Assembly: GCF_017813355.1 (NCBI RefSeq)
Contig: NZ_JAGIYZ010000004.1
Span: forward strand, 62,001-126,000
Origin: Roseomonas nitratireducens
GTDB lineage: Bacteria; Pseudomonadota; Alphaproteobacteria; Acetobacterales; Acetobacteraceae
DNA length: 64,000 nucleotides
Reading direction: 5' to 3'
The number at the start of each line of letters is the position of its first letter. Within the stretch, counting starts at the first letter, position 1. The translations under genes and the position numbers were made by a program. The notes beneath the pieces are model-generated. The model did not search any database, was not told the origin of the DNA, and saw only the letters and a program-made list of their open reading frames with translations. This document shows, piece after piece, positions 1 through 64,000 of this stretch.

Positions 1-1
1 C

Positions 2-343
2 GCGGTGGCGCAGAAGGTGGGCGGCGCGCCGGTGACGATCGTCGCCCCCTGCGAGGGCACGGGCTACGAGATCGGGTCGATGTCGATCATCCGCGGCGCG
101 CGGAACATGGAGAACGCCCGCCGCTTCTACGACTGGGCGCTGGGGGCGGAGGCGCAGGCCATCGCCGCGACCGCCAATTCCTACCAGCTGCCGTCCAACC
201 GCGCTGCGCCCATCCCGCCCCAGGCGCCGCGCTTCGAGGATGTGCGCCTGATCGACTACGACTTCGCCCGCTGGGGCAGCGCCGCGGAGCGCACGCGCCT
301 GCTGCAGCGCTGGGAGAGGGAAGTCCGCGCCGCCGCGCGCTGA
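2..343 (+). CDS. Iron-type ABC transporter substrate-binding protein, C-terminal part
   Basis: This is the last 113 or so residues of a protein that begins before the window. The tail matches family 1 iron(III)-type periplasmic binding proteins: a conserved stretch reading IRGARNMENARRFYDWAL, then ANSYQLPSN, and a closing segment in which a tyrosine and an aspartate sit near an arginine-rich end. It delivers substrate to the permease encoded 7 bases downstream and so belongs to one importer operon with the next two genes. The metal-binding tyrosines that would separate ferric iron from another ligand lie outside the window or cannot be assigned, so the substrate is not certain. Confidence 0.85.
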   Translation, partial: AVAQKVGGAPVTIVAPCEGTGYEIGSMSIIRGARNMENARRFYDWALGAEAQAIAATANSYQLPSNRAAPIPPQAPRFEDVRLIDYDFARWGSAAERTRLLQRWEREVRAAAR

Positions 344-350
344 GCGCCGC

Positions 351-2510
351 ATGTCCGCGCTGACGCTCGGCCGGGTCGCGCTGGCCGCGGCGCTTCTCGG
401 CCTGCTGGCGGCACCCTGGCACGGGCTCGAGGGCGGGTTCGGCGCGTGGCCGGGCGGCGATGCCGCGCCGCTCGCGGTGCTGCTGCTGGACGGGTCGCGC
501 TGGTGGCTCTGGCCGGTCGTGGCGCTGCTCGCGCTCGCCGCCGCGCCGCTGCTGGCGGGCCGCGCCGCGGGCGGGATGGTCGCGGGCGCGGGGCTCGCCA
601 TCGTGGCGCTGGTCTTCCTGCAGGGGCAGGCGGTCGGGATGCGCGGGCTCGCCTGGCCGGCGCTGGCGCCGCTGCTGGGCGGGGCGGGGCCGCAGGCCGC
701 GCTCGGCTGGGGCGGGGCGATGCTGCTCGGCGCCGCGGTCGCGCTCGTCGCGGCCGGCCTCGCGCAGCGCGGGCGGTTCGGCGGGGATGCCTTCATCGCG
801 CTGCTCGTCATCGGCTGCGGCGCGCTGCTGCTGCTGTTCGTCTTCCTGCCGCTCGCCACCATCCTGTCCGCCGCGGCGGTCGAGGATGGGCGCTTCGCGC
901 CGGGCGCGCTGGCCACGCGCCTCGCGGCGCCGGAGGCCTGGAGCCTCGCCTGCCTCGCCAGCCACCAGGGCTGCGGCGTGGTGTGGAACACGCTGCTGCT
1001 CGCGGTGCTGACGGCGGTGCTCTCGACGTTGATCGGCCTCGCCTTCGCGCTGCTCGCCGCGCGCGGCGGGGTGCGCGCGCAGCCGGCCTTCCGGGCCATG
1101 ACGCTGCTGCCGCTGATCACGCCGCCCTTCGTCGTCTCCCTTGCCTTGATCGTGCTGTTCGGGCGGACGGGGCTGGTGACGACGGCGCTGTGGGAATGGT
1201 TCGACATCCCGCGCAGCCGCTGGATCTACGGGCTGCCGGGCGTGCTGCTGGCGCAGGTGCTGTCGCAGGCGCCGATCTCCTTCGTGCTGCTGGAAGGGGC
1301 GGTGCGCGCGATCGGGCCGAGCCTCGAGGAAGCGGCATCGACCATGGGCGCGCGGCGCTTCACCGTCTTCCGCACCGTGACCTGGCCGCTGCTGCGCCCG
1401 GCCATCGCCGCCTGCCTGCTGCTCGGCTTCGTCGAGAGCCTGGCCGATTTCGGCAACCCCCTGGTGCTCGGCGGGGATTTCGACGTGCTGTCGACGCGCA
1501 TCTTCTTCGCCATCGCCGGCGCGCGGCACGAACCGGGGCGCGCGGCGGCGCTCGCGCTGCTGCTGCTGGCACTCACGCTCGGCGCCTTCTTCCTGCAGAC
1601 GCTCTGGCTCGGCCGGCGGCGCTACACGACGGTGACGGGCAAGGGGGATTCGGGCGTGCCGTCGCCGCTGCCGCGCGGGCTGAAATTCGCCTGCGGCGCG
1701 GTCGCCTGGCCCTGGATGATCTTCACCGCCGCGGTCTACGGCATCATCCTGGTGGGCGGCTTCGTGCACGATATCGGCCGCGGCGACATGTCCTTCACCT
1801 GGCGCCACATCCTGACGGGCTTCGAGGTGGAATGGCAAAGCGGGCCCGAATTCCGCGGCTCGGCCTGGGACAGCCTGTTCACCACCATCGAGGTCGCGGC
1901 GATCTCGGCGCCGCTGACCGCGGGGCTCGGCATCCTGCTCGCCTGGCTGATCGCGCGGCAATCCTTCCCCGGGCGCGGCGCGCTGGAATTCATGGCCATG
2001 CTGTCCTTCGCCATCCCGGGCACGGTGGTGGGCGTGTCCTACATCATGGCCTTCAACGAGCCGCCGATCGAACTGACCGGCACGGCGACGATCCTGATCC
2101 TGTGCTTCGTGTTCCGGAACCTGCCGGTGGGCGTGCGCGGCGGCATCGCCGCACTCGCGCAGATCGACCGCTCGCTGGACGAGGCCTCCGCCACCATGGG
2201 CGCGGGCGCGCTGCAGACGCTGCGGCACGTCATCCTGCCGCTGCTGCGCCCGGCGATCGTCGCCTCCCTCGCCTATGCCTTCGTGCATGCGATGACGGCG
2301 GTCTCGGCGGTGATCTTCCTGGTGTCGGCGCGGCACAACCTCGCCACCGTCTACATCGTCGGGCGGGTGGAGGCCGGGGAGATGGCGCTCGCCATCGCCT
2401 ATTCCACGGTGCTGATCGCGGTGATGCTGGCCGTCGTGCTCGGCATCGAGCGCGTGGTCGGGCGCGCGCAGATCGGCCGGCGCGCCGCACCCGTCAGGGC
2501 AGGAGCCTGA
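351..2510 (+). CDS. Iron-type ABC transporter permease, double domain
   Basis: An inner-membrane permease of 719 residues holding two fused BPD_transp_1 domains, as in FbpB/SfuB importers. Each half carries an EAA-type loop that contacts the ATPase: LEEAASTMGA near residue 325 and LDEASATMGA near residue 610. The first 150 or so residues add several extra hydrophobic segments ahead of the first permease domain, so the protein is longer than the usual 500-560 residues. It sits between the binding protein and the ATPase, with a gap of only a few bases to each. Ferric iron is the likely cargo by family; the sequence does not prove it. Confidence 0.9.
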   Translation: MSALTLGRVALAAALLGLLAAPWHGLEGGFGAWPGGDAAPLAVLLLDGSRWWLWPVVALLALAAAPLLAGRAAGGMVAGAGLAIVALVFLQGQAVGMRGLAWPALAPLLGGAGPQAALGWGGAMLLGAAVALVAAGLAQRGRFGGDAFIALLVIGCGALLLLFVFLPLATILSAAAVEDGRFAPGALATRLAAPEAWSLACLASHQGCGVVWNTLLLAVLTAVLSTLIGLAFALLAARGGVRAQPAFRAMTLLPLITPPFVVSLALIVLFGRTGLVTTALWEWFDIPRSRWIYGLPGVLLAQVLSQAPISFVLLEGAVRAIGPSLEEAASTMGARRFTVFRTVTWPLLRPAIAACLLLGFVESLADFGNPLVLGGDFDVLSTRIFFAIAGARHEPGRAAALALLLLALTLGAFFLQTLWLGRRRYTTVTGKGDSGVPSPLPRGLKFACGAVAWPWMIFTAAVYGIILVGGFVHDIGRGDMSFTWRHILTGFEVEWQSGPEFRGSAWDSLFTTIEVAAISAPLTAGLGILLAWLIARQSFPGRGALEFMAMLSFAIPGTVVGVSYIMAFNEPPIELTGTATILILCFVFRNLPVGVRGGIAALAQIDRSLDEASATMGAGALQTLRHVILPLLRPAIVASLAYAFVHAMTAVSAVIFLVSARHNLATVYIVGRVEAGEMALAIAYSTVLIAVMLAVVLGIERVVGRAQIGRRAAPVRAGA

Positions 2511-2512
2511 GC

Positions 2513-3562
<1,050 letters not shown>

Positions 3563-3583
3563 CGCGCCGCGTGCTACGGCGCG
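3563..3583 (+). terminator. GC hairpin after the importer operon
   Basis: Perfect 7-bp inverted repeat CGCGCCG / CGGCGCG with a 7-base loop, starting right after the ATPase stop codon. It has no T tract, so termination strength is unknown. It could attenuate reading into the next gene. Confidence 0.4.
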
Positions 3584-3603
3584 GCGGACGGATGGAGGCA
3601 TCG

Positions 3604-4359
3604 ATGGCCGGGGAACTCAGAGGCAAGGTCGCGCTCGTCACGGGCGCGGGGAAGAACATCGGCCGCGCGATCGCGCTCTCCCTCGCGCGGGACGGCGCGG
3701 CGGTGGTCGTGAACGGGCGGTCGGACGCCGCGGCGATCGAGGCCGTGGCGGCGGAGATCCGCGCCGCCGGCGGCCAGGCCGTCGCGGCGCTGGCCGACGT
3801 GGCGCGGGAGGATGAGGTGGCGCGCCTGGCCGCCGAGGCCGCGCGCGCATTCGGCGGCGTGGACATCCTGGTCTGCAATGCCGGGCTGCGGCGGCAGACC
3901 GCCTTCACCGACATCTCCTACGCCGAGTGGCGGGAGATCCTGTCCGTGGCGCTCGACGGCGCCTTCCTGCTCGCGCGCGCCGTCGCGCCGCAGATGGCCG
4001 GGCGCGGCGGCGGGTCCATCGTCGCGCTCTCGGGCATCTCGACGCATGTCGGCACGCCGAACCGCGCGCATGTCTCGGCATCGAAGGCGGGGCTGGAGGG
4101 GCTGATGCGCGCGCTCGCGGTGGAACTCGCCCCGCACGGGATCCGCGCGAACTGCGTCGCCCCCGGCGCGGTGGACACGCAGCGCGGCGCGAGCGCCGGG
4201 CCGATGCCGGTGGCGCTCGGGCGGGAAGCGGGCATCCCGCTCGGCCGCAAGGCGACGATCGACGAGATCGCGGCCGTGGTGCGGATGCTCGCCGGGCCCG
4301 AAGGCGGCTACGTCACCGGCCAGACCATCCATGTGAATGGCGGCGCCTTCCTGACGTGA
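3604..4359 (+). CDS. SDR-family protein with degenerate catalytic tetrad
   Basis: A 251-residue classical short-chain dehydrogenase fold. The NAD(P)-binding motif TGAGKNIG (13-20) and the NAG motif (92-94) are intact. The usual Asn-Ser-Tyr-Lys tetrad is not: by alignment to FabG-like spacing the positions read Ala116, Gly144, Val157 and Lys161, so only the lysine remains (VSASK instead of YSASK). The C-terminal GQTIHVNGG is typical. It is either a non-catalytic nucleotide-binding protein or uses different residues. The start at 3604 follows GGAGG; 3592 is an in-frame alternative. It stands convergent to the next gene, 9 bases away. Confidence 0.88.
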   Translation: MAGELRGKVALVTGAGKNIGRAIALSLARDGAAVVVNGRSDAAAIEAVAAEIRAAGGQAVAALADVAREDEVARLAAEAARAFGGVDILVCNAGLRRQTAFTDISYAEWREILSVALDGAFLLARAVAPQMAGRGGGSIVALSGISTHVGTPNRAHVSASKAGLEGLMRALAVELAPHGIRANCVAPGAVDTQRGASAGPMPVALGREAGIPLGRKATIDEIAAVVRMLAGPEGGYVTGQTIHVNGGAFLT

Positions 4360-4368
4360 CCTGCGCCG

Positions 4369-5307
4369 TCATTCCGGCGTGACGCCGAGCGCGCGGAAGG
4401 CCGCGCCCGTCGCCTCGTATTCCGCCGTCAGCAGCCGCTGCAATTCGGCGCGGCCGCGGAAGCTCGCCACCGCGCCCCAGTTCTCGGCGAAGCGGCGGAA
4501 GCCGTCCGTCTCCATCGCCGCGCGGCAGGCGGCTTCCAGCCGCGCGAGCACCGGTTCAGGCGTGCCGCGCGGCGCGAACAGGCCCGCATAGGAAGGCTGC
4601 AGCGCGTCGATCCCCTGCTCGCGCGCCGTCGGCACGTCGGGGAAGGCCGGGTGGCGGCCTTCGGAGAAGACCGCGACGAGCCGCGTCTGCCCCGCCCGCG
4701 CCATGGGCACGCCGGAGGCGACGACGATCGCCGCGAAGTCGAGCCGCCCGGCGATCACCTCGGTCAAGGATGCGCCGTCGCCGCGGAAGGGCACGTGCGT
4801 GAACTGCCCGCCCGCGGCCGACTGCACGCGGTGCACGCCGAGGAAGGGCGCGGAATTCGGCCCCGGCGAGCCGTAGGTGAGGGGCCGCTGCCGCGCCGCG
4901 GCCACCATGTCGGCCAGCGTCCGCCAGGGGCTGTCCGCCTTCACCATGATGCCGAGGATGTTCTCGGTCACGTTGCACACCGGTGCGACCGCATCCGGCC
5001 CGAGCCCGGTGTTGCGCACCAGGTGCGGCTGGAAGGCGAGGGGGACGAGCGGCGAATAGGCCAGCGTGTGCCCGTCCGGCGCGGCGGCCGTCAGCGCGCG
5101 CATCCCGACCACGCCGGACCCGCCCGATTGCGAGGTGACGACCACGTTCTGCCCGAGGTCGCGCGTGAAGGAATCGGCCAGCGCGCGCGCCGCCGCATCC
5201 GTGCTGCTGCCGGTCGCATAGGGGTTGATGATGGTGACCGGCCGGTCCGGGAAGGCCGTGGCCGGCAGCGGCGCGAGCAGGGCGAGGAGGAGAAGGGCGC
5301 GGCGCAT
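4369..5307 (-). CDS. Tripartite tricarboxylate transporter substrate-binding protein (Bug family)
   Basis: A periplasmic solute-binding protein of 312 residues with an N-terminal signal peptide ending near ATA. The Bug (PF03401) opening motif PDRPVTIINPYATGSSTD follows directly. Members bind carboxylates such as citrate, tricarballylate or aromatic acids and normally serve TctA/TctB membrane subunits. None is encoded here, so this is an orphan binding protein, as is common in Acetobacteraceae and Burkholderiales. It lies 26 bases downstream of a paralogue on the same strand and is probably cotranscribed with it. The ligand cannot be read from the sequence. Confidence 0.9.
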   Translation of the reverse strand: MRRALLLLALLAPLPATAFPDRPVTIINPYATGSSTDAAARALADSFTRDLGQNVVVTSQSGGSGVVGMRALTAAAPDGHTLAYSPLVPLAFQPHLVRNTGLGPDAVAPVCNVTENILGIMVKADSPWRTLADMVAAARQRPLTYGSPGPNSAPFLGVHRVQSAAGGQFTHVPFRGDGASLTEVIAGRLDFAAIVVASGVPMARAGQTRLVAVFSEGRHPAFPDVPTAREQGIDALQPSYAGLFAPRGTPEPVLARLEAACRAAMETDGFRRFAENWGAVASFRGRAELQRLLTAEYEATGAAFRALGVTPE

Positions 5308-5333
5308 CGTGAAGTCTCCGTGGCGTGGCGGCG

Positions 5334-6281
5334 TCAGCGCGCCGGGCCGATGGTGGCGAGCAGGCGGCGCTTGTCGGCGATGTCGCGGGCCAGCCGCGCG
5401 GCGAGCGTCCCGGCATCCGCTTCCGGCGTCGCGGGCTGGAACATGCGCGCGGCGACGCTGCGATAGCCTTCCTCCCGCGCCGCGGCGAGGCAGGCGGCTT
5501 CCAGCGCCGCGCGCGCCGGTGCGGGCGTGCCGGCCGGCGCGAACAACCCGCCGAAGCTGGTGGGCGCGACGTCGAAGCCCTGTTCGGCGACGGTCGGCAC
5601 ATCGGGCAGCATCGGATGCCGCGCGGGCGCGAACACGCCGAGCACGCGCAGCCCCTGGCCCGATAGCGAGCCCATCACCGTCACCGCGAAATCGACGCGC
5701 CCGGCGCGCAGGTCCACCAGCACCGCGGGCTCGCCGCGATAGGGCACGTCCTGCAACTGCAGCCGCGCGGCTTCCGCCAGTTCGAGCGCGGCGAGGTGCG
5801 GGATGGAGGCGACGCCCTGGTGCCCGTAGCTGAGCGCGCCCGGCCGCGCGCGCGCCGCGGCGACCAGGTCGGCAAGCGTCGCGAAGGGGCTGTCCGGCCG
5901 CACCGCGATCGCCATCGCGTTCTCGAAGGCCTGGCAGACCGGCACCAGCGCATCCGGTGCATAGCCCGGGTCGCCGCGCGCGGGCAGGACCGAGAGCACG
6001 ACCGCCGGGGCGAAGAGCAGCGTCAGCCCGTCCGGCGCGGCGCGCGCCACCTGCGCCGTGCCGATGCCGCCCGCCGCGCCGTCGCGGTTGGCCACCACCA
6101 CGGGCTGGCCGAGCCGCGGCGCCATGCCGGCGGCGAGCGCGCGCGCCAGCGCGTCGGTCGTGCTGCCGGCGGCGTAGGGGTTGACGATGGTGACCGGCCG
6201 GTCGGGCGCCCAGGCCTGGGCGAGGGCGGCCGCCGGCGCCAGCAGCAGCGCCAGCGCGCCCGCCATCAGGTTTGAACGCAT
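5334..6281 (-). CDS. Tripartite tricarboxylate transporter substrate-binding protein (Bug family)
   Basis: A 315-residue paralogue of the gene downstream of it, with a signal peptide ending near ALAQA and the Bug motif PDRPVTIVNPYAAGSTTD. The typical APDG and DVPTVAEQG motifs are present. It is the promoter-proximal gene of a two-gene Bug unit and diverges from an extradiol dioxygenase gene, with 71 bases between the starts. That arrangement suggests, but does not show, that the ligand is an aromatic or ring-cleavage-related acid. No membrane subunits are nearby. Confidence 0.9.
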   Translation of the reverse strand: MRSNLMAGALALLLAPAAALAQAWAPDRPVTIVNPYAAGSTTDALARALAAGMAPRLGQPVVVANRDGAAGGIGTAQVARAAPDGLTLLFAPAVVLSVLPARGDPGYAPDALVPVCQAFENAMAIAVRPDSPFATLADLVAAARARPGALSYGHQGVASIPHLAALELAEAARLQLQDVPYRGEPAVLVDLRAGRVDFAVTVMGSLSGQGLRVLGVFAPARHPMLPDVPTVAEQGFDVAPTSFGGLFAPAGTPAPARAALEAACLAAAREEGYRSVAARMFQPATPEADAGTLAARLARDIADKRRLLATIGPAR

Positions 6282-6352
6282 GGCGTCTTCTCCCTAGTCT
6301 CTGGCGCATGACCGCCTTGGCCCGAGTATGGGCGGGCAGGGGGAAACGCACC

Positions 6353-7354
6353 ATGGCCATCACCGCGCTCGGCTATCTCGAACTTCGCGCGAGCAGCCTC
6401 GACGACTGGGCCGGCTTCGCGCCGCGCATGCTCGGCCTGATGCTGGCCGAGCGCGCGCAGACGGAGCTCGCCTTCCGCATGGACGACCGGCGCCAGCGCG
6501 TGATCGTCAGCGCGGATGCGCAGGACGGGCTCGGCGCCTTCGGCTGGGAAGTCGCGGACGCCGCCGCGCTGGATGCCATGGCCGCGCGGCTCGAGGCCGC
6601 AGGCGTCGCGGTGGCGCGCGGCGCGCGGGCGCTGGCGGACCGGCGGCGCGTGGCGGAGCTGATCGTCACGCAGGATCCGCTCGGCAACCGCATCGAGATC
6701 TTCCACGGGCCGGAGGTGACCGACCGCGCCTTCGCGCCGGGGCGCGCGATATCGGGCTTCCGCACCGGGCCGCTCGGCATGGGGCATGCGGTGCTGACCG
6801 TGCCGCGGATCGACGAGGTGCTGCCCTTCTATCGCGACATCCTCGGCTTCGGCCTGTCCGACTGGGTGGAGCAGCCCTTCCGCGCCACCTTCATGCACGT
6901 CAACGGCCGGCACCATTCGCTCGCGCTGATCGAGACGGGCAAGGCGGGGATGCACCACCTGATGATGGAGCTGCTGAGCCTGGACGATGTCGGCCAGGGC
7001 TATGACCTCGCGATGGCCGAGGAAGGGCGCGTCGCGACGACGCTCGGCCGCCACACCAACGACTGGATGACGAGCTTCTACGCGCGCACGCCGGGCGGCT
7101 TCCTGGTGGAATACGGATGGGGCGGGCGGCACATCGACCCCGCGACCTGGAAGGCCGAGCGGATGGACAGCGGGCCGAGCCTCTGGGGCCATGACCGCCA
7201 CTGGGCGGGGCCGGAGGCGGTCGCGGCCGGCCGGCGCATGCGCATGGAGGCCGCCGCGCGCGGCGAACGCGCCCCGGTGCAGGTGCTGCCCGGCAACCAC
7301 ACCGTCATGCCCGGCGCCTGCCCCTGGTGGGACGGGCTGCGCGCGGCGGAATAG
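6353..7354 (+). CDS. Extradiol catechol dioxygenase, type I (BphC/HsaC-like VOC)
   Basis: A 333-residue two-domain vicinal-oxygen-chelate enzyme that cleaves a catechol ring next to the hydroxyls using Fe(II) and O2. The metal ligands are His145 (GMGHAVL), His202 (MHHLMMEL) and Glu253 (LVEYGWGG). The accessory active-site residues His188, His234 and Tyr243 match BphC His195, His241 and Tyr250 with a constant offset of seven, so the site looks intact. The N-terminal domain is the usual non-catalytic copy. ATG 6353 follows GGGGGAAA; an upstream extension to 6272 lacks family similarity. The substrate (biphenyl-, steroid- or lignin-type catechol) cannot be told from sequence. Confidence 0.88.
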   Translation: MAITALGYLELRASSLDDWAGFAPRMLGLMLAERAQTELAFRMDDRRQRVIVSADAQDGLGAFGWEVADAAALDAMAARLEAAGVAVARGARALADRRRVAELIVTQDPLGNRIEIFHGPEVTDRAFAPGRAISGFRTGPLGMGHAVLTVPRIDEVLPFYRDILGFGLSDWVEQPFRATFMHVNGRHHSLALIETGKAGMHHLMMELLSLDDVGQGYDLAMAEEGRVATTLGRHTNDWMTSFYARTPGGFLVEYGWGGRHIDPATWKAERMDSGPSLWGHDRHWAGPEAVAAGRRMRMEAAARGERAPVQVLPGNHTVMPGACPWWDGLRAAE

Positions 7355-7363
7355 CGCGCGCCG

Positions 7364-8335
7364 TCATTCCGGCTGGATGCCGAGGTCCCGCACCGCGGCC
7401 CGCCAGCGCGCCACCTCGGCTTGCGTCAGCGCGGCGAGGTCCCCGGCCGATCCCGTGCTGCGCTCGAACCCCATGGGCGAGAGGCGCGCCCATGTCTCCG
7501 GCCTGTCCAGCACCTCCCGCGTCGCGGCGCCGAGCCGCGCGGCGATCGGGGCCGGCGTACCGGTGGGCAGGTACATGCCGAACCAGGTCTCGAAGCCGAA
7601 GCCGGGGATCAGGGTGGCGAGGGAGGGCACGCCCGGCAGGTTCGGGCTCGCGCGCTCGCTGCTGATGGCGATGGCGCGCAGCTGGCCGGCGCGGATCGCG
7701 CCCATCGCGGCCGACAGGTCGATGAACATCAGCGGGAAGCGCCCGCCGATCAGGTCCGCCAGCGCCTGCGGCGGGCTGCGATAGGTCACGACCTCGCTGT
7801 CCACGCCGAGGTGGCGCATCATCATCGCCGCCGGCAGCAGGTTGCCCGAGGAGCCGGATCCGTAGAACACGCGGGCATTCGCCGCGCGCAGGTGGCGCGC
7901 GAGGCCGGGCAGGTCCTCCGCCGGATGGTCGGCGCGCACCACCAGCACCTGCGTGATGTGAGCCAGCCGCAGCACGGGCATGAAGTCCCGCACCGGATCG
8001 TAGGGCACGCTGCGCAGCAGGGCGGAGGCGGCGCCATGCGTGGTGCCCGATCCCATCATCACCGCATGCCCGTCGGACGGCGCGCGCGCCACCGCGGCCC
8101 CGGCGAGCGTGCCCTGCGCCCCGGGACGGTTCTCGATCACCACGGGCTGGCCGAGCATCGGCGACAGCGCCTCGGCGATGACGCGGGCGAGGTTGTCGGT
8201 GGCGGTGCCGGGTGCGAAGCCGACATAGAAGCGCACCGGGCGATCGGGCCAGGGGGCCTGGGCATGCGCGTCGCCCGCGAAGGGCGCGGCGAGCGCCGCG
8301 GCGATCAGGGCGCGGCGCGCCGGGTGGTGCGGCAT
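7364..8335 (-). CDS. Tripartite tricarboxylate transporter substrate-binding protein (Bug family)
   Basis: The third Bug-family binding protein in the window, 323 residues, with a signal peptide ending near DAHAQA and the family motif PDRPVRFYVGFAPGTATDN. It is more diverged from the other two: the NPY segment is replaced by YVGFAPG, a common variant. It is convergent with the dioxygenase gene (9-base gap) and has no TctAB partner. The start at 8335 gives a normal signal peptide; the open frame upstream to 9187 is only a shadow of the RND adaptor gene. Confidence 0.88.
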   Translation of the reverse strand: MPHHPARRALIAAALAAPFAGDAHAQAPWPDRPVRFYVGFAPGTATDNLARVIAEALSPMLGQPVVIENRPGAQGTLAGAAVARAPSDGHAVMMGSGTTHGAASALLRSVPYDPVRDFMPVLRLAHITQVLVVRADHPAEDLPGLARHLRAANARVFYGSGSSGNLLPAAMMMRHLGVDSEVVTYRSPPQALADLIGGRFPLMFIDLSAAMGAIRAGQLRAIAISSERASPNLPGVPSLATLIPGFGFETWFGMYLPTGTPAPIAARLGAATREVLDRPETWARLSPMGFERSTGSAGDLAALTQAEVARWRAAVRDLGIQPE

Positions 8336-8654
8336 GGCGTGTCCTCTCTCGGCCGCTCCTGCGGCTCTCGCGCCCAGTCTGCGCCAGGGGCGGGATGCGG
8401 GGAACGCCGCGTGTCGGGTGGCGTGAAGCGCCCGTCGGTCGCGGCGCATGCGCTGGCGTGCATGTTCTCCCTGCCCGCCCGCCGCCCCCGTCGCGATGCC
8501 CGCTTCGCGGCAGGCCGTTGCACAGATTCGCGGCAGTTCGGGGCGGATGCCGCCCGCCCCGGGCGAGATGTCCCGGAAACGCCTGTTGAAGTCTTCAGGA
8601 AACTCACCAGTATCCGCCGCGACCGACCCCCAGTCCGTATCGAAACGAGGCTTC
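8336..8654. other. Intergenic region between divergent genes
   Basis: About 320 bases between the Bug gene and the RND adaptor gene, which are transcribed away from each other. It should hold both promoters. I see no convincing operator or conserved -35/-10 pair, and no small gene with a ribosome-binding site. Confidence 0.5.
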
Positions 8655-9866
8655 ATGTCACGAACGTCCAGCGCAGCATCGCGGACCGCGATGGCCATCC
8701 GCACGCGGATGCGCAACGGGCAGCCGCGGCTCCTGGCACTCGCCCTGGCGCTCGTCGCCGCGGCCGGCTGCGACGACTCGCCGATCCGCGCCGCCGCGAA
8801 CACCGCTCCGCCGGCCCCCGTCGCGGTGACGGTGGTGACGCTGGAGCGGCGCGAGATCCCCGTGACCTCCGTCCTTCCCGGACGCACCGCGCCGTTCCGC
8901 GCGGCGGAGGTCCGGCCCCAGGTGGGCGGGGTGCTGCGGGAGCGCCTGTTCACCGAGGGTGAGGCCGTCATGGCCGGCCAGCCGCTGTTCCAGATCGACC
9001 CCGCGCCCTTCGAGGCGTCGGTCCGCCGCGCCGAGGCGGCGCTGACGCGCATCGAGGCGGCCGAGCGCGTGGCGCTGAGCACCGCCGCCCGCCTGCGCGC
9101 CCTGGCGCGGGTGCAGGCGGTCAGCGAGCAGAACCTGGAGAACGCCGAGGCGACGCTGCGCCAGGTGCAGGCCGACATCATCTCCACCCGCGCGGCGCTC
9201 GAGACCGCGCGGATCGACCTCGGCTACACGCGCGTCGCCTCCCCCATCGCCGGGCGCACGGGCCGCGCGACCGTCACGCCCGGCGCGCTCGTCACCGCGA
9301 ACCAGGCCACGGCGCTGGTCACCGTGACGCAGCTCGACCCGATCCTGGTGGACCTGACCCAGCCGAGCGCGGTGCTGCTGCAGCAGCGGCGCGACGTGGA
9401 AAGCGGCGCGCTGCGCCGCCCCTTGGCCGACCGCGCGGTGGCGCGGCTGGTTCTCGAGGACGGCTCGGAATACCCGCATGCGGGCGAGGTGCAGTTCTCC
9501 GAGGTGATCGTCGACCAGGGCACCGGGTCCGTCACCCTGCGCGCGGTCTTCCCCAACCCCGACCAACTGCTGCTGCCGGGGATGTTCGTCCGCGCCCGCG
9601 TCGAGGAAGGTGTCACCGACCGCGCCATCCTGGTGCCGCAGCGCGCCGTGCTGCGCACGCCGCGCGGCGAGCCCATGACCTTCGTGGTGAACGCCGAGGG
9701 CGTGGTCGAGCAGCGGGTGCTGCGCGCCAGCCGGACCGTCGGCAACGACTGGCTGGTGACCGAGGGCGTCGCGGCCGGCGAGCGCGTGGTCATCGAGGGC
9801 GTCCAGCGCATCCGCGCGGGCGCCCGGGTGCAGGCGCGCGAACGCCCGACCGCGGCCGCGAGCTAA
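8655..9866 (+). CDS. RND efflux periplasmic adaptor lipoprotein (AcrA/MexA family)
   Basis: The membrane-fusion subunit of a tripartite drug exporter, 403 residues. A lipobox VAAAGC near residue 38 makes it a lipoprotein. The biotinyl-lipoyl halves follow ([17 protein letters not shown] and the [12 protein letters not shown] return strand), with a coiled-coil hairpin between them at about 100-170, then beta-barrel and membrane-proximal domains. ATG 8655 was chosen because CGAGG lies five bases upstream; in-frame ATGs at 8691 and 8709 are alternatives. It is followed 7 bases later by the pump gene. No TolC-type channel gene is adjacent. Confidence 0.92.
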
Positions 9867-9873
9867 GGGCGTC

Positions 9874-12800
9874 GTGGCCCGCTTCTTCATCGATCGCCCG
9901 GTCTTCGCCTGGGTGATCGCCATCGGGATCATGCTGGCCGGGCTGCTCGCCCTGCGCGGCATGCCCGTCGCGCAATACCCGGCGATCGCCCCGCCCGCGA
10001 TCTCCATCAACGTGAACTTCCCGGGCGCCTCGGCCGAGACGGTGCAGACCACCGTGGTGCAGGTCATCGAGCAGCAGCTGAGCGGCATCGACAACCTGCT
10101 GTACTTCGACTCGCAGACGACCAAGGACGGTGCCGCGCGCATCCAGCTGACCTTCGCGCCCGGCACCAATGCCGACACGGCCCAGGTGCAGGTGCAGAAC
10201 CGCGTGCAGCTGGCGGTGCCCCGCCTGCCGCTGACGGTCCAGCAGCAGGGCATCCGCGTCGTGAAGTCGTCCGGCAACTTCCTGCTCGTGGTGGGCTTCG
10301 TGTCGACCGACGGGCGGATGGAGCGGATCGACATCTCCGACTTCCTGGTGGCCAATGTCCAGGACCCGATCAGCCGCACCCCCGGCGTGGGCGACTTCCA
10401 GGTCTTCGGCGCGCAGTTCGCCATGCGCATCTGGCTGGACCCCGCGAAGCTGGTGAATTTCGGGCTCACGCCGTCCGACGTCGCGGCCGCGGTGCGCGCC
10501 CAGAACGTGCAGGTGTCGAGCGGCGAGATGGGCGCGCTGCCGGCGGTGCCCGGCCAGCAGCTCAACGCCACCATCATCGGCCCGTCCTACCTGCAGACCA
10601 CGGAGGATTTCGGCGCGATCCTGCTGCGCGTGCGCCCGGACGGCGCGCAGGTGCGCCTGCGCGACGTCGCGCGCGTCGAGATCGGCGGCGAGAACTACTC
10701 CATCACCACCCTGCTGGACGGGCGGCCGTCCAGCGGCATCGGCATCCGGCTGGCCAGCGGGGCCAATGCGCTCGACACCGCGGCGGCGATCCGCGCGACC
10801 ATCGACCGCCTGCGCCCGAGCTTCCCGCAGGGGCTCGAGGTCGTCTACCTGCAGGACACCACGCCCTTCGTGCAGCGTTCGATCAAGGCCGTGATCATGA
10901 CGCTGCTGGAGGCGGTGGTGCTCGTCTTCATCGTGATGTTCGTGTTCCTGCAGAACCTGCGCGCCACGCTCATCCCGACCATGGCGATCCCGGTGGTGCT
11001 GCTGGGCACCTTCGCGGTGCTGCAGGCGCTCGGGTTCAGCGTGAACACGCTGACCATGTTCGGCCTGGTGCTGGCCATCGGCCTGCTGGTGGACGACGCC
11101 ATCGTGGTGGTCGAGAACGTCGAGCGCGTGATGGCCGAGGAGCATCTCTCCCCGCTGGAGGCGACGCGGCGGTCGATGGACCAGATCACCGGCGCGCTGG
11201 TGGGCATCGGCCTCGTGCTCTCGGCGGTGTTCCTGCCGATGGCCTTCTTCGGCGGATCCGTCGGCGTCATCTACCGGCAATTCTCGGTGACCGTGGCGAC
11301 GGCCATGGCGCTGTCGGTGCTGGTCGCGATCTTCTTCACGCCGGTGCTCTGCGCCACCCTGCTGCGGCCGCACAAGCCGGACCAGGGCAAGCGCGGCGTC
11401 TTCGGCTGGTTCAACCGCGGCTTCGACCGCATGACGCGCGGCTATGTCGGCGGCGTGCGCGCCAGCCTGCGCCGGCCGGCGCGGATGCTGGTGGTCTACG
11501 CCGCGCTGCTGGGCGCGCTCGGCTACGGCTTCCTGCGCCTGCCCGGCGGCTTCCTGCCGAACGAGGACCAGGGGATCGCCTTCGTGCAGGTCACCGCCCC
11601 GCCCGGCGCGACGGCCGACCGCACGCAGCGCGCGCTCGACGAGCTGGGCCGCTACCTCCGCGAGGAGGAGGGCGCCGTGGTCGACAATTTCTTCGCCATC
11701 AACGGCTTCAGCTTCGGCGGCCGCGGGCAGAATTCCGGGCTGGGCTTCATCACCCTGCGCGACTGGGACGTGCGGCGCGGCGCGCAGGACAACGTCCAGC
11801 CGCTGACGGCGCGGATCAACGCGCGCTTCGGCGGCTACCAGGACGCGCTGATCGTGGCGTCCTCCCCGCCCGCGGTGCGGGAACTCGGCAACGCCACCGG
11901 CTTCGCCTTCCAGCTGCTGGATCGCGGGGGTCAGGGGCATGCGGCGCTGATGGCGGCGCGCGACCAGCTGCTGTCCCTGGCGGCGGCCAGCCCCATGCTG
12001 ACGCGGGTGCGGCCCAACGGGCTGAACGACGAGGCGCAGTTCCGCCTCATCGTCGACTGGGAACGCGCCAGCGCGCTTGGCCTGTCGGTCACCGACGTGA
12101 ACGCGACGCTGTCGACCGCCTGGGGGTCGACCTACGTCAACGACTTCATGGATCGCGGGCGCGTCAAGCGGGTCTTCATGCAGGGCCAGCCGGAGGCGCG
12201 CATGGTGCCGAGCGACCTCGACAAATGGTTCGTGCGCAACGCGCAGGGGCAGATGGTGCCGTTCTCCGCCTTCGGCCGCACGGTGTGGGAATTCGGCTCC
12301 CCGCGGCTGGAACGCTTCAACGGCGTCGCCTCCCGCGAGATCCAGGGCATGCCCGCCGCGGGCTTCACGACCGGCGAGGCGATGGCGGAGATGGAGCGGC
12401 TCGCGGCGCAGCTTCCGCCCGGCTTCGCCTTCGAATGGAGCGGCATCTCCTTCCAGGAGCGGCAATCCTCCGGCCAGGCGCCGGCGCTCTATGCCCTGTC
12501 GCTGATCGTGGTGTTCCTGTGCCTGGCGGCGCTCTACGAAAGCTGGTCGATCCCGACCGCGGTGATGCTGGCGGTGCCGCTCGGCGTGCTGGGCGCGGTG
12601 CTCGCCACCCTGTTCAAGGGCCTGGCCAACGACGTGTACTTCCAGGTCGGCCTGCTCGCCACGATCGGGCTGACGGCGAAGAACGCCATCCTGATCGTCG
12701 AATTCGCGCGGGAGGGTTTCGACCGCGGCCTGTCGCTCGCCGAGGCGGCGGAGGAGGCGGCGCGCCAGCGGCTGCGGCCGATCATCATGACCTCGCTCGC

Positions 12801-13023
12801 CTTCACGCTGGGCGTCGTGCCGCTCGCCATCGCGAGTGGCGCCGGGTCCGGCGCGCAGAACGCGATCGGCATCGGCGTGATCGGCGGCGTGGTCGCGGGC
12901 ACCGTGCTCGCGGTGATCTTCGTGCCCCTGTTCTTCGTGCTGGTGCTGCGCGTGTTCGGCGCGCGGCGGAAGGAGGAGGCGACGCATGCGCCGGCTTCCT
13001 CCCTGCCCGCCCCGGCGGAGTGA
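9874..13023 (+). CDS. RND multidrug efflux pump, HAE1 family (AcrB/MexB-like)
   Basis: An inner-membrane proton-driven exporter of 1049 residues, the normal AcrB length. The N-terminus [16 protein letters not shown] is the family signature. The proton-relay aspartates fall at Asp407 and Asp408 ([17 protein letters not shown]), exactly the AcrB numbering, and TM4 and TM10 motifs are intact. It starts with GTG. The broad range of this family (antibiotics, dyes, detergents, solvents) makes the substrate unpredictable. It must recruit an outer-membrane channel encoded elsewhere. The TetR gene just downstream is its likely regulator. Confidence 0.95.
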
Positions 13024-13029
13024 CGGGGC

Positions 13030-13716
13030 ATGGGCGAGGTGCTCGACCGTCCGACCACCCCGGCCGGGCCCCGGGCCGGCGCGCGCGCCGCGATGCCGGA
13101 CTGCGCGCGGCGCCTGCGGCTCTGCGAAGCCGCCGCGGGCGTCTTCCTGCGCGATGGCTACGCGGCGGCGAGCATGGACGAGGTGGCCCGCGTGGCGGGC
13201 ATGTCCAAGCGCACGCTCTACCAGGTCTTCCCCTCCAAGGCCGCGCTGTTCGAGGAGACGATCGCCGCGACCCTCGTGCCGATCGCGCTCGACACCGACC
13301 TCGAGCGTGAGCCCGACCTGCGGCGCGCGCTGACGGGCATCCTGGTCGCGGCCGCCGAGCATCTCCTCGCGGAGCGGCAGATCGGCATCTTCCGCCTCGT
13401 GATCGGCGAGCGGCATCGCTCGCCGGAACTCGCGGCGGCGACGCATCGCGTGCTGACGGCCCGAGGATCGAGCGTGCTCGAGCGCCGGCTCGCGACCGAG
13501 GCGGCGGCGGGGTGCCTTGCCCTGTCCAATCCAGGGACGGCGGCACGCATGCTCTACGGCATGGTGCTCGGCTCGGCGCAGATGCGCCTGCTGCTCGGCG
13601 TGCGCGATCCGCCGCGACGCGCCGAGATCGTCGCGCTGGCGGAGGAGGCGGTCGGCCTCTTTCTCGACGGCGCGGCGCCGCGCGGCCAGCAGGCGCAGGC
13701 GGCGGGAAGGCGCTGA
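13030..13716 (+). CDS. TetR/AcrR-family transcriptional regulator
   Basis: A 228-residue regulator. The TetR helix-turn-helix is clear at about 25-75, with the recognition segment MDEVARVAGMSKRTLYQVF and then PSKAALFE. The C-terminal ligand domain resembles the TetR_C group often paired with AcrAB pumps. Its start lies 7 bases after the pump stop, so it is probably cotranscribed with the pump rather than divergent as acrR usually is. Repression of the pump operon, relieved by pump substrates, is the likely role. The first 22 residues are low-complexity; ATG 13093 is an in-frame alternative start. Confidence 0.9.
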   Translation: MGEVLDRPTTPAGPRAGARAAMPDCARRLRLCEAAAGVFLRDGYAAASMDEVARVAGMSKRTLYQVFPSKAALFEETIAATLVPIALDTDLEREPDLRRALTGILVAAAEHLLAERQIGIFRLVIGERHRSPELAAATHRVLTARGSSVLERRLATEAAAGCLALSNPGTAARMLYGMVLGSAQMRLLLGVRDPPRRAEIVALAEEAVGLFLDGAAPRGQQAQAAGRR

Positions 13717-13801
13717 TCCGCCCGGGGGCGGGCGGGTTGCTCGCGATCCCCATGCGCATCGCGTCGGAATGAACGGCGCGACCGGCCGGGCACGGATCGC
13801 C

Positions 13802-14500
13802 TCAGTTCGTCGCCGCCTCGGCCAAAGCCCGCTCGAGCATGGCCGGCGCGCGGATGACGAGCGCCCCCCTCGTCCGTTCCAGCACGCCGTCGCGCAGCAG
13901 CCGCGCGATCTCGCGCGAGACGGCCTCCCGGCGCGCCCCGATGCGCAGCGCGATGATCTGCTGGACCGGTGGCGGGGAGATCGCCCGCTCCCCGCCCGCG
14001 CCGGCCGGGTTCGAGCGGCGCAGCAGCTCGGCGTAGAGCCTGTGCCGGATGTCCAGGCTCGTCAGTTCGAGCATGCGCGCATTCGTCTCGCGGATGCGGC
14101 TCGTCAGCACCTGCATCAGCCTGCGCGAAAGGTCGGGCGCCTCGGCCATCAGCGCCATGAAGGCGGCGCCCGGCAGGCGGCAGATGCGGCTGCGATGCAG
14201 GGCGATGACGGATGCCGACCGCGGCGCGCCGTCGATCGCGGCCATCTCGCCGAAGAAGCGGCCGGCGGGGACGTCGTCGAGGATCAGCTCGCGCCCGCCC
14301 GGCGTGCGCACCGAGATGCGCACGCTGCCCGAGAGCACGAAGAAGACGTCGTCGGACGGGTCGTCGAAGTCGAGGATCAGGCGGCCTGCCTCGGCGGTCA
14401 GCCAGTGCGCGCGCCTGCCGTGGCGAAGGGCGAGCTCGGGCGCGATGCCGCTGAAGAAGGGGATGACCGCCAGGGTCTCGGCGCGGCGGGGGGCGTTCAT
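13802..14500 (-). CDS. Crp/Fnr-family transcriptional regulator with cNMP-binding signature
   Basis: A 232-residue regulator with an N-terminal cyclic-nucleotide-binding beta-roll and a C-terminal winged helix. The phosphate-binding cassette keeps Gly84-Glu85 (FFGE) and Arg94-Ser95 (PRSA), which correspond to Gly71/Glu72 and Arg82/Ser83 that hold cAMP in E. coli CRP. It has no FNR-type N-terminal cysteine cluster. The helix-turn-helix lies in LRIGARREAVSREIARLL. It diverges from the binding-protein/kinase/cyclase operon, and a CRP-like site lies between them. The start is uncertain: ATG 14521 also fits and neither has a clear ribosome-binding site. Confidence 0.88.
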   Translation of the reverse strand: MNAPRRAETLAVIPFFSGIAPELALRHGRRAHWLTAEAGRLILDFDDPSDDVFFVLSGSVRISVRTPGGRELILDDVPAGRFFGEMAAIDGAPRSASVIALHRSRICRLPGAAFMALMAEAPDLSRRLMQVLTSRIRETNARMLELTSLDIRHRLYAELLRRSNPAGAGGERAISPPPVQQIIALRIGARREAVSREIARLLRDGVLERTRGALVIRAPAMLERALAEAATN

Positions 14501-14884
14501 GCCCGCGGGCCGGCCGGCCATGTCGCCAGGCTGCGGCCGATGGCCTTCGCGTCTCCCATGCCATGCCTCCCACGCCGGACGCCGGGAGGGTGCGATCAGC
14601 CCGCCGGATCCGATGTGCGATTTGACACACAGTGATGGCGCGCCGCCAGGGCAGGCTTGGGGCCGAGGACGAGGCAGGGAGGCTTTCCCCGATGCATGCT
14701 GGGTTGCCGCGCCGCGCGTGGCCGAACGGAACTCGCGCGCCCGCCGCGGCGCGGTCATGCTGTGCCCGTCGGCCTCGGCACGGGGCCGGCGCGGCGACGC
14801 ATGGCGAGGGCACGGCCGGGCCAGGGCGATGACCGGGGCAACGGCGCCGCTCGCGCGCGGCCCGGGCGCATGAGGAACGGGCAT
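14501..14884. other. Divergent promoter region between Crp/Fnr gene and sensory operon
   Basis: About 380 bases serving both transcription units. It holds a CRP-like palindrome at 14614-14629 overlapping a TTGACA hexamer. No -10 box stands out in this GC-rich DNA, and no small gene is supported. Confidence 0.55.
14614..14629. promoter_or_regulatory. CRP-like operator, TGTG-N8-CACA
   Basis: TGTGCGATTTGACACA matches the outer bases and spacing of the CRP consensus TGTGA-N6-TCACA; the inner A/T pair is not kept. TTGACA at 14622-14627 could be a -35 element, so a bound regulator would overlap it. The site is about 115 bases upstream of the Crp/Fnr start and 255 upstream of the operon start. Confidence 0.45.
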
Positions 14885-15853
14885 ATGCTTCGGCGCCGGA
14901 TGCTGCTGGCCGGGTCGCTCGCCGCAACGGGCGCGATGCCCGCGCGCGGGCAGGGGCGCGTGGCGCGCCTCGGCCTGCTGTCCTCCGGGCAGATCTCGAT
15001 CGACCAGTTCCGGCAATGGGGCCTGCCCGAACTGGCGCGCGAAGGCTTCGTCGAGGGCCGGACGCTGCAGTTCTTCGCCCGCTCCTCCGATGGCGATCCG
15101 GCACGCCTGGCGCCGCTGGCCGCCGAGGTCATCGCGGCGCGACCGGATGTCGTGATCGCGGTGTCGAACCCGGTGGCCCATGTGCTCCGCGCGCGCGATC
15201 CCGGCCTGCCCATCGTGATGGGCTTCGCGGGCACCGATCCGGTGGCCGATGGCCTCGCGGCAAGCCTGGCGCGTCCCGGCGGCAGCGTCACAGGCGTGGT
15301 GATGCTCGCCGAGGAACTCGACCTGAAGCGGCTCGAGATGCTGCGCTTGGCGCTGCCGGGGGCGCGGCGGATCGGCTACCTCGCGGGCGCCACCTTCGTG
15401 CCGTCGCGCGTGCCGGCCATGGTGGCGGCCGCGGCGCGCATGGGCGTGGAACTGGTGGCGGTGAGCGCGGGCGGCCCGGAAAGCCTCGGCCCGGCCTTCG
15501 CCGCCCTGCGGAGCGCGGACGTGCACGCCGTCGTCGTCGGTTCCTTCCCCGGCTTCTCGACCCATGCCGCCGCGCTGGCCGCCCTGGCGCGCGGGTCCCG
15601 CCTGCCGACGATCTGCGAATGGCGCACCATGGCGGAAGCCGGCTGCCTGATCAGCCATGGTCCCGTGAACGAGGAGCTGCGCCGCCAGGTCGCGCGCCAT
15701 GTCGCGCGCATCCTGCGAGGCCAGCCGCCCGGCGAGATCCCGATGTTCCAGGCCGAGCGCTTCGAGACCGTGGTGAACCTGCGCACCGCGCGGGAGATCG
15801 GCGTCGAGGTGCCCGCGCTCGTGCTCGCAGCGGCGCAGGAGGTGATCGAATGA
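14885..15853 (+). CDS. ABC-type substrate-binding protein (PF04392 family), copy 1
   Basis: The first of five tandem paralogues, 322 residues, with a twin-arginine-like signal (MLRRRMLLAG). Family markers are SLARPGGSVTG near residue 132, the AGCLISHG variant of GGLMSYG, and a C-terminus ending EVIE. The family consists of two-lobed periplasmic proteins related to TrpX and usually serves an ABC importer, but no permease or ATPase follows. ATG 14885 was chosen with GAGG upstream; ATG 14870 is in frame. The stop overlaps the next start as ATGA, and the last codons supply a very strong ribosome-binding site (AGGAGGTGATC, 15837-15847) for copy 2. Confidence 0.88.
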   Translation: MLRRRMLLAGSLAATGAMPARGQGRVARLGLLSSGQISIDQFRQWGLPELAREGFVEGRTLQFFARSSDGDPARLAPLAAEVIAARPDVVIAVSNPVAHVLRARDPGLPIVMGFAGTDPVADGLAASLARPGGSVTGVVMLAEELDLKRLEMLRLALPGARRIGYLAGATFVPSRVPAMVAAAARMGVELVAVSAGGPESLGPAFAALRSADVHAVVVGSFPGFSTHAAALAALARGSRLPTICEWRTMAEAGCLISHGPVNEELRRQVARHVARILRGQPPGEIPMFQAERFETVVNLRTAREIGVEVPALVLAAAQEVIE

Positions 15854-16821
15854 TCGCGCGGCGTGCGCTGCCGCTGATCGCCTTGCCGGGCCTGGCGCAT
15901 GCGCAGGCACGTCCGCGACGCATCGCGCTCATCGTCTCGAGCGCCGAAGGCGATCCCGACGCGAATGGCCGCGCCGCCGCGCTGCGCGAAGGGCTGCGCG
16001 CCCTCGGCTGGATCGAGGGCCGCAACATCGAGATCGTCCACCGCTGGGGTGCCGGCGACCTCGCGCGCGCCGAGGCCCACGCGCAGGAGATGGTCGCGCT
16101 CGCGCCCGACATCATCGTCTCGAACGGCACGCCGCAGCTGGCGGCGCTGCAACGCCACAACCGCGCGATCCCGGTCGTCTTCGTCGTCGTCGTGGACCCG
16201 GTGGGCGCGGGCTTCGTCCGCAGCATGGCCAGGCCCGGCGGCCATGTCACCGGCTTCGCGACCTATGAGCCGGAGCTGGGCGGGAAGTGGCTCGACCTGC
16301 TGCGCGAATTCGACCCGGCGATGCGCCGCGTCGCGATCGTGAACGATCCCGACTTCAGGGGCTTCGCGGGCCTCGCGCGGCATGTCCACGAGCGTGCCGC
16401 CGCGATCGGCCTCGCCAGCGTCGACATCCATTTCCGCCGGCCGGAGCAGCCGGTCGAGGCGCTGCTGGCGGAGGCCGCGGCGGGTGGCGACACGGGCATC
16501 ATCGCCATGCCCACGGCGCTCAACCTGCTCGCGCGCGCGCGGCTGATCGACGCCGCGCGCGAGACGCGCATGCCGGCGATCTACCCGTTCCGGCCCTTCG
16601 TCGATTCCGGCGGCCTGATGTCCTACGGGTTCGAGCCGCTCGACCTGTTCCGCCGCAGCGCCGCCTATGTCGACCGCATCCTGCGCGGGGAGGCGCCGGG
16701 TGACCTGCCCGTGCAGCTCCCGACGCGCTTCGAGTTCTTCGTCAACCGGCGGACCGCCCGCGCGCTGGGCCGGGACTTCCCCGACCTGCTCCTGGCCCGC
16801 GCCGACGAGGTGATCGAATGA
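15850..16821 (+). CDS. ABC-type substrate-binding protein (PF04392 family), copy 2
   Basis: A 323-residue paralogue with a short signal peptide ending AHAQA. It carries SMARPGGHVTG near residue 127, GGLMSYGFE near 255, and the family C-terminal block FEFFVNRRTARALG...ARADEVIE. It overlaps copy 1 and copy 3 by four bases each, so expression is translationally coupled. Divergence from its sisters in the ligand lobes suggests a different ligand. It most likely works in the periplasm as a sensor input for the downstream kinase, since no importer is present; that is inference. Confidence 0.88.
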   Translation: MIARRALPLIALPGLAHAQARPRRIALIVSSAEGDPDANGRAAALREGLRALGWIEGRNIEIVHRWGAGDLARAEAHAQEMVALAPDIIVSNGTPQLAALQRHNRAIPVVFVVVVDPVGAGFVRSMARPGGHVTGFATYEPELGGKWLDLLREFDPAMRRVAIVNDPDFRGFAGLARHVHERAAAIGLASVDIHFRRPEQPVEALLAEAAAGGDTGIIAMPTALNLLARARLIDAARETRMPAIYPFRPFVDSGGLMSYGFEPLDLFRRSAAYVDRILRGEAPGDLPVQLPTRFEFFVNRRTARALGRDFPDLLLARADEVIE

Positions 16822-17789
16822 TCGCGCGGCGCGCCCTGCCCGCGCTTCTGCTCGCCCCCGGCGTCGCGCGGGCGCAGCGCCGGCCGCCGACCGTCGCCTT
16901 CGTCGGCTTCGGCTCGGTCGAGGCCGACCGCCTCTCGGTGATCGCCTTCCGCGAGGGCATGCAGTCCCAAGGCCAGGTGGAAGGGCGCGGCTGGCGCTTC
17001 GAACATCGCCACGCGGACGGGGACACCGCGCGCGGGCTTGAGATCATCCGCGACTTCGCCGCGATGCCGGTGGATGTCTTCCTGGTGCCCGGCCCTTCGG
17101 CGGCGCGTGCGGTGCGGCGCGCCACCGCCATCCCCCTCGTCGCCGTCGGGCTGCCGCCGGTGCAGGGCGACCCGGAGCTCTTCGCCTCCCTCGCGCGGCC
17201 CGGCGGGTCGGTCACCGGCTTCGCGAGCTTCGGGGAGGAGATGGCCGCCAAGCGCGCGGAGCTGCTGCGCGAGATGATCCCGGGCCTCGCCACGATCGGC
17301 GTGCTGCACAACGCCACCGACCCGACCTTCGACGCCTGGGGCCGCATGACCGCGGCCTCCGCGCGCGGCATGGGGCTCGACACGCTGCTCCTGCCGCTCA
17401 CGAGCCCCGATCCGGCGGCGCTGCAGGACGCAATGGCGGCGCTGGCGGCGCGCGGGGGGCGCGCGCTGATCGTGGTGCGCGACTTCCTCACCAGCTCGAT
17501 GATCGAGGCGATCATCGCGACCGCCATGGCGCACCGCATCGCCGTGGTGGCCGACCAGGCGCGCTTCGCCCAGGCCGGCGCGCTGATGAGCTACGGGGCG
17601 AGCCTGCCCGACCTGTTCCGCCGCGCCGCCGGCTATGTCGTCCGGATCCTGCGGGGGGAACGGCCGGGTGACCTTCCGGTCCAGCTGCCGACCGCGATCG
17701 AGTTCGTGGTGAACCTGCGGACGGCGCGCGCGCTCGGCCTGACGGTTCCGCACGCGATCCTGGCGCGGGCGGAGGATGTGATCGAATGA
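16818..17789 (+). CDS. ABC-type substrate-binding protein (PF04392 family), copy 3
   Basis: A 323-residue paralogue with the signal peptide MIARRALPALLLAPGVARAQ, nearly the same N-terminal codons as copy 2, consistent with local duplication. Markers are SLARPGGSVTGFAS near 130, GALMSYGAS near 255, RILRGERPGDLPVQLPT and a C-terminus ending DVIE. It starts inside the stop of copy 2 (ATGA), preceded by GAGGTGATC at 16807-16815, and its own stop overlaps copy 4. The ligand is unknown. Confidence 0.88.
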   Translation: MIARRALPALLLAPGVARAQRRPPTVAFVGFGSVEADRLSVIAFREGMQSQGQVEGRGWRFEHRHADGDTARGLEIIRDFAAMPVDVFLVPGPSAARAVRRATAIPLVAVGLPPVQGDPELFASLARPGGSVTGFASFGEEMAAKRAELLREMIPGLATIGVLHNATDPTFDAWGRMTAASARGMGLDTLLLPLTSPDPAALQDAMAALAARGGRALIVVRDFLTSSMIEAIIATAMAHRIAVVADQARFAQAGALMSYGASLPDLFRRAAGYVVRILRGERPGDLPVQLPTAIEFVVNLRTARALGLTVPHAILARAEDVIE

Positions 17790-18823
17790 TCGAGGCCATG
17801 CAGATGGAAACGAGGGGCAGCAGCATGCAACGACCCGACCGACAGCCCCGCCTGCCCGCGCGCCGCGCGCTGCTCGCGGCCCTCGCCGCGGCGCCTGCGC
17901 TGCCGCTCCACGCGCAGACCCTGGCCGCGCGGCCGCTGCGCATCGGCTACATCGTCAACGGGCCGGAGCGGACGATCTTCGAGGAGAAGTTCGAGCTGGG
18001 CATGCGGGAGAACGGCTATGTCGTCGGGCGCAACCTGACGATCGACTACCGCCACCAGCTTCGCCCGGACCACGATCTGTCGGACGTCATGCGGTCCTTC
18101 GTCGAGGCGCGGGTGGATGCGATCGTCTGCTCGACGCGCGGCGGCGTGCTCGCGGCGCGCGCGGCCACCACCACCATCCCCATCGTCTTCGGCGCGACGC
18201 GCGACGCGATCCAGGACGGGCTGGTGCAGAGCCTGGCGCGGCCCGAGGGCAACGTCACCGGCCAGTCCTTCCATGCCGGCGAGCTGACCGCCAAGCGCAT
18301 CCAGCTGATGCGGGAAGCCTTCCCCGAGGCGCGCCGCTTCGCCGTGATCTTCAACATCTACTACCCCTCGCAGATCCAGATCGACGAGGCGGAGCGGGCG
18401 CAGGCGGCGCTCGGCATCGAGCTCGTCTTCCAGGGCATCGCGGTGCCCGAGGGGCTGGAGGATGCCTTCGCCGACCTCAGGCGGCGCGGGATCGCGGCGC
18501 TGTTCGTCGTCTCCGACGTCTCGACCATCACCAGCCGCGTCCGGCTCGGGGAGACGGCGTTGCGCCACCGCATCCCCATGGTCATGTCGAACAAGCGCTA
18601 CCTGACGGGCGGCGCGCTGATGAGCTACGGGCCGGATATCAGCGAGGGCTTCCGCCGCGCCGCCCGCCAGGTGGTGCGCGCGGCGAACGGCACGCCCATC
18701 AGCTTCCTGCCGGTGGAGAACCCGACGCATTTCGAGTTCGTCATCGACCTGCGCGCGGCACGGACGCTGGGCGTCGAGATCACCCAGCCGATGCTGGCGC
18801 GGGCGGACGACGTGATCGAATGA
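17786..18823 (+). CDS. ABC-type substrate-binding protein (PF04392 family), copy 4
   Basis: A 345-residue paralogue with a longer N-terminus. The signal peptide core is RRALLAALAAAPALPLHAQ. Markers are SLARPEGNVTGQS (Glu replaces the first Gly), GALMSYGPD and an ending of DVIE. Two starts are possible: 17786, which overlaps copy 3 as ATGA and has GGAGG ten bases upstream, or ATG 17825 preceded by GAGGGG. The first is used here. The second would give a more normal signal peptide. The closest relatives may be the urea- or amino-acid-linked members, but no ligand can be assigned. Confidence 0.88.
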   Translation: MIEAMQMETRGSSMQRPDRQPRLPARRALLAALAAAPALPLHAQTLAARPLRIGYIVNGPERTIFEEKFELGMRENGYVVGRNLTIDYRHQLRPDHDLSDVMRSFVEARVDAIVCSTRGGVLAARAATTTIPIVFGATRDAIQDGLVQSLARPEGNVTGQSFHAGELTAKRIQLMREAFPEARRFAVIFNIYYPSQIQIDEAERAQAALGIELVFQGIAVPEGLEDAFADLRRRGIAALFVVSDVSTITSRVRLGETALRHRIPMVMSNKRYLTGGALMSYGPDISEGFRRAARQVVRAANGTPISFLPVENPTHFEFVIDLRAARTLGVEITQPMLARADDVIE

Positions 18824-19782
18824 TCGGCCGCCGCGCCGCCCTAGCGCTGCCGCTGGCCGCGGCCGCCCGCGACGCCGACGCGCAGCCGCGCCGCCCGCGG
18901 CGCATCGGCTACGTCCATTCGGTGAGCATCGGGCCGGCGAACAACGCGACGCGCATCATCGGCGGCCATCTCCGGCAGCGCGGCTTCGTCGACGCCCAGA
19001 CGCTGTTCCTGCGGGCAGGGCGGGGTGACCCGGCGGTCCTGGAACGCGCGATCGAGGAACTGCTCGCGCACGATCCCGGCGCGCTGATCGCGGTCGGGGC
19101 GCCGGCGGTCTTCGCGGCGGCGCGGCTGGGCCGCGGCGTGCCGGTCGTGGCCGTCGACCTCGAGACGGATCCCGTCGCCGCCGGCCTCGCCGCGTCGGAT
19201 GCGCGGCCGGGCGGCCATGTCACCGGCCTGTTCCTCGACCAGCCCTCGCTCGCGGGCAAGTGGCTCGACCTGCTGCTCGAACTCGCGCCGGCGACGCGGC
19301 ACGTCGTCTTCCTGTGGGATCCGGCGACCGGCCCCCACCAGCGCGACGTCGCCGTCGTGCAGGCGGGGCGCCGGCGCCTGACGGCCGCGGTGGTCAACCC
19401 CTTCGATACGGATGCGCTGCCATCCGCGCTGGCGCGGGCCGCCCGCGGCACCGTCGGTGTCGTCATGCTCACCGCGCCCGGGATCACGGAGCATCTTGGA
19501 AGGATCGGCGGGATGCTCCAGGCTATGGGCGTGCCAGGCGTGACCTTCCTCGCGAACTTCGTCGGGTCGGGCTTCGCGATGGGCTACGGCGTGGACCAGC
19601 CGCACTATTTCGCCCGCGCCGCGGTGCTCGCCGAGCGCATCCTCGACGGCGAGGATCCGGGCGCCATACCGATCGAGCGGCCGACCCGCTTCCGCTTCGC
19701 GATCGACCTGCGGGCCACCGGCACGCTCGGCCTCGCGGTGCCGCACACGCTGCTCGCCCTGGCGGACGAGGTGCTGGAATGA
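18820..19782 (+). CDS. ABC-type substrate-binding protein (PF04392 family), copy 5
   Basis: The most diverged of the five paralogues, 320 residues. The LARPGG motif reads SDARPGGHVTG, GGLMSYG reads GFAMGYGVD, and the C-terminus is EVLE. The signal peptide is short and ends near ADAQ. It overlaps copy 4 and the histidine kinase gene by four bases each, so it joins the binding-protein block directly to the signalling block. Its position and divergence make it a candidate for the copy that touches the kinase sensor domain, though any of the five could. Confidence 0.87.
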   Translation: MIGRRAALALPLAAAARDADAQPRRPRRIGYVHSVSIGPANNATRIIGGHLRQRGFVDAQTLFLRAGRGDPAVLERAIEELLAHDPGALIAVGAPAVFAAARLGRGVPVVAVDLETDPVAAGLAASDARPGGHVTGLFLDQPSLAGKWLDLLLELAPATRHVVFLWDPATGPHQRDVAVVQAGRRRLTAAVVNPFDTDALPSALARAARGTVGVVMLTAPGITEHLGRIGGMLQAMGVPGVTFLANFVGSGFAMGYGVDQPHYFARAAVLAERILDGEDPGAIPIERPTRFRFAIDLRATGTLGLAVPHTLLALADEVLE

Positions 19783-21719
19783 AGCGCCGCGGCCTGTCCC
19801 TCGCCCAGCGGCTCACCCTCGCCTTCCTCGGCCTGGTGGGCGCGGTGCTGCTGGTCAACGGCAGCATCTCCATGTGGTTCGCCTATCGCGAGGCGACCGA
19901 GGCCGCCGTGCGCGTCGAGCAGGAGAAGGCGGATGCGGCGGCGGACCGCGTCGCGCAGTTCATCGCCGAGCTCGAGCAGCAGATCGGCTGGACCACGCGG
20001 GCCGACTGGGCGCGCGTGCCGATGGAGCAGCGCCGCTACGACTTCATCCGCCTGCTGCGCCAGGCGCCGGCGATCAGCGAGGTGCTGTATGTCGACGGGG
20101 AGGGGCGCGAACGTCTGCGCCTCTCGCGGCTCGAGCCCGATGTCCTCGACAGCGGCACCGACCTGTCCGCCGATGCGCGCTTCCGTGGCGCGCGGGAGAA
20201 CCGCGTCTGGTACGGCCCGGTCACCTTCCGCCGCGGATCGGAACCCTACATGGCGCTCGCCATGGTCCATGCCGGGCGCAATCCCGGCGCCACCATCGCC
20301 GAGGTCAACCTGAAGCTGATCTGGGAGGTCATGACGGCGATCCGCGTGGGCGGCACGGGCTATGCCTTCGTCACGGACACGGCGGGGCGGCTGATCGCGC
20401 ATCCGGACATGAGCCTGGTGCTGCGCGACACGGATCTGTCCGCGCTGCCGCAGGTGGCCGGCGCGATCGCCGGCGCGGGGGAACGCGTGCGCGCCGCGCG
20501 CGGCGTCGACGGGCGCGCGGTGCTGTCCGCCCATGCGACGATCCCGCGGCTCGGCTGGATCGTCTTCGTCGAACAGCCGACGTCGGAGGCCCTCGCCCCC
20601 GTCTATGCCGCGGCCTACCAGACGCTGGCGCTGCTCGCCCTCGGCGTCGTCGTCGCGCTGCTGGCCGGCGTCGTGCTCGCGCGGCGGCTGACGGGCCCGA
20701 TCCGCGCGCTCCAGGCCGGCGCGGAGCGGCTGGGCCAGGGCGACCTCGCGCAGCGCATCGATGTCGAGGCCAGGGACGAGATCGGCACGCTGGCCCTGCG
20801 GTTCAACGAGATGGCGGTGCGCATCCAGGACGCGCAGGAAACGCTGGAGGCGAATGTCGCGGACCGGACGCGGGAACTGGCCGAATCCCTCGATGATCTG
20901 CGGGCCGCGCAGGACCGGCTGGTGCAGACCGAGAAGCTCGCCTCCCTCGGCCAGCTCACCGCCGGCATCGCGCACGAGATCAAGAATCCGCTGAACTTCG
21001 TGAACAACTTCGCCGAGCTCTCGATCGACCTGCTGGCCGAGCTGCGCGACGCGATGGACCGCGCGGACGGCGCGATCGCGCCCGCGCTCCGCCTCGAGAT
21101 CGACGAGCTCTGCGGCATGCTCCGCGACAACCTCGCGAAGGTCACCGCGCATGGCCGGCGCGCCGACAGCATCGTGCGCAACATGCTCGCCCATTCGCGC
21201 GAGGGAAAGAGCGAGCGCCGCCGCGTGGACATCAACGCGCTGGTCGAGGAATCGCTCAACCTCGCCTGGCATGGCGCGCGCGCGGAGCGGCCCGGCTTCA
21301 ACGTCGCGATCGACAAGCGCCTGGACCCGGCGGCCGGGCAGCTCGATCTCTATCCGCAGGAATTCACGCGCGTGCTGCTCAACCTGTTCGGCAACGCCTT
21401 CCACGCCGTGCAGCAGAAGGACAAGGCCGGCTTCCAGCCGCATCTGCTGGTCTCCACCCAGGCGCGGGCGGAGGAGGTCGTCGTGACCGTCCGCGACAAC
21501 GGCACCGGCATTCCCGAAACCGTCCGCAGCCACATCTTCGAACCCTTCTTCACCACGAAGCCGCCCGGCCAGGGGACGGGGCTCGGCCTCTCGCTCTCGC
21601 ACGACATCGTCGTGCAGCAGCATGGCGGGCGGATCGAGGTCGCGACCGCGCCCGGGGAATGGACCCAGTTCAACGTGACGCTGCCGCGCATGCCGGCAGA
21701 GCAGGGGCGTGCGGCATGA
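19779..21719 (+). CDS. Sensor histidine kinase with periplasmic Cache-type domain
   Basis: A 646-residue membrane kinase. TM1 spans about 12-34, a roughly 245-residue periplasmic region with double-Cache features (VLYVDGEGRERLRL near 102; GYAFVTDTAGRLIAHPD at 194-210) follows, and TM2 spans about 281-300. A HAMP linker at 301-355 and a coiled coil lead to the dimerisation helix with phospho-acceptor His399 (AHEIKNPL). ATPase motifs are NLFGNA (535-540), DNGTGIP (573-579), FEPFFTTK and GQGTGLGL (598-605). It overlaps binding protein copy 5 and the receiver gene by four bases each. Phosphotransfer to the two receivers encoded downstream is the expected role. Confidence 0.93.
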   Translation: MKRRGLSLAQRLTLAFLGLVGAVLLVNGSISMWFAYREATEAAVRVEQEKADAAADRVAQFIAELEQQIGWTTRADWARVPMEQRRYDFIRLLRQAPAISEVLYVDGEGRERLRLSRLEPDVLDSGTDLSADARFRGARENRVWYGPVTFRRGSEPYMALAMVHAGRNPGATIAEVNLKLIWEVMTAIRVGGTGYAFVTDTAGRLIAHPDMSLVLRDTDLSALPQVAGAIAGAGERVRAARGVDGRAVLSAHATIPRLGWIVFVEQPTSEALAPVYAAAYQTLALLALGVVVALLAGVVLARRLTGPIRALQAGAERLGQGDLAQRIDVEARDEIGTLALRFNEMAVRIQDAQETLEANVADRTRELAESLDDLRAAQDRLVQTEKLASLGQLTAGIAHEIKNPLNFVNNFAELSIDLLAELRDAMDRADGAIAPALRLEIDELCGMLRDNLAKVTAHGRRADSIVRNMLAHSREGKSERRRVDINALVEESLNLAWHGARAERPGFNVAIDKRLDPAAGQLDLYPQEFTRVLLNLFGNAFHAVQQKDKAGFQPHLLVSTQARAEEVVVTVRDNGTGIPETVRSHIFEPFFTTKPPGQGTGLGLSLSHDIVVQQHGGRIEVATAPGEWTQFNVTLPRMPAEQGRAA

Positions 21720-22114
21720 GCGTCCTGGTCCTGGTGGTCGACGACGAGCCCGACATCGAGGCGCTGTTCCGCCAGCAGTTCCGGCGCGACCTTCGCGAAG
21801 GGCGCTTCGAGATGGGCTTCGCCGGGTCCGGACCGCAGGCGCTCGGCCTCATCGCCGCCGCCGCCGGGCGGGACATCATCCTGCTGCTGTCGGACGTGAA
21901 CATGCCGGGCATGAGCGGCTTCGACCTCGTTGCCCGCGCCCGCACGCTGCGGCCCGACGTGCCGGTCGTACTCATCACCGCGTATGACGACCCCGGGACG
22001 CGCCTTCGCGCGGGGGAGAGCGGGGCGGAGGGGCTGATCCCGAAGCCTATCGACTTCGCCCTGCTGCGGGCGGAGATCGAGCGGCGCCTGCGCGCGCGGG
22101 AGGCGACGCCATGA
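21716..22114 (+). CDS. Single-domain response regulator (CheY-like receiver)
   Basis: A 132-residue stand-alone receiver. The acidic pair is Asp9/Asp10, the phospho-acceptor is Asp60 ([11 protein letters not shown]), the switch Thr is Thr88 and the lysine is Lys110 (KPID). It has no output domain. It overlaps the kinase stop and the next gene start by four bases each. It may act as a phosphate sink, a phosphorelay intermediate, or a protein-protein switch competing with the cyclase receiver for phosphate. Confidence 0.92.
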
Positions 22115-23349
22115 GCCTCGTCCTGGTCGTGGACGACGAGCCGGACCTGGAGGCGCTGATCCTGCAGCGATTCCGGCGGGAAGCGCGCGACGGGCGGCTC
22201 GCCTTCCATTTCGCCCGCGACGGGCAGGAGGCGCTGGAGCGCCTTGACGCCGCGCCCGAGACGGCGCTCGTGCTCGCCGACATCAACATGCCGCGGATGG
22301 ACGGGCTGACGCTTCTGGCCCGGCTGCAGGAGATGCCGGACCCGCCGGCGACCGTGATCGTCTCCGCCTATGGGGACATGGCGAATATCCGCACCGCGAT
22401 GAACCGCGGCGCCTTCGACTTCCTCACCAAGCCGATCGACTTCGCCGACCTCGAGGCGACGATGACGAAGACGCTGCGGCACGTGGCGGAACGGCGCGCG
22501 GCGGAGGCGCGGCGCATCGCCGCCGAACGGGCGCATGCCGCACTCGCGCGCTATTTCTCGCCCAACCTCGCGCGGCAGCTCGCGGATGCCGAGCGGTCGC
22601 TCGACCTCGGTGGCCAGCGGCGCGACATCACCGCCGTCTTCACCGACGTCGCCGACTTCACCGCGCTGGTGGAGGAGCTGGCGCCCGCCGCTCTTGCCGG
22701 CCTGCTCAACGCGTATCTGTCGGGCATCACCGACATCGTCTTCGCCCATGGCGGCACGGTCGCGAAGGTGATGGGCGACGGGATGCTGCTGCTGTTCGGC
22801 GCGCCGGACGAGCAGCCCGACCATGCGGCGCGCGCGGTGGCGTGCGCGCTGGCGATCGACGCCTTCGCCGAGGCCTTCCGCGCGGCACGCGCGGCGGAGG
22901 GAACCGGCTTCGGCGCGACGCGCATCGGCCTGCACAGCGGGCCGGCCCTGGTCGGCGATTTCGGTGGCGGGCGGCATTTCGACTACACGGCCTATGGCGA
23001 CACGATCAACGTCGCGGCGCGGCTGGAGGCGGCGAACAAGGCGCTTGGCACCAGGCTGCTCGCTTCCGCTTCCGTCGCCGCGCGCATCCCGGGCTTCCAG
23101 GGGCGCGGCGTGGGCGAATTGCTGCTGCGCGGCCGGACGGACGCCGTCGCCGCCTTCGAGCCGCTGACGTCGGACCGCGCGGCTTCGCCTGCCTTTTCCG
23201 CCTATGTCGGCGCGCTCACGCAGTGCCGCGTGGACCCGGCGGCGGCGCTGGAGGCGCTTGCGCGCCTCGCGGCGACGGGCGATGCGCTGGCGTCGTTCCA
23301 GGCCAGGCGGCTGGCCGCGGGCGGCGACGGGCCGATCGACCTGCGGTGA
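22111..23349 (+). CDS. Response regulator with class III adenylate cyclase output domain
   Basis: A 412-residue protein. The receiver covers 1-120 with acidic residues Asp8/Asp9, phospho-acceptor Asp57 ([10 protein letters not shown]) and Lys107. A helical linker (120-150) leads to a nucleotide cyclase domain (about 170-345). All class III catalytic positions are present: metal aspartates Asp179 (VFTDVADF) and Asp223 (KVMGDGM), base-selecting Lys219 and Thr293 (DYTAYGD), and transition-state Asn300 and Arg304. Lys/Thr is the bacterial adenylate cyclase pair, so cAMP rather than cGMP is expected. It is the last gene of the eight-gene operon and probably feeds the divergent Crp/Fnr protein. Confidence 0.93.
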
Positions 23350-23418
23350 TGGTTCTGGCCGCCGGGCAGGCGGGGTGCCGCGCTTCCCCGCTGCGTCGCG
23401 CGGGGCGCGTCCAGGCGT

Positions 23419-23450
23419 CGGCAGGGGACGTGAAGGCGCGCCCCCTGCCG
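23419..23450. terminator. Bidirectional terminator-like hairpin
   Basis: Nine-bp inverted repeat CGGCAGGGG / CCCCTGCCG with a 14-base loop, between the convergent cyclase and OmpA-family genes. A weak T-rich stretch (TTGCTTCCTC) follows on the plus strand. Confidence 0.5.
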
Positions 23451-23458
23451 TTGCTTCC

Positions 23459-24589
23459 TCAGAGCAGGACGATCTCCACGCGACGGTTCTGCGGTTCGCG
23501 CGTGTTGTCCGCGGTGGGGACGAGCAGCTGTCCCTCGCCGACGCCGCGCGCGGTGATCTCGCCGCGCGGCACGCCCAGGCGCACGAGTTCGGCCGCGACC
23601 GCGTTCGCGCGGCGCACGGACAGCCCCTGATTGTACTGCGGCGAGCCCGAGGTGTCCGTATGGCCCGTCACCTCGATGCGCGTCACCTGCTGGCGTCCGC
23701 GCGCCTGCGCCGCCTCGGCGATGATCTGCCGCGTCCGCGCCGTCAGGTCCGAGCGGTTCCAGTCGAAGAAGACAAGGAAGGTGCGCGCGGGCGCGGGGGC
23801 GGCGGCCGCGACCGGCCCGGCCGCGGGGGCCGCCTGGCCGAAATTGTAGCGCACGCCGAGCAGGACGGAGTGGTTGAAGGCATCGACCTCCACATTCGAG
23901 CGCTGCGTGACGCCGATCGCATTCGTCGCCGTCGCGGAGAATTCCGGCGAGAGCATGCCGAAGAAGCGGTACTCGGCGGTGAGGGCGAGGCCGGGCACGG
24001 AGCTGATCGGCAGGCCGAGGCCGAGGATCGCCTGGTAGGCGAAGCGCCCGTCGGAATCGTCGATGCGGAACTGCGGCACGGTCGTGCCTGCGGTGGTGCG
24101 CCCGCGCAGCGAGACGTTGTCGTAGTCATGCACCGCATAGCCGGCGCCGAGGCCGACATAGGGCTGCACGGCCCAGCGCGAGGTGGCGCCGAAATCGTAC
24201 AGGACATTGGCCATCACGCCGTAGGTCCGGGCCGTGCCGCCCGAATTGCCGCTGAAGCCGGTCGCGCTCACCTGGTCGACCTCGTTCTGGCGGTAGTTGC
24301 CCTCGAGTTCGACGCGGAAGCCGTTGCCGAAGCCATAGCCGACCGAGATCAGCCCGACGAAGCCGAGGCTGAAGGAGGCGTTGAAGCCCCCGCTCGGCGT
24401 CAGGCCGAGATTGTTCGGATTGACGTTGCTGCTGTCGATGAAGCTCTGGAGGTTGCCGCCGTCGGAATCCGTCAGCCAGTTCATGCCGGCCCCGCCGGCG
24501 ATGTACAGCCCGGTGACGGGCTGCGCGATGGCGGCGGCGGCGGGCATCGCCATGACGGTGGCGAGGAGTAGGGCCTTCTTGGAGTTCAT
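23459..24589 (-). CDS. OmpA-family outer-membrane protein
   Basis: A 376-residue envelope protein. A signal peptide (MNSKKALLLATVMAMPAAAAIAQ) leads to an eight-strand-type beta-barrel (about 24-255) rich in alternating aromatic strands. An Ala/Pro linker follows, then a C-terminal OmpA peptidoglycan-binding domain (about 265-376) with FFDWNRSDLT, GHTDTSGS and the closing NRRVEIVL. It tethers the outer membrane to the cell wall. ATG 24589 was chosen for the signal peptide; the frame runs on to 24673 without support. Confidence 0.92.
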   Translation of the reverse strand: MNSKKALLLATVMAMPAAAAIAQPVTGLYIAGGAGMNWLTDSDGGNLQSFIDSSNVNPNNLGLTPSGGFNASFSLGFVGLISVGYGFGNGFRVELEGNYRQNEVDQVSATGFSGNSGGTARTYGVMANVLYDFGATSRWAVQPYVGLGAGYAVHDYDNVSLRGRTTAGTTVPQFRIDDSDGRFAYQAILGLGLPISSVPGLALTAEYRFFGMLSPEFSATATNAIGVTQRSNVEVDAFNHSVLLGVRYNFGQAAPAAGPVAAAAPAPARTFLVFFDWNRSDLTARTRQIIAEAAQARGRQQVTRIEVTGHTDTSGSPQYNQGLSVRRANAVAAELVRLGVPRGEITARGVGEGQLLVPTADNTREPQNRRVEIVLL

Positions 24590-24745
24590 GGCTGTGGTCC
24601 TGCTTCCGGGATCGCGGCCCATTGCCGCATCGGGGTAACTTCCGCGGGCCGCCGGCGTTGCGCGGGGTTGCATGCGCGATGCGCTCTGCCTCGGGTATGT
24701 GGCCCGCGAGCAACAAGCGCGGTGCCGGATCGCCCGATGCGCGCG

Positions 24746-24946
24746 TCACTCCGCGCGCGGTTCCTTCTCGGCTTCGTTGACCGCATCCTCGTGATCGCGC
24801 CGCGCCTTGTCGCGCTGGTGGATTTCCTTGCCGTAGTCCGGGCCGCCTTCCTTGCGCTCGTCGGGGCGGAGCCTCGGATCGGGGCGATCGGGCGGCGGGG
24901 CATCGGGGACGTGGCTGGGGAGGCGCGGACGACGAGGACCATTCAT
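24746..24946 (-). CDS. Small charged hypothetical protein
   Basis: A 66-residue protein, very rich in Arg, Asp, Glu and Pro, with no hydrophobic segment. It starts MNGPRRPRLPSHV and ends in a basic/acidic helix (HQRDKARRDHEDAVNEAEKE). AAGGAG lies eight bases before the ATG, which is why a short gene is preferred over the longer open frame to 25147. I do not recognise a family. It could be a cytoplasmic stress or nucleic-acid-associated peptide; no function is assigned. Confidence 0.6.
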   Translation of the reverse strand: MNGPRRPRLPSHVPDAPPPDRPDPRLRPDERKEGGPDYGKEIHQRDKARRDHEDAVNEAEKEPRAE

Positions 24947-25221
24947 CGGGCTTCTCCTTCTCGGTCGAGGAGAACGCACGCCCGGACGAAAGGTTGCTCG
25001 CGCGCCGGCTCCGTTTCGCGCCCTTCCGGATGGATCCGGGACGCCATCGACCGCGCGGCCAGCGCGTGCCCGCAGGCTGCGCCACCACGGCACCAAGGCC
25101 GCGATGCGCCACCGGCGCACCGGCGAGGATGGCGCGCGGGAGGCCACGGTTCCAAGGACGCCGCCCGCGGCCTCTTGATGCCTGCGCGACCGGGTTTGGT
25201 GCGGGGCCGCGCGCGCCGCTG

Positions 25222-25782
25222 CTACATCATGCCCATCACGAGGCTGTCGGCCGCCTGCCGCTGCTGCTCGGTCAGCACCGCATAGAGCGGCGTGAGGGCG
25301 GTCTTCAGCCGACGCAAGGCCTCGACATGCGCCGTCGCCATGCGCTCATGCTGCTCGATGCGCTGCGGCAGGGTGACGGGCGGCGCGTTCGCCGCGGATG
25401 GCTGCGCGGCCTCCGGCGTGCGGGCGCGGAGCTCGGCCATGGCCCGGCTGTTGGCGCGCAGCGCCTCGGCGAAGGCATTCCATTGCGCCGTCTGCGCCTC
25501 GGTGATGCCGATCTCCGCCTTGAGGAAGGCGATCCGGCCCTCGACATGCTGGCCCATCATGCCGTGGCCCATCATGCCCGCGCCCATCGGCATGCCGCCG
25601 CGCATCATGGGCATCCCCATGCCGGGCCCCATGCCCGGGCCGGGCGTCATCCGGCCCGCGCCGGCCGGTGGCGTGGCCTGCGCCGGGGGCGTGGCGGGCG
25701 CCGTGGTCTGCGCCCATGCGGCGCCGCTAAGGCCAAGCAGGAGCGTCGCGGCGCCGAGCGCCGATGTCCTCGAGAACTGCAT
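25222..25782 (-). CDS. Spy/CpxP-like periplasmic protein with Met/His-rich segment
   Basis: A 186-residue exported protein with signal peptide ending near AAWAQ. A striking Met/Gly/His-rich segment of about 35 residues follows (GMGMPMMRGG, MGHGMMGQH), then helices with two LTxxQ-like motifs (GITEAQTAQW and LTEQQRQAADSL) typical of Spy/CpxP chaperones and metal-sensing CzcE/CnrX relatives. Met-rich stretches of this type often bind Cu(I) or Ag(I). GGAGG lies before the start at 25782. The role may be envelope stress protection or copper buffering; this is inference. Confidence 0.8.
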   Translation of the reverse strand: MQFSRTSALGAATLLLGLSGAAWAQTTAPATPPAQATPPAGAGRMTPGPGMGPGMGMPMMRGGMPMGAGMMGHGMMGQHVEGRIAFLKAEIGITEAQTAQWNAFAEALRANSRAMAELRARTPEAAQPSAANAPPVTLPQRIEQHERMATAHVEALRRLKTALTPLYAVLTEQQRQAADSLVMGMM

Positions 25783-26089
25783 GACTTTCCTCCGATGAAC
25801 GCGCGTGGGGGTCTGGATCGTGGCCGGCCGGACTGTCGCGGCCTGGTCGTCGCGGAACGGCGGCGGCGCCTGAACCGGATCACGACGGAACAACGCGCGA
25901 CGGCGCGTCGGGTTGCATGGCGCGTTCGGTGGCGGCTCGCCTTAGCGGTGGCGCGGTCGGGGGCCGGCGCGGCACGCGCGGGATGGAACCCGCGTCCCGC
26001 CGCGGCGCCAAAAGGCGCGCGACCATTGCTGCGCGGCTGGGGCAATTCCGCCTCTCCGGCCCGATGACGTGTCCGCCGGCGGCTTGAAG
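25783..26089. other. Intergenic region left of the first element
   Basis: About 300 bases without a supported gene. The last 40 (CTCCGGCCCGATGA at about 26053 onward) resemble the DNA just left of the tRNA-Arg gene at about 54639, so this stretch may be the original tRNA-flanking sequence or the end of a related element. Confidence 0.45.
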
Positions 26090-26451
26090 TGGCGTCCCCG
26101 AGAGACGCCAATATGAAGACATAATTCATTGAAAAATCTTGATCAGGCGTTTTGGTCTTGCTCACGACCCCCATTTCCACCCCCAGCGTTGCAATTGATG
26201 CCGGTGGACGATGCGGTGGGAGGCGTCGATCGCGGGAACGGCGAAGCATGCGGCTCCAGCCACTCGATCAAAGATGCCCACCGCCCGGTGGTTTGAGCAG
26301 GAGCGGCCCAGAGACTTTCGGCCGAAGGTTCCCATCGCTGAAGCCGGCGGAGCTTAGAACTCTCGCCCCCGAGCTAGGCTCGATGCGGCGGAAATGGCGG
26401 GCGACTAGGTCCAGATCGTCGCAATACGGCATCGTCGGATGCGGGTCCCCG
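26090..26451. repeat. 362-bp direct repeat, left copy
   Basis: Matches 35537-35898 over the full 362 bases with about 14 mismatches by eye and no net gap; ten of the mismatches lie in the first 75 bases. It begins with TGGCGTCCCCGAGAG, which is also the 3' end of the tRNA-Arg gene. It has no convincing coding frame, because the differences change residues freely in every frame. It is read here as the conserved end of an integrative element plus its attachment core. Confidence 0.9.
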
Positions 26452-26588
26452 CATCCCGAAACTCCCGAGAAATCAACGAACTCGAAGCACCCCGCATCGG
26501 CTTATGCCGAGCGGTCGCTCAGGGCGCGTAATGTTTTTGCTCGATCAGAGAGACCCTTCCGCGATGACGCGCCGGGACCGTGCTCGCC
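26452..26588. other. Spacer between left repeat and kdpE
   Basis: Short non-coding stretch following the repeat and downstream of kdpE. No hairpin terminator is obvious. Confidence 0.4.
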
Positions 26589-27287
26589 CTACTCCTGGCC
26601 GAACCGGTAGCCCACGCCCGGTTCCGTCCGGATGAGCCCCGCGGCCGGTCCCAGCTTCTGCCGCAGGTGGCCGACATACACGCGCAGGTATTGCGCATCC
26701 TCGACATGCGCGGGCCCCCAGACCGCCGTCAGGAGCTGGCGCTGCGTGACCACCCGGCCCTCCCCGTAGCGAACCAGCGCGGCGAGCAGGTCCCATTCAC
26801 GCGGCGTCAGCTTCAGCGGCTCACCGCCCTCCACCCGCGCGATCCTGCGAGCGAGGTCCACCTCCAGCGGGCCGGCCCGCACCAAGGTGTCTGCCACCTG
26901 CCGGGATGCCGCCCCGGCGCGCCGCAGCGCGGCGCGGATGCGCGCCAGCAGTTCGCCCAGCGCGAAGGGCTTCTCGACATAGTCATCCGCGCCGGCATCG
27001 AGTGCGGCGACCTTCTCGGCCTCCTGATCGCGGGCGGAGAGGATGACGATAGGGGCGTCGGTAAAGCCGCGCAGCCGGGGGATCGCCAACTTACCGTCGC
27101 CGTCCGGCAGGCCCAGGTCGAGCAGCACCAGCGCGGGCGCCCGCTCGGCCGCCAGGCGAAGGCCTTCCGCCATCGTCGCGGCGCGCATCGGGGCGTAGCC
27201 CGCCGCTTCCAGCGCCGGTCCGAGGAAGCGATGGATCTGCGGCTCGTCGTCCACGACGAGGATCCGGGGTGGAGCGACCGCGCTCAT
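26589..27287 (-). CDS. kdpE: KdpE response regulator
   Basis: A 232-residue OmpR-type regulator. The receiver has Asp14/Asp15, phospho-acceptor Asp57 (LLDLGLPDGDG) and a conserved Lys in EKPFALGEL. The winged helix holds LTPREWDLL, VVTQRQLLTAVWG and the C-terminal TEPGVGYRF. It receives phosphate from KdpD and activates kdpFABC under potassium limitation or osmotic upshift. Its start overlaps the kdpD stop by four bases. An 11-bp-phased direct repeat upstream of kdpFABC is the likely binding site. Confidence 0.95.
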   Translation of the reverse strand: MSAVAPPRILVVDDEPQIHRFLGPALEAAGYAPMRAATMAEGLRLAAERAPALVLLDLGLPDGDGKLAIPRLRGFTDAPIVILSARDQEAEKVAALDAGADDYVEKPFALGELLARIRAALRRAGAASRQVADTLVRAGPLEVDLARRIARVEGGEPLKLTPREWDLLAALVRYGEGRVVTQRQLLTAVWGPAHVEDAQYLRVYVGHLRQKLGPAAGLIRTEPGVGYRFGQE

Positions 27288-29944
27288 GCGCCGGGGAACC
27301 TCACCACCATCCGCGTCCCGCGTCCATCCGGCGTCGCGGGGCTCTCGGCGGCGATCCGCCCGCCCATGGCCTGGACGAGGCCTCGGCAGATCGCGAGGCC
27401 GAGGCCGCTGCCGGCCGCGACGCGGTCCGTGCGGGTCGCACGGAAGAAGGGATCGAAGACCCGGTGCAGATCCTCGCGCGGGATGCCCGGCCCGTCGTCC
27501 TCGATGACGATCACCACCTCCGGCCCTTCGCGCCCGACCCGTGCCGCGACACGACCATCGGGTGCCGAGAATTTGAGAGCGTTGTCGAGCAGGTTGGCCA
27601 GCACCTGGTCGAGCAGCGCGGGGTCGAGGCGTGGCGCGATCGGTCGAGAGCCGAGGTCGAGCGCGATCTCCCGATCATGCCCCCGCGCGCTGCGCCCGGC
27701 TGCGGTCTCCAGGGCCTCGGCGAGATCCACCTCCTCGCGTCGTGGCGCGATCTGCCGGTTCTCGATGCGCACCATGTCGAGGATGTTGGCGATCCAGCGT
27801 GAGAGCCGCTCGGTTTCCTCCTCGGCCGTGGCCAGCAGGTCGGCGCGCGTCGCCTCGGACAGCGTGGTGCCAGCGGTGCGCAGCGTCGCGACCGCGCCGC
27901 GGATCGATGTCAGTGGCGTCTTCAGGTCGTGGCCGAGCGACGTCAGCAGCGCGGTGCGCAGCGCCTCGGTCTCCGCGCGCGCCTCGCCGCGGGCGCGCTC
28001 CTCCATCAACTCTGCCCGTTCCAGTGCGACGGCCGCCTGATCGAGAAGCGCGTCGAGCGCGCGATCGGCCTCGCCGTCCAGCGGACCGGCCTCCTCCGAC
28101 GCCCGCAGGCCGACAAGACCGGCGAGGCCGCGCGCCGTGCGCATCGGGCGGAACTGCCAGGCGGCGGACGGGAGCGTATCGGTGCCGCGCCCGGCGGCGC
28201 GCCGATTGGCGGCCGCCCATCGCGCCGCCGCCATGCTCGCCTCGTCGGGCTCGGCCTCGACCGGCACGCTGGCCCGCAGCACGGGTTCGGGGGCGCTCTC
28301 GCCCGGCAGAGGCGGCAGGAGCAGCAGCACGCAGGCCGACCCGCCCGCGATGCGGGAGGCCTCCTCGGCAATCGCCTGCACAAGGTCGCCCTTGTCCCCC
28401 GCCGCGCCGAGCCGCCGGCTGAACTCCACCAGCCGACGCAGCCCGAGCATGCGCGCCCGCGCGGCGCGCACCGACCGACCAAGACCGCCGGTGGTCCCTG
28501 CCAGCAGCAGCGCGACCAGCGCGAAGACGACGACACCGACCACGTCCTGAGGTCCGGCGATCGCCAGCGTGTAGCGCGGCGGCAGGAACAGGAAGTTCCA
28601 GGCCAGGAAGGAGAACGCAGCGGCCAGCGCCCCCTGCACGGGGCCGAAGCCGACGGCTGCCGCCACGATCGGCACGAGGTAGACCATGCCAAGCGCGCCT
28701 TCCGGCACCACACCGTCGAAGGCGAGGCCCACCGCGGTCGCCGCCGCGACGAGGGCGGGTGTCGCGGCCCAGCCAGTCCAGGGCGGTAGCCCATGGCGCT
28801 CGGGCGGAACAGGGCGCGGTGCGCCGGCCGGCGCCGGGACGAGGTGCAGCGTGAAGTCGGTGGCCTGCCGCAGCAGCGCCGCCGACAGCGTGCGTCCCGT
28901 CAGCCGCCGCCACCAGCCTGGCTGCCCGCGACCGATCACGAGATGCGTGGCGTTTCGCGCCCGCGCCTCGCGCAGGATCGCGGTGGGGAGGTCGGCGGCG
29001 ACCACCGTTTCCGCCGTCGCGCCAAGCCGCTCGGCGAGCCGCAGCGCCGTGCCGGCATCGGCGTCCAGGGCCGCGGTGGGCTGCTCGACATGCAGGGCGA
29101 CGAGCGGCGCCTTCAGCGCGTCCGCCACGCGCCGCGCTTCCCGCACCACCATCTCCGCCGAGGGATCGGCGCCGACCAGCGCCATGACGCGATCGCCGGC
29201 GGGCCAGGGGCCGGCGATGGCGTTGGCGCGCATGTAGCCCGTGACGTCCGCGTCCACACGGTCCGCCGTGCGGCGCAGCGCCATCTCGCGCAGCGCGGCG
29301 AGGTTGCCCTCCCGGAAGAAGCCGCGCAGCGCGCGGCTCGCCTGGTCGGGGCGGTAGATCCGGCCCTGGCGCATCCGCTCGATCAGCTCGGCGGGTGGGA
29401 TGTCGATAAGCTCGACGGCGTCGGCCTCGGCGAGCACGCGGTCGGGGACGGTTTCCGTCACGCGCACGCCGGTGATGCGCGCCACCGCCTCCGACAGGCT
29501 CTCCAGGTGCTGGACGTTCATCGTGGTCCAGACCTCGATGCCCGCCTCCCGCAGCTCCTCCACGTCCTGCCAACGCTTCGGGTGGCGGCTGCCGGGCGCG
29601 TTGCTGTGCGCCAGTTCGTCGAGCAGCAGGATGGCGGGGCGGCGCGCGAGCGCGCCATCGAGGTCGAATTCCTCGAGCGTCTGGCCGCGATAGGGGATGC
29701 GGGTGCGCGGCAGGATCGGCAGCTCGCCGATGGCGGCCTGCGTCTCCGTCCGGCCATGCGTCTCGACGATGCCGATCAGCACATCGGCACCGCCGGCGCG
29801 GCGCCGGCGCGCCTCGGAGAGCATCTCCATCGTCTTGCCGACGCCCGGCGCGGCGCCGAGGAACACCTTCAGCCGCCCGCGTCCCTCCCGCCGCGCGAGG
29901 GCGAGCAGGACATCGGGATCAGGGCGGGCGGGCTCCTCGGTCAC
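27284..29944 (-). CDS. kdpD: KdpD osmosensitive potassium sensor histidine kinase
   Basis: An 886-residue kinase of normal KdpD length. It has an N-terminal KdpD domain with Walker A-like GAAPGVGKT (30-38), a universal-stress-protein domain, four close membrane segments near the middle, a GAF-like region, and a kinase core with phospho-acceptor His in SLGHDLKTPLTS, DDGPGIP and SGLGLAI. GTG 29944 was preferred over an upstream ATG (30022) because the latter would extend across the kdpE-site repeat and lacks family similarity. It is transcribed away from kdpFABC, unlike the E. coli kdpFABCDE order. Confidence 0.94.
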   Translation of the reverse strand: MTEEPARPDPDVLLALARREGRGRLKVFLGAAPGVGKTMEMLSEARRRRAGGADVLIGIVETHGRTETQAAIGELPILPRTRIPYRGQTLEEFDLDGALARRPAILLLDELAHSNAPGSRHPKRWQDVEELREAGIEVWTTMNVQHLESLSEAVARITGVRVTETVPDRVLAEADAVELIDIPPAELIERMRQGRIYRPDQASRALRGFFREGNLAALREMALRRTADRVDADVTGYMRANAIAGPWPAGDRVMALVGADPSAEMVVREARRVADALKAPLVALHVEQPTAALDADAGTALRLAERLGATAETVVAADLPTAILREARARNATHLVIGRGQPGWWRRLTGRTLSAALLRQATDFTLHLVPAPAGAPRPVPPERHGLPPWTGWAATPALVAAATAVGLAFDGVVPEGALGMVYLVPIVAAAVGFGPVQGALAAAFSFLAWNFLFLPPRYTLAIAGPQDVVGVVVFALVALLLAGTTGGLGRSVRAARARMLGLRRLVEFSRRLGAAGDKGDLVQAIAEEASRIAGGSACVLLLLPPLPGESAPEPVLRASVPVEAEPDEASMAAARWAAANRRAAGRGTDTLPSAAWQFRPMRTARGLAGLVGLRASEEAGPLDGEADRALDALLDQAAVALERAELMEERARGEARAETEALRTALLTSLGHDLKTPLTSIRGAVATLRTAGTTLSEATRADLLATAEEETERLSRWIANILDMVRIENRQIAPRREEVDLAEALETAAGRSARGHDREIALDLGSRPIAPRLDPALLDQVLANLLDNALKFSAPDGRVAARVGREGPEVVIVIEDDGPGIPREDLHRVFDPFFRATRTDRVAAGSGLGLAICRGLVQAMGGRIAAESPATPDGRGTRMVVRFPGA

Positions 29945-29982
29945 CCTGTCCCGATAGCAGGCCCAACGGGCGGCCGCCCGCC

Positions 29983-30002
29983 TCTTTATGCCGTCTTTAT
30001 GC
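29983..30002. promoter_or_regulatory. 11-bp-phased direct repeat, candidate KdpE site
   Basis: TCTTTATGC occurs at 29983-29991 and again at 29994-30002, one helical turn apart. Tandem half-sites with 11-bp phasing are the usual OmpR-family arrangement, and the T-rich half recalls the E. coli KdpE site. It lies between divergent kdpD and kdpFABC. Confidence 0.6.
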
Positions 30003-30080
30003 GGGTCGGGCGGATCGCGCATGGAGCGTTTACGCCCTGTCGGCCTACCCCACCGCGATCCTTCGGATGGGAGCCCCTCG

Positions 30081-30164
30081 ATGCTCGACCTTCTCCTGCT
30101 GGCGCTCGGCGTCGGAGTCTTCGGCCTGATGGCGGCCTACCTGGCCGGTTGCGAACGGGTGTGA
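30081..30164 (+). CDS. Small membrane protein upstream of KdpF
   Basis: A 27-residue single-span peptide (MLDLLLLALGVGVFGLMAAY, then LAGCERV). It is too short for standard gene finders. Similar peptides with a C-terminal Cys-Glu/Asp-Arg are, as far as I recall, common just before kdpF in proteobacteria. Its stop TGA overlaps the GTG of kdpF, so the two are translationally coupled. The role is not known; it may be a further accessory subunit that stabilises the Kdp complex. Confidence 0.7.
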   Translation: MLDLLLLALGVGVFGLMAAYLAGCERV

Positions 30165-30256
30165 GCCCAGTGGCCGACCTCATCCTCGCCGGCGTCGTGA
30201 CCGGCGGCCTCTTCCTCTACCTCCTGTGGGCGCTGCTGCGCCCCGAGGATCTCTGA
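30161..30256 (+). CDS. kdpF: KdpF small subunit of the potassium-transporting ATPase
   Basis: A 31-residue single-span peptide ([20 protein letters not shown] followed by LLRPEDL), matching KdpF in length, position and the closing pattern of a charged tail after the helix. It stabilises the KdpABC complex in the membrane. The start may be GTG 30161, overlapping the upstream small gene, or GTG 30170, which gives 28 residues. kdpA follows four bases after the stop. Confidence 0.85.
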
Positions 30257-30260
30257 TCCC

Positions 30261-31958
30261 ATGACGCTGAACGGCTGGGCGCAGATCGCCCTCATCCTCG
30301 GCCTCGTTGCCGCCACCGCCATTCCGCTCGGGCGCTACACCGCCGCCGTCGCGGCAGGGCGCGTCACCTTCCTCGCGCCGCTCGAGCGTCTGTTCTACGC
30401 CGCGGGCGCAGTGGATCCGGCGCGCGGCATGGGCTGGAGGGCCTACACGCTGGCGATGCTCGCCTCCAACCTCGCGGGCTTCCTCCTCCTCTACGCCATC
30501 CTGCGACTGCAGGGCGTGCTGCCGCTGAACCCGGAAGGCATGAGCGGGCAATCCGCCTGGCTCGCCTTCAACACGGCGGTGAGCTTCGCGACCAACACGA
30601 ACTGGCAGGCCTATAGCGGCGAGAGCGGCCTGTCCTACCTCAGCCAGATGGCGGGGCTGACGGTGCAGAATTTTCTCTCCGCCTCGACCGGCATCGCGCT
30701 GGCGCTTGCGCTGTCGCGCGCCTTCGCGGCCGGCGGCGTGAAGGACCTCGGCAACTACTGGGCCGACTTCGTGCGCATCACGCTCTACCTGCTGCTGCCG
30801 CTCGCCTTGATCCTCGGGCTGTCGCTGGTGGCGGGCGGCGTGCCGCAGAGCCTCTCGCCCTATGTCCAGGCGACGACGCTCGAGGGCGGCAGCCAGACCA
30901 TCCCGCTCGGCCCCGCGGCGTTCCAGGTCGCGATCAAGCAGCTCGGCACCAATGGCGGCGGCTTCTTCGGCGTGAACTCCGCGCATCCCTTCGAGAACCC
31001 GACGCCCTGGACGAACCTGCTCCAGAGCTGGGCGATCCTCGCCATTCCCTTCGCCCTCGCGCGCACCTTCGGCCACATCGTGCGCGACATCCGCCAGGGC
31101 TGGGCGCTGTTCGCGGTGATGATGGGCTTCGTCGCCGCCGGCGTGGGGCTCGTCTACGCCGCGGAGGCGGGCGGGAACCCGCTGCACATCGCCGCGGGCG
31201 TGGACCCGGCGATGGGCAACATGGAGGGCAAGGAGGTGCGCTTCGGGACCGCGCTCTCTGCGCTCTGGGCCGTCGCGACCACCGGCGCCTCGAACGGCAG
31301 CGTCAACGCGATGCTCGACAGCTTCACGCCGCTCGGCGGCATGGTCCCGCTGTTCCTGATCCAGCTCGGCGAGGTGCTGCCGGGCGGCGTGGGCTCGGGC
31401 CTCTACGGCATGCTGGTCTTCGTGCTGCTGGCGGTCTTCATCGCCGGTCTCATGGTCGGCCGCACGCCGGAATATCTCGGCAAAAAGGTGCAGGCGAAGG
31501 AGGTCAAGCTCGCGATGCTGGCCGTGCTCGTCCTGCCGATCTTCATCCTGGGCTTCACCGCCGTCGCCGCGGTGCTGCCGGTCGCCACCGCCTCGGTGCA
31601 GGATGCAGGCCCGCACGGGCTGTCCGAGATTCTCTACGCCTACACTTCCGGCGCGGGGAACAATGGCTCAGCCTTCGGCGGGCTGATCGCCGACACGCCC
31701 TGGTTCAACGTCACCATCGGCCTGGCGATGCTGTTCGGGCGCTACGCGGTAATCGTGCCAGTCATGGCAATCGCGGGGTCGATCGCCGCCAAGCCGAAGC
31801 TCGCGGCGTCGGCCGGCACCTTCCCGACGCATGGTCCGCTCTTCGTCGGGCTGCTGGCCGGCGTGATCCTCATCCTGGGCGGGCTGCAGTTCGTGCCGGC
31901 CCTCGCCCTCGGCCCGATCGCCGAGCACTTCGTGCTCGCCGCCGGCAAGACCTTCTGA
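30261..31958 (+). CDS. kdpA: KdpA potassium-binding subunit
   Basis: The 565-residue channel-like subunit that selects K+ at high affinity in the inner membrane. Four filter regions of the SKT fold are visible: [45 protein letters not shown] and [13 protein letters not shown]. Length and C-terminus ([11 protein letters not shown]) fit the family. It works with KdpB, which hydrolyses ATP, and KdpC. The operon is likely switched on by KdpDE under K+ shortage. Confidence 0.97.
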
Positions 31959-31971
31959 GGTTCGCCCTTCC

Positions 31972-34041
<2,070 letters not shown>

Positions 34042-34044
34042 ACC

Positions 34045-34632
34045 ATGACCGCCATCCTCCGCCCCGCCATCGCCATTATCGCGCTGTTCACGCTGCTGCT
34101 GGGCCTGGCCGTGCCGCTAGCCTTCACCGGCCTCGCCGGCGTGCTCTTCCCGACCGAGGCCGGCGGCAGCCTGGTCGAGCGCGAGGGCCGCGTGGTCGGC
34201 TCGGCGCTGCTCGGACAGAACTTCGCCTCGTCGCGCTACTTCCATCCGCGTCCCTCGGCGACGAGCGAGCCTGACCCGGAGAACGAGGGCACCACGCGCG
34301 TGGCGCCATACAACGCGGCCGCGTCCGCTGCCTCGCAACTCGGCCCGACTTCCGGGGCGCTGCTCGAGGCGGTGACCGAGCGTGTTGCCATGCTCGGCGG
34401 TGGGCCGGTGCCGGCGGATGCCGTGACCGCCTCGGGCTCGGGGCTCGACCCGCATATCAGCCCGGAGAGCGCGGCGCGACAGGTTCGCCGCGTGGCGCAG
34501 ACCCGCGGCCTGCCCGAGGCGCGCGTCGCGCAACTTGTCGCGCAGCACACCGAAGGCCGCCAGTTCGGTGTGCTCGGCGAGCCGCGCGTGAACGTGTTGC
34601 GCGTCAACCTCGCGCTGGATGCACTGAGGTGA
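34045..34632 (+). CDS. kdpC: KdpC subunit
   Basis: A 195-residue subunit with one N-terminal membrane span (about 10-32) and a periplasmic domain carrying the family motifs GSALLGQNF, YFHPRPSA, SGSGLDPHIS and the C-terminal VNVLRVNLALD. It helps assemble KdpA with KdpB and raises affinity for ATP or K+. It is the last gene of kdpFABC. No strong terminator is visible after it. Confidence 0.96.
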   Translation: MTAILRPAIAIIALFTLLLGLAVPLAFTGLAGVLFPTEAGGSLVEREGRVVGSALLGQNFASSRYFHPRPSATSEPDPENEGTTRVAPYNAAASAASQLGPTSGALLEAVTERVAMLGGGPVPADAVTASGSGLDPHISPESAARQVRRVAQTRGLPEARVAQLVAQHTEGRQFGVLGEPRVNVLRVNLALDALR

Positions 34633-35536
34633 CCCGCCGGAAGTGCGCGTGGGGTCTGCGCCTCGCCCATCCGCGGCATCTATGTCTCATTTGGGGTTGG
34701 AGGCGGCCTCGAAACGGTTTCCGCATGAGATGCCGGATGGGGAAGATCGCCGGCACAGGTCATGAGTCGGCGGGGTTGAAGCGCGTCGGACGAACGACCC
34801 GAAGTGGGCCCCGGCAACCCGTCGACTGCGTGCCGGTCCTCACTCGCCTCCCCGTGTCGCGACGTCGCTTTGCGGCAACCGGCAGGCCTGGCGCGCCGCG
34901 GAAGGCGGGCGCCTGAAGCCGCATTCGACGAGCGGGGCCATGTTTCGACCCCGGAGGGCGTGTTTTGGATGCCGGGAAGGGCGTGCCCGCCCACGCACCT
35001 GCCTGCTCCGTGGACTGCTTGTTGATCGCCCCGCCGGCACCGCGCCTGCGTGCGCCGGGGCCATTCTCGACCGTCCCCGCTTCGGGCCTGCCGACGCCCC
35101 CGAATACCCGTCCATGCCCGCCGCAGCGGCGATATGGCGGAATCTTTGCCGTACGCGAAGCCGGGGCACGACATGCGCGACGCGTCGAGACACGCGCACC
35201 CGTCATGCGCGCCAACGGAGCGGACCTCCTGATCGTGCGCGGGACGGCAGCCACGATGTCCGTCGAGACCGCGAAGGCTGCCTTGCGGGAGTCCGGGCTC
35301 GGCCGCTGGTCGGCCATCGTGATGCCGCGCGGCCTGGCGGGCGGCCGCGGCGGCGCGGGTTGCGGCCCGTGCTGGACGGGTTCGGCACCTGGGTCGAAGC
35401 CCGTGACGGATACCTCAGTCGATGGATGACCGCGGAGCGCGGCAGGCATCCGAGCGCACGGCCACGCAGCGATGTGGGGGCGATTGTGGGAGCTGATGGC
35501 GTATCCGGGCAAAAAGCCAAGAAAAACCCGATCCTG
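34633..35536. other. Gene-poor end of the Kdp element
   Basis: About 900 bases between kdpC and the second repeat. Open frames exist on both strands but none has a recognisable family, a credible ribosome-binding site, or a composition that rises above high-GC background. It may contain decayed element genes. Confidence 0.5.
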
Positions 35537-35898
35537 TGGCGTCCCCGAGAGACGCTAATATAAAGACATAAATCATTGAAAACGCTTGCTCATGGCTTTT
35601 GATCTTGCTCACGACCCCCATTTCCACCCCCAGCGTTGTAATTGATGCCGGTGGACGATGCGGTGGGAGGCGTCGATCGCGGGAACGGCGAAGCATGCGG
35701 CTCCAGCCACTCGATCAAAGATGCCCACCGCCCGGTGGTTTGAGCAGGAGCGGCCCAGAGACTTTCGGCCGAAGGTTCCCATCGCTGAAGCCGGCGGAGC
35801 TTAGAACTCTCGTCCCCGAGCTAGGCTCAATGCGGCGGAAATGGCGGGCGACTAGGTCCAGATCGTCGCAATACGGCATCGTCGGATGCGGGCCCCCG
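35537..35898. repeat. 362-bp direct repeat, right copy
   Basis: Second copy of 26090-26451, in the same orientation and of equal length. It begins with the same tRNA-Arg 3'-end core (TGGCGTCCCCGAGAG). Together the copies bracket the Kdp module (9.4 kb from repeat start to repeat start). From here to the tRNA gene at 54677 runs the phosphonate module. Confidence 0.9.
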
Positions 35899-35967
35899 AT
35901 TTGAACCCGTCAGGGGGCTAGACGACGGATAGGAGCAGAGACTTGAGTTCGGTATCGGGGGATCGGC

Positions 35968-36276
35968 CATGGCGCCCTTCACCCCGACATGGAGGTCGGA
36001 GATCTCCCCTTCGGCGAGAGTGACAAGCTTCACCCGGCAGAAGGTCACCTGCTTGTAGAAGGCTGCGATGTCCTCGAGGTCGCGGGAGAAGCGGTCGAGG
36101 CTCTCGGCGAGGATGACGTCGCAGTTGCCGGCTTGGGCGGCATCCCGCAGGGCGATGAAGCCCGGGCGTTTGCCCTTGGTGCTGGACATGTCCGCATCAG
36201 AGAATTCCCCGAGGATGGACCAGCCCTCGCGCTCGGCGCGGGCGCGGCAGATGTGTAGATGGTCCTCGATCGAGGC
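35968..36276 (-). pseudogene. Serine recombinase (resolvase/invertase) remnant
   Basis: About 103 residues of a serine site-specific recombinase catalytic domain: ASIEDHLHICRARAEREGW, EFSDADMSSTKGKRPGF, VILAESLDRFSRDLEDIA and LAEGEISDLHVGVKGAM. The N-terminal YxRxS segment with the catalytic serine is missing, and the protein stops resembling the family after GVKGAM, so the DNA-binding part is gone. The frame stays open into flanking DNA on both sides. It lies 70 bases from the right repeat and is probably what remains of the element's own integrase or of a neighbour. Confidence 0.85.
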
Positions 36277-36605
36277 CTCGCGCCGGTTCACCTCGACTTC
36301 TTCATCGGACTCGAGACGGGCGAGAGGACCACGCTGCTCGACGACGCGCCGCGCTTCCGCGACCTGCTCGCCTGAACTGCCAGGCGCCCTGTCGTCGCGG
36401 CGGGGCGCCAAGGATTGCGCGGCCAGGAAGGGCCGCGTCGCACACTTCGCTGACAAGTCGATGGTTTGTCCGTGTGCCCCAAGCATGGGGTCCGGTTCCG
36501 AATGCTCTCCGGCACGCAGCATCACCAACCAGTCGCAGCTATGTCATCGGACTGTCGCATGCGGTGGCTATCCCACGGGCGCAGTCCAGATGAACCGCGG
36601 GTGTG
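36277..36605. other. Upstream region of the phosphonate cluster
   Basis: About 330 bases between the recombinase remnant and the hydrolase gene. It should contain the promoter of the phosphonate cluster. I see no clear Pho box or other operator. Confidence 0.4.
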
Positions 36606-38165
36606 ATGTCGCAACGCAAGAACGTCCTTCTCATCGTCGTCGACCAATGGCGTGCGGACTTCGTGCCGCATCTCGGGGCAGGATTTCTCCGGACGCCGAA
36701 CCTCGATCGCCTGTGCCGTGAAGGCGTGACCTTCCGCAACCATGTCACCAACGCGGTGCCCTGCGGACCGGCGCGGGCGAGCCTGCTGACCGGCCTCTAC
36801 CTGATGAACCACCGCGCGGTGCAGAACACCGTACCGCTCGATGCGCGCCACTCGAACCTCGGCAAGCAGCTACGCGAGATCGGGTATGACCCGGCGCTGA
36901 TCGGCTATACCACGACGACGCCCGACCCGCGCACCAGCGGCCCGCGCGACCCGCGCTTCACGACGCTGGGCGACCTGATGGACGGGTTCCGCAGCGTCGG
37001 CGCCTTCGAGCCTACCATGGATGGCTACTTCGGCTGGCTCGCCCACCAGGGCTACGCGCTGCCGAAGCGGCGGGAGGACATCTGGCTGCCCGAGGGCGAG
37101 GACGCTGTCCCGGGCGTGACCGACCGCCCCTGCCGCATTCCCGCTTCCCTGTCCGACAGCACCTATTTCACCGAACGCGCGCTGACCTACCTGAAGGGCC
37201 GCAACGGCAAGCCGTGGTTCCTGCATCTTGGATACTACCGGCCGCACCCGCCCTTCATCGCGCCGGCGCCCTACCACGAGATGTACGCGCCGGCCGACAT
37301 GCCGGCGCCGATCCGCGCGCCGCACTGGGAGAAGGAGGCCGAGCAGCACCCGCTGCTGCGCCACTACCTGCGCGATATCAAGCAGGGCTCCTTCTTCCAT
37401 GGCGCCGGCGGCGCGGCGAGCACGCTCGACGAAGGTGCGATCCGCCAGATGCGGGCGACCTATGCCGGGCTGATCACCGAGATCGACGACTGTCTCGGTC
37501 GCGTCTTCGCCTGGCTGGACGAGAACGGCCAGTGGGAGGAGACGATGATCGTCTTCACCTCCGACCACGGGGAGCAGCTCGGCGATCACTGGCTGCTCGG
37601 AAAGGTCGGCTATTTCGACGAGAGCTTCCGCATCCCGCTCGTCGTCAAGGATGCTGGCCGCAACCTGCGCGCCGGGGTGATCGAGGACGCCTTCACCGAG
37701 AGCGTGGACGTGATGCCCACGATCCTCGATGCGCTCGGCGGCTCTTCACCGCGCAACTGCGACGGGCATTCCCTGCTGCCGCTGCTGGATCATGCGGCGC
37801 CCGACGATTGGCGCGACCTGCTCTTCTACGAATACGACTTCCGCGACGTGCACTACTCGAAGCCCGAGACCGCGCTCGGCCTCGGGATGGATGAGAGCGC
37901 GCTCTGCGTCGTGCAGGACGCCTCGTACAAGTACGTGCACTTCGCCGCGCTGCCGCCGCTGTTCTTCGACCTGAAGCGTGACCCGCACCAGTTCACCAAC
38001 CTGGCCGAGGACCCGGCCCATGCCGCGCTGGTGAAGGAATACGCCCAGAAGGCGCTGTCCAAGCGCATGCGCCACGCCGAGCGCACGCTGACCCATTTCC
38101 GCGCCACGCCGCAGGGGCTCGAGGAACGTCTCGAAGCCCCTGCGCTGCGTCGTGCCGCCGAGTGA
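36606..38165 (+). CDS. Phosphonate monoester hydrolase / phosphodiesterase (PehA-like)
   Basis: A 519-residue member of the alkaline-phosphatase/arylsulfatase superfamily. The sequence follows the Burkholderia and Rhizobium phosphonate monoester hydrolases closely: NVLLIVVDQWRADF at the start, CGPARASLLTGLYLMNHRA around Cys53, and TTTTPDPRT. Cys53 in CxPxR should be converted to formylglycine. Metal ligands include Asp13 and the SDHGEQLGDH block near 315. The enzyme splits phosphonate monoesters and phosphodiesters and is promiscuous. There is no signal peptide, so it acts in the cytoplasm. ATG 36606 is used; GTG 36603 is one codon earlier. It heads the cluster, ahead of an importer. Confidence 0.9.
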   Translation: MSQRKNVLLIVVDQWRADFVPHLGAGFLRTPNLDRLCREGVTFRNHVTNAVPCGPARASLLTGLYLMNHRAVQNTVPLDARHSNLGKQLREIGYDPALIGYTTTTPDPRTSGPRDPRFTTLGDLMDGFRSVGAFEPTMDGYFGWLAHQGYALPKRREDIWLPEGEDAVPGVTDRPCRIPASLSDSTYFTERALTYLKGRNGKPWFLHLGYYRPHPPFIAPAPYHEMYAPADMPAPIRAPHWEKEAEQHPLLRHYLRDIKQGSFFHGAGGAASTLDEGAIRQMRATYAGLITEIDDCLGRVFAWLDENGQWEETMIVFTSDHGEQLGDHWLLGKVGYFDESFRIPLVVKDAGRNLRAGVIEDAFTESVDVMPTILDALGGSSPRNCDGHSLLPLLDHAAPDDWRDLLFYEYDFRDVHYSKPETALGLGMDESALCVVQDASYKYVHFAALPPLFFDLKRDPHQFTNLAEDPAHAALVKEYAQKALSKRMRHAERTLTHFRATPQGLEERLEAPALRRAAE

Positions 38166-38187
38166 CTCCAGAGCCAGGAGAATGAAG

Positions 38188-39807
38188 ATGATCCGTCGCC
38201 GCCACCTGCTCGCCGCCCCCGCGCTCGCTACGCTGCCGCGCCCCTCCCTGGCCCAGGCCGACCAGCGGCCGTCCATTACCATCGCCGTGCAGAAGGTGTC
38301 GAACAGCAACACGCTCGAGGTGCTGCGCGAGCAGTCCAATGTCGGGGAGCGCGTCTTCTACTCCTCGCTCTGGGAAGGGCTGATCGGGCGCAACTGGCTC
38401 GGTGCGCTGGAGAGCGTCCCGGGCCTCGCGACCGAGTGGCGCCGGATCGACGACCGCACCGTCGAGCTGAAGCTGCGCGAGGGCGTCCGCTTCCACAACG
38501 GCGATGAGATGACGGCCGAAGACGTCGTCTTCTCCTTCGGCCGCGAGCGCATGTTCGGCAGCGGCGATGCCGCGCCGGGCGCCGGCACGCTCTTCGCACG
38601 CATCCCCGGCCAGGGCCCGCAGGGCAAGGAATTGCCGCCCGAGGTGGTCGCCGTCGCGCGCCGCATCTGGCCGGCGCTGGAGCGGGTGGAGCCGGTGGAC
38701 CGGCACACGGTGCGCTTCGTCAACCGCACGCCGGACGTGACGATGGAAGGGCGCCTCGCGCGCTACGGCAGCGACATCTGCTCCCGCCGCGGCTTCGCGG
38801 ATGCGGCCAGCTGGCTCGACTGGGCGCGCAAGCCTGTCACCACGGGCCCCTACATGGTCGCGGAGTTTCGCCCCGACGTATCGCTGACGCTCGTGGCGCA
38901 CGACCAGTACTGGGGTGGGCGCCCGCCGCTGCGCCAGATCCGCTTCGTCGAGGTGCCGGAAGTCGCCTCCCGCATCAACGGCCTGCTCTCCGGCGAATAC
39001 CAGTTCGCCTGCGACATCCCGCCGGACCAGATCGCCGGAATCGAGCGCAACCGCGCCTTCGAGGTGCAGGGCGGCACGATCCTCAACCACCGCCTCACCG
39101 TGTTCGACAAGAACCACCCACAGCTCCGCGACGCGCGGGTGCGCCGGGCGATGACGCACAGCATCGATCGCCAGGCGATCGTGGACAGCCTCTGGGCCGG
39201 GCGCACCGTGATCCCGAAGGGCCTGCAGTGGGACTATTACGGCGAGATGTTCCACGCCGATTGGTCGGTGCCGCGCTTCGACCTGGCCGAGGCGCGCCGT
39301 CTCCTGCGCGAGGCGAACTACCGCGGCGAGCCGATCCCCTACTGCCTGCTGAACAACTACTACACGAACCAGACCGGCACGGCGCAGATCCTCGTGGAGA
39401 TGTGGCGGGCCGCGGGCATCAACGTCCAGATCCAGATGGTCGAGAACTGGGCGCAGGTCTTCGCGCGGGAGACGCCACGCGCGGTCCGGGACTGGTCCAA
39501 CAGCGCGCCCTTCAATGATCCTGTCTCCTCCATCGTCAACCAGCACGGCCCGAACGGCCAGCAGCAGCAGGTGGGCGAGTGGACGAACGACGAGTTCAAC
39601 CGCCTGTCGGGAGAGCTCGAGACCAGCACCGACCGCGCGCGGCGCCGTATCGCCTTCCGCCGCATGCTGGAGATCGCCGAGCGCGAGGACCCCGCATTCA
39701 CCGTGCTGCACCAGAACGCGACCTTTACGGCGAAGCGGCGGGACGTGGCATGGAAGGCGAGCCCCGCCTTCGCCATGGACTTCCGCCCCGGCAATTTCGG
39801 GAGCTGA
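38188..39807 (+). CDS. Family 5 (dipeptide/oligopeptide-type) ABC substrate-binding protein, copy 1
   Basis: A 539-residue periplasmic binding protein with twin-arginine-like signal MIRRRHLLAAPALATLPRPS. It has the SBP_bac_5 core: EGVRFHNGDEMTAEDVVFSF, VTTGPYMVAEFRPD and the QYWGG box. ATG 38188 is preferred because AGGAG sits seven bases upstream; ATG 38182 would be too close. It is followed after 4 bases by a clear paralogue. Family 5 proteins carry peptides, opines, nickel or phospho-compounds, and here the hydrolase next door points to a phosphonate or phosphodiester ligand. Confidence 0.9.
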   Translation: MIRRRHLLAAPALATLPRPSLAQADQRPSITIAVQKVSNSNTLEVLREQSNVGERVFYSSLWEGLIGRNWLGALESVPGLATEWRRIDDRTVELKLREGVRFHNGDEMTAEDVVFSFGRERMFGSGDAAPGAGTLFARIPGQGPQGKELPPEVVAVARRIWPALERVEPVDRHTVRFVNRTPDVTMEGRLARYGSDICSRRGFADAASWLDWARKPVTTGPYMVAEFRPDVSLTLVAHDQYWGGRPPLRQIRFVEVPEVASRINGLLSGEYQFACDIPPDQIAGIERNRAFEVQGGTILNHRLTVFDKNHPQLRDARVRRAMTHSIDRQAIVDSLWAGRTVIPKGLQWDYYGEMFHADWSVPRFDLAEARRLLREANYRGEPIPYCLLNNYYTNQTGTAQILVEMWRAAGINVQIQMVENWAQVFARETPRAVRDWSNSAPFNDPVSSIVNQHGPNGQQQQVGEWTNDEFNRLSGELETSTDRARRRIAFRRMLEIAEREDPAFTVLHQNATFTAKRRDVAWKASPAFAMDFRPGNFGS

Positions 39808-39811
39808 TCCG

Positions 39812-41416
39812 ATGCATCGCCGCCAACTTCTTGCCGCGCCCGCGCTGGCAGTGCTGGCGCGTCCGGCCGTCGCCCAGGCGGACCAGCGCCCGGTCGTCAC
39901 CATCGCCGTGCAGAAGCTGTCCAACTCCAACACCTTCGAGCCGCCGCGCGAGCAGTCCAATGTCGGCTTCCGCCTGCACGGCCTGTATGCCGAACAGCTG
40001 GTGGGCACGGACTGGCTCCGCGACGCGCGGCTCGTCCCGGGCCTGGCCACCGCCTGGCGCCGGCCGGATGCCGCGACGCTCGAACTGACGCTCCGCCAGG
40101 GCGTGCGGTTCCACGACGGGCGCGAGATGACGGCGGAGGATGTCGCCTTTTCCTTCGGCGAGCGCCTGTTCGGCACGCGCGGGGCGAGCGGCGCCGGCAC
40201 CTCGACCGTGCTGGCCGGCACCAACAGCAAGGAGCCGCCGGCGGAGGTGATCGCCGTCGGGCGCCGTACCTATCCGGGGCTCGATCGGATCGAGATCGTG
40301 GACCGCTACACGGTCCGCTTCGTCAACCGCACGCCGGACGTCACGCTGGAAGGCCGTGTGGCGCAGAGCGTGGGGGCGATCCTGTCGCGCGAGGCTTTCG
40401 CCGCCGCCGAGAACTGGCTTGCCTGGGGGCGCATCCCCGTCGGCACCGGGCCCTACCGCATCGCCGAGTTCCGCCCGGACACCATGCTGGTGATGGAGGC
40501 GCATGACGCCTATTGGGGCGGCCGCCCGCCGGCGCGTCGCCTGCGCTTCGTGGAGGTGCCCGAGGTCTCGGCCCGGGTGAACGGCCTCTTCTCCGGCGAA
40601 TACGATTTCGCGTGCGACATCCCGCCGGACCAGATCACGGTCGTCGAGCGCAACAGCCGCTTCGAGGTGCTGGGCAGCCCGATCAACAACATCCGGAAAT
40701 TCTCCTTCGACAAGACGCACCCGGTGCTGGCGGATGCCCGCATCCGGCGCGCCATGTCGCACGCGATCGACCGCCGCATGCTCGTCGAGACGCTCTGGGC
40801 GGGGCGCACCGTCATTCCGCGCGGCATGCAGCTCGAAAGCTATGGCGCGATGTACCTCGCCGACTGGGAGAACCCGCGCTTCGATCCCGCCGAGGCGCGA
40901 CGCCTGCTGCGGGAGGCGAACTACCGCGGCGAGCCGATCCCCTACCGCCTGCTCAACAACTACTACACCAGCCAGGTCGCGAACGCGCAGATCGCGGTCG
41001 AGATGTGGCGCGCCGTCGGCCTCAACGTGCAGATCGAGATGCGCGAGAACTTCACCCAGGTCACGGCGCGCACCCCTGGGCGTGGCGTGCGGGACTGGTC
41101 GAACACCTCGATCTTCGGCGACCCCGTCGCGGGCATCCTGCGCGCCCTCGGGCCCCGCACCGAGGCCGAGCGGAACGCCGAGTGGACCAATCCGGAATTT
41201 GACCGCGTCGCGACGGCGCTCGAGGCCGAGACGGACATGGAGCGGCGGCGCGCGCAGTTCCGCCGCATCCTCGAGATCGCCGAGCGCGAGGACCCCTGCT
41301 ACATCGTGCTGCACCAGGCGGCGGCCTTCACCGCCAAGCGCCGCGACATCGCCTGGCGCGCGGCGAACGGCTGGGCGATGAATTTCGGCCCCGGCAACCT
41401 CCGGGTCGGCGCGTGA
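39812..41416 (+). CDS. Family 5 ABC substrate-binding protein, copy 2
   Basis: A 534-residue paralogue of the preceding gene that keeps the same signal layout (HRRQLLAAPALAVLARPAVA) and the same blocks (AVQKLSNSNTFE, GVRFHDGREMTAEDVAFSF, CDIPPDQI). Differences concentrate in the lid and ligand lobe, which suggests a second ligand for the same transporter. It overlaps the first ATPase gene by four bases (GTGA). Confidence 0.9.
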   Translation: MHRRQLLAAPALAVLARPAVAQADQRPVVTIAVQKLSNSNTFEPPREQSNVGFRLHGLYAEQLVGTDWLRDARLVPGLATAWRRPDAATLELTLRQGVRFHDGREMTAEDVAFSFGERLFGTRGASGAGTSTVLAGTNSKEPPAEVIAVGRRTYPGLDRIEIVDRYTVRFVNRTPDVTLEGRVAQSVGAILSREAFAAAENWLAWGRIPVGTGPYRIAEFRPDTMLVMEAHDAYWGGRPPARRLRFVEVPEVSARVNGLFSGEYDFACDIPPDQITVVERNSRFEVLGSPINNIRKFSFDKTHPVLADARIRRAMSHAIDRRMLVETLWAGRTVIPRGMQLESYGAMYLADWENPRFDPAEARRLLREANYRGEPIPYRLLNNYYTSQVANAQIAVEMWRAVGLNVQIEMRENFTQVTARTPGRGVRDWSNTSIFGDPVAGILRALGPRTEAERNAEWTNPEFDRVATALEAETDMERRRAQFRRILEIAEREDPCYIVLHQAAAFTAKRRDIAWRAANGWAMNFGPGNLRVGA

Positions 41417-42396
41417 GCACGCCGCTGGTCGAGATCAGCGGCCTCACCGTCTCCTTCGACGGCCAGCCGGCGCTGCGGGGCATCGACCTTGCCGTGGCGC
41501 CCGGCGAGGCGGTGGGGATGGTGGGGGAATCCGGCTGCGGCAAGTCGGTCACCTGGCTCGCGGCCCTTGGCCTGCTGCCCGCCCGCGCGCGTATTGGCGG
41601 TCGCGTCGCGATCGGCGGCCAGGACCTGGTGGGCGCGCCTGCGTCGGTCCTGGAACGCGTGCGCGGCGGACGCATCGCCATGATATTCCAGGACCCCGCC
41701 AGCAGCCTGAACCCTGTCCATCGCATTGGGCGGCAGGTCACCGAGGCGCTGGCGCTGCACCGCGGCATGACCGGCGCGGCGGCGCGGGCGGAGGCGAGGC
41801 GCCTGCTCGACCAGGTGGGGATCCCCGACGCGGCGCGGCGGCTCGACGTCTATCCGCACGAGCTTTCGGGCGGGCAGAACCAGCGCGTGATGATCGCGAT
41901 CGCCCTGGCCGGCCAGCCGGAACTGCTGGTGGCGGACGAACCCACCACCGCGCTCGACGTCACGATCCAGGCGCAGATCCTCGAACTCCTCCAATCGCTG
42001 CGGCGGGAGACGGGGATGGCGCTGGTGCTGATCAGCCACGATCTCGGCGTCGTGGCCGAAGCCTGCGAGCGCGTCGCCGTCATGTATGCGGGCCGCATCG
42101 TCGAGGAAGCGCCCATTGCGCGCCTGTTCGACACGGCGGCGCATCCCTACACCCAGGGGCTGCTTGGCGCGCTGCCGCCGATCGACGGGCCGCGGCGGCG
42201 CCTCGCCGCCATTCCCGGCGGCGTGCCCGAACCCTGGGCGATGCCGCCGGGCTGCGCCTTCGCGCCGCGCTGCCCGCATCGCGCCGCGGCGTGCGACGCG
42301 CGGATCCCCGATGCCTCGGCCCTGGTCGAGGGTCATCGCGCCGCCTGCATCCGGGCGGCGCCCGCGACGGCCCTTGCCGAGAGGATGCCCGCATGA
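41413..42396 (+). CDS. Dipeptide-type ABC transporter ATPase (DppD-like)
   Basis: A 327-residue ATPase with GTG start. Motifs are Walker [10 protein letters not shown], signature LSGGQNQRV, Walker [14 protein letters not shown] and switch LISHDLGVV. The C-terminal oligo_HPY extension has the cysteine cluster [16 protein letters not shown], which in some relatives binds an iron-sulfur cluster. It pairs with the next gene to power the DppBC-type permeases. Confidence 0.92.
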
Positions 42397-43403
42397 GGCC
42401 GGGTGGCGTGCTGCTGGAGGCCGAGGGTCTCGTCCGCCGCTACGGCATGCGTCGCGGCGTCTTCGGCCGCACCGTCGACGTGCGCGCGGTGGACGGCGTA
42501 TCGCTGAGGTTGGAGCGCGGCCGGACCCTCGGCCTGGTCGGGGAATCGGGGTGCGGCAAGTCCACCACCGGCCGCCTCGTGCTCGGCATGGAGACGCCCG
42601 ATGGCGGCTCCGTCTCCTTTGACGGACGACCGATGCCGTCCCCGGGCACCTCCGCCTGGCGTGTCCTCCGGGCGCGCATGCAGATGGTGTTCCAGGATCC
42701 GCTCGGCGCGCTGGACCGGCGCCTGCCGATCGCGGCGCAGGTCGTGGAGCCGCTCGACATCCACGGCATCGGCGACCGTGCATCGCGCGCCGCGCGCGTC
42801 GAGGATCTGCTGCGCGCGGTGGGTCTCCGGCCGGACCAGGGCGCGCGCTACCCGCACGAGCTGTCGGGCGGGCAGCGCCAGCGCGCCGTGCTCGCCCGCG
42901 CGCTCGCGACCGACCCGGCCTTGCTGGTGTGCGACGAGCCGATCAGCGCGCTCGACGTCTCGATCCAGGCGCAGGTGATGAACCTGCTGGTCGACCTGCA
43001 GGAGCAGTTCGGCACCGCCATGCTGTTCGTGAGCCACGACCTGCGCGCGGTGCGCCAGGTCAGCCACCGCGTCGCGGTGATGTATCTCGGCCGCATCGTC
43101 GAGGAAGGCGAGCCGGACGGCGTGTTGCGCGACCCGGCGCATCCCTATTCGCGCGCGCTCGTCTCCGCCATCCCGCATCCCGGGCGCGGCGGGCAACGCA
43201 TCGTGCTGCAGGGAGACCCGCCCAATCCGGCCGACCGGCCGACCGGTTGCGCCTTCCATCCACGTTGCCCGGTCGCCACCGGCCTCTGCGCGCAGGAGGC
43301 GCCGGCGCTGAAGCCGCGCGCCGACGGGCGCCTCGTCGCCTGCCACGTCGCCCACGGGGAAGCCGTGGCCGGCACCGGCCTGCCGCGGCGGGAGGCCGCC
43401 TGA
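42393..43403 (+). CDS. Dipeptide-type ABC transporter ATPase (DppF-like)
   Basis: A 336-residue partner ATPase. Walker [32 protein letters not shown] and FVSHDLRAV are intact, and the C-terminal GCAFHPRCPVATGLC cluster is present. ATG 42393 overlaps the previous stop (ATGA). The upstream open frame to 42291 shadows the DppD-like gene. Confidence 0.92.
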   Translation: MRPGGVLLEAEGLVRRYGMRRGVFGRTVDVRAVDGVSLRLERGRTLGLVGESGCGKSTTGRLVLGMETPDGGSVSFDGRPMPSPGTSAWRVLRARMQMVFQDPLGALDRRLPIAAQVVEPLDIHGIGDRASRAARVEDLLRAVGLRPDQGARYPHELSGGQRQRAVLARALATDPALLVCDEPISALDVSIQAQVMNLLVDLQEQFGTAMLFVSHDLRAVRQVSHRVAVMYLGRIVEEGEPDGVLRDPAHPYSRALVSAIPHPGRGGQRIVLQGDPPNPADRPTGCAFHPRCPVATGLCAQEAPALKPRADGRLVACHVAHGEAVAGTGLPRREAA

Positions 43404-43404
43404 C

Positions 43405-44337
43405 ATGCTCCGCTTCGTCGCCTCGCGCATCGCGCGCGCCGCGCTGACCATCTCCATGGTGGTCACCTTCGCCTTCATCGTCCTGCGCATGTCGGGCGAT
43501 CCCGCGCAGATCATCATGGGCGCCGATGCGCCACCCGAGGCGGTGGACGCCTTCCGCACCGCCTGGGGCCTCGATGAGCCGATCTGGGTGCAATACCTCT
43601 CCTATTTCTGGGCGATCCTGCAGGGTGATCTCGGCCGATCCATGCGGGACGGGCGCGACGCGATCGTGCTCGTGACGGAGCGCATCCCGGCGACGCTCGC
43701 GCTGACGCTGCCCGCGCTGGCCATCAAGATCGGCCTCGGCATACCGGCGGGCATCTACGCCGCGCTGCACAGGAACTCGCTCGCGGACCGCATCGTGATG
43801 GTGGTGGCGGTAGCGGGCTTCACCGTGCCGTCCTTCGTGCTCGGGCTGCTGCTCGTGCTGCTCTTCGCGGTGCAGCTCGGCTGGCTGCCCTCGGGCGGAC
43901 AGGAAAGCTGGCGCCACGCCATCCTGCCCGTGGTGACGCTCGGGCTCGGCGGCGCCGCCGTGCTCGCGCGCTTCACGCGCAGCGCGATGCTCGAGGTCCT
44001 GGGCCAGCCCTTCATCCGCACCGCCAGCGCGAAGGGCGTGCCGTGGCGCGCCGTGGTGGTCGGCCATGCGCTGCCCAATGCGGCCATCCCGACCGTGACG
44101 ATCATCGGCTTCATGGTGGGCTCGCTGATCGCCGGCGCGGTCGTCGTCGAAAGCGTCTTCTCCTGGCCCGGTGTGGGGCGGCTGCTGGTGGTGGCGGTCG
44201 GCAACCGGGACCTTGCCGTCGTGCAATGCGTGCTCCTGCTGGTCGCGGTGACGATGGTCTGCTCCAACCTCATCGTCGATCTCCTGTACGGCCTGCTCGA
44301 TCCGCGCCTGCGTGGCGCTGCGCGGAAGGCCGCCTGA
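43405..44337 (+). CDS. Dipeptide-type ABC transporter permease (DppB-like)
   Basis: A 310-residue inner-membrane permease with six predicted spans. The family N-terminal segment with FIVLRMSGDP and the cytoplasmic EAA region (TASAKGVPWRAVVVGHALPNA) are visible near 200-220. It starts one base after the DppF-like stop and is coupled to the DppC-like gene. Confidence 0.92.
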   Translation: MLRFVASRIARAALTISMVVTFAFIVLRMSGDPAQIIMGADAPPEAVDAFRTAWGLDEPIWVQYLSYFWAILQGDLGRSMRDGRDAIVLVTERIPATLALTLPALAIKIGLGIPAGIYAALHRNSLADRIVMVVAVAGFTVPSFVLGLLLVLLFAVQLGWLPSGGQESWRHAILPVVTLGLGGAAVLARFTRSAMLEVLGQPFIRTASAKGVPWRAVVVGHALPNAAIPTVTIIGFMVGSLIAGAVVVESVFSWPGVGRLLVVAVGNRDLAVVQCVLLLVAVTMVCSNLIVDLLYGLLDPRLRGAARKAA

Positions 44338-44338
44338 G

Positions 44339-45217
44339 ATGCCCGAGGCTCCGCTGATCGCCGCTGCTGCCGTCGCGCCGCCCAAGGCGCGCCGCGCGCC
44401 GCCGCCGCCGCTCGTGATCTTCGGCTTCGGCTGGCTGGCGCTGATGCTCGCCATCGCCGTGCTTGCCGACCTGATCGCGCCCTACGCCTATACCGCGCTC
44501 GACCTGCGCAACCGGCTCTCGCCGCCGGTGCTGCTGGGGGGCAATTGGCTACACCCGCTCGGGACGGACGAACTCGGGCGCGACGTGCTGTCGCGGCTGA
44601 TCTATTCGATCCGGACCAGCCTCCTGATCGCCTTCGGGGCGACGATCATCGGCGCGGCGGTGGGCACGTCGCTCGGCTTCCTCGCCGCGCATTTCCGGGG
44701 GCTGGTGGAACAGGCGGTGCTGGCGCTGGTCGACTTCTCCGCCTCGCTGCCCTTCCTCATCCTCGCCCTCGCCGTGCTGGCCTTCTTCGGCAATTCGCTG
44801 GTGCTGCTGGTCTGCCTGCTCGGGCTGCACGCCTGGGAACGCTACGCGCGGATCGCGCGCGGCCTGGCGCTGGCCGCGGGCGCGCAGGGCTATGCGGCGG
44901 CGGTGCGCGGGCTCGGGGCCTCACCCTGGCGCATCTATGGCCGGCATGTGCTGCCGAACATCGCCTCGACGCTCATCGTCTCCATGACGCTCGCCTTCCC
45001 GGAGGTCATCCTGCTCGAATCCGGCCTCTCCTTCCTGGGCCTCGGCGTGCAGCCGCCGCAGACCTCGCTCGGCTCCATGGTCGGCTACGGGCGGGAATAC
45101 CTGACGCGCGCGCCCTGGATCCTGCTCGCCCCCGCCGTGACCATCGTGCTGACCACGCTGTCCGTTTCGCTCATCGGCGACTGGCTGCGCGACAGGCTCG
45201 ACCCGACGCTGCGGTAG
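44339..45217 (+). CDS. Dipeptide-type ABC transporter permease (DppC-like)
   Basis: A 292-residue inner-membrane permease. It contains HPLGTDELGRDVLSRLIY near residue 65, typical of DppC/OppC, and an EAA loop (AAAVRGLGASPWRIYGRHVLP) near 185. It completes the importer made of two binding proteins, two ATPases and two permeases. ATG 44339 is used; an upstream extension only overlaps the previous gene. Confidence 0.92.
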   Translation: MPEAPLIAAAAVAPPKARRAPPPPLVIFGFGWLALMLAIAVLADLIAPYAYTALDLRNRLSPPVLLGGNWLHPLGTDELGRDVLSRLIYSIRTSLLIAFGATIIGAAVGTSLGFLAAHFRGLVEQAVLALVDFSASLPFLILALAVLAFFGNSLVLLVCLLGLHAWERYARIARGLALAAGAQGYAAAVRGLGASPWRIYGRHVLPNIASTLIVSMTLAFPEVILLESGLSFLGLGVQPPQTSLGSMVGYGREYLTRAPWILLAPAVTIVLTTLSVSLIGDWLRDRLDPTLR

Positions 45218-45244
45218 GGGCGGGCCCGTGATAATGCTGCGCCA

Positions 45245-46366
45245 GTGAAGGACTTCGACATCATCGTCGTTGGCGCCGGCATCGTCGGCTTGGCGCATGC
45301 CCTGCACGCGGCCCGCGCGGGGCGGCGCGTGCTGGTGCTGGACCGGGACGCTCAGGCCAACGGCGCCTCGATCCGCAACTTCGGCTTCGTCACCGTGACA
45401 GGGCAGGGCGCGCGCGAAACCTGGCGCCGCGCCCGCCGCGCGCGGGACGTCTGGGCGGATGTCGCGCCGCTGGCGGGCATCGAGGTCCATCACCGCGGCC
45501 TACTGATGTGCGCGCGCCGGCCCGAAGCCGTCGCCGTCATCGAGGAATTCGCCGCGGGGCCCATGGGCGAGGGCTGCCGCGTGCTGCGCGGCGCGGGCCT
45601 CGCCGCACATGCGCCGCCCCTGCGCACCACCGGCGTGCTCGCCGCGCTGCACAGCCCGCATGAGCTCCGTGTCGAAAGCCGCGACGCCATCCCGCGCCTC
45701 GCCGCCTGGATGGAGAGTGCGCTCGGCGTCGTGTTCCGCCGGCAGGTGGCCGTGCAGGGGGTGGCGGAAGGCCAGGTGGAGACGAGCGCCGGTACCTTCC
45801 GCGCCCCGCGCGTCGTCGTCGGGCCAGGACCCGATCTCGCCAGCCTGTTCCCGGAGGTCTTCGCGCGCCGCGGCGTCACGCTGTGCAAGCTGCACATGCT
45901 TCGCCTGGCCGATCCCGGCTGGCGCCTTCCGGCGGCGGTGATGAGCGACCTGGGGCTCGACCGCTACCGCGGCTACGCCGAATGCCGTTCGCTGCCCGCG
46001 CTGCGAAAGCGCCTACGCGCCGAGCAGGCGGAGGAGGTCGCGAACGGCGTCCACCTGATCGTCGTGCAGGGCGCGGATGGTTCGCTCGTGGTCGGCGACA
46101 GCCACCATTACGGGCCGACACCCGACCCCTTCCAGCCGGAGCATGTCGACGCGCTGATCCTGCGGGAGGCGCAGACGGTGCTGGACCTGCCCGCGCCGCG
46201 CGTCGTCGAGCGCTGGACGGGCCTCTACCCCTCGGGCCCCGACGATGCCTTCTACGAGCGCGTCGCGCCCGGCGTGCGCCTCGTCTCCGTCACCTCGGGC
46301 ACCGGCGCCAGCACCGCCTTCGGACTGGCCGAGGAGGTGCTGGCCGATCTGGAAGCGAATCCATGA
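45245..46366 (+). CDS. FAD-dependent oxidoreductase of phosphonate clusters (TIGR03364/HpnW-like)
   Basis: A 373-residue DAO-fold flavoenzyme with GTG start. The FAD-binding GAGIVGLAHA is at residues 10-19, SIRNFGFV near 43 replaces the usual DAO loop, and SVTSGTGASTAFGLAEE lies near the end. Members found beside phnX oxidise aminoethylphosphonate or its N-methyl form to phosphonoacetaldehyde, according to literature I recall. The overlap with phnX by four bases supports that. It would take the place of the PhnW transaminase, which is absent. Confidence 0.85.
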   Translation: MKDFDIIVVGAGIVGLAHALHAARAGRRVLVLDRDAQANGASIRNFGFVTVTGQGARETWRRARRARDVWADVAPLAGIEVHHRGLLMCARRPEAVAVIEEFAAGPMGEGCRVLRGAGLAAHAPPLRTTGVLAALHSPHELRVESRDAIPRLAAWMESALGVVFRRQVAVQGVAEGQVETSAGTFRAPRVVVGPGPDLASLFPEVFARRGVTLCKLHMLRLADPGWRLPAAVMSDLGLDRYRGYAECRSLPALRKRLRAEQAEEVANGVHLIVVQGADGSLVVGDSHHYGPTPDPFQPEHVDALILREAQTVLDLPAPRVVERWTGLYPSGPDDAFYERVAPGVRLVSVTSGTGASTAFGLAEEVLADLEANP

Positions 46367-47187
46367 GCACGAAGGTCAAGGCCGTCATCCTCGACTGGGC
46401 GGGCACCGTGCTCGACCACGGCTCCCGCGCCCCGATGGGGGCCTTCGTCGAGGCCTTCGCGCGGTTCGGCGTGGCGATCTCCATCGCCGACGCGCGCGGG
46501 CCGATGGGCATGGCCAAGCGCGACCACATCCGCATGGTCGGGACATCCCCCGCCGTCGCCGCCGCCTGGCGCGCCAAGCATGGGCGCGACTTCGACGATG
46601 CGGCGATCGACGCGATCTTCGCGGTGTTCGAGCCGCTGAACGTCGCCGCGGTGGAAGTGCACAGCGCGCTGATCCCCGGCGCGGGCGAAGCCTTCGCCTG
46701 GTGCGCGGCTCGAGGCATCCGGCTCGGCTCGACCACCGGCTACACGCGGCCGATCATGGAACGGCTCGCCCCGCTCGCCGCCGCGCAGGGCTTCGCGCCG
46801 GAGGTGATGGTCTGCGCCGGCGACCTCGCCGCCGGCCGGCCCGCGCCCCTGCAGATGTGGCATGCCATGGCGACCATGGGCGTCTGGCCGGCGAGCAGCG
46901 TGGTCAAGCTTGACGACACGCCGCCCGGCATCGGCGAAGCGCGCGCGGCCGGATGCTGGGCCGTGGGCGTGGCGCTGACCGGCAACATCGCCGGGCTGTC
47001 GGAGGCGGAACTCGCGGCGCTCGACGCCCCGGCGCGGGAGGCGATCCGGCGCGAGGCGACCGCGCAGCTGATCGGCGCCGGGGCGCATCTCGTGGTCGAT
47101 TCCATCGCCGATCTCCCCACGGTGGTCGGCGCGATCGAGGCACGCCTGGCGGCCGGCGAGCGGCCGGGGCTTGTCGACGCCGCATGA
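46363..47187 (+). CDS. phnX: Phosphonoacetaldehyde hydrolase
   Basis: A 274-residue HAD-superfamily enzyme that splits phosphonoacetaldehyde into acetaldehyde and phosphate in the cytoplasm. The nucleophile is Asp11 in LDWAGT (PhnX has Ala where other HADs have Asp). The Schiff-base lysine is Lys52 (GMAKRDHI), matching Lys53 of the Bacillus cereus enzyme. KLDDTPPGIGEA near 185 supplies the metal aspartates. Its start lies within the stop of the FAD enzyme. Confidence 0.95.
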   Translation: MSTKVKAVILDWAGTVLDHGSRAPMGAFVEAFARFGVAISIADARGPMGMAKRDHIRMVGTSPAVAAAWRAKHGRDFDDAAIDAIFAVFEPLNVAAVEVHSALIPGAGEAFAWCAARGIRLGSTTGYTRPIMERLAPLAAAQGFAPEVMVCAGDLAAGRPAPLQMWHAMATMGVWPASSVVKLDDTPPGIGEARAAGCWAVGVALTGNIAGLSEAELAALDAPAREAIRREATAQLIGAGAHLVVDSIADLPTVVGAIEARLAAGERPGLVDAA

Positions 47188-47268
47188 CACGCAACCGCAA
47201 TCTTTCCGTCACATGGATGACGCGGGGGGCAGGCTAGGCACCGGACGAAGCCCGATGGAGTTTCGCCC

Positions 47269-48288
47269 ATGCGTCGCCTTGCCCTTCTCGCCTGCGCCCT
47301 GATCGGCCTCGCCCCCGCGGCCGAGGCGCAGCAGCGCACCCGCCTGACCGTCTACACCGCGCTCGAGAACGAGCAGCTCGCCCCCTTCAAGCAGGCGGCC
47401 GAGGCGGCGCTGCGCGACGTCGAGATCGCCTGGGTCCGCGATTCCACCGGCATCATCACCGCCCGACTGATCGCCGAGCGGCAGAACCCGCGCGCCGACG
47501 TCATCTGGGGCCTGTCGGTCTTCTCGCTCCTGCAGATGGAAGCGCTCGACATGCTCGAGCCCTACACGCCGCAGGGTGCCGAGGCGCTGCGCGCGAACAT
47601 GCGGTCCGACCGCAGCCCGATGACCTGGACGGGCATGGACGCCTTCGTGTCGGCCATCTGCTTCAACACGGTGGTGGCGCAGCAGCGCAACCTGCCGCGC
47701 CCGACCACCTGGAACGACCTGCTGAACCCCGCCTTCCGCGGCCAGGTGGTGATGCCGAACCCGAATTCGTCCGGCACCGGCTTCCTGACCATGGCCGGCT
47801 GGATCGGCGCGCGCGGCGAAGCCGGCGCGTGGGACTACATGACCCGCCTGCACGACAACATCCAGGTCTACACCCATTCCGGCAGCGCGCCGTGCAACAA
47901 CGCCGCGCGCGGCGAGTACGGCGTCGGCATCTCCTTCGACATGCGCTCCGTCGCGCTGCGCAACCAGGGCGCGCCGATCGAGATCATCGTGCCCACCGAC
48001 GGCGTCGGCTTCGACCTCGAGGCGACGGCGATCGTGCGCGGCACGCGCAACCAGGCGGCCGCGCGGCGGCTGGCGGATTTCGCCGTCTCCCGCCCCGCGA
48101 TGGAACTCTATGGCCGCTACTACGCGCTTCTGGCGCTGCCGGGGGTGCAGCCGACGGTTCAAAACTACCCGGCCGACTTCGCCGAGCGGCTGGTGAGCGC
48201 CGACTTCCGCGCCATCGCGACGCAGCGCGACCGCCTGCTGCGGGAATGGGCGGGCCGCTTCGACGGCAAATCCGCGCCGCGCAACTGA
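47269..48288 (+). CDS. phnS: 2-aminoethylphosphonate ABC transporter substrate-binding protein
   Basis: A 339-residue periplasmic protein of the iron-type family 1 fold, signal peptide ending AEAQ. TVYTALENEQL, PRADVIWGLSVFS, NPNSSGTGFL and the closing block resemble the phosphonate-associated subgroup rather than ferric-binding proteins. It is 81 bases after phnX and 10 before the ATPase. The symbol follows the function and is not proven orthology. Confidence 0.85.
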   Translation: MRRLALLACALIGLAPAAEAQQRTRLTVYTALENEQLAPFKQAAEAALRDVEIAWVRDSTGIITARLIAERQNPRADVIWGLSVFSLLQMEALDMLEPYTPQGAEALRANMRSDRSPMTWTGMDAFVSAICFNTVVAQQRNLPRPTTWNDLLNPAFRGQVVMPNPNSSGTGFLTMAGWIGARGEAGAWDYMTRLHDNIQVYTHSGSAPCNNAARGEYGVGISFDMRSVALRNQGAPIEIIVPTDGVGFDLEATAIVRGTRNQAAARRLADFAVSRPAMELYGRYYALLALPGVQPTVQNYPADFAERLVSADFRAIATQRDRLLREWAGRFDGKSAPRN

Positions 48289-48298
48289 CGCGCGCCCG

Positions 48299-49423
48299 AT
48301 GACCGCCGCCGTGCCGGATGTCGCGACCGCCACGGCGGCGACACTCCGCCCAGGTGACGCCTATCTCCAGGTCGAGGAGGTGGGCAAGCAGTTCGGCACC
48401 TTCGTCGCGTTGCACCGCGTGAGCCTGACGGTGCAGGCCGGGGAGTTCGTGACCTTCCTCGGCCCGTCCGGCTGCGGCAAGACGACCCTTCTGCGCGGCA
48501 TCGCGGGGCTCGATCCGCCGACGACGGGCCGGATCCTGCAGGAAGGTCGCGACATCACGCATCTGCCGCCTTCGGAGCGCGACTTCGGCATCGTCTTCCA
48601 GTCCTACGCGCTGTTCCCGAACCTGACGGTCGCCGCGAACGTCGCCTATGGCCTCCGCGGCCCCGCCTGGCCGAAGCCACGCGTGCGGGACCGCGTGGCG
48701 GAACTGCTTGGGATCGTGGGCCTCGCGGACCAGGGGCAGAAGTTTCCGGCGCAGCTCTCGGGCGGGCAGCAGCAGCGCGTCGCACTCGCGCGCGCGCTGG
48801 CGAACGAGCCGGGCCTGCTGCTGCTGGACGAGCCGCTCTCCGCGCTCGACGCCATCGTCCGCCAGCATCTGCGGCAGGAGATCCGGTCCCTGCAGCAGCG
48901 ACTGGGCGTGACGACGGTGATGGTCACGCATGACCAGGAGGAGGCGATGGGCGTCTCCGACCGCATCGTGGTGATGAGCCGCGGGCGGATCGAGCAGATC
49001 GGTACGCCGGCCGCGATCTACGAGCGCCCCGCAAGCCCCTTCGTGGCGGGCTTCATCGGCCATTCCAGCCATTTCGAGGCGGTGGTCGACTCCCCTTCGG
49101 GGGTGATCGTCGCCGGCGGCATGCGCCTGGGTGCCGAAGCCGCGCGCCCCCTGCTGTTCGGCGCCCGCGTCACCTGCTTCATCCGCCCCGAGCATGTGCG
49201 GCTGGACCGCGCCGATGCCGCGCCGCCGGGCGCGCTCATCGCCCGCGTGACCGGGCTCGAATTCCTGGGGCCGGTCTGCCGGGTATCGCTCGAAGCCGGC
49301 CCGCTGCGACTGCTCGCCGCCGTCGCCCCGGTCGACCTGGTCGCCCTGGAAGCGGTGCCCGGCGCGGAGGTCGCGGCCACATTGCCGCCCGAACGCCTGA
49401 TGGTCTTCGTCGACGATGTCTGA
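48299..49423 (+). CDS. phnT: 2-aminoethylphosphonate ABC transporter ATP-binding protein
   Basis: A 374-residue ATPase with Walker A GPSGCGKTT (about residue 60), LSGGQQQRV, Walker B LLLLDEPLSALDA and switch VTHDQEEAMG. A C-terminal TOBE-like domain (IRPEHVRL) follows. The first 20 residues are a non-conserved lead-in. It overlaps the permease gene by eight bases. Confidence 0.88.
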   Translation: MTAAVPDVATATAATLRPGDAYLQVEEVGKQFGTFVALHRVSLTVQAGEFVTFLGPSGCGKTTLLRGIAGLDPPTTGRILQEGRDITHLPPSERDFGIVFQSYALFPNLTVAANVAYGLRGPAWPKPRVRDRVAELLGIVGLADQGQKFPAQLSGGQQQRVALARALANEPGLLLLDEPLSALDAIVRQHLRQEIRSLQQRLGVTTVMVTHDQEEAMGVSDRIVVMSRGRIEQIGTPAAIYERPASPFVAGFIGHSSHFEAVVDSPSGVIVAGGMRLGAEAARPLLFGARVTCFIRPEHVRLDRADAAPPGALIARVTGLEFLGPVCRVSLEAGPLRLLAAVAPVDLVALEAVPGAEVAATLPPERLMVFVDDV

Positions 49424-51110
49424 CGCCGTGCTGGCCGGATCGGAGCCGCGTCAGCGCCTATCGCTCGACCAGCGGATCATGCAGTGGGGGCTGTGGCTGG
49501 CCCTGGCCTTCCTGCTGGCCTTCCTGGTCCTGCCGCTGGCGACGCTCCTGCTGCGTGCCTTCGAGACGCCGGAGGGCGGCTTCGCCGGCATCGAGAATTT
49601 CAGGACCTATGCGACGACGCCTGCGCTGCTGGCCGCGGCCTGGAACAGCCTCTGGACCGCGGCGCTGACGGCGGTGATCGTCGTTCCGCTCGCCTTCGCC
49701 TACGCCTATGCGCTGACGCGGGCCTGCATCCCCGCCAAGCCGCTGTTCCGCGCGGTGATGATGCTGCCGCTGCTCGCACCGTCCCTGCTGCCGGCGCTCG
49801 CGCTGATCTACCTGTTCGGCAACCAGGGCATGCTGCGCGGGCTGCTGATGGGCGGCAGCATCTACGGGCCAGCCGGGATCGTCGCGGCGCAGGTCTTCTA
49901 CTGCTTTCCCTCCGCCGCGCTGATCCTCTCCGTCGCGCTCTCCACCACCGATGCGCGGCTCTATGAGGCGGCATCGGCGCTTAAGGCGTCGCGGCCGCGG
50001 ATCTTCTGGACGGTGACGCTGCCGGGCGCGCGCTATGGCCTCGTCTCGGCCTTCGTCGTCGTCTTCACGCTGGTGGTGACGGATTTCGGCATCCCGAAGG
50101 TGATCGGCGGGCAGTTCCCCGTGCTTGCGACGGATGTCTACAAGCAGGTGGTCGGGCTGCAGAACTTCAACATGGGCGCCGTGGTGGGCATCGTGCTGCT
50201 TATTCCCGCGGTGCTCGCCTTCCTGCTCGACCGCTGGGCTAGCCGCCAGCGCACCGCGACCATGAGCGGCCGCGCCGTGCCGCTGCGCCCGGCGCCGCGG
50301 GCCATGCGGGACCGGCCGCTGCTCCTGCTCTGCATCGTCGTCGCGGCCATGCTGGTGGGCATTGTCGGCGTCGCGGCCTGGGGATCGCTGATCCGCTTCT
50401 GGCCCTACAATCTCACGCTCACCCTCGACAACTACGACTTCACCCGCTTCGACACGGCGGGCTGGGATTCGGTGTGGCTCTCGATGCGCATGGCGGCGAT
50501 CGCCGCCGCGGTCGGAACAGCCATCGTGTTCGTCGTGGCCTATGTGCTGGACCGCGGGCCGCAGCACGGGCCGCTGCCGGGGATCGGACGCTTCGCCGCG
50601 GCGGTGCCGCTTGCGGTGCCGGGGCTCGTGCTCGGCCTGGCCTATGTGCTGTTCTTCAACCACCCGGCCAATCCGCTGGGCTTCCTCTACGGCACGCTCG
50701 CGATCCTGGTGCTGAACTCGATCGTTCACTTCTACACCGTGGGGCACCTGACGGCGGTCACCGCGATCCGCCAGCTCGATCCGGAATTCGAATCGGTCGG
50801 CGCGTCGATGCGCGTGCCGGTGTGGGTGACCTTCGGGCGGGTGACGGTGCCGATGTGCCTGCCGGCGATCCTGGAGATCGCGGTCTTCATGTTCGTCAAC
50901 GCCATGACGACGGTGAGCGCGGTGATCTTCCTCTACGGCCCGGACACCAAGCCGGCCTCGGTCGCCATGGTCCACATGGACGAGGCCGGGCAGGCGAGCG
51001 CGGCCGCGGCGATGGGCGTTGTCATCCTCGGCATCACCATCACCGCGAAGCTCGCGCAGCTGTTGCTTGGCGCCCTGCTCGGGCGTGCGACGCAGGCTTG
51101 GCGGCGCTGA
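49416..51110 (+). CDS. phnU: 2-aminoethylphosphonate ABC transporter permease, double domain
   Basis: A 564-residue inner-membrane protein with two fused permease domains (about 12 spans). The first EAA loop is LYEAASALKASRPRIFW near 180 and the second is FESVGASMRVPVWVTFG near 455. This double-domain type (PhnU2 in annotation) replaces separate PhnU and PhnV. It is the last gene of the plus-strand phosphonate operon, followed by a strong hairpin. Confidence 0.88.
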   Translation: MSDAVLAGSEPRQRLSLDQRIMQWGLWLALAFLLAFLVLPLATLLLRAFETPEGGFAGIENFRTYATTPALLAAAWNSLWTAALTAVIVVPLAFAYAYALTRACIPAKPLFRAVMMLPLLAPSLLPALALIYLFGNQGMLRGLLMGGSIYGPAGIVAAQVFYCFPSAALILSVALSTTDARLYEAASALKASRPRIFWTVTLPGARYGLVSAFVVVFTLVVTDFGIPKVIGGQFPVLATDVYKQVVGLQNFNMGAVVGIVLLIPAVLAFLLDRWASRQRTATMSGRAVPLRPAPRAMRDRPLLLLCIVVAAMLVGIVGVAAWGSLIRFWPYNLTLTLDNYDFTRFDTAGWDSVWLSMRMAAIAAAVGTAIVFVVAYVLDRGPQHGPLPGIGRFAAAVPLAVPGLVLGLAYVLFFNHPANPLGFLYGTLAILVLNSIVHFYTVGHLTAVTAIRQLDPEFESVGASMRVPVWVTFGRVTVPMCLPAILEIAVFMFVNAMTTVSAVIFLYGPDTKPASVAMVHMDEAGQASAAAAMGVVILGITITAKLAQLLLGALLGRATQAWRR

Positions 51111-51162
51111 CGGGGCCGCCCCCCCCGGACTGGCGACAAAAGACAAAGAAGGGAGGGGGCGC

Positions 51163-51182
51163 GGGGGAGGTTCTCCTCCCCC
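51163..51182. terminator. Bidirectional hairpin between convergent operons
   Basis: Perfect 8-bp stem GGGGGAGG / CCTCCCCC with a TTCT loop, lying between the permease and the convergent hydrolase gene. There is no long T tract on either side. Confidence 0.55.
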
Positions 51183-51191
51183 GGCAAATCG

Positions 51192-52616
51192 TCAGCGCGC
51201 GCGGCGCATCGCCGTCGGGTAGAGCCGGCCGTCCGGCGCGCGCATCGCCTCCAGCACGAAGCCGCCGGGCAGCTCGTGCAGTTCCTCGGCCGGCGCGGAA
51301 TCCCGCGCGGCATCGAAGGCGCCGAGCAGGGGCCGCCCTTCCATCCCCTCGGTGCCGATGCCGAGCAGATGCAGCACGGTCGGCGCGATGTCGGTGAGGT
51401 CGGCGGCCTCCGCCGCGACAGCCGCGCTGCGGAAGGGCCCGCCCTGCATCACCAGCACCGTCGCCAGTTCCGCCCTGTGCAGGCCGCCATGCATGCCACC
51501 ACCTTCCGGGACGTCCGGCGCGTCGAAGGGCGCCGTGCCCGGCATGCCCCATGCGTCGGGGCCCTCGTCGCCGGCGAAGGTCGCGACCAGGTCCGCGCTG
51601 CGCGCATGGGCACTGCCGAGCAGCGAAAGCGGCACGGCGCGGCCGGCGGGCAGGATGGCCGGATCGCGCGCCAGCAGCGGGCCCGCCCATTCCTGTTCCG
51701 AGAGGAAATCCGCGACCTGCGGCGCCATCGCCCGGTCGCGCAGCCAGAGCCCAGGCGCGGCCGCGGGCGCGACCACCACGTCCACATCAGGCGCCATGCC
51801 GGTGCCCGCGCGGAAGCCGGCGCGCTGCAGCTCGCTGCGCAGGCAGCGCTTGCCGCGGCCCGTCACATGGCCATGGTCGGACAGCACGATGATCGCGATG
51901 TCGCCCGCATCCGGCTGGGCGTCGCGCCAGGCGACGATGCGGCCGAGCACCGCATCGGCGGCCCGCAGCGCGCGCAGCGTATGTTCGGCGCGCAACCCGC
52001 CCCAGTGGAAGGAGACGTCGGGCTCCGACAGCCACAGCAGCGCGACGTCGGGCCGCTGGCGCGGCAGGACGTGGTCGAGCAGGACCCGCCCGGCGAACTC
52101 GACGCGCGGGATGTTCGGAACGGCCGCGTCCGGCGTGGCGCCGAGCGCGTCAGCAACCTCCCGCGCGGTGGCGCCATCGGTGTCCTCGACATTCCAGCGG
52201 AAGGCGCCGAGGCGCTCGGCCGCCGGGTGCAGCAGCCGTGCGGCACCCGCCGTGCCCGCGCTGACCAGCGCGAATCGCAGACCGCGCGGCGCCATCCGTT
52301 CCGCCAGGCTCGGCCTTTGCAGCGGCGATTCGGCACCGGCCGCCATGGCGAGCACGTCCTCGACCAGCTTTGTCCGCAAAAGGCGGTCGGGGGCGACCGA
52401 CGCATCGAACAGCGTGTTCGCGACCATGCCGTGGCCGCCCGGGCGGCAGCCGGTGATGAGCGATGGCGTCGCGACCCGCGTCTCGGAGGGAAAGACGCTG
52501 CGCGCGCGGGCGAAGCGCGTGCCCGACGCCGCGAGCGCGGCGAGATGCGGCGTCAGCGCCGCGTCGATCATGTCCGGCCGCAGCCCGTCGAGCGCGACCA
52601 TCACCACGCGCGTCAC
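51192..52616 (-). CDS. Alkaline-phosphatase-superfamily phosphodiesterase/phosphonate hydrolase
   Basis: A 474-residue hydrolase of the nucleotide pyrophosphatase / phosphonoacetate hydrolase (PhnA) group. Metal ligands are Asp10 (ALDGLRPD) and the SDHGHVTG block near 243. The nucleophile is Thr46 in PSETRVATPSLITG, and HG follows at 62-63. No signal peptide is present. Its start overlaps the HD gene stop by four bases. It may cleave phosphonate esters, phosphonoacetate or a released phosphodiester; the exact substrate is not readable. Confidence 0.85.
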   Translation of the reverse strand: MTRVVMVALDGLRPDMIDAALTPHLAALAASGTRFARARSVFPSETRVATPSLITGCRPGGHGMVANTLFDASVAPDRLLRTKLVEDVLAMAAGAESPLQRPSLAERMAPRGLRFALVSAGTAGAARLLHPAAERLGAFRWNVEDTDGATAREVADALGATPDAAVPNIPRVEFAGRVLLDHVLPRQRPDVALLWLSEPDVSFHWGGLRAEHTLRALRAADAVLGRIVAWRDAQPDAGDIAIIVLSDHGHVTGRGKRCLRSELQRAGFRAGTGMAPDVDVVVAPAAAPGLWLRDRAMAPQVADFLSEQEWAGPLLARDPAILPAGRAVPLSLLGSAHARSADLVATFAGDEGPDAWGMPGTAPFDAPDVPEGGGMHGGLHRAELATVLVMQGGPFRSAAVAAEAADLTDIAPTVLHLLGIGTEGMEGRPLLGAFDAARDSAPAEELHELPGGFVLEAMRAPDGRLYPTAMRRAR

Positions 52617-53170
52617 GACGCGGGCCTCAGGCAGCGCGCGACGATCGGCATGAAATGCGCGACGGGCGGCGTCTCGAGCTCCGGCACCTTCGCCGCCTCG
52701 TCGTAGCGGCGCAGCGTCACGGCCGCGGCGTGGTGAGGCAGCGCCTTGAAGGCGGCGACCTCCGCCGCGTCCATCGGCCCGCCCTGCAGGGCCAGGCTGC
52801 GCACGCTGTCAGGGGAAAGGCGGGCGAAATAATCCGCCTCCGTCGCGCAGAGATAACGCTTGGCGGCCACGTGCAGGCGCACGGGCTCGGTCACCTCCGG
52901 GCCGAAATGGCGCGTGAGCCAGGCATGTCCGAGTTCCTCGTGCCTGTCGTCGACACCCTCGGCGGCGGGGTTCTCGCCGAGGTCGTGCACCAGATGGCCG
53001 ATATCGTGCAGCAGCGCGGCGGCGACGAGCGCGTCCGGCTGCCCGTCGGCTTCCGCAAGTCGCGCGGCCTGGAGGGCATGTTGCCTCTGCGTCACGCGGT
53101 GCAGTCCATAGGCGCCATTGGCACGGAGTTCGAGAAGCGCCTGGATCTCGTGGATGGTGTCAGACTGCAT
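52613..53170 (-). CDS. PhnZ-like HD-domain oxygenase of phosphonate clusters (TIGR03276-like)
   Basis: A 185-residue HD protein. All six ligands of the mixed-valent di-iron site can be placed by comparison with PhnZ: His31, His55, Asp56, His77, His100 and Asp157, as is Lys104 (AKRYL), which contacts the phosphonate. The family oxidatively cleaves 1-hydroxy-phosphonates to an acid and phosphate. The residue that is Glu27 in PhnZ is His24 here (AYGLHRVTQ), while Tyr21 is kept. No PhnY hydroxylase gene is nearby. ATG 53170 fits the family; the frame runs on to 53248. Confidence 0.85.
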   Translation of the reverse strand: MQSDTIHEIQALLELRANGAYGLHRVTQRQHALQAARLAEADGQPDALVAAALLHDIGHLVHDLGENPAAEGVDDRHEELGHAWLTRHFGPEVTEPVRLHVAAKRYLCATEADYFARLSPDSVRSLALQGGPMDAAEVAAFKALPHHAAAVTLRRYDEAAKVPELETPPVAHFMPIVARCLRPAS

Positions 53171-54676
53171 GTCGTTACCGTTGATGATGGTTTCTGGAAG
53201 ATATCGCCAAACGCTGCGACGTGATGGAGCGGCGGCAACGCGGGCCATCGCCGCATGTCATGCGGATGCGGATGTGCAGATGGCAATCCAGTGAAGAAGC
53301 CATGACATGGATCCGCAGCAACGGCGCGGCATGGACGGGCAGTTCTTGAGGGCCACGCACGAAGGCGATCGCCGCCCGGCCATTGGCGATAAACCGCTGC
53401 GTGGCGACGACCATGCGTGTCCCAAAGACGTGCCGTTCATGTTTGCGTTCGCGGCGGAGCACAGGACGGGTGCCCTTGCACGGCCAGCCATGCACACCCC
53501 GACGTTGATGCAGGACGCCCCACGGAGCGAACAACCGAAAAATGACAGAACGTGCGGCTGCAACGTCGTTGTCAGAGGTCCGCTCGGGTCGGGAGCCCCG
53601 CAGGTCATCAGGTCACTTTGCCCAGGGCCTGCTTCGGCGGCACCGGTCGGTGCGGGGCAAGGCGGTCGACCCGCAGGCGGGGTTGTCTGATGTATGGGAG
53701 GTTTAAGGCCCACTTTCGGCTGAACTTGGGCTGCAAGCAGGGCTACGGGATGCGTGCCGGACTTGGACGTGCAACACGGCCCGGCTGAGGCTAGGGGCGA
53801 GTGATGAGCGTTCGGCATAAGTGGATCCACGCCCCTACTCCCCGCCCCCCTTTAGGGGCGGGGGAGTGGGGAGTGAGGGGGTTTCCCCATTCATGGGGCG
53901 AGTGCCCGGAAGGGTTGCGACCGTGCTCGCTGGCCTGATGGTTGCGCTATGGCGCACCCTGACCTCGAGCGCGCGATCGCTGATGCCGTCTGGCTGATGG
54001 AGCGTGGGCGGACGGCCGAGGCACGCGACATCCTCCGCCGCGCCGTGTGGTGCCGTACTGGTCCGGATCTGCTGGTGGCTGAGCCGTCTCACTGCCGGCA
54101 CCCGACGCCGCCGAGGGATCCGGGGGGACGACCATGCGGTGGAGGCTTTGCGTAGCTCGGCCCCAGTAGGGGAGGGGGCGGGTCAAATCCCTGCGTTGGT
54201 AAGGGGCTTAGCCCGCACAGGGGCTCACGCGGAGGTTTTTTTCCGCTGCACGCGCGAGGGGCGATGAAGCAGGAAGGGCCAGCCGACCGGGTCGGGAGGC
54301 GCCTGGTGCCCGACCTCGCCACCGATGAACTGGCCGTACTCGGCGGGCCGTGCTCCGCCCTCGCCGGTGACCGCTGGCGCCATGTGGCGCGCGCCGTGAC
54401 CGCGACGGGCGGCAGGCCGCGCACTGGTCGCGCCGAGGCCCGCACCGAACTTGCGCGCATTGGCCGGGATCGGTTCGTGGCTGCGCGAACCAAGGACCGT
54501 TGCCGCCTGGGGAACTGCCTTAGGCCCGCCGTAGGATCTTGGACGCGCCTGGCGGGCCAAGGCAGGCAGTCACCTCTGGCGAGGCGCCTTGCATGGGGAC
54601 GACCATGGCCCTCGGGGGCACATTCACCCACTCCGGCCCGATGAGTTGCCCCCGGCTTTCCCCCGAATGGCGGAAG
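53171..54676. other. Gene-poor right end of the phosphonate element
   Basis: About 1.5 kb without a supported gene. An open frame at 53949-54155 begins convincingly (AHPDLERAIADAVWLMERGR) but breaks into low-complexity sequence and may be a decayed gene. Composition is uneven, with poly-G/C tracts and a hairpin at 53837-53867. No integrase is recognisable here. Confidence 0.5.
53837..53867. terminator. GC-rich hairpin in gene-poor region
   Basis: Arms ACTCCCCGCCCC and GGGGCGGGGGAGT with a short loop and one bulged base. Possibly a terminator relic or a small palindromic repeat; no gene ends near it. Confidence 0.35.
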
Positions 54677-54753
54677 TGGCGTCCCCGAGAGGATTCGAAC
54701 CTCCGGCCCCAGGATTAGGAATCCTGTGCTCTATCCTGCTGAGCTACGGGGAC
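54677..54753 (-). tRNA. tRNA-Arg (anticodon CCU)
   Basis: A 77-base cloverleaf with encoded CCA. Acceptor GTCCCCG pairs with CGGGGAC. The D arm is GCTC/GAGC, the anticodon stem CAGGA/TCCTG encloses loop TTCCTAA (anticodon CCT), and the T arm GGAGG-TTCGAAT-CCTCT is standard. The last 15-16 bases at its 3' end recur at 26090 and 35537, which marks it as the integration site of the elements to its left. Confidence 0.95.
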
Positions 54754-54778
54754 CCACCGCGGGCGATATATCACGCGC

Positions 54779-55726
54779 TCAACGGCGCCGGAACCGTTCC
54801 ACGGCGCTGACCAGCGCCGTCCGCACGCCGGGTTCCAGCGCGGAATGTCCGGCATCGGGCACGATCGTCAGCCGCGCGCCGGGCCAGGCGGATGCCAGCT
54901 CGAACGCCGTCTCCGGCGGGCAGACCATGTCGTAGCGCCCCTGCACGATCTCGGCAGGGATGGACGCGATGCGCCCGATGCGGCCGAGCAGACCCTCGGG
55001 CGGCAGGAACAGGTCATGCGCGAAGTAGTGCGCCTCGATCCGCGCCAGCCCCAGCGCCGTGCGGTCCTGCGCGAAGGACGCCACGGTCTCCGGCGAGGGC
55101 AGCAGGGTCGAGCACGACCCTTCATACTGGCTCCAGGCCCGCGCCGCGGGCAGGTGAACCGCCGGGTCGGGGTCGCACAGGCGCTTGAGGTAGCCCGCCA
55201 GCAGGTCGCCGCGCTCCGCCGGCGGCAGGTGGTCGGCGAAGGCGGCCCAGGCATCGGGGAAGACGCGCTTCAGCCCATCGAGGAACCATTCCACCTCGGT
55301 CTGGCGGCCGAGGAAGACGCCGCGCAGCACGCAGCCGGCCACGCGCTCGGGGTGTTCCTGCGCATAGGCGAGCGCGAGGGTGGAACCCCAGGACCCGCCG
55401 AACAGCAGCCAGCGCTCGATGCCGAGGAAGCGGCGCAGCGTCTCGATGTCCGAGACCAGGTGCGGCGTCGTGTTGTCCCGCAACTCCCCCAGCGGGCGGG
55501 ACCGGCCGGCGCCGCGCTGGTCGAAGATGACGACGCGCCAATGCCCCGGGTCGAAGAAGCGCCGGTGCACCGCGCCCGCGCCCGCGCCGGGGCCGCCATG
55601 GAGGAACAGCACGGGCTGCCCGCGCGGATTGCCCACCTGTTCCCAATACATGACGTGCCCGCCGGACAGCGGCAGGAGGCCCGTCTCATAGGGGGCGATG
55701 TCGGGGAAAAGGTCGCCGCGCGGCAT
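54779..55726 (-). CDS. pip: Prolyl aminopeptidase (proline iminopeptidase)
   Basis: A 315-residue alpha/beta hydrolase, family S33. It has the oxyanion motif HGGPG (43-47), FDQRGAGRS (68-76), nucleophile Ser112 in GGSWGST, a late aspartate in QGRYDMVCPP and the histidine in DAGHSA. It removes N-terminal proline from peptides in the cytoplasm. ATG 55726 is used; a TTG three codons earlier is possible. It is a normal chromosomal gene just outside the tRNA. Confidence 0.92.
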   Translation of the reverse strand: MPRGDLFPDIAPYETGLLPLSGGHVMYWEQVGNPRGQPVLFLHGGPGAGAGAVHRRFFDPGHWRVVIFDQRGAGRSRPLGELRDNTTPHLVSDIETLRRFLGIERWLLFGGSWGSTLALAYAQEHPERVAGCVLRGVFLGRQTEVEWFLDGLKRVFPDAWAAFADHLPPAERGDLLAGYLKRLCDPDPAVHLPAARAWSQYEGSCSTLLPSPETVASFAQDRTALGLARIEAHYFAHDLFLPPEGLLGRIGRIASIPAEIVQGRYDMVCPPETAFELASAWPGARLTIVPDAGHSALEPGVRTALVSAVERFRRR

Positions 55727-55849
55727 GGCGGCCAAGATGTGCCCGCCCGCAGGCGCGGCCGCAATGGGTCAGGCGCCACCTTTGCGCGGATTCACGCCCC
55801 GAGCGTCGCGATTCCGGTGGCGACCGGTTTGCGCTAACCTGACCGTTCC

Positions 55850-56602
55850 ATGGCAGAGACGCCCTCCACCTCCTCCCGCTCCGCCGCCGCTGGCCACGTG
55901 ACCTGCGGCGTCTGCGCGCGCGAGAGCCGCCAGCCGCCGTTCCGGCCGCCGCCGCCGGAACAGGCGCCGGATCTCGACCTCCGCCCGGGGGAGCCGGTGC
56001 GCTCGACCATGGCGCGCTGGCTCCAGCAATGCCCGCATTGCGGCTATGCCGCGCCGGCGATCGCGCGGGCCCATCCCGGCGCCGCCGCGGCGGTGAAGGC
56101 GGCGCCCTTCCGGGCGCTGATCGCCGACGCCTCTCACCCGCCGCTCGCCCGCCGCTTCCTCGCCTGGGCGCATGTGCTGGAGGAGACCGGCGCGCTGCAC
56201 GCCGCGGCCGAGGCGACGCTGCAGGCCGCCTGGGTCGCCGACGATGCCGGCAAGCCCGACCTGTCCCGCGGCTGGCGCCAGGAAGCGGTGGCGCTGTGGC
56301 GCAGCGGGCCGCCGCTCGATGCCGAGCAGACCGTGCGCGTGATCGACGCGCTGCGCCGGGCCGAGGCCTGGGAGGATGCGGAGGCGACGGCCGGCGAACT
56401 CGCCCGGCTTTCCCCGCCCGAGGCGGTGGGGCAGGTGGTGGCGCTGGAACGCCGGCTGGTGGCCGCGCGCGATGCCGGGCGGCACACCGTGGCCAGCGCC
56501 CTGCCGCCGCCCGCGCGGCGCCCGCACGCGACGCATCAGCGGCGGGACATCGCCGGGGGCGGGATGCTCGGCTGGCTGAAGCGGCTGTTCGGACGGGGCT
56601 GA
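55850..56602 (+). CDS. Hypothetical protein with N-terminal zinc-ribbon
   Basis: A 250-residue protein I cannot assign to a named function. Two CxxC pairs (Cys19/Cys22 and Cys61/Cys64, the second in CPHCGYAA) would form a zinc ribbon. The middle (about 85-200) is alpha-helical and repeat-like, resembling TPR-type helices, followed by a basic tail ending LGWLKRLFGRG. Similarly organised DUF2225-like proteins are known, but the match is loose. Confidence 0.75.
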   Translation: MAETPSTSSRSAAAGHVTCGVCARESRQPPFRPPPPEQAPDLDLRPGEPVRSTMARWLQQCPHCGYAAPAIARAHPGAAAAVKAAPFRALIADASHPPLARRFLAWAHVLEETGALHAAAEATLQAAWVADDAGKPDLSRGWRQEAVALWRSGPPLDAEQTVRVIDALRRAEAWEDAEATAGELARLSPPEAVGQVVALERRLVAARDAGRHTVASALPPPARRPHATHQRRDIAGGGMLGWLKRLFGRG

Positions 56603-56646
56603 GGCGCGGGGGCGGGGCTCTTGCGCCCGTTTCGGGGATGTGTAGA

Positions 56647-56659
56647 GTTATATTATAAC
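56647..56659. promoter_or_regulatory. Zur-box palindrome
   Basis: GTTATATTATAAC is a perfect 13-base palindrome and a rare AT-rich island here. It matches the core of proteobacterial Zur sites (GTTATA-N-TATAAC). It lies 16 bases before the zinc-binding-protein start, where bound Zur would block transcription when zinc is plentiful. Confidence 0.75.
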
Positions 56660-56675
56660 ATTCCTGGTTGCCGCC

Positions 56676-57626
56676 ATGCATCGCCGCACCCTGCTTGCCC
56701 TGCCCATCCTGGCGCTTCCCGCCATCGCGCGCGCCCAGGCGCGGCTGCCGGTCGTCGCCTCCTTCTCCATCCTCGGCGACATGGTCGCGAAGGTCGGCGG
56801 GGACCGCATCGCGCTGCGCGTCATCGCCGGGCCCGATGCCGATGCGCATGGCTTCCAGCCGCGTCCCTCCGACGCCGCGGCGCTGCGCGACGCGGCGCTG
56901 GTGGTGCGCAACGGCCTCGGCTTCGATGGCTGGATGGACCGGCTCGTGCGGTCGGCCGGCTATCGCGGCCCGGTCGCGACGGCGACGGACGGGCTGACCC
57001 CGCGCATGATGGAAGCGCATCACCACGGCCACGCCCACGATCATGGCGGCGCCGCGCGGCGCCAGCAGCACAGCGTCGGCCCGCGCATGGTGCCCGACCC
57101 GCATGCCTGGCAGGACCTTCGGCACGGGCAGCACTACGTCCGCGCCATAGCCGCCGCGCTCGCCGCCGCCGACGCCGCCGGGGAGGCCACCTATCGCCGC
57201 AACGCGGAGGCCTTCACCGCGCGCCTCGCCACGCTCGACGCCTGGGTGCGGGCCGAGATCGGGCGCGTGCCGGAAGCCCGCCGCCGCGTCGTCACCAGCC
57301 ACGACGCCTTCGGCTATTTCGGCGCGGCCTATGGCATCGCCTTCCTCTCGCCGCAGGGCGTCTCGACCGAGGCCGAGCCCTCCGCCGCGCAGGTCGCGCG
57401 GCTGATCCGCCAGATCCGGTCGGAGAACATCACCGCCGTCTTCATGGAGAACATGGCCAACCCCGCGACGCTGCGGCGCCTCGCGACGGAGGCCGGCGTC
57501 GCCGTGGGCGGGCGGCTCTTCGCCGACGCACTCTCGCCCCCGGGCGGCCAGGCGCCGGACTACGAGGCGATGTTCCGCCACAATGTCGGGCTGCTCGTGC
57601 CCGCCATGCGCGGCGGCGCGGCGTGA
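56676..57626 (+). CDS. znuA: Zinc ABC transporter substrate-binding protein (ZnuA-like)
   Basis: A 316-residue cluster A-I periplasmic binding protein with signal peptide ending ARAQA. Metal ligands are His58 (ADAHGF), His143 (PDPHAW), His209 (TSHDAF) and Asp284 (FADAL). A His-rich loop at 115-123 (HHHGHAHDH) is typical of zinc-specific members. No permease or ATPase follows, so it must work with znuBC elsewhere or act as a zinc chaperone. The Zur box just upstream supports zinc rather than manganese. It overlaps the next gene by four bases. Confidence 0.88.
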   Translation: MHRRTLLALPILALPAIARAQARLPVVASFSILGDMVAKVGGDRIALRVIAGPDADAHGFQPRPSDAAALRDAALVVRNGLGFDGWMDRLVRSAGYRGPVATATDGLTPRMMEAHHHGHAHDHGGAARRQQHSVGPRMVPDPHAWQDLRHGQHYVRAIAAALAAADAAGEATYRRNAEAFTARLATLDAWVRAEIGRVPEARRRVVTSHDAFGYFGAAYGIAFLSPQGVSTEAEPSAAQVARLIRQIRSENITAVFMENMANPATLRRLATEAGVAVGGRLFADALSPPGGQAPDYEAMFRHNVGLLVPAMRGGAA

Positions 57627-58843
57627 GGCGCGCGCTGGTCGGCGCGGCGCTCCTCGCCGCCGCGCCGGCCCTCGCGCAGGAAGCGCCGCGCGCCTTCCCG
57701 CATGTCTCGGCGGAGGCCGATCTCGGCCTCTACTCCGTCTCCACCGTATCCGCGCCGGACCGCGCGCGGCGCGGCACCTCGGTCTACCTGTTCGGGGAAC
57801 TCGCCGCCGGGCTGCACCTCGCCCCGGGGCTCTCGCTGCAGGGCGTGATCGCCTTCGAGCCGATCGGGGAGGGGGATTCGACCGGCGGCACGCCGAATGA
57901 CGGCGTGACGCTGTTCCGCCGGCAATCCGCCTTCCTTGAGGCGCTCTTCGTCGAATGGAAGCCCACCGACGGGCTGACGCTGTATGGCGGCCGCTTCGTC
58001 GCCCCCTTCGGGCGCGGGCATCACGACTTCCCCGGCATCCTCACCCGCGTCCGCGCGCATGAGGTGGAGATGATCGGCGACAGCCTCGGCCTCGGCGGGA
58101 CCTGGACCTTCCTGTCGGATCCGCGCTTCGGGGAGCACGACATCTCGCTCGCCGCCTTCACGCTGGACCGCACCGCGCTCTCCTCCACCTGGATGACGCG
58201 GCGGCGCTGCTGCGACGAGCGCTACGAGCGCTACAACCGCAACACCCGCCAGCAGGGCGGTCCCGCGAACACCGGCCAGCTCGACAACGCCGCCATCGCG
58301 CTGGACGGCGACGGCTTCGACTGGCTGCCAGGCTTCTCCTACCACCTCGCGGCCGTGACGCGCGCGCCGGGCATCGACGGCACCGCGCGCGAATGGGGCT
58401 ATGCCGCGGCGCTGCGCTACGAGCAGCGCTGGAACCGCGACCACCGCACCCTGTTCTTTGCCGAGGCCGTGCAGTTCCGCAACGCCGGCGGCCGCCCGCG
58501 CGGTGAGGTCGCAACGGCGACGATCGACCCCGATACGGGGGAAGCGGTGGACGGCACGCTGGAGACGACGATCGCCGAGCGCCGGACCTTCACGACGCTC
58601 GGCGTGCAGCACCGCTACGAGGCGTGGCGCGGCACGCTCGCCTGGCAGCGGGACCAGCGCAAGCGCAGCGCCGACACGCTGCCCACCGAGACCTATGTCG
58701 AAGCCTCGGTCGGGCGCGACCTCGGCGGCGGCTTCGGCATCGACATCGGCTACCAATGGTCGCGCTACGCGCGGGAGGAGACGGGGCGCCTCGGCACCGC
58801 GCATGCCGTGCTGCTGCGGCTCGGCTACGGCGGCGGCTTCTAG
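57623..58843 (+). CDS. Outer-membrane beta-barrel protein in Zur operon
   Basis: A 406-residue protein with GTG start overlapping the znuA-like stop (GTGA). A signal peptide ends at ALAQE. The rest alternates aromatic beta strands (LTLYGGRFVAPFGRGHHDF, EWGYAAALRYEQRW) and closes with LRLGYGGGF, as barrels do. Its position behind a Zur box suggests a zinc-permissive porin, similar in idea to ZnuD but without a TonB plug. The family name is not certain. Confidence 0.8.
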   Translation: MRRALVGAALLAAAPALAQEAPRAFPHVSAEADLGLYSVSTVSAPDRARRGTSVYLFGELAAGLHLAPGLSLQGVIAFEPIGEGDSTGGTPNDGVTLFRRQSAFLEALFVEWKPTDGLTLYGGRFVAPFGRGHHDFPGILTRVRAHEVEMIGDSLGLGGTWTFLSDPRFGEHDISLAAFTLDRTALSSTWMTRRRCCDERYERYNRNTRQQGGPANTGQLDNAAIALDGDGFDWLPGFSYHLAAVTRAPGIDGTAREWGYAAALRYEQRWNRDHRTLFFAEAVQFRNAGGRPRGEVATATIDPDTGEAVDGTLETTIAERRTFTTLGVQHRYEAWRGTLAWQRDQRKRSADTLPTETYVEASVGRDLGGGFGIDIGYQWSRYAREETGRLGTAHAVLLRLGYGGGF

Positions 58844-58845
58844 CC

Positions 58846-58872
58846 CGCCGCCGCGCCCCGGGGGCGGCGGCG
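58846..58872 (+). terminator. GC hairpin after the Zur operon
   Basis: Arms CGCCGCC-GCCCC and GGGGC-GGCGGCG with a two-base bulge and a minimal loop, starting right after the barrel gene stop. No T tract. Confidence 0.4.
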
Positions 58873-58896
58873 CGCGATCCGTGGCAGTCTCCCGCC

Positions 58897-59610
58897 ATGG
58901 CCCCCGAGACGCCGCGGCACTGGCTCCATCCCGCGACCATCGCCGAGGCGCGCGCCGCGCAGGCGGAGATGGCCGCGCGGCTGGTGACCGAGGATGCGCT
59001 GACCGCGCGCATCCCCCGCCTCGGCGGCGCCGATGTCTCCGCCACGCGCTTCGACCCGGCGCGGCGCGTCTTCGCCGCGATCGTCACGCTCGACGCGACG
59101 GGTGACGAGGCCGCGCGCGCGACCGAGGCGCGCATCGCCGACTTCCCCTACATCCCCGGCTATCTCGGCTTCCGGGAGGTGCCTGCGCTCGCGGCCTGCT
59201 GGGCCCGCCTTTCGCCCCGTCCCGACCTGCTGCTGGTGGACGGGCAGGGGGTGGCGCATCCGCGCGGCCTCGGCCTCGCCTGCCATCTCGGCCTGGTGCT
59301 GGACGTGCCCACGATCGGCGTCGCCAAGTCGCTGCTGGTGGGGCAGGCCGCGCCGGGGCCCGAGCCCGGCGACACCGCCCCGATCCTGTGGAAGGGAAGG
59401 GCGATCGGCGTCGCGCTGCGCACGCGGCGGGGCGCGGGGCCGCTCTACGTCTCGGTCGGGCATCGCGTGTCGCTGGCGACGGCACTGCGCATGGTGCGGG
59501 AGGCCTGCGACGGGCGCCGCCTGCCGCCCGCGATCCGCGCGGCGCATGCGGCGGCGAACGATGCGCGGCGCGCGACGATGCCGCCCGGTCCGGATCCCGC
59601 GCGGGCCTGA
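58897..59610 (+). CDS. nfi: Endonuclease V
   Basis: A 237-residue DNA-repair nuclease that nicks near deaminated bases, mainly inosine. Active-site residues are Asp46 (GADVS), Glu94 (GYLGFRE), Asp115 (VDGQG) and His121 (AHPRG); Tyr85 (FPYIPG) forms the strand-separating wedge. Length and motifs are complete. ATG 58897 is used; the upstream open frame shadows the barrel gene. Confidence 0.93.
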   Translation: MAPETPRHWLHPATIAEARAAQAEMAARLVTEDALTARIPRLGGADVSATRFDPARRVFAAIVTLDATGDEAARATEARIADFPYIPGYLGFREVPALAACWARLSPRPDLLLVDGQGVAHPRGLGLACHLGLVLDVPTIGVAKSLLVGQAAPGPEPGDTAPILWKGRAIGVALRTRRGAGPLYVSVGHRVSLATALRMVREACDGRRLPPAIRAAHAAANDARRATMPPGPDPARA

Positions 59611-59688
59611 CGCGACTGGCCCGGGCCTTGCTTCGTGGTGGCGCGATGCCGCGCGGCATGCCGTCGCGTCGCCCCGCAGGAGACCAAG

Positions 59689-60132
59689 ATGAAGCGACTG
59701 ATGCTCGCGCTGGCGCTGTTCGCGCTGCCCGCCTCTGCCCAGAACGTGACCATCCTCAGCCCGCCCGGCGCGATCACGCCGACCGGGCCCTGGGGGCTCG
59801 CCGCGCAGGCGGGCAACACGCTGTATGTCGCCGGCATGCGCGGGATCGATCCCGCGACCAATCAACTGGTGGCCGGCGACGAGGCGCGGATCCGGCAGGC
59901 CTACCGCAACATGCTGCACATCGCCGCATCCGCCGGCGCGCGGCCGCAGGACGCGGTGCGGCTCGTCGTCTACGTGACCGACATGTTCCGCTTCCGCCCG
60001 ATCGCGAACCGCGTGCAGGAGGAGATCTGGGGCGCCGGCCCGCATCCGCCGCGCACCATCATCGAGGTGCAGCGCCTGAACCAGGACGACATCCTGGAGG
60101 TCGAGGGCACCTTCGTGCTGCCGCAGCGCTGA
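59689..60132 (+). CDS. Exported RidA/YjgF-family protein
   Basis: A 147-residue RidA fold behind an apparent signal peptide (MKRLMLALALFALPASA). Cytoplasmic RidA proteins remove reactive imines using an arginine, which may correspond to the Arg in DAVRLVVYVTDM here. Export is unusual for the family, and such copies may act on other substrates. AGGAG lies eight bases upstream of the start. Confidence 0.82.
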   Translation: MKRLMLALALFALPASAQNVTILSPPGAITPTGPWGLAAQAGNTLYVAGMRGIDPATNQLVAGDEARIRQAYRNMLHIAASAGARPQDAVRLVVYVTDMFRFRPIANRVQEEIWGAGPHPPRTIIEVQRLNQDDILEVEGTFVLPQR

Positions 60133-60150
60133 ACGCCGCCGCGGCGCGCT

Positions 60151-61632
60151 TCAGCCGCGGAGCCGTTCCTCCAGCATGTCCGCCAGCGTCGCGATGACCT
60201 TCACGCGCGCATGGAGCTTGTTGTCCGCCTCGACCAGCGTCCAGGGCGCGATGCCGGTCGAGGTGCGCTCGACCATCTCGCACACCGCGGCCTCGTAGGC
60301 GTCCCACTTCTCGCGGTTGCGCCAGTCCTCCTCGGTGATCTTGTGCTGCTTGAAGGCGGTCGCCTCGCGCTCCTTGAAGCGGCGATGCTGCTCCTCCTTG
60401 CTGATCGCGAGCCAGAACTTCGCGACCACCGCGCCATGGGCGACGAGCTGTTCCTCGAAATCGTTGATCTCGGCATAGGCGCGGCGCCAGTCGGGCTCGG
60501 GCGCGAAGCCCTCCACCCGCTCGACCAGCACGCGCCCATACCAGGAACGGTCGAAGACGGTCACGCGCCCGGGCCGCGGCATGTGCCGCCAGAAGCGCCA
60601 GAGATAGGGCTGCGCGCGTTCCTCCTCGGTCGGCGCGGCGACGGGCACGATGCGATAGGCGCGCGGGTCCAGCGCCGCGCCGAGACGGCGGATCGCACCA
60701 CCCTTGCCGGCGGCGTCGTTGCCCTCGAACACCGCGATCAGGCTCGTCTCGCCATAGCGCTTGTGGCGGGTGGCCCGCGCGAGCCGGCCCTGCGCCTCGG
60801 CCAGCGCCTTGTCGTAGGCGTCGCGCGACATCTCCTGCTTCAGCGTCAGCGCGCGCAGCACGTTGACGCGGTCGGGCGGCGCCGGCGGGGCGGCGGGGGC
60901 GGCGCGCTTGGGCTCCGGCTTCGCGTCCAGACGTCCGCGCAGCGTCGAGAGGAGGTGCCGCCCGACGAACAGCGCGCGATAGCGTTCATCGGCCGCGGGG
61001 ACGATCGTCCAGGGCGCCTCCCCGGTCGAGGTCTCCCGCAGGAAGGGCTCGCAGACCTCGATGAAGTCGTCGTAGTGCTCGAGCAGCTTGCGGTCGTAGT
61101 TCGTCACCTTCCAAGACGTGCCCTTGTCCTTCTCGAGCGAGCGGATGCGCTTCTTCTGCTGCGCCTTGGACAGGTGGAACCAGTACTTGATCAGCAGCAC
61201 GCCTTCCTGCGCGAGCATGCGCTCGAGGCGCATGATCTCCTCCATCCGCGCGGCGAAGCCTCCCTTGCCGAGGTGGCCCAGCACGCGTTCCAGGATCGGC
61301 ATGGTCTGCCAGGCGCCGAAGAAGACGCCGATGCGGCCCTTGGGCGGCAGCGCCCGCCAGAAGCGCCACATGGGCGGGTGGGCCTGCTCCTCCTCGGTCG
61401 GCAGGCCGAAGCCCGTCACCTCGATGAAGCGCGGGTCCATCCATTCGTTGAGCAGGTGGACCGTCTCGCCCTTGCCCGCGCCCTCGACGCCCGCGATCAG
61501 GATCAGGACGGGGAAGCGCTTCTGCGCGCCGAGGTCGCGCTGCGCCTGCAGCAGGGCGCGGCGCAGCTCGGCCTCCTCCTCGCGGTAGGCCGCCTTGTCC
61601 ACCTTGTGGTCGAGTTCCGCCGCTTCGAACAT
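60151..61632 (-). CDS. pap: Polyphosphate:AMP phosphotransferase (two-domain PPK2)
   Basis: A 493-residue enzyme with two PPK2 domains that makes ADP from AMP using polyphosphate. The second half has a complete Walker A (GNDAAGKGG, 304-312), FDRSWYGR and the lid RRFKERE. The first has GVEGAGKGE (48-56) but lacks the DRSWY segment (FFGAWQT instead), so only the C-terminal half should be catalytic, as described for the Pseudomonas enzyme. Confidence 0.92.
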   Translation of the reverse strand: MFEAAELDHKVDKAAYREEEAELRRALLQAQRDLGAQKRFPVLILIAGVEGAGKGETVHLLNEWMDPRFIEVTGFGLPTEEEQAHPPMWRFWRALPPKGRIGVFFGAWQTMPILERVLGHLGKGGFAARMEEIMRLERMLAQEGVLLIKYWFHLSKAQQKKRIRSLEKDKGTSWKVTNYDRKLLEHYDDFIEVCEPFLRETSTGEAPWTIVPAADERYRALFVGRHLLSTLRGRLDAKPEPKRAAPAAPPAPPDRVNVLRALTLKQEMSRDAYDKALAEAQGRLARATRHKRYGETSLIAVFEGNDAAGKGGAIRRLGAALDPRAYRIVPVAAPTEEERAQPYLWRFWRHMPRPGRVTVFDRSWYGRVLVERVEGFAPEPDWRRAYAEINDFEEQLVAHGAVVAKFWLAISKEEQHRRFKEREATAFKQHKITEEDWRNREKWDAYEAAVCEMVERTSTGIAPWTLVEADNKLHARVKVIATLADMLEERLRG

Positions 61633-61710
61633 GGACCGATCCTCCGCGGCGCGACGGGTGGCGCGCCTTGCGCTGGATCATGCGCCCGGCCGGGCGCCCG
61701 GCAAGCGTCT

Positions 61711-62643
61711 TCAGCCCGCGCGCGGATGCGCCTTCTTCCAGGTGGCGAGCAGCCCGGCCGCGTCCACCGCGGTGTAGCGCTGCGTGGTGGACAGGCTCGC
61801 ATGGCCGAGCAGGTCCTGGATGGCGCGCAGGTCCGCCCCGGCGCCGAGCAGATGCGTCGCGAAGGAATGGCGCAGCGCGTGCGGCGTCGCGTGTTCGGGC
61901 AGGCCGGCGAGGCGGCGGAATTCCCGCAGCGCGCGCTGCGCCACCGCGGCATCGAGCCGCTTGCCGCGCGCGCCGAGGAAGAGCGGTTCCTCCGGCGCGC
62001 CGGGGCCGCGTTCGGCAAGGTAGGCGGCGATCGCCGCGCGCACCGCCGGCAGCACGGGCACCAGGCGTTCCTTGTCGCCCTTGCCGCGCACGCGCAGCGC
62101 ATCCGCCCGCCCCGGCAGCGGCGCGTCGCGCAGGTCGAGCGAGAGCGCTTCGGAAATGCGCAGCCCCGCGCCGTACAGAAGGGAGAACAGCGCGACGTCG
62201 CGCGCCGCCTGCATGGGCGCGTTCTCGTGCCGCGCCGGGTCGTAGATCTCGCCCGCCTCCCGCGCGACGGAGCGCGCGGCCTCGGGCGTCAGGGCACGCG
62301 GGATGGGGGCTTTCGGCCGCGGCCCGCGCAGCGCGCCGAGCGGCAAGGCCGCCATGCCATGGTGGCGCGTCATGTGGCGCAGGAAGCCGCGGATGGCGGC
62401 CAGCCGCCGCGCGCGCGTCGCGCCGGAATCGCCTTCCGCCGCGCGCGCGGCGAGGAAGGCCCGCAGGTCGGCCGGGCGCAGCGCGCCGAGCGCGGCGAGG
62501 TCCGGCACGTCGCCCAGGTGATGCGTCAGGAAACCGAGGAAGAGCGCCGCGTCGGCGCCATAGGCCTCGATCGTGTGCGCGCTCGCGCGGCGTTCGCGCG
62601 CCAGCCAGTCGAGCCAGGCCGCGCGGGCCTGCTCGCCGTTCAT
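61711..62643 (-). CDS. xerC: Tyrosine recombinase XerC
   Basis: A 310-residue recombinase that resolves chromosome dimers at dif together with XerD. The catalytic set is complete: Arg162, Lys188, His255, Arg258, His281 and Tyr290. The N-terminal SAM-like DNA-binding domain is at 1-105. It lies 4 bases downstream of a DUF484 gene, the arrangement usual for xerC, so it is a housekeeping gene and not part of the elements at 26-54 kb. Confidence 0.93.
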   Translation of the reverse strand: MNGEQARAAWLDWLARERRASAHTIEAYGADAALFLGFLTHHLGDVPDLAALGALRPADLRAFLAARAAEGDSGATRARRLAAIRGFLRHMTRHHGMAALPLGALRGPRPKAPIPRALTPEAARSVAREAGEIYDPARHENAPMQAARDVALFSLLYGAGLRISEALSLDLRDAPLPGRADALRVRGKGDKERLVPVLPAVRAAIAAYLAERGPGAPEEPLFLGARGKRLDAAVAQRALREFRRLAGLPEHATPHALRHSFATHLLGAGADLRAIQDLLGHASLSTTQRYTAVDAAGLLATWKKAHPRAG

Positions 62644-62647
62644 CGGT

Positions 62648-63340
62648 TCAGCGCGACAGCGCCGCGGCCACGGCGCGGCCCAGGAAGGCCAGCACCGGCG
62701 CGGCCTGGCGGATCGGCAGGGAGGACGCGTCGCGCGCGCCGATCGCGATCAGCATGGGCGGGCCGACGGTCAGCGGCACGCGCGCCAGCGCGTCGCGCGT
62801 GACGAGCGGCGCGGCTTCCGCATGCAGCATGTCGGCCTGGGTCGGCACGCTGCGCACCACCGCTTCGCGGCCGCGGCCGATCAGGCGGCTGACGGCGCCG
62901 GCCGGCAGCGGCAGCACGCCCGCGGGCAGGTAGCGGCGCTCGGGGCCGGGCTCGGCGGCGAGCGTCGCGGTCTCGACCCCGAGCAGCGCCGGGATTTCCT
63001 GCGTCACGACCTCCATCACCTCGCCCCGCGCGCGGATCAGCGCGAGGACGGCGAGGCGGATGCGGATGGTCAGCCCCGCGCCGGCGCGGCCGGCTTCGAG
63101 CGCGGCGAGGATCTCCCCCTCCACGACCCGGCGGCGGCTGCGCTCGGCCGCGATCATCGCGGCCATGTGGTCGGTGAGGTTGTCGCCATGCACCCGCCGG
63201 GGCGGCGTCAGCACGCGATAGAGGTCCGGGCGTTCCGTCAGGAACGCCGGGTGCGCGCGCAGGAAGGCCTCGACGTCCTCGGCATTCGGGCCGTGGGGCG
63301 CTTCCGCTGGCGGGCTGAGGACGCGGTAGGCGTGGCTCAT
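62648..63340 (-). CDS. DUF484-family protein
   Basis: A 230-residue protein with the DUF484 opening [13 protein letters not shown] and a GAF-like C-terminal half. The family has no proven function but almost always lies beside xerC. Its start overlaps the stop of the transaldolase gene by four bases, so all three are probably cotranscribed. Confidence 0.88.
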
Positions 63341-63993
63341 AGGATGGACTGCCCTGTCTTTTTCCAATCCGCGAGGAAGGCTTCTAGCCCGCGGTCGGTA
63401 AGAGGATGCTTAAGGAGCATGCGGATGACGCCCGGCGGGAGCGTCGCCACATGGGCGCCCATCTTGGCCGCTTCCACCAGATGAATCGGGTGGCGGACGG
63501 AGGCGACGAGCACCTCGGTCTTCAGGGAGGGGTAGTTGCGGTAGATCTGCACGATGTCCGCGATCAGCCGCATGCCGTCGGTGCCGATGTCGTCCAGCCG
63601 GCCCACGAAGGGGGAGATGAAGGTCGCACCCGCCTTGGCGGCGAGCAGCGCCTGCGCCGGGCTGAAGCAGAGCGTGACGTTGACCATCGCGCCTTCGCCC
63701 GCCAGGGTCCGGCAGGCGACAAGGCCGGCTTCGGTCAGCGGCACCTTCACCGCCACATTGGGCGCGATGGCGCGCAGCACGCGGCCTTCGGCGAGCATCC
63801 CGGCGGCATCCGTCGCGGTGACCTCGGCGCTGACGGGGCCGGGGGTGATGGCGCAGATCTCGGCGATCACGTCCTTCATCGGGCGGCCGGACTTCGCGAC
63901 CAGGGAGGGGTTGGTGGTGACGCCGTCGACAAGGCCGGCCTCGGCCAGGGAACGGATCTCGGAAACCTCCGCGGTATCGACGAAGAACTTCAT
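63337..63993 (-). CDS. tal: Transaldolase, small (TalC/Fsa) type
   Basis: A 218-residue TIM-barrel enzyme that moves a dihydroxyacetone unit between sugar phosphates in the pentose phosphate pathway. The Schiff-base lysine is Lys83 (VAVKVPLT). GVTTNPSL (24-31) and the C-terminal [15 protein letters not shown] are family blocks. The start at 63993 lies seven bases inside the window edge, so the promoter is not visible. Confidence 0.94.
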
Positions 63994-64000
63994 GCGACTC

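Follow-up and report, generated by a model that had tools for sequence, protein, structure and literature searches.

Can a short palindrome lying between a gene for a Crp/Fnr-family regulator and a divergently oriented sensor-cyclase operon be recognized as an operator and, if so, which protein would read it and which of the two flanking genes or operons would it control? The question is raised by the sequence TGTGCGATTTGACACA (14614-14629, unstranded), the only exact TGTG-N8-CACA match in the window, that is, the whole 64,000-nt stretch of DNA analysed here.

The divergent locus and its palindrome

The palindrome lies between the Crp gene, whose ATG is at 14500 on the minus strand, and the first substrate-binding protein gene, which begins with an ATG at 14870 or 14885 on the plus strand. 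The first-pass annotation had described it as CRP-like, with CRP spacing, and as placed in the only intergenic region of the locus. Both points are borne out: the sequence is present as described, and the interval is the sole real gap in this divergent arrangement; from 15850 to 23349, the end of each operon gene overlaps the start of the next. An overlap with a TTGACA hexamer had also been pointed out; this overlap exists (14622-14627, plus strand) but is judged a coincidence, the hexamer being rejected as a -35 element because it is found in the window allele only and because the 24 nt separating it from the conserved -10-like element described below are too many. An Rfam scan of the intergenic region returned nothing above threshold and two matches at chance level. 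The statistics of the window alone are no proof that the palindrome is real, since dinucleotide shuffles of the window contain 0.27 copies of TGTG-N8-CACA on average and at least one copy in 24 of 100 cases.

The leftward gene (13802-14500, minus strand) encodes a Crp/Fnr-family protein of 232 aa with a cyclic nucleotide-binding domain (PF00027, E 7.2e-21) and an HTH_Crp_2 domain (PF13545, E 5.5e-9), both beyond cut-off. It is 26% identical to E. coli CRP, and its score of 63.1 bits against the NCBIfam model of the canonical global CRP (PRK11753) falls below the cut-off of 266. The phosphate-pocket residues G84, E85, R94 and S95 match G71, E72, R82 and S83 of E. coli CRP, and R191, E192 and R196 of the recognition helix align with R180, E181 and R185; both sets are invariant in five orthologues. 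The adenine contacts T127/S128 of CRP correspond to T139/N140 in the window protein and to A/N in four other aligned orthologues. The cyclic nucleotide ligand is likely to be cAMP; cGMP is a possible ligand because the residue equivalent to T139 is Ala in those four orthologues.

Rightward, on the plus strand, the operon begins with a periplasmic substrate-binding protein gene of the ABC_sub_bind family (14885-15853; PF04392, E 1.5e-35), followed by four further PF04392 genes (substrate-binding proteins 2 to 5, at 15850-16821, 16818-17789, 17786-18823 and 18820-19782), a sensor histidine kinase with the Pfam architecture dCache_1-HAMP-HisKA-HATPase (19779-21719), a single-domain response regulator (21716-22114; PF00072) and a receiver-class III nucleotidyl cyclase (22111-23349; PF00072 and PF00211). 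The cyclase combines the class III catalytic domain with the selecting Lys and Asp/Thr expected of an adenylate cyclase, here a Lys and a Thr, the latter within FDYTAYGD of the window protein. In an alignment of four orthologues the Lys is present in all and the Thr in three, with Ala in G006. These substrate-selecting positions suggest an adenylate cyclase; the same K and T pair is mutated in an inactive CyaC of S. meliloti (PMC10463352).

Rows of about 4 to 11 PF04392 genes stand ahead of the Cache histidine kinase in the window (14885-19782) and at loci L142, L042 and L139. No permease or ATPase gene was seen in the array of the window, and such arrays look like sensor inputs rather than parts of transporters. 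At one locus and its near-copy (G005, L042:10925-12042, and L061), the first gene of the array (SBP4-like) is interrupted by about 1.1 kb of inserted DNA, which falls between the promoter and the remaining operon. Loci almost the same as those of Roseomonas bins are present on contigs L060 and L061, which bear the labels Methylobacterium and Methylocystis; this points to mislabelled or mixed metagenome bins.

Conservation of the palindrome beside the regulator gene

Alignment of the same intergenic region from related genomes had been proposed as a check, and it was carried out on orthologous loci from Roseomonas and other Acetobacteraceae. Relatives were found by search with the Crp protein, the orthologues being 57-76% identical and adjoining the same divergent neighbour array; several are metagenome bins, some apparently mislabelled, and their genes were called with a simple codon-usage caller. 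After near-copies were collapsed, ten distinct loci were available (the window, G025, L058, G006, G017, G232, G413, G349, G298 and G227), all sharing a layout in which the Crp gene diverges from an ABC_sub_bind array, a Cache histidine kinase, a response regulator and a receiver-cyclase. Each of the ten divergent gaps contains one exact TGTG-N8-CACA; in G413, an extra gene stands between crp and the site, which still lies in the divergent gap. Plain MAFFT alignment misplaced the site because the intergenic flanks do not align, and the loci were therefore anchored on the site itself. The flanks anchored in this way are 23-49% identical, except in the close pair G025/L058 (78%), so the site cannot be put down to recent common descent. 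Since genomes hold just 6-22 TGTG-N8-CACA sequences each, a chance match within a gap of some 350 bp has a probability well below 1%. The Crp orthologues associated with the site form a single clade (support 100/96). Comparison with relatives thus lifts the palindrome to far more than chance would provide.

The motif of this family is TGTGCGAWWTCGCACA, preceded by A and followed by T or C (consensus A-TGTGCGAWWTCGCACA-T). In the window allele, the left half matches this motif perfectly and the right half departs from it at two positions. The first-pass annotation had taken the inner consensus bases as not kept and had allowed for chance on that account; this view did not hold up, as the inner bases follow the half-site of the family, TGTGCG, rather than TGTGA, and the site is conserved in all ten loci.

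Loci that retain the operon without a neighbouring Crp gene provide natural controls. Found through their cyclases (58-67% identity), they keep the histidine kinase, response regulator and cyclase, have no adjoining Crp orthologue, and in most cases contain one or two substrate-binding protein genes. The stretches read from them are entirely free of TGTG-N8-CACA. The best position weight matrix scores in the nine scorable control loci, 2.3-11.3 bits, are at the level of random sequence, as against 24.1-27.9 bits at loci with crp (24.1 in the window); the matrix was built from loci with crp, and hence only such null-level control scores are informative. In the sequences compared, presence of the site is shown to track strictly the presence of the Crp gene at the locus, and the palindrome is almost certainly a genuine binding site for the adjacent cAMP-type regulator.

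Predicted back-to-back promoters and the direction of control

When the ten loci are anchored on the site, a -10-like hexamer of the form xAnnnT recurs 21-22 nt past the palindrome on either side: toward the operon in all ten, with C in the first position throughout, and toward crp in nine, the exception being G232. At any other offset between 0 and 59 this pattern occurs in at most three loci, and a Markov simulation covering the 118 offset/side positions reached a maximum of five loci in 4000 runs. The predicted elements in the window are CAGGCT for the operon (14652-14657, plus strand, 22 nt past the operator) and CACCCT for crp (14587-14592, minus strand, 21 nt from it). Neither matches TATAAT well, and the crp-side elements are weaker than those on the operon side. 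Class II activator sites are positioned at -41.5 (PMC5957442). Because such centring leaves 21 nt between a 16-bp palindrome and the -10 hexamer, both sides display class II geometry. Starts predicted from the -10-like positions fall near 14664 (plus) and 14580 (minus), about 83-84 bp apart. For a symmetric class II double promoter, the open-access literature searched offered no direct precedent.

These features are best reconciled, with a probability of roughly 0.78, by a cyclic nucleotide-dependent Crp that would activate both divergent promoters as a class II activator, in a positive loop confined to the locus. The ligand-bound dimer, product of the adjacent gene, would sit on the palindrome at -41.5/-42.5 relative to both the leftward crp promoter and the rightward promoter of the sensor-cyclase operon. 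Phosphorylation of the receiver-cyclase would follow when the substrate-binding proteins and the Cache kinase sense a ligand; cAMP would then rise and Crp would bind, yielding more Crp as well as more sensor and cyclase. We infer from sequence that Crp physically binds, that it activates instead of repressing, that its ligand is cAMP and that signalling follows this order. Feedback from cAMP to the operon or to the regulator had been suggested previously; the conserved site favours such feedback, but the -10-like elements point to both targets rather than to one or the other. Counting against the favoured reading are the poor resemblance of the hexamers to TATAAT, the possible mutual exclusion of polymerases at the two promoters, the missing left -10-like element of G232, and the position of the orthologous Crp gene of G424, beside a different cyclase and with a site just downstream of the gene.

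The main rival is a one-sided or damped form of regulation, because the start sites, some 83-84 bp apart, would share one activator and their polymerases may compete, and because there is a pertinent case in E. coli, where CRP placed at -40.5 of a bidirectional promoter promoted transcription one way and prevented it the other way (PMC12825309). The Crp site would then activate the cyclase operon only, and repress or exclude crp, resulting in negative autoregulation. The weaker left -10-like elements, and their absence from G232, lean the same way. Against this, the left element keeps class II spacing in nine of ten loci, a spacing that a repressor site would not need, and the more distant Crp paralogues of G146, G094 and G075 also have sites with a -10-like element 21-22 nt toward crp. 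We regard such damping as unlikely, though plausible enough to be weighed seriously, and continue to favour activation of both promoters.

An apparently local regulator and its relation to known circuits

The 4.98 Mb genome that includes the window contains seven exact TGTG-N8-CACA sequences, versus one for the reversed control, and two of the seven fit the family motif; none of the six sites other than the operator is flanked on both sides by -10-like elements. Most genomes that bear the orthologue have a single copy of the strict motif, TGTGYNANNTNRCACA, located at the divergent locus; the exceptions are G000, with a second copy at C3:108308, G413, G298 and G227, which have TGTGCGAAAACGCACA instead, and G424, with one elsewhere. 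Among 30 genomes that lack a Crp orthologue the motif is rare, and no second copy was found in most of the other orthologue-bearing genomes. With the strict motif present about once per genome, the window Crp looks like a local regulator. A global CRP regulon was rejected on these genome-wide counts of seven and two.

It is very improbable that the site is recognized not by the product of the adjacent gene but by another Crp/Fnr paralogue or a CRP of global scope. A genome search did return ten matches to the window Crp, and the site is similar to the TGTG half-site of CRP in general; yet the site is present with the adjacent Crp gene and absent without it, genomes that contain just the paralogues seldom hold the strict motif, and many sites rather than one would be expected of a global CRP. 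A functionless chance palindrome can be dismissed, for although 24% of shuffled windows contain one TGTG-N8-CACA, this one recurs in ten of ten loci amid scrambled flanks and with two positioned -10-like elements.

Several related sequences were encountered elsewhere. The second family-motif match in the genome of the window, TGTGCCAACTCGCACA (G000 C3:108308-108323; L004:1501-1516), has a -10-like CACGGT at 21 nt, toward a gene whose product is secreted and weakly matches dienelactone hydrolase, and is a possible second Crp target. Two perfect TGTGA-N6-TCACA sites of the E. coli type (L007:1501-1516, equivalent to G000 C34:135467-135482, 9.5 kb right of the window; and L002:1501-1516, at C1:362952) lie 10-14 bp upstream of the start codons of an MFS transporter gene and a gene without a Pfam match, a position that fits a repressor or a regulator other than the window Crp. 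Crp paralogues are located about 2-3 kb from class III cyclase genes at G000 C2:97184-100893 and C6:57022-59865 (L038, L039), and Crp-cyclase linkage is found three times in this genome; no exact TGTG-N8-CACA occurs at the C2 and C6 loci. In G424 (L138), where the orthologous Crp gene follows a different cyclase gene, TGTGCTTTTTCGCACA lies 13 bp past the Crp stop codon, and the portion of the contig that was read does not include the array of substrate-binding protein genes. A separate clade of Crp paralogues (L171, L156, L178, L185 and L179) has palindromes of the TGTGCG-N4-CGCACA type 80-98 bp upstream of crp, and no -10-like element 21-22 nt toward crp.

More tentatively, and at somewhat less than even odds, the locus may exemplify a non-global CRP with essentially one operator per genome, its own half-site, TGTGCG, and a mirror-symmetric double class II promoter at which one dimer serves two opposed polymerases in turn. 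If so, promoter competition would determine how much regulator is made relative to sensor-cyclase, and the whole would constitute an insulated, self-contained cAMP switch driven by an array of periplasmic binding proteins. A locus-dedicated Crp with its own half-site would indicate how cells with many cyclases and Crp paralogues may separate cAMP signals, and in the symmetric layout nature provides a clean setting for finding out if a single activator is able to drive both promoters of a divergent pair or is forced to select one. What the analysis provides, from sequence alone, is an operator open to experimental test, a pair of predicted promoters and a proposed circuit that is complete from sensor to regulator.

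Among known systems, the paralogous Crp loci of Acetobacteraceae (among them G146, G094 and the clade of G082, G169, G222, G324 and G148) are similar in that several have TGTGCG-type palindromes upstream of crp; their Crp proteins, however, are 43-50% identical to that of the window, and the array of substrate-binding proteins, histidine kinase, response regulator and cyclase was not seen in the loci read fully. Clr of Sinorhizobium meliloti is likewise an alphaproteobacterial cyclic nucleotide-dependent Crp with the pocket residues G, E, R and S, but it recognizes the motif HGTYHCNNNNGRWACA, has many targets and is not divergent to one dedicated cyclase (PMC10127613). With the class II promoters of E. 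coli CRP (-41.5) the locus shares a 16-bp TGTG/CACA palindrome, conservation of R180, E181 and R185, and a -10 element at the expected distance. It departs from them in the inner half-site, where C replaces A, in the two predicted class II promoters on one site, and in its apparently local rather than global scope; of the canonical TGTGA-N6-TCACA, the outer TGTG-N8-CACA is kept and the inner A/T replaced.

The closest known circuit is that of CgrA and gcyB-gcyC in Rhodospirillum centenum, in which a cGMP-using CRP homologue with a genome-wide regulon (295 ChIP peaks) activates the cyclase-subunit genes gcyB-gcyC, itself and a divergent gene from one TGTGA-N6-TCACA site upstream of the gene cluster (PMC4681086). 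Common to both are a CRP homologue and a single palindrome and, as a prediction for the window, activation of cyclase genes and of the regulator itself in a feed-forward loop. On the other hand, the CgrA gene shares a cluster with the cyclase genes, whereas the window crp is divergent; the half-site here is TGTGCG, in a motif nearly unique in the genome; and the input appears to be of a two-component/binding-protein kind, unlike that of the CgrA circuit. The predicted circuit shares its logic with that of CgrA, and what is new relative to CgrA is the half-site, the divergent crp, the two-component/binding-protein input and the predicted near-single-site regulon.
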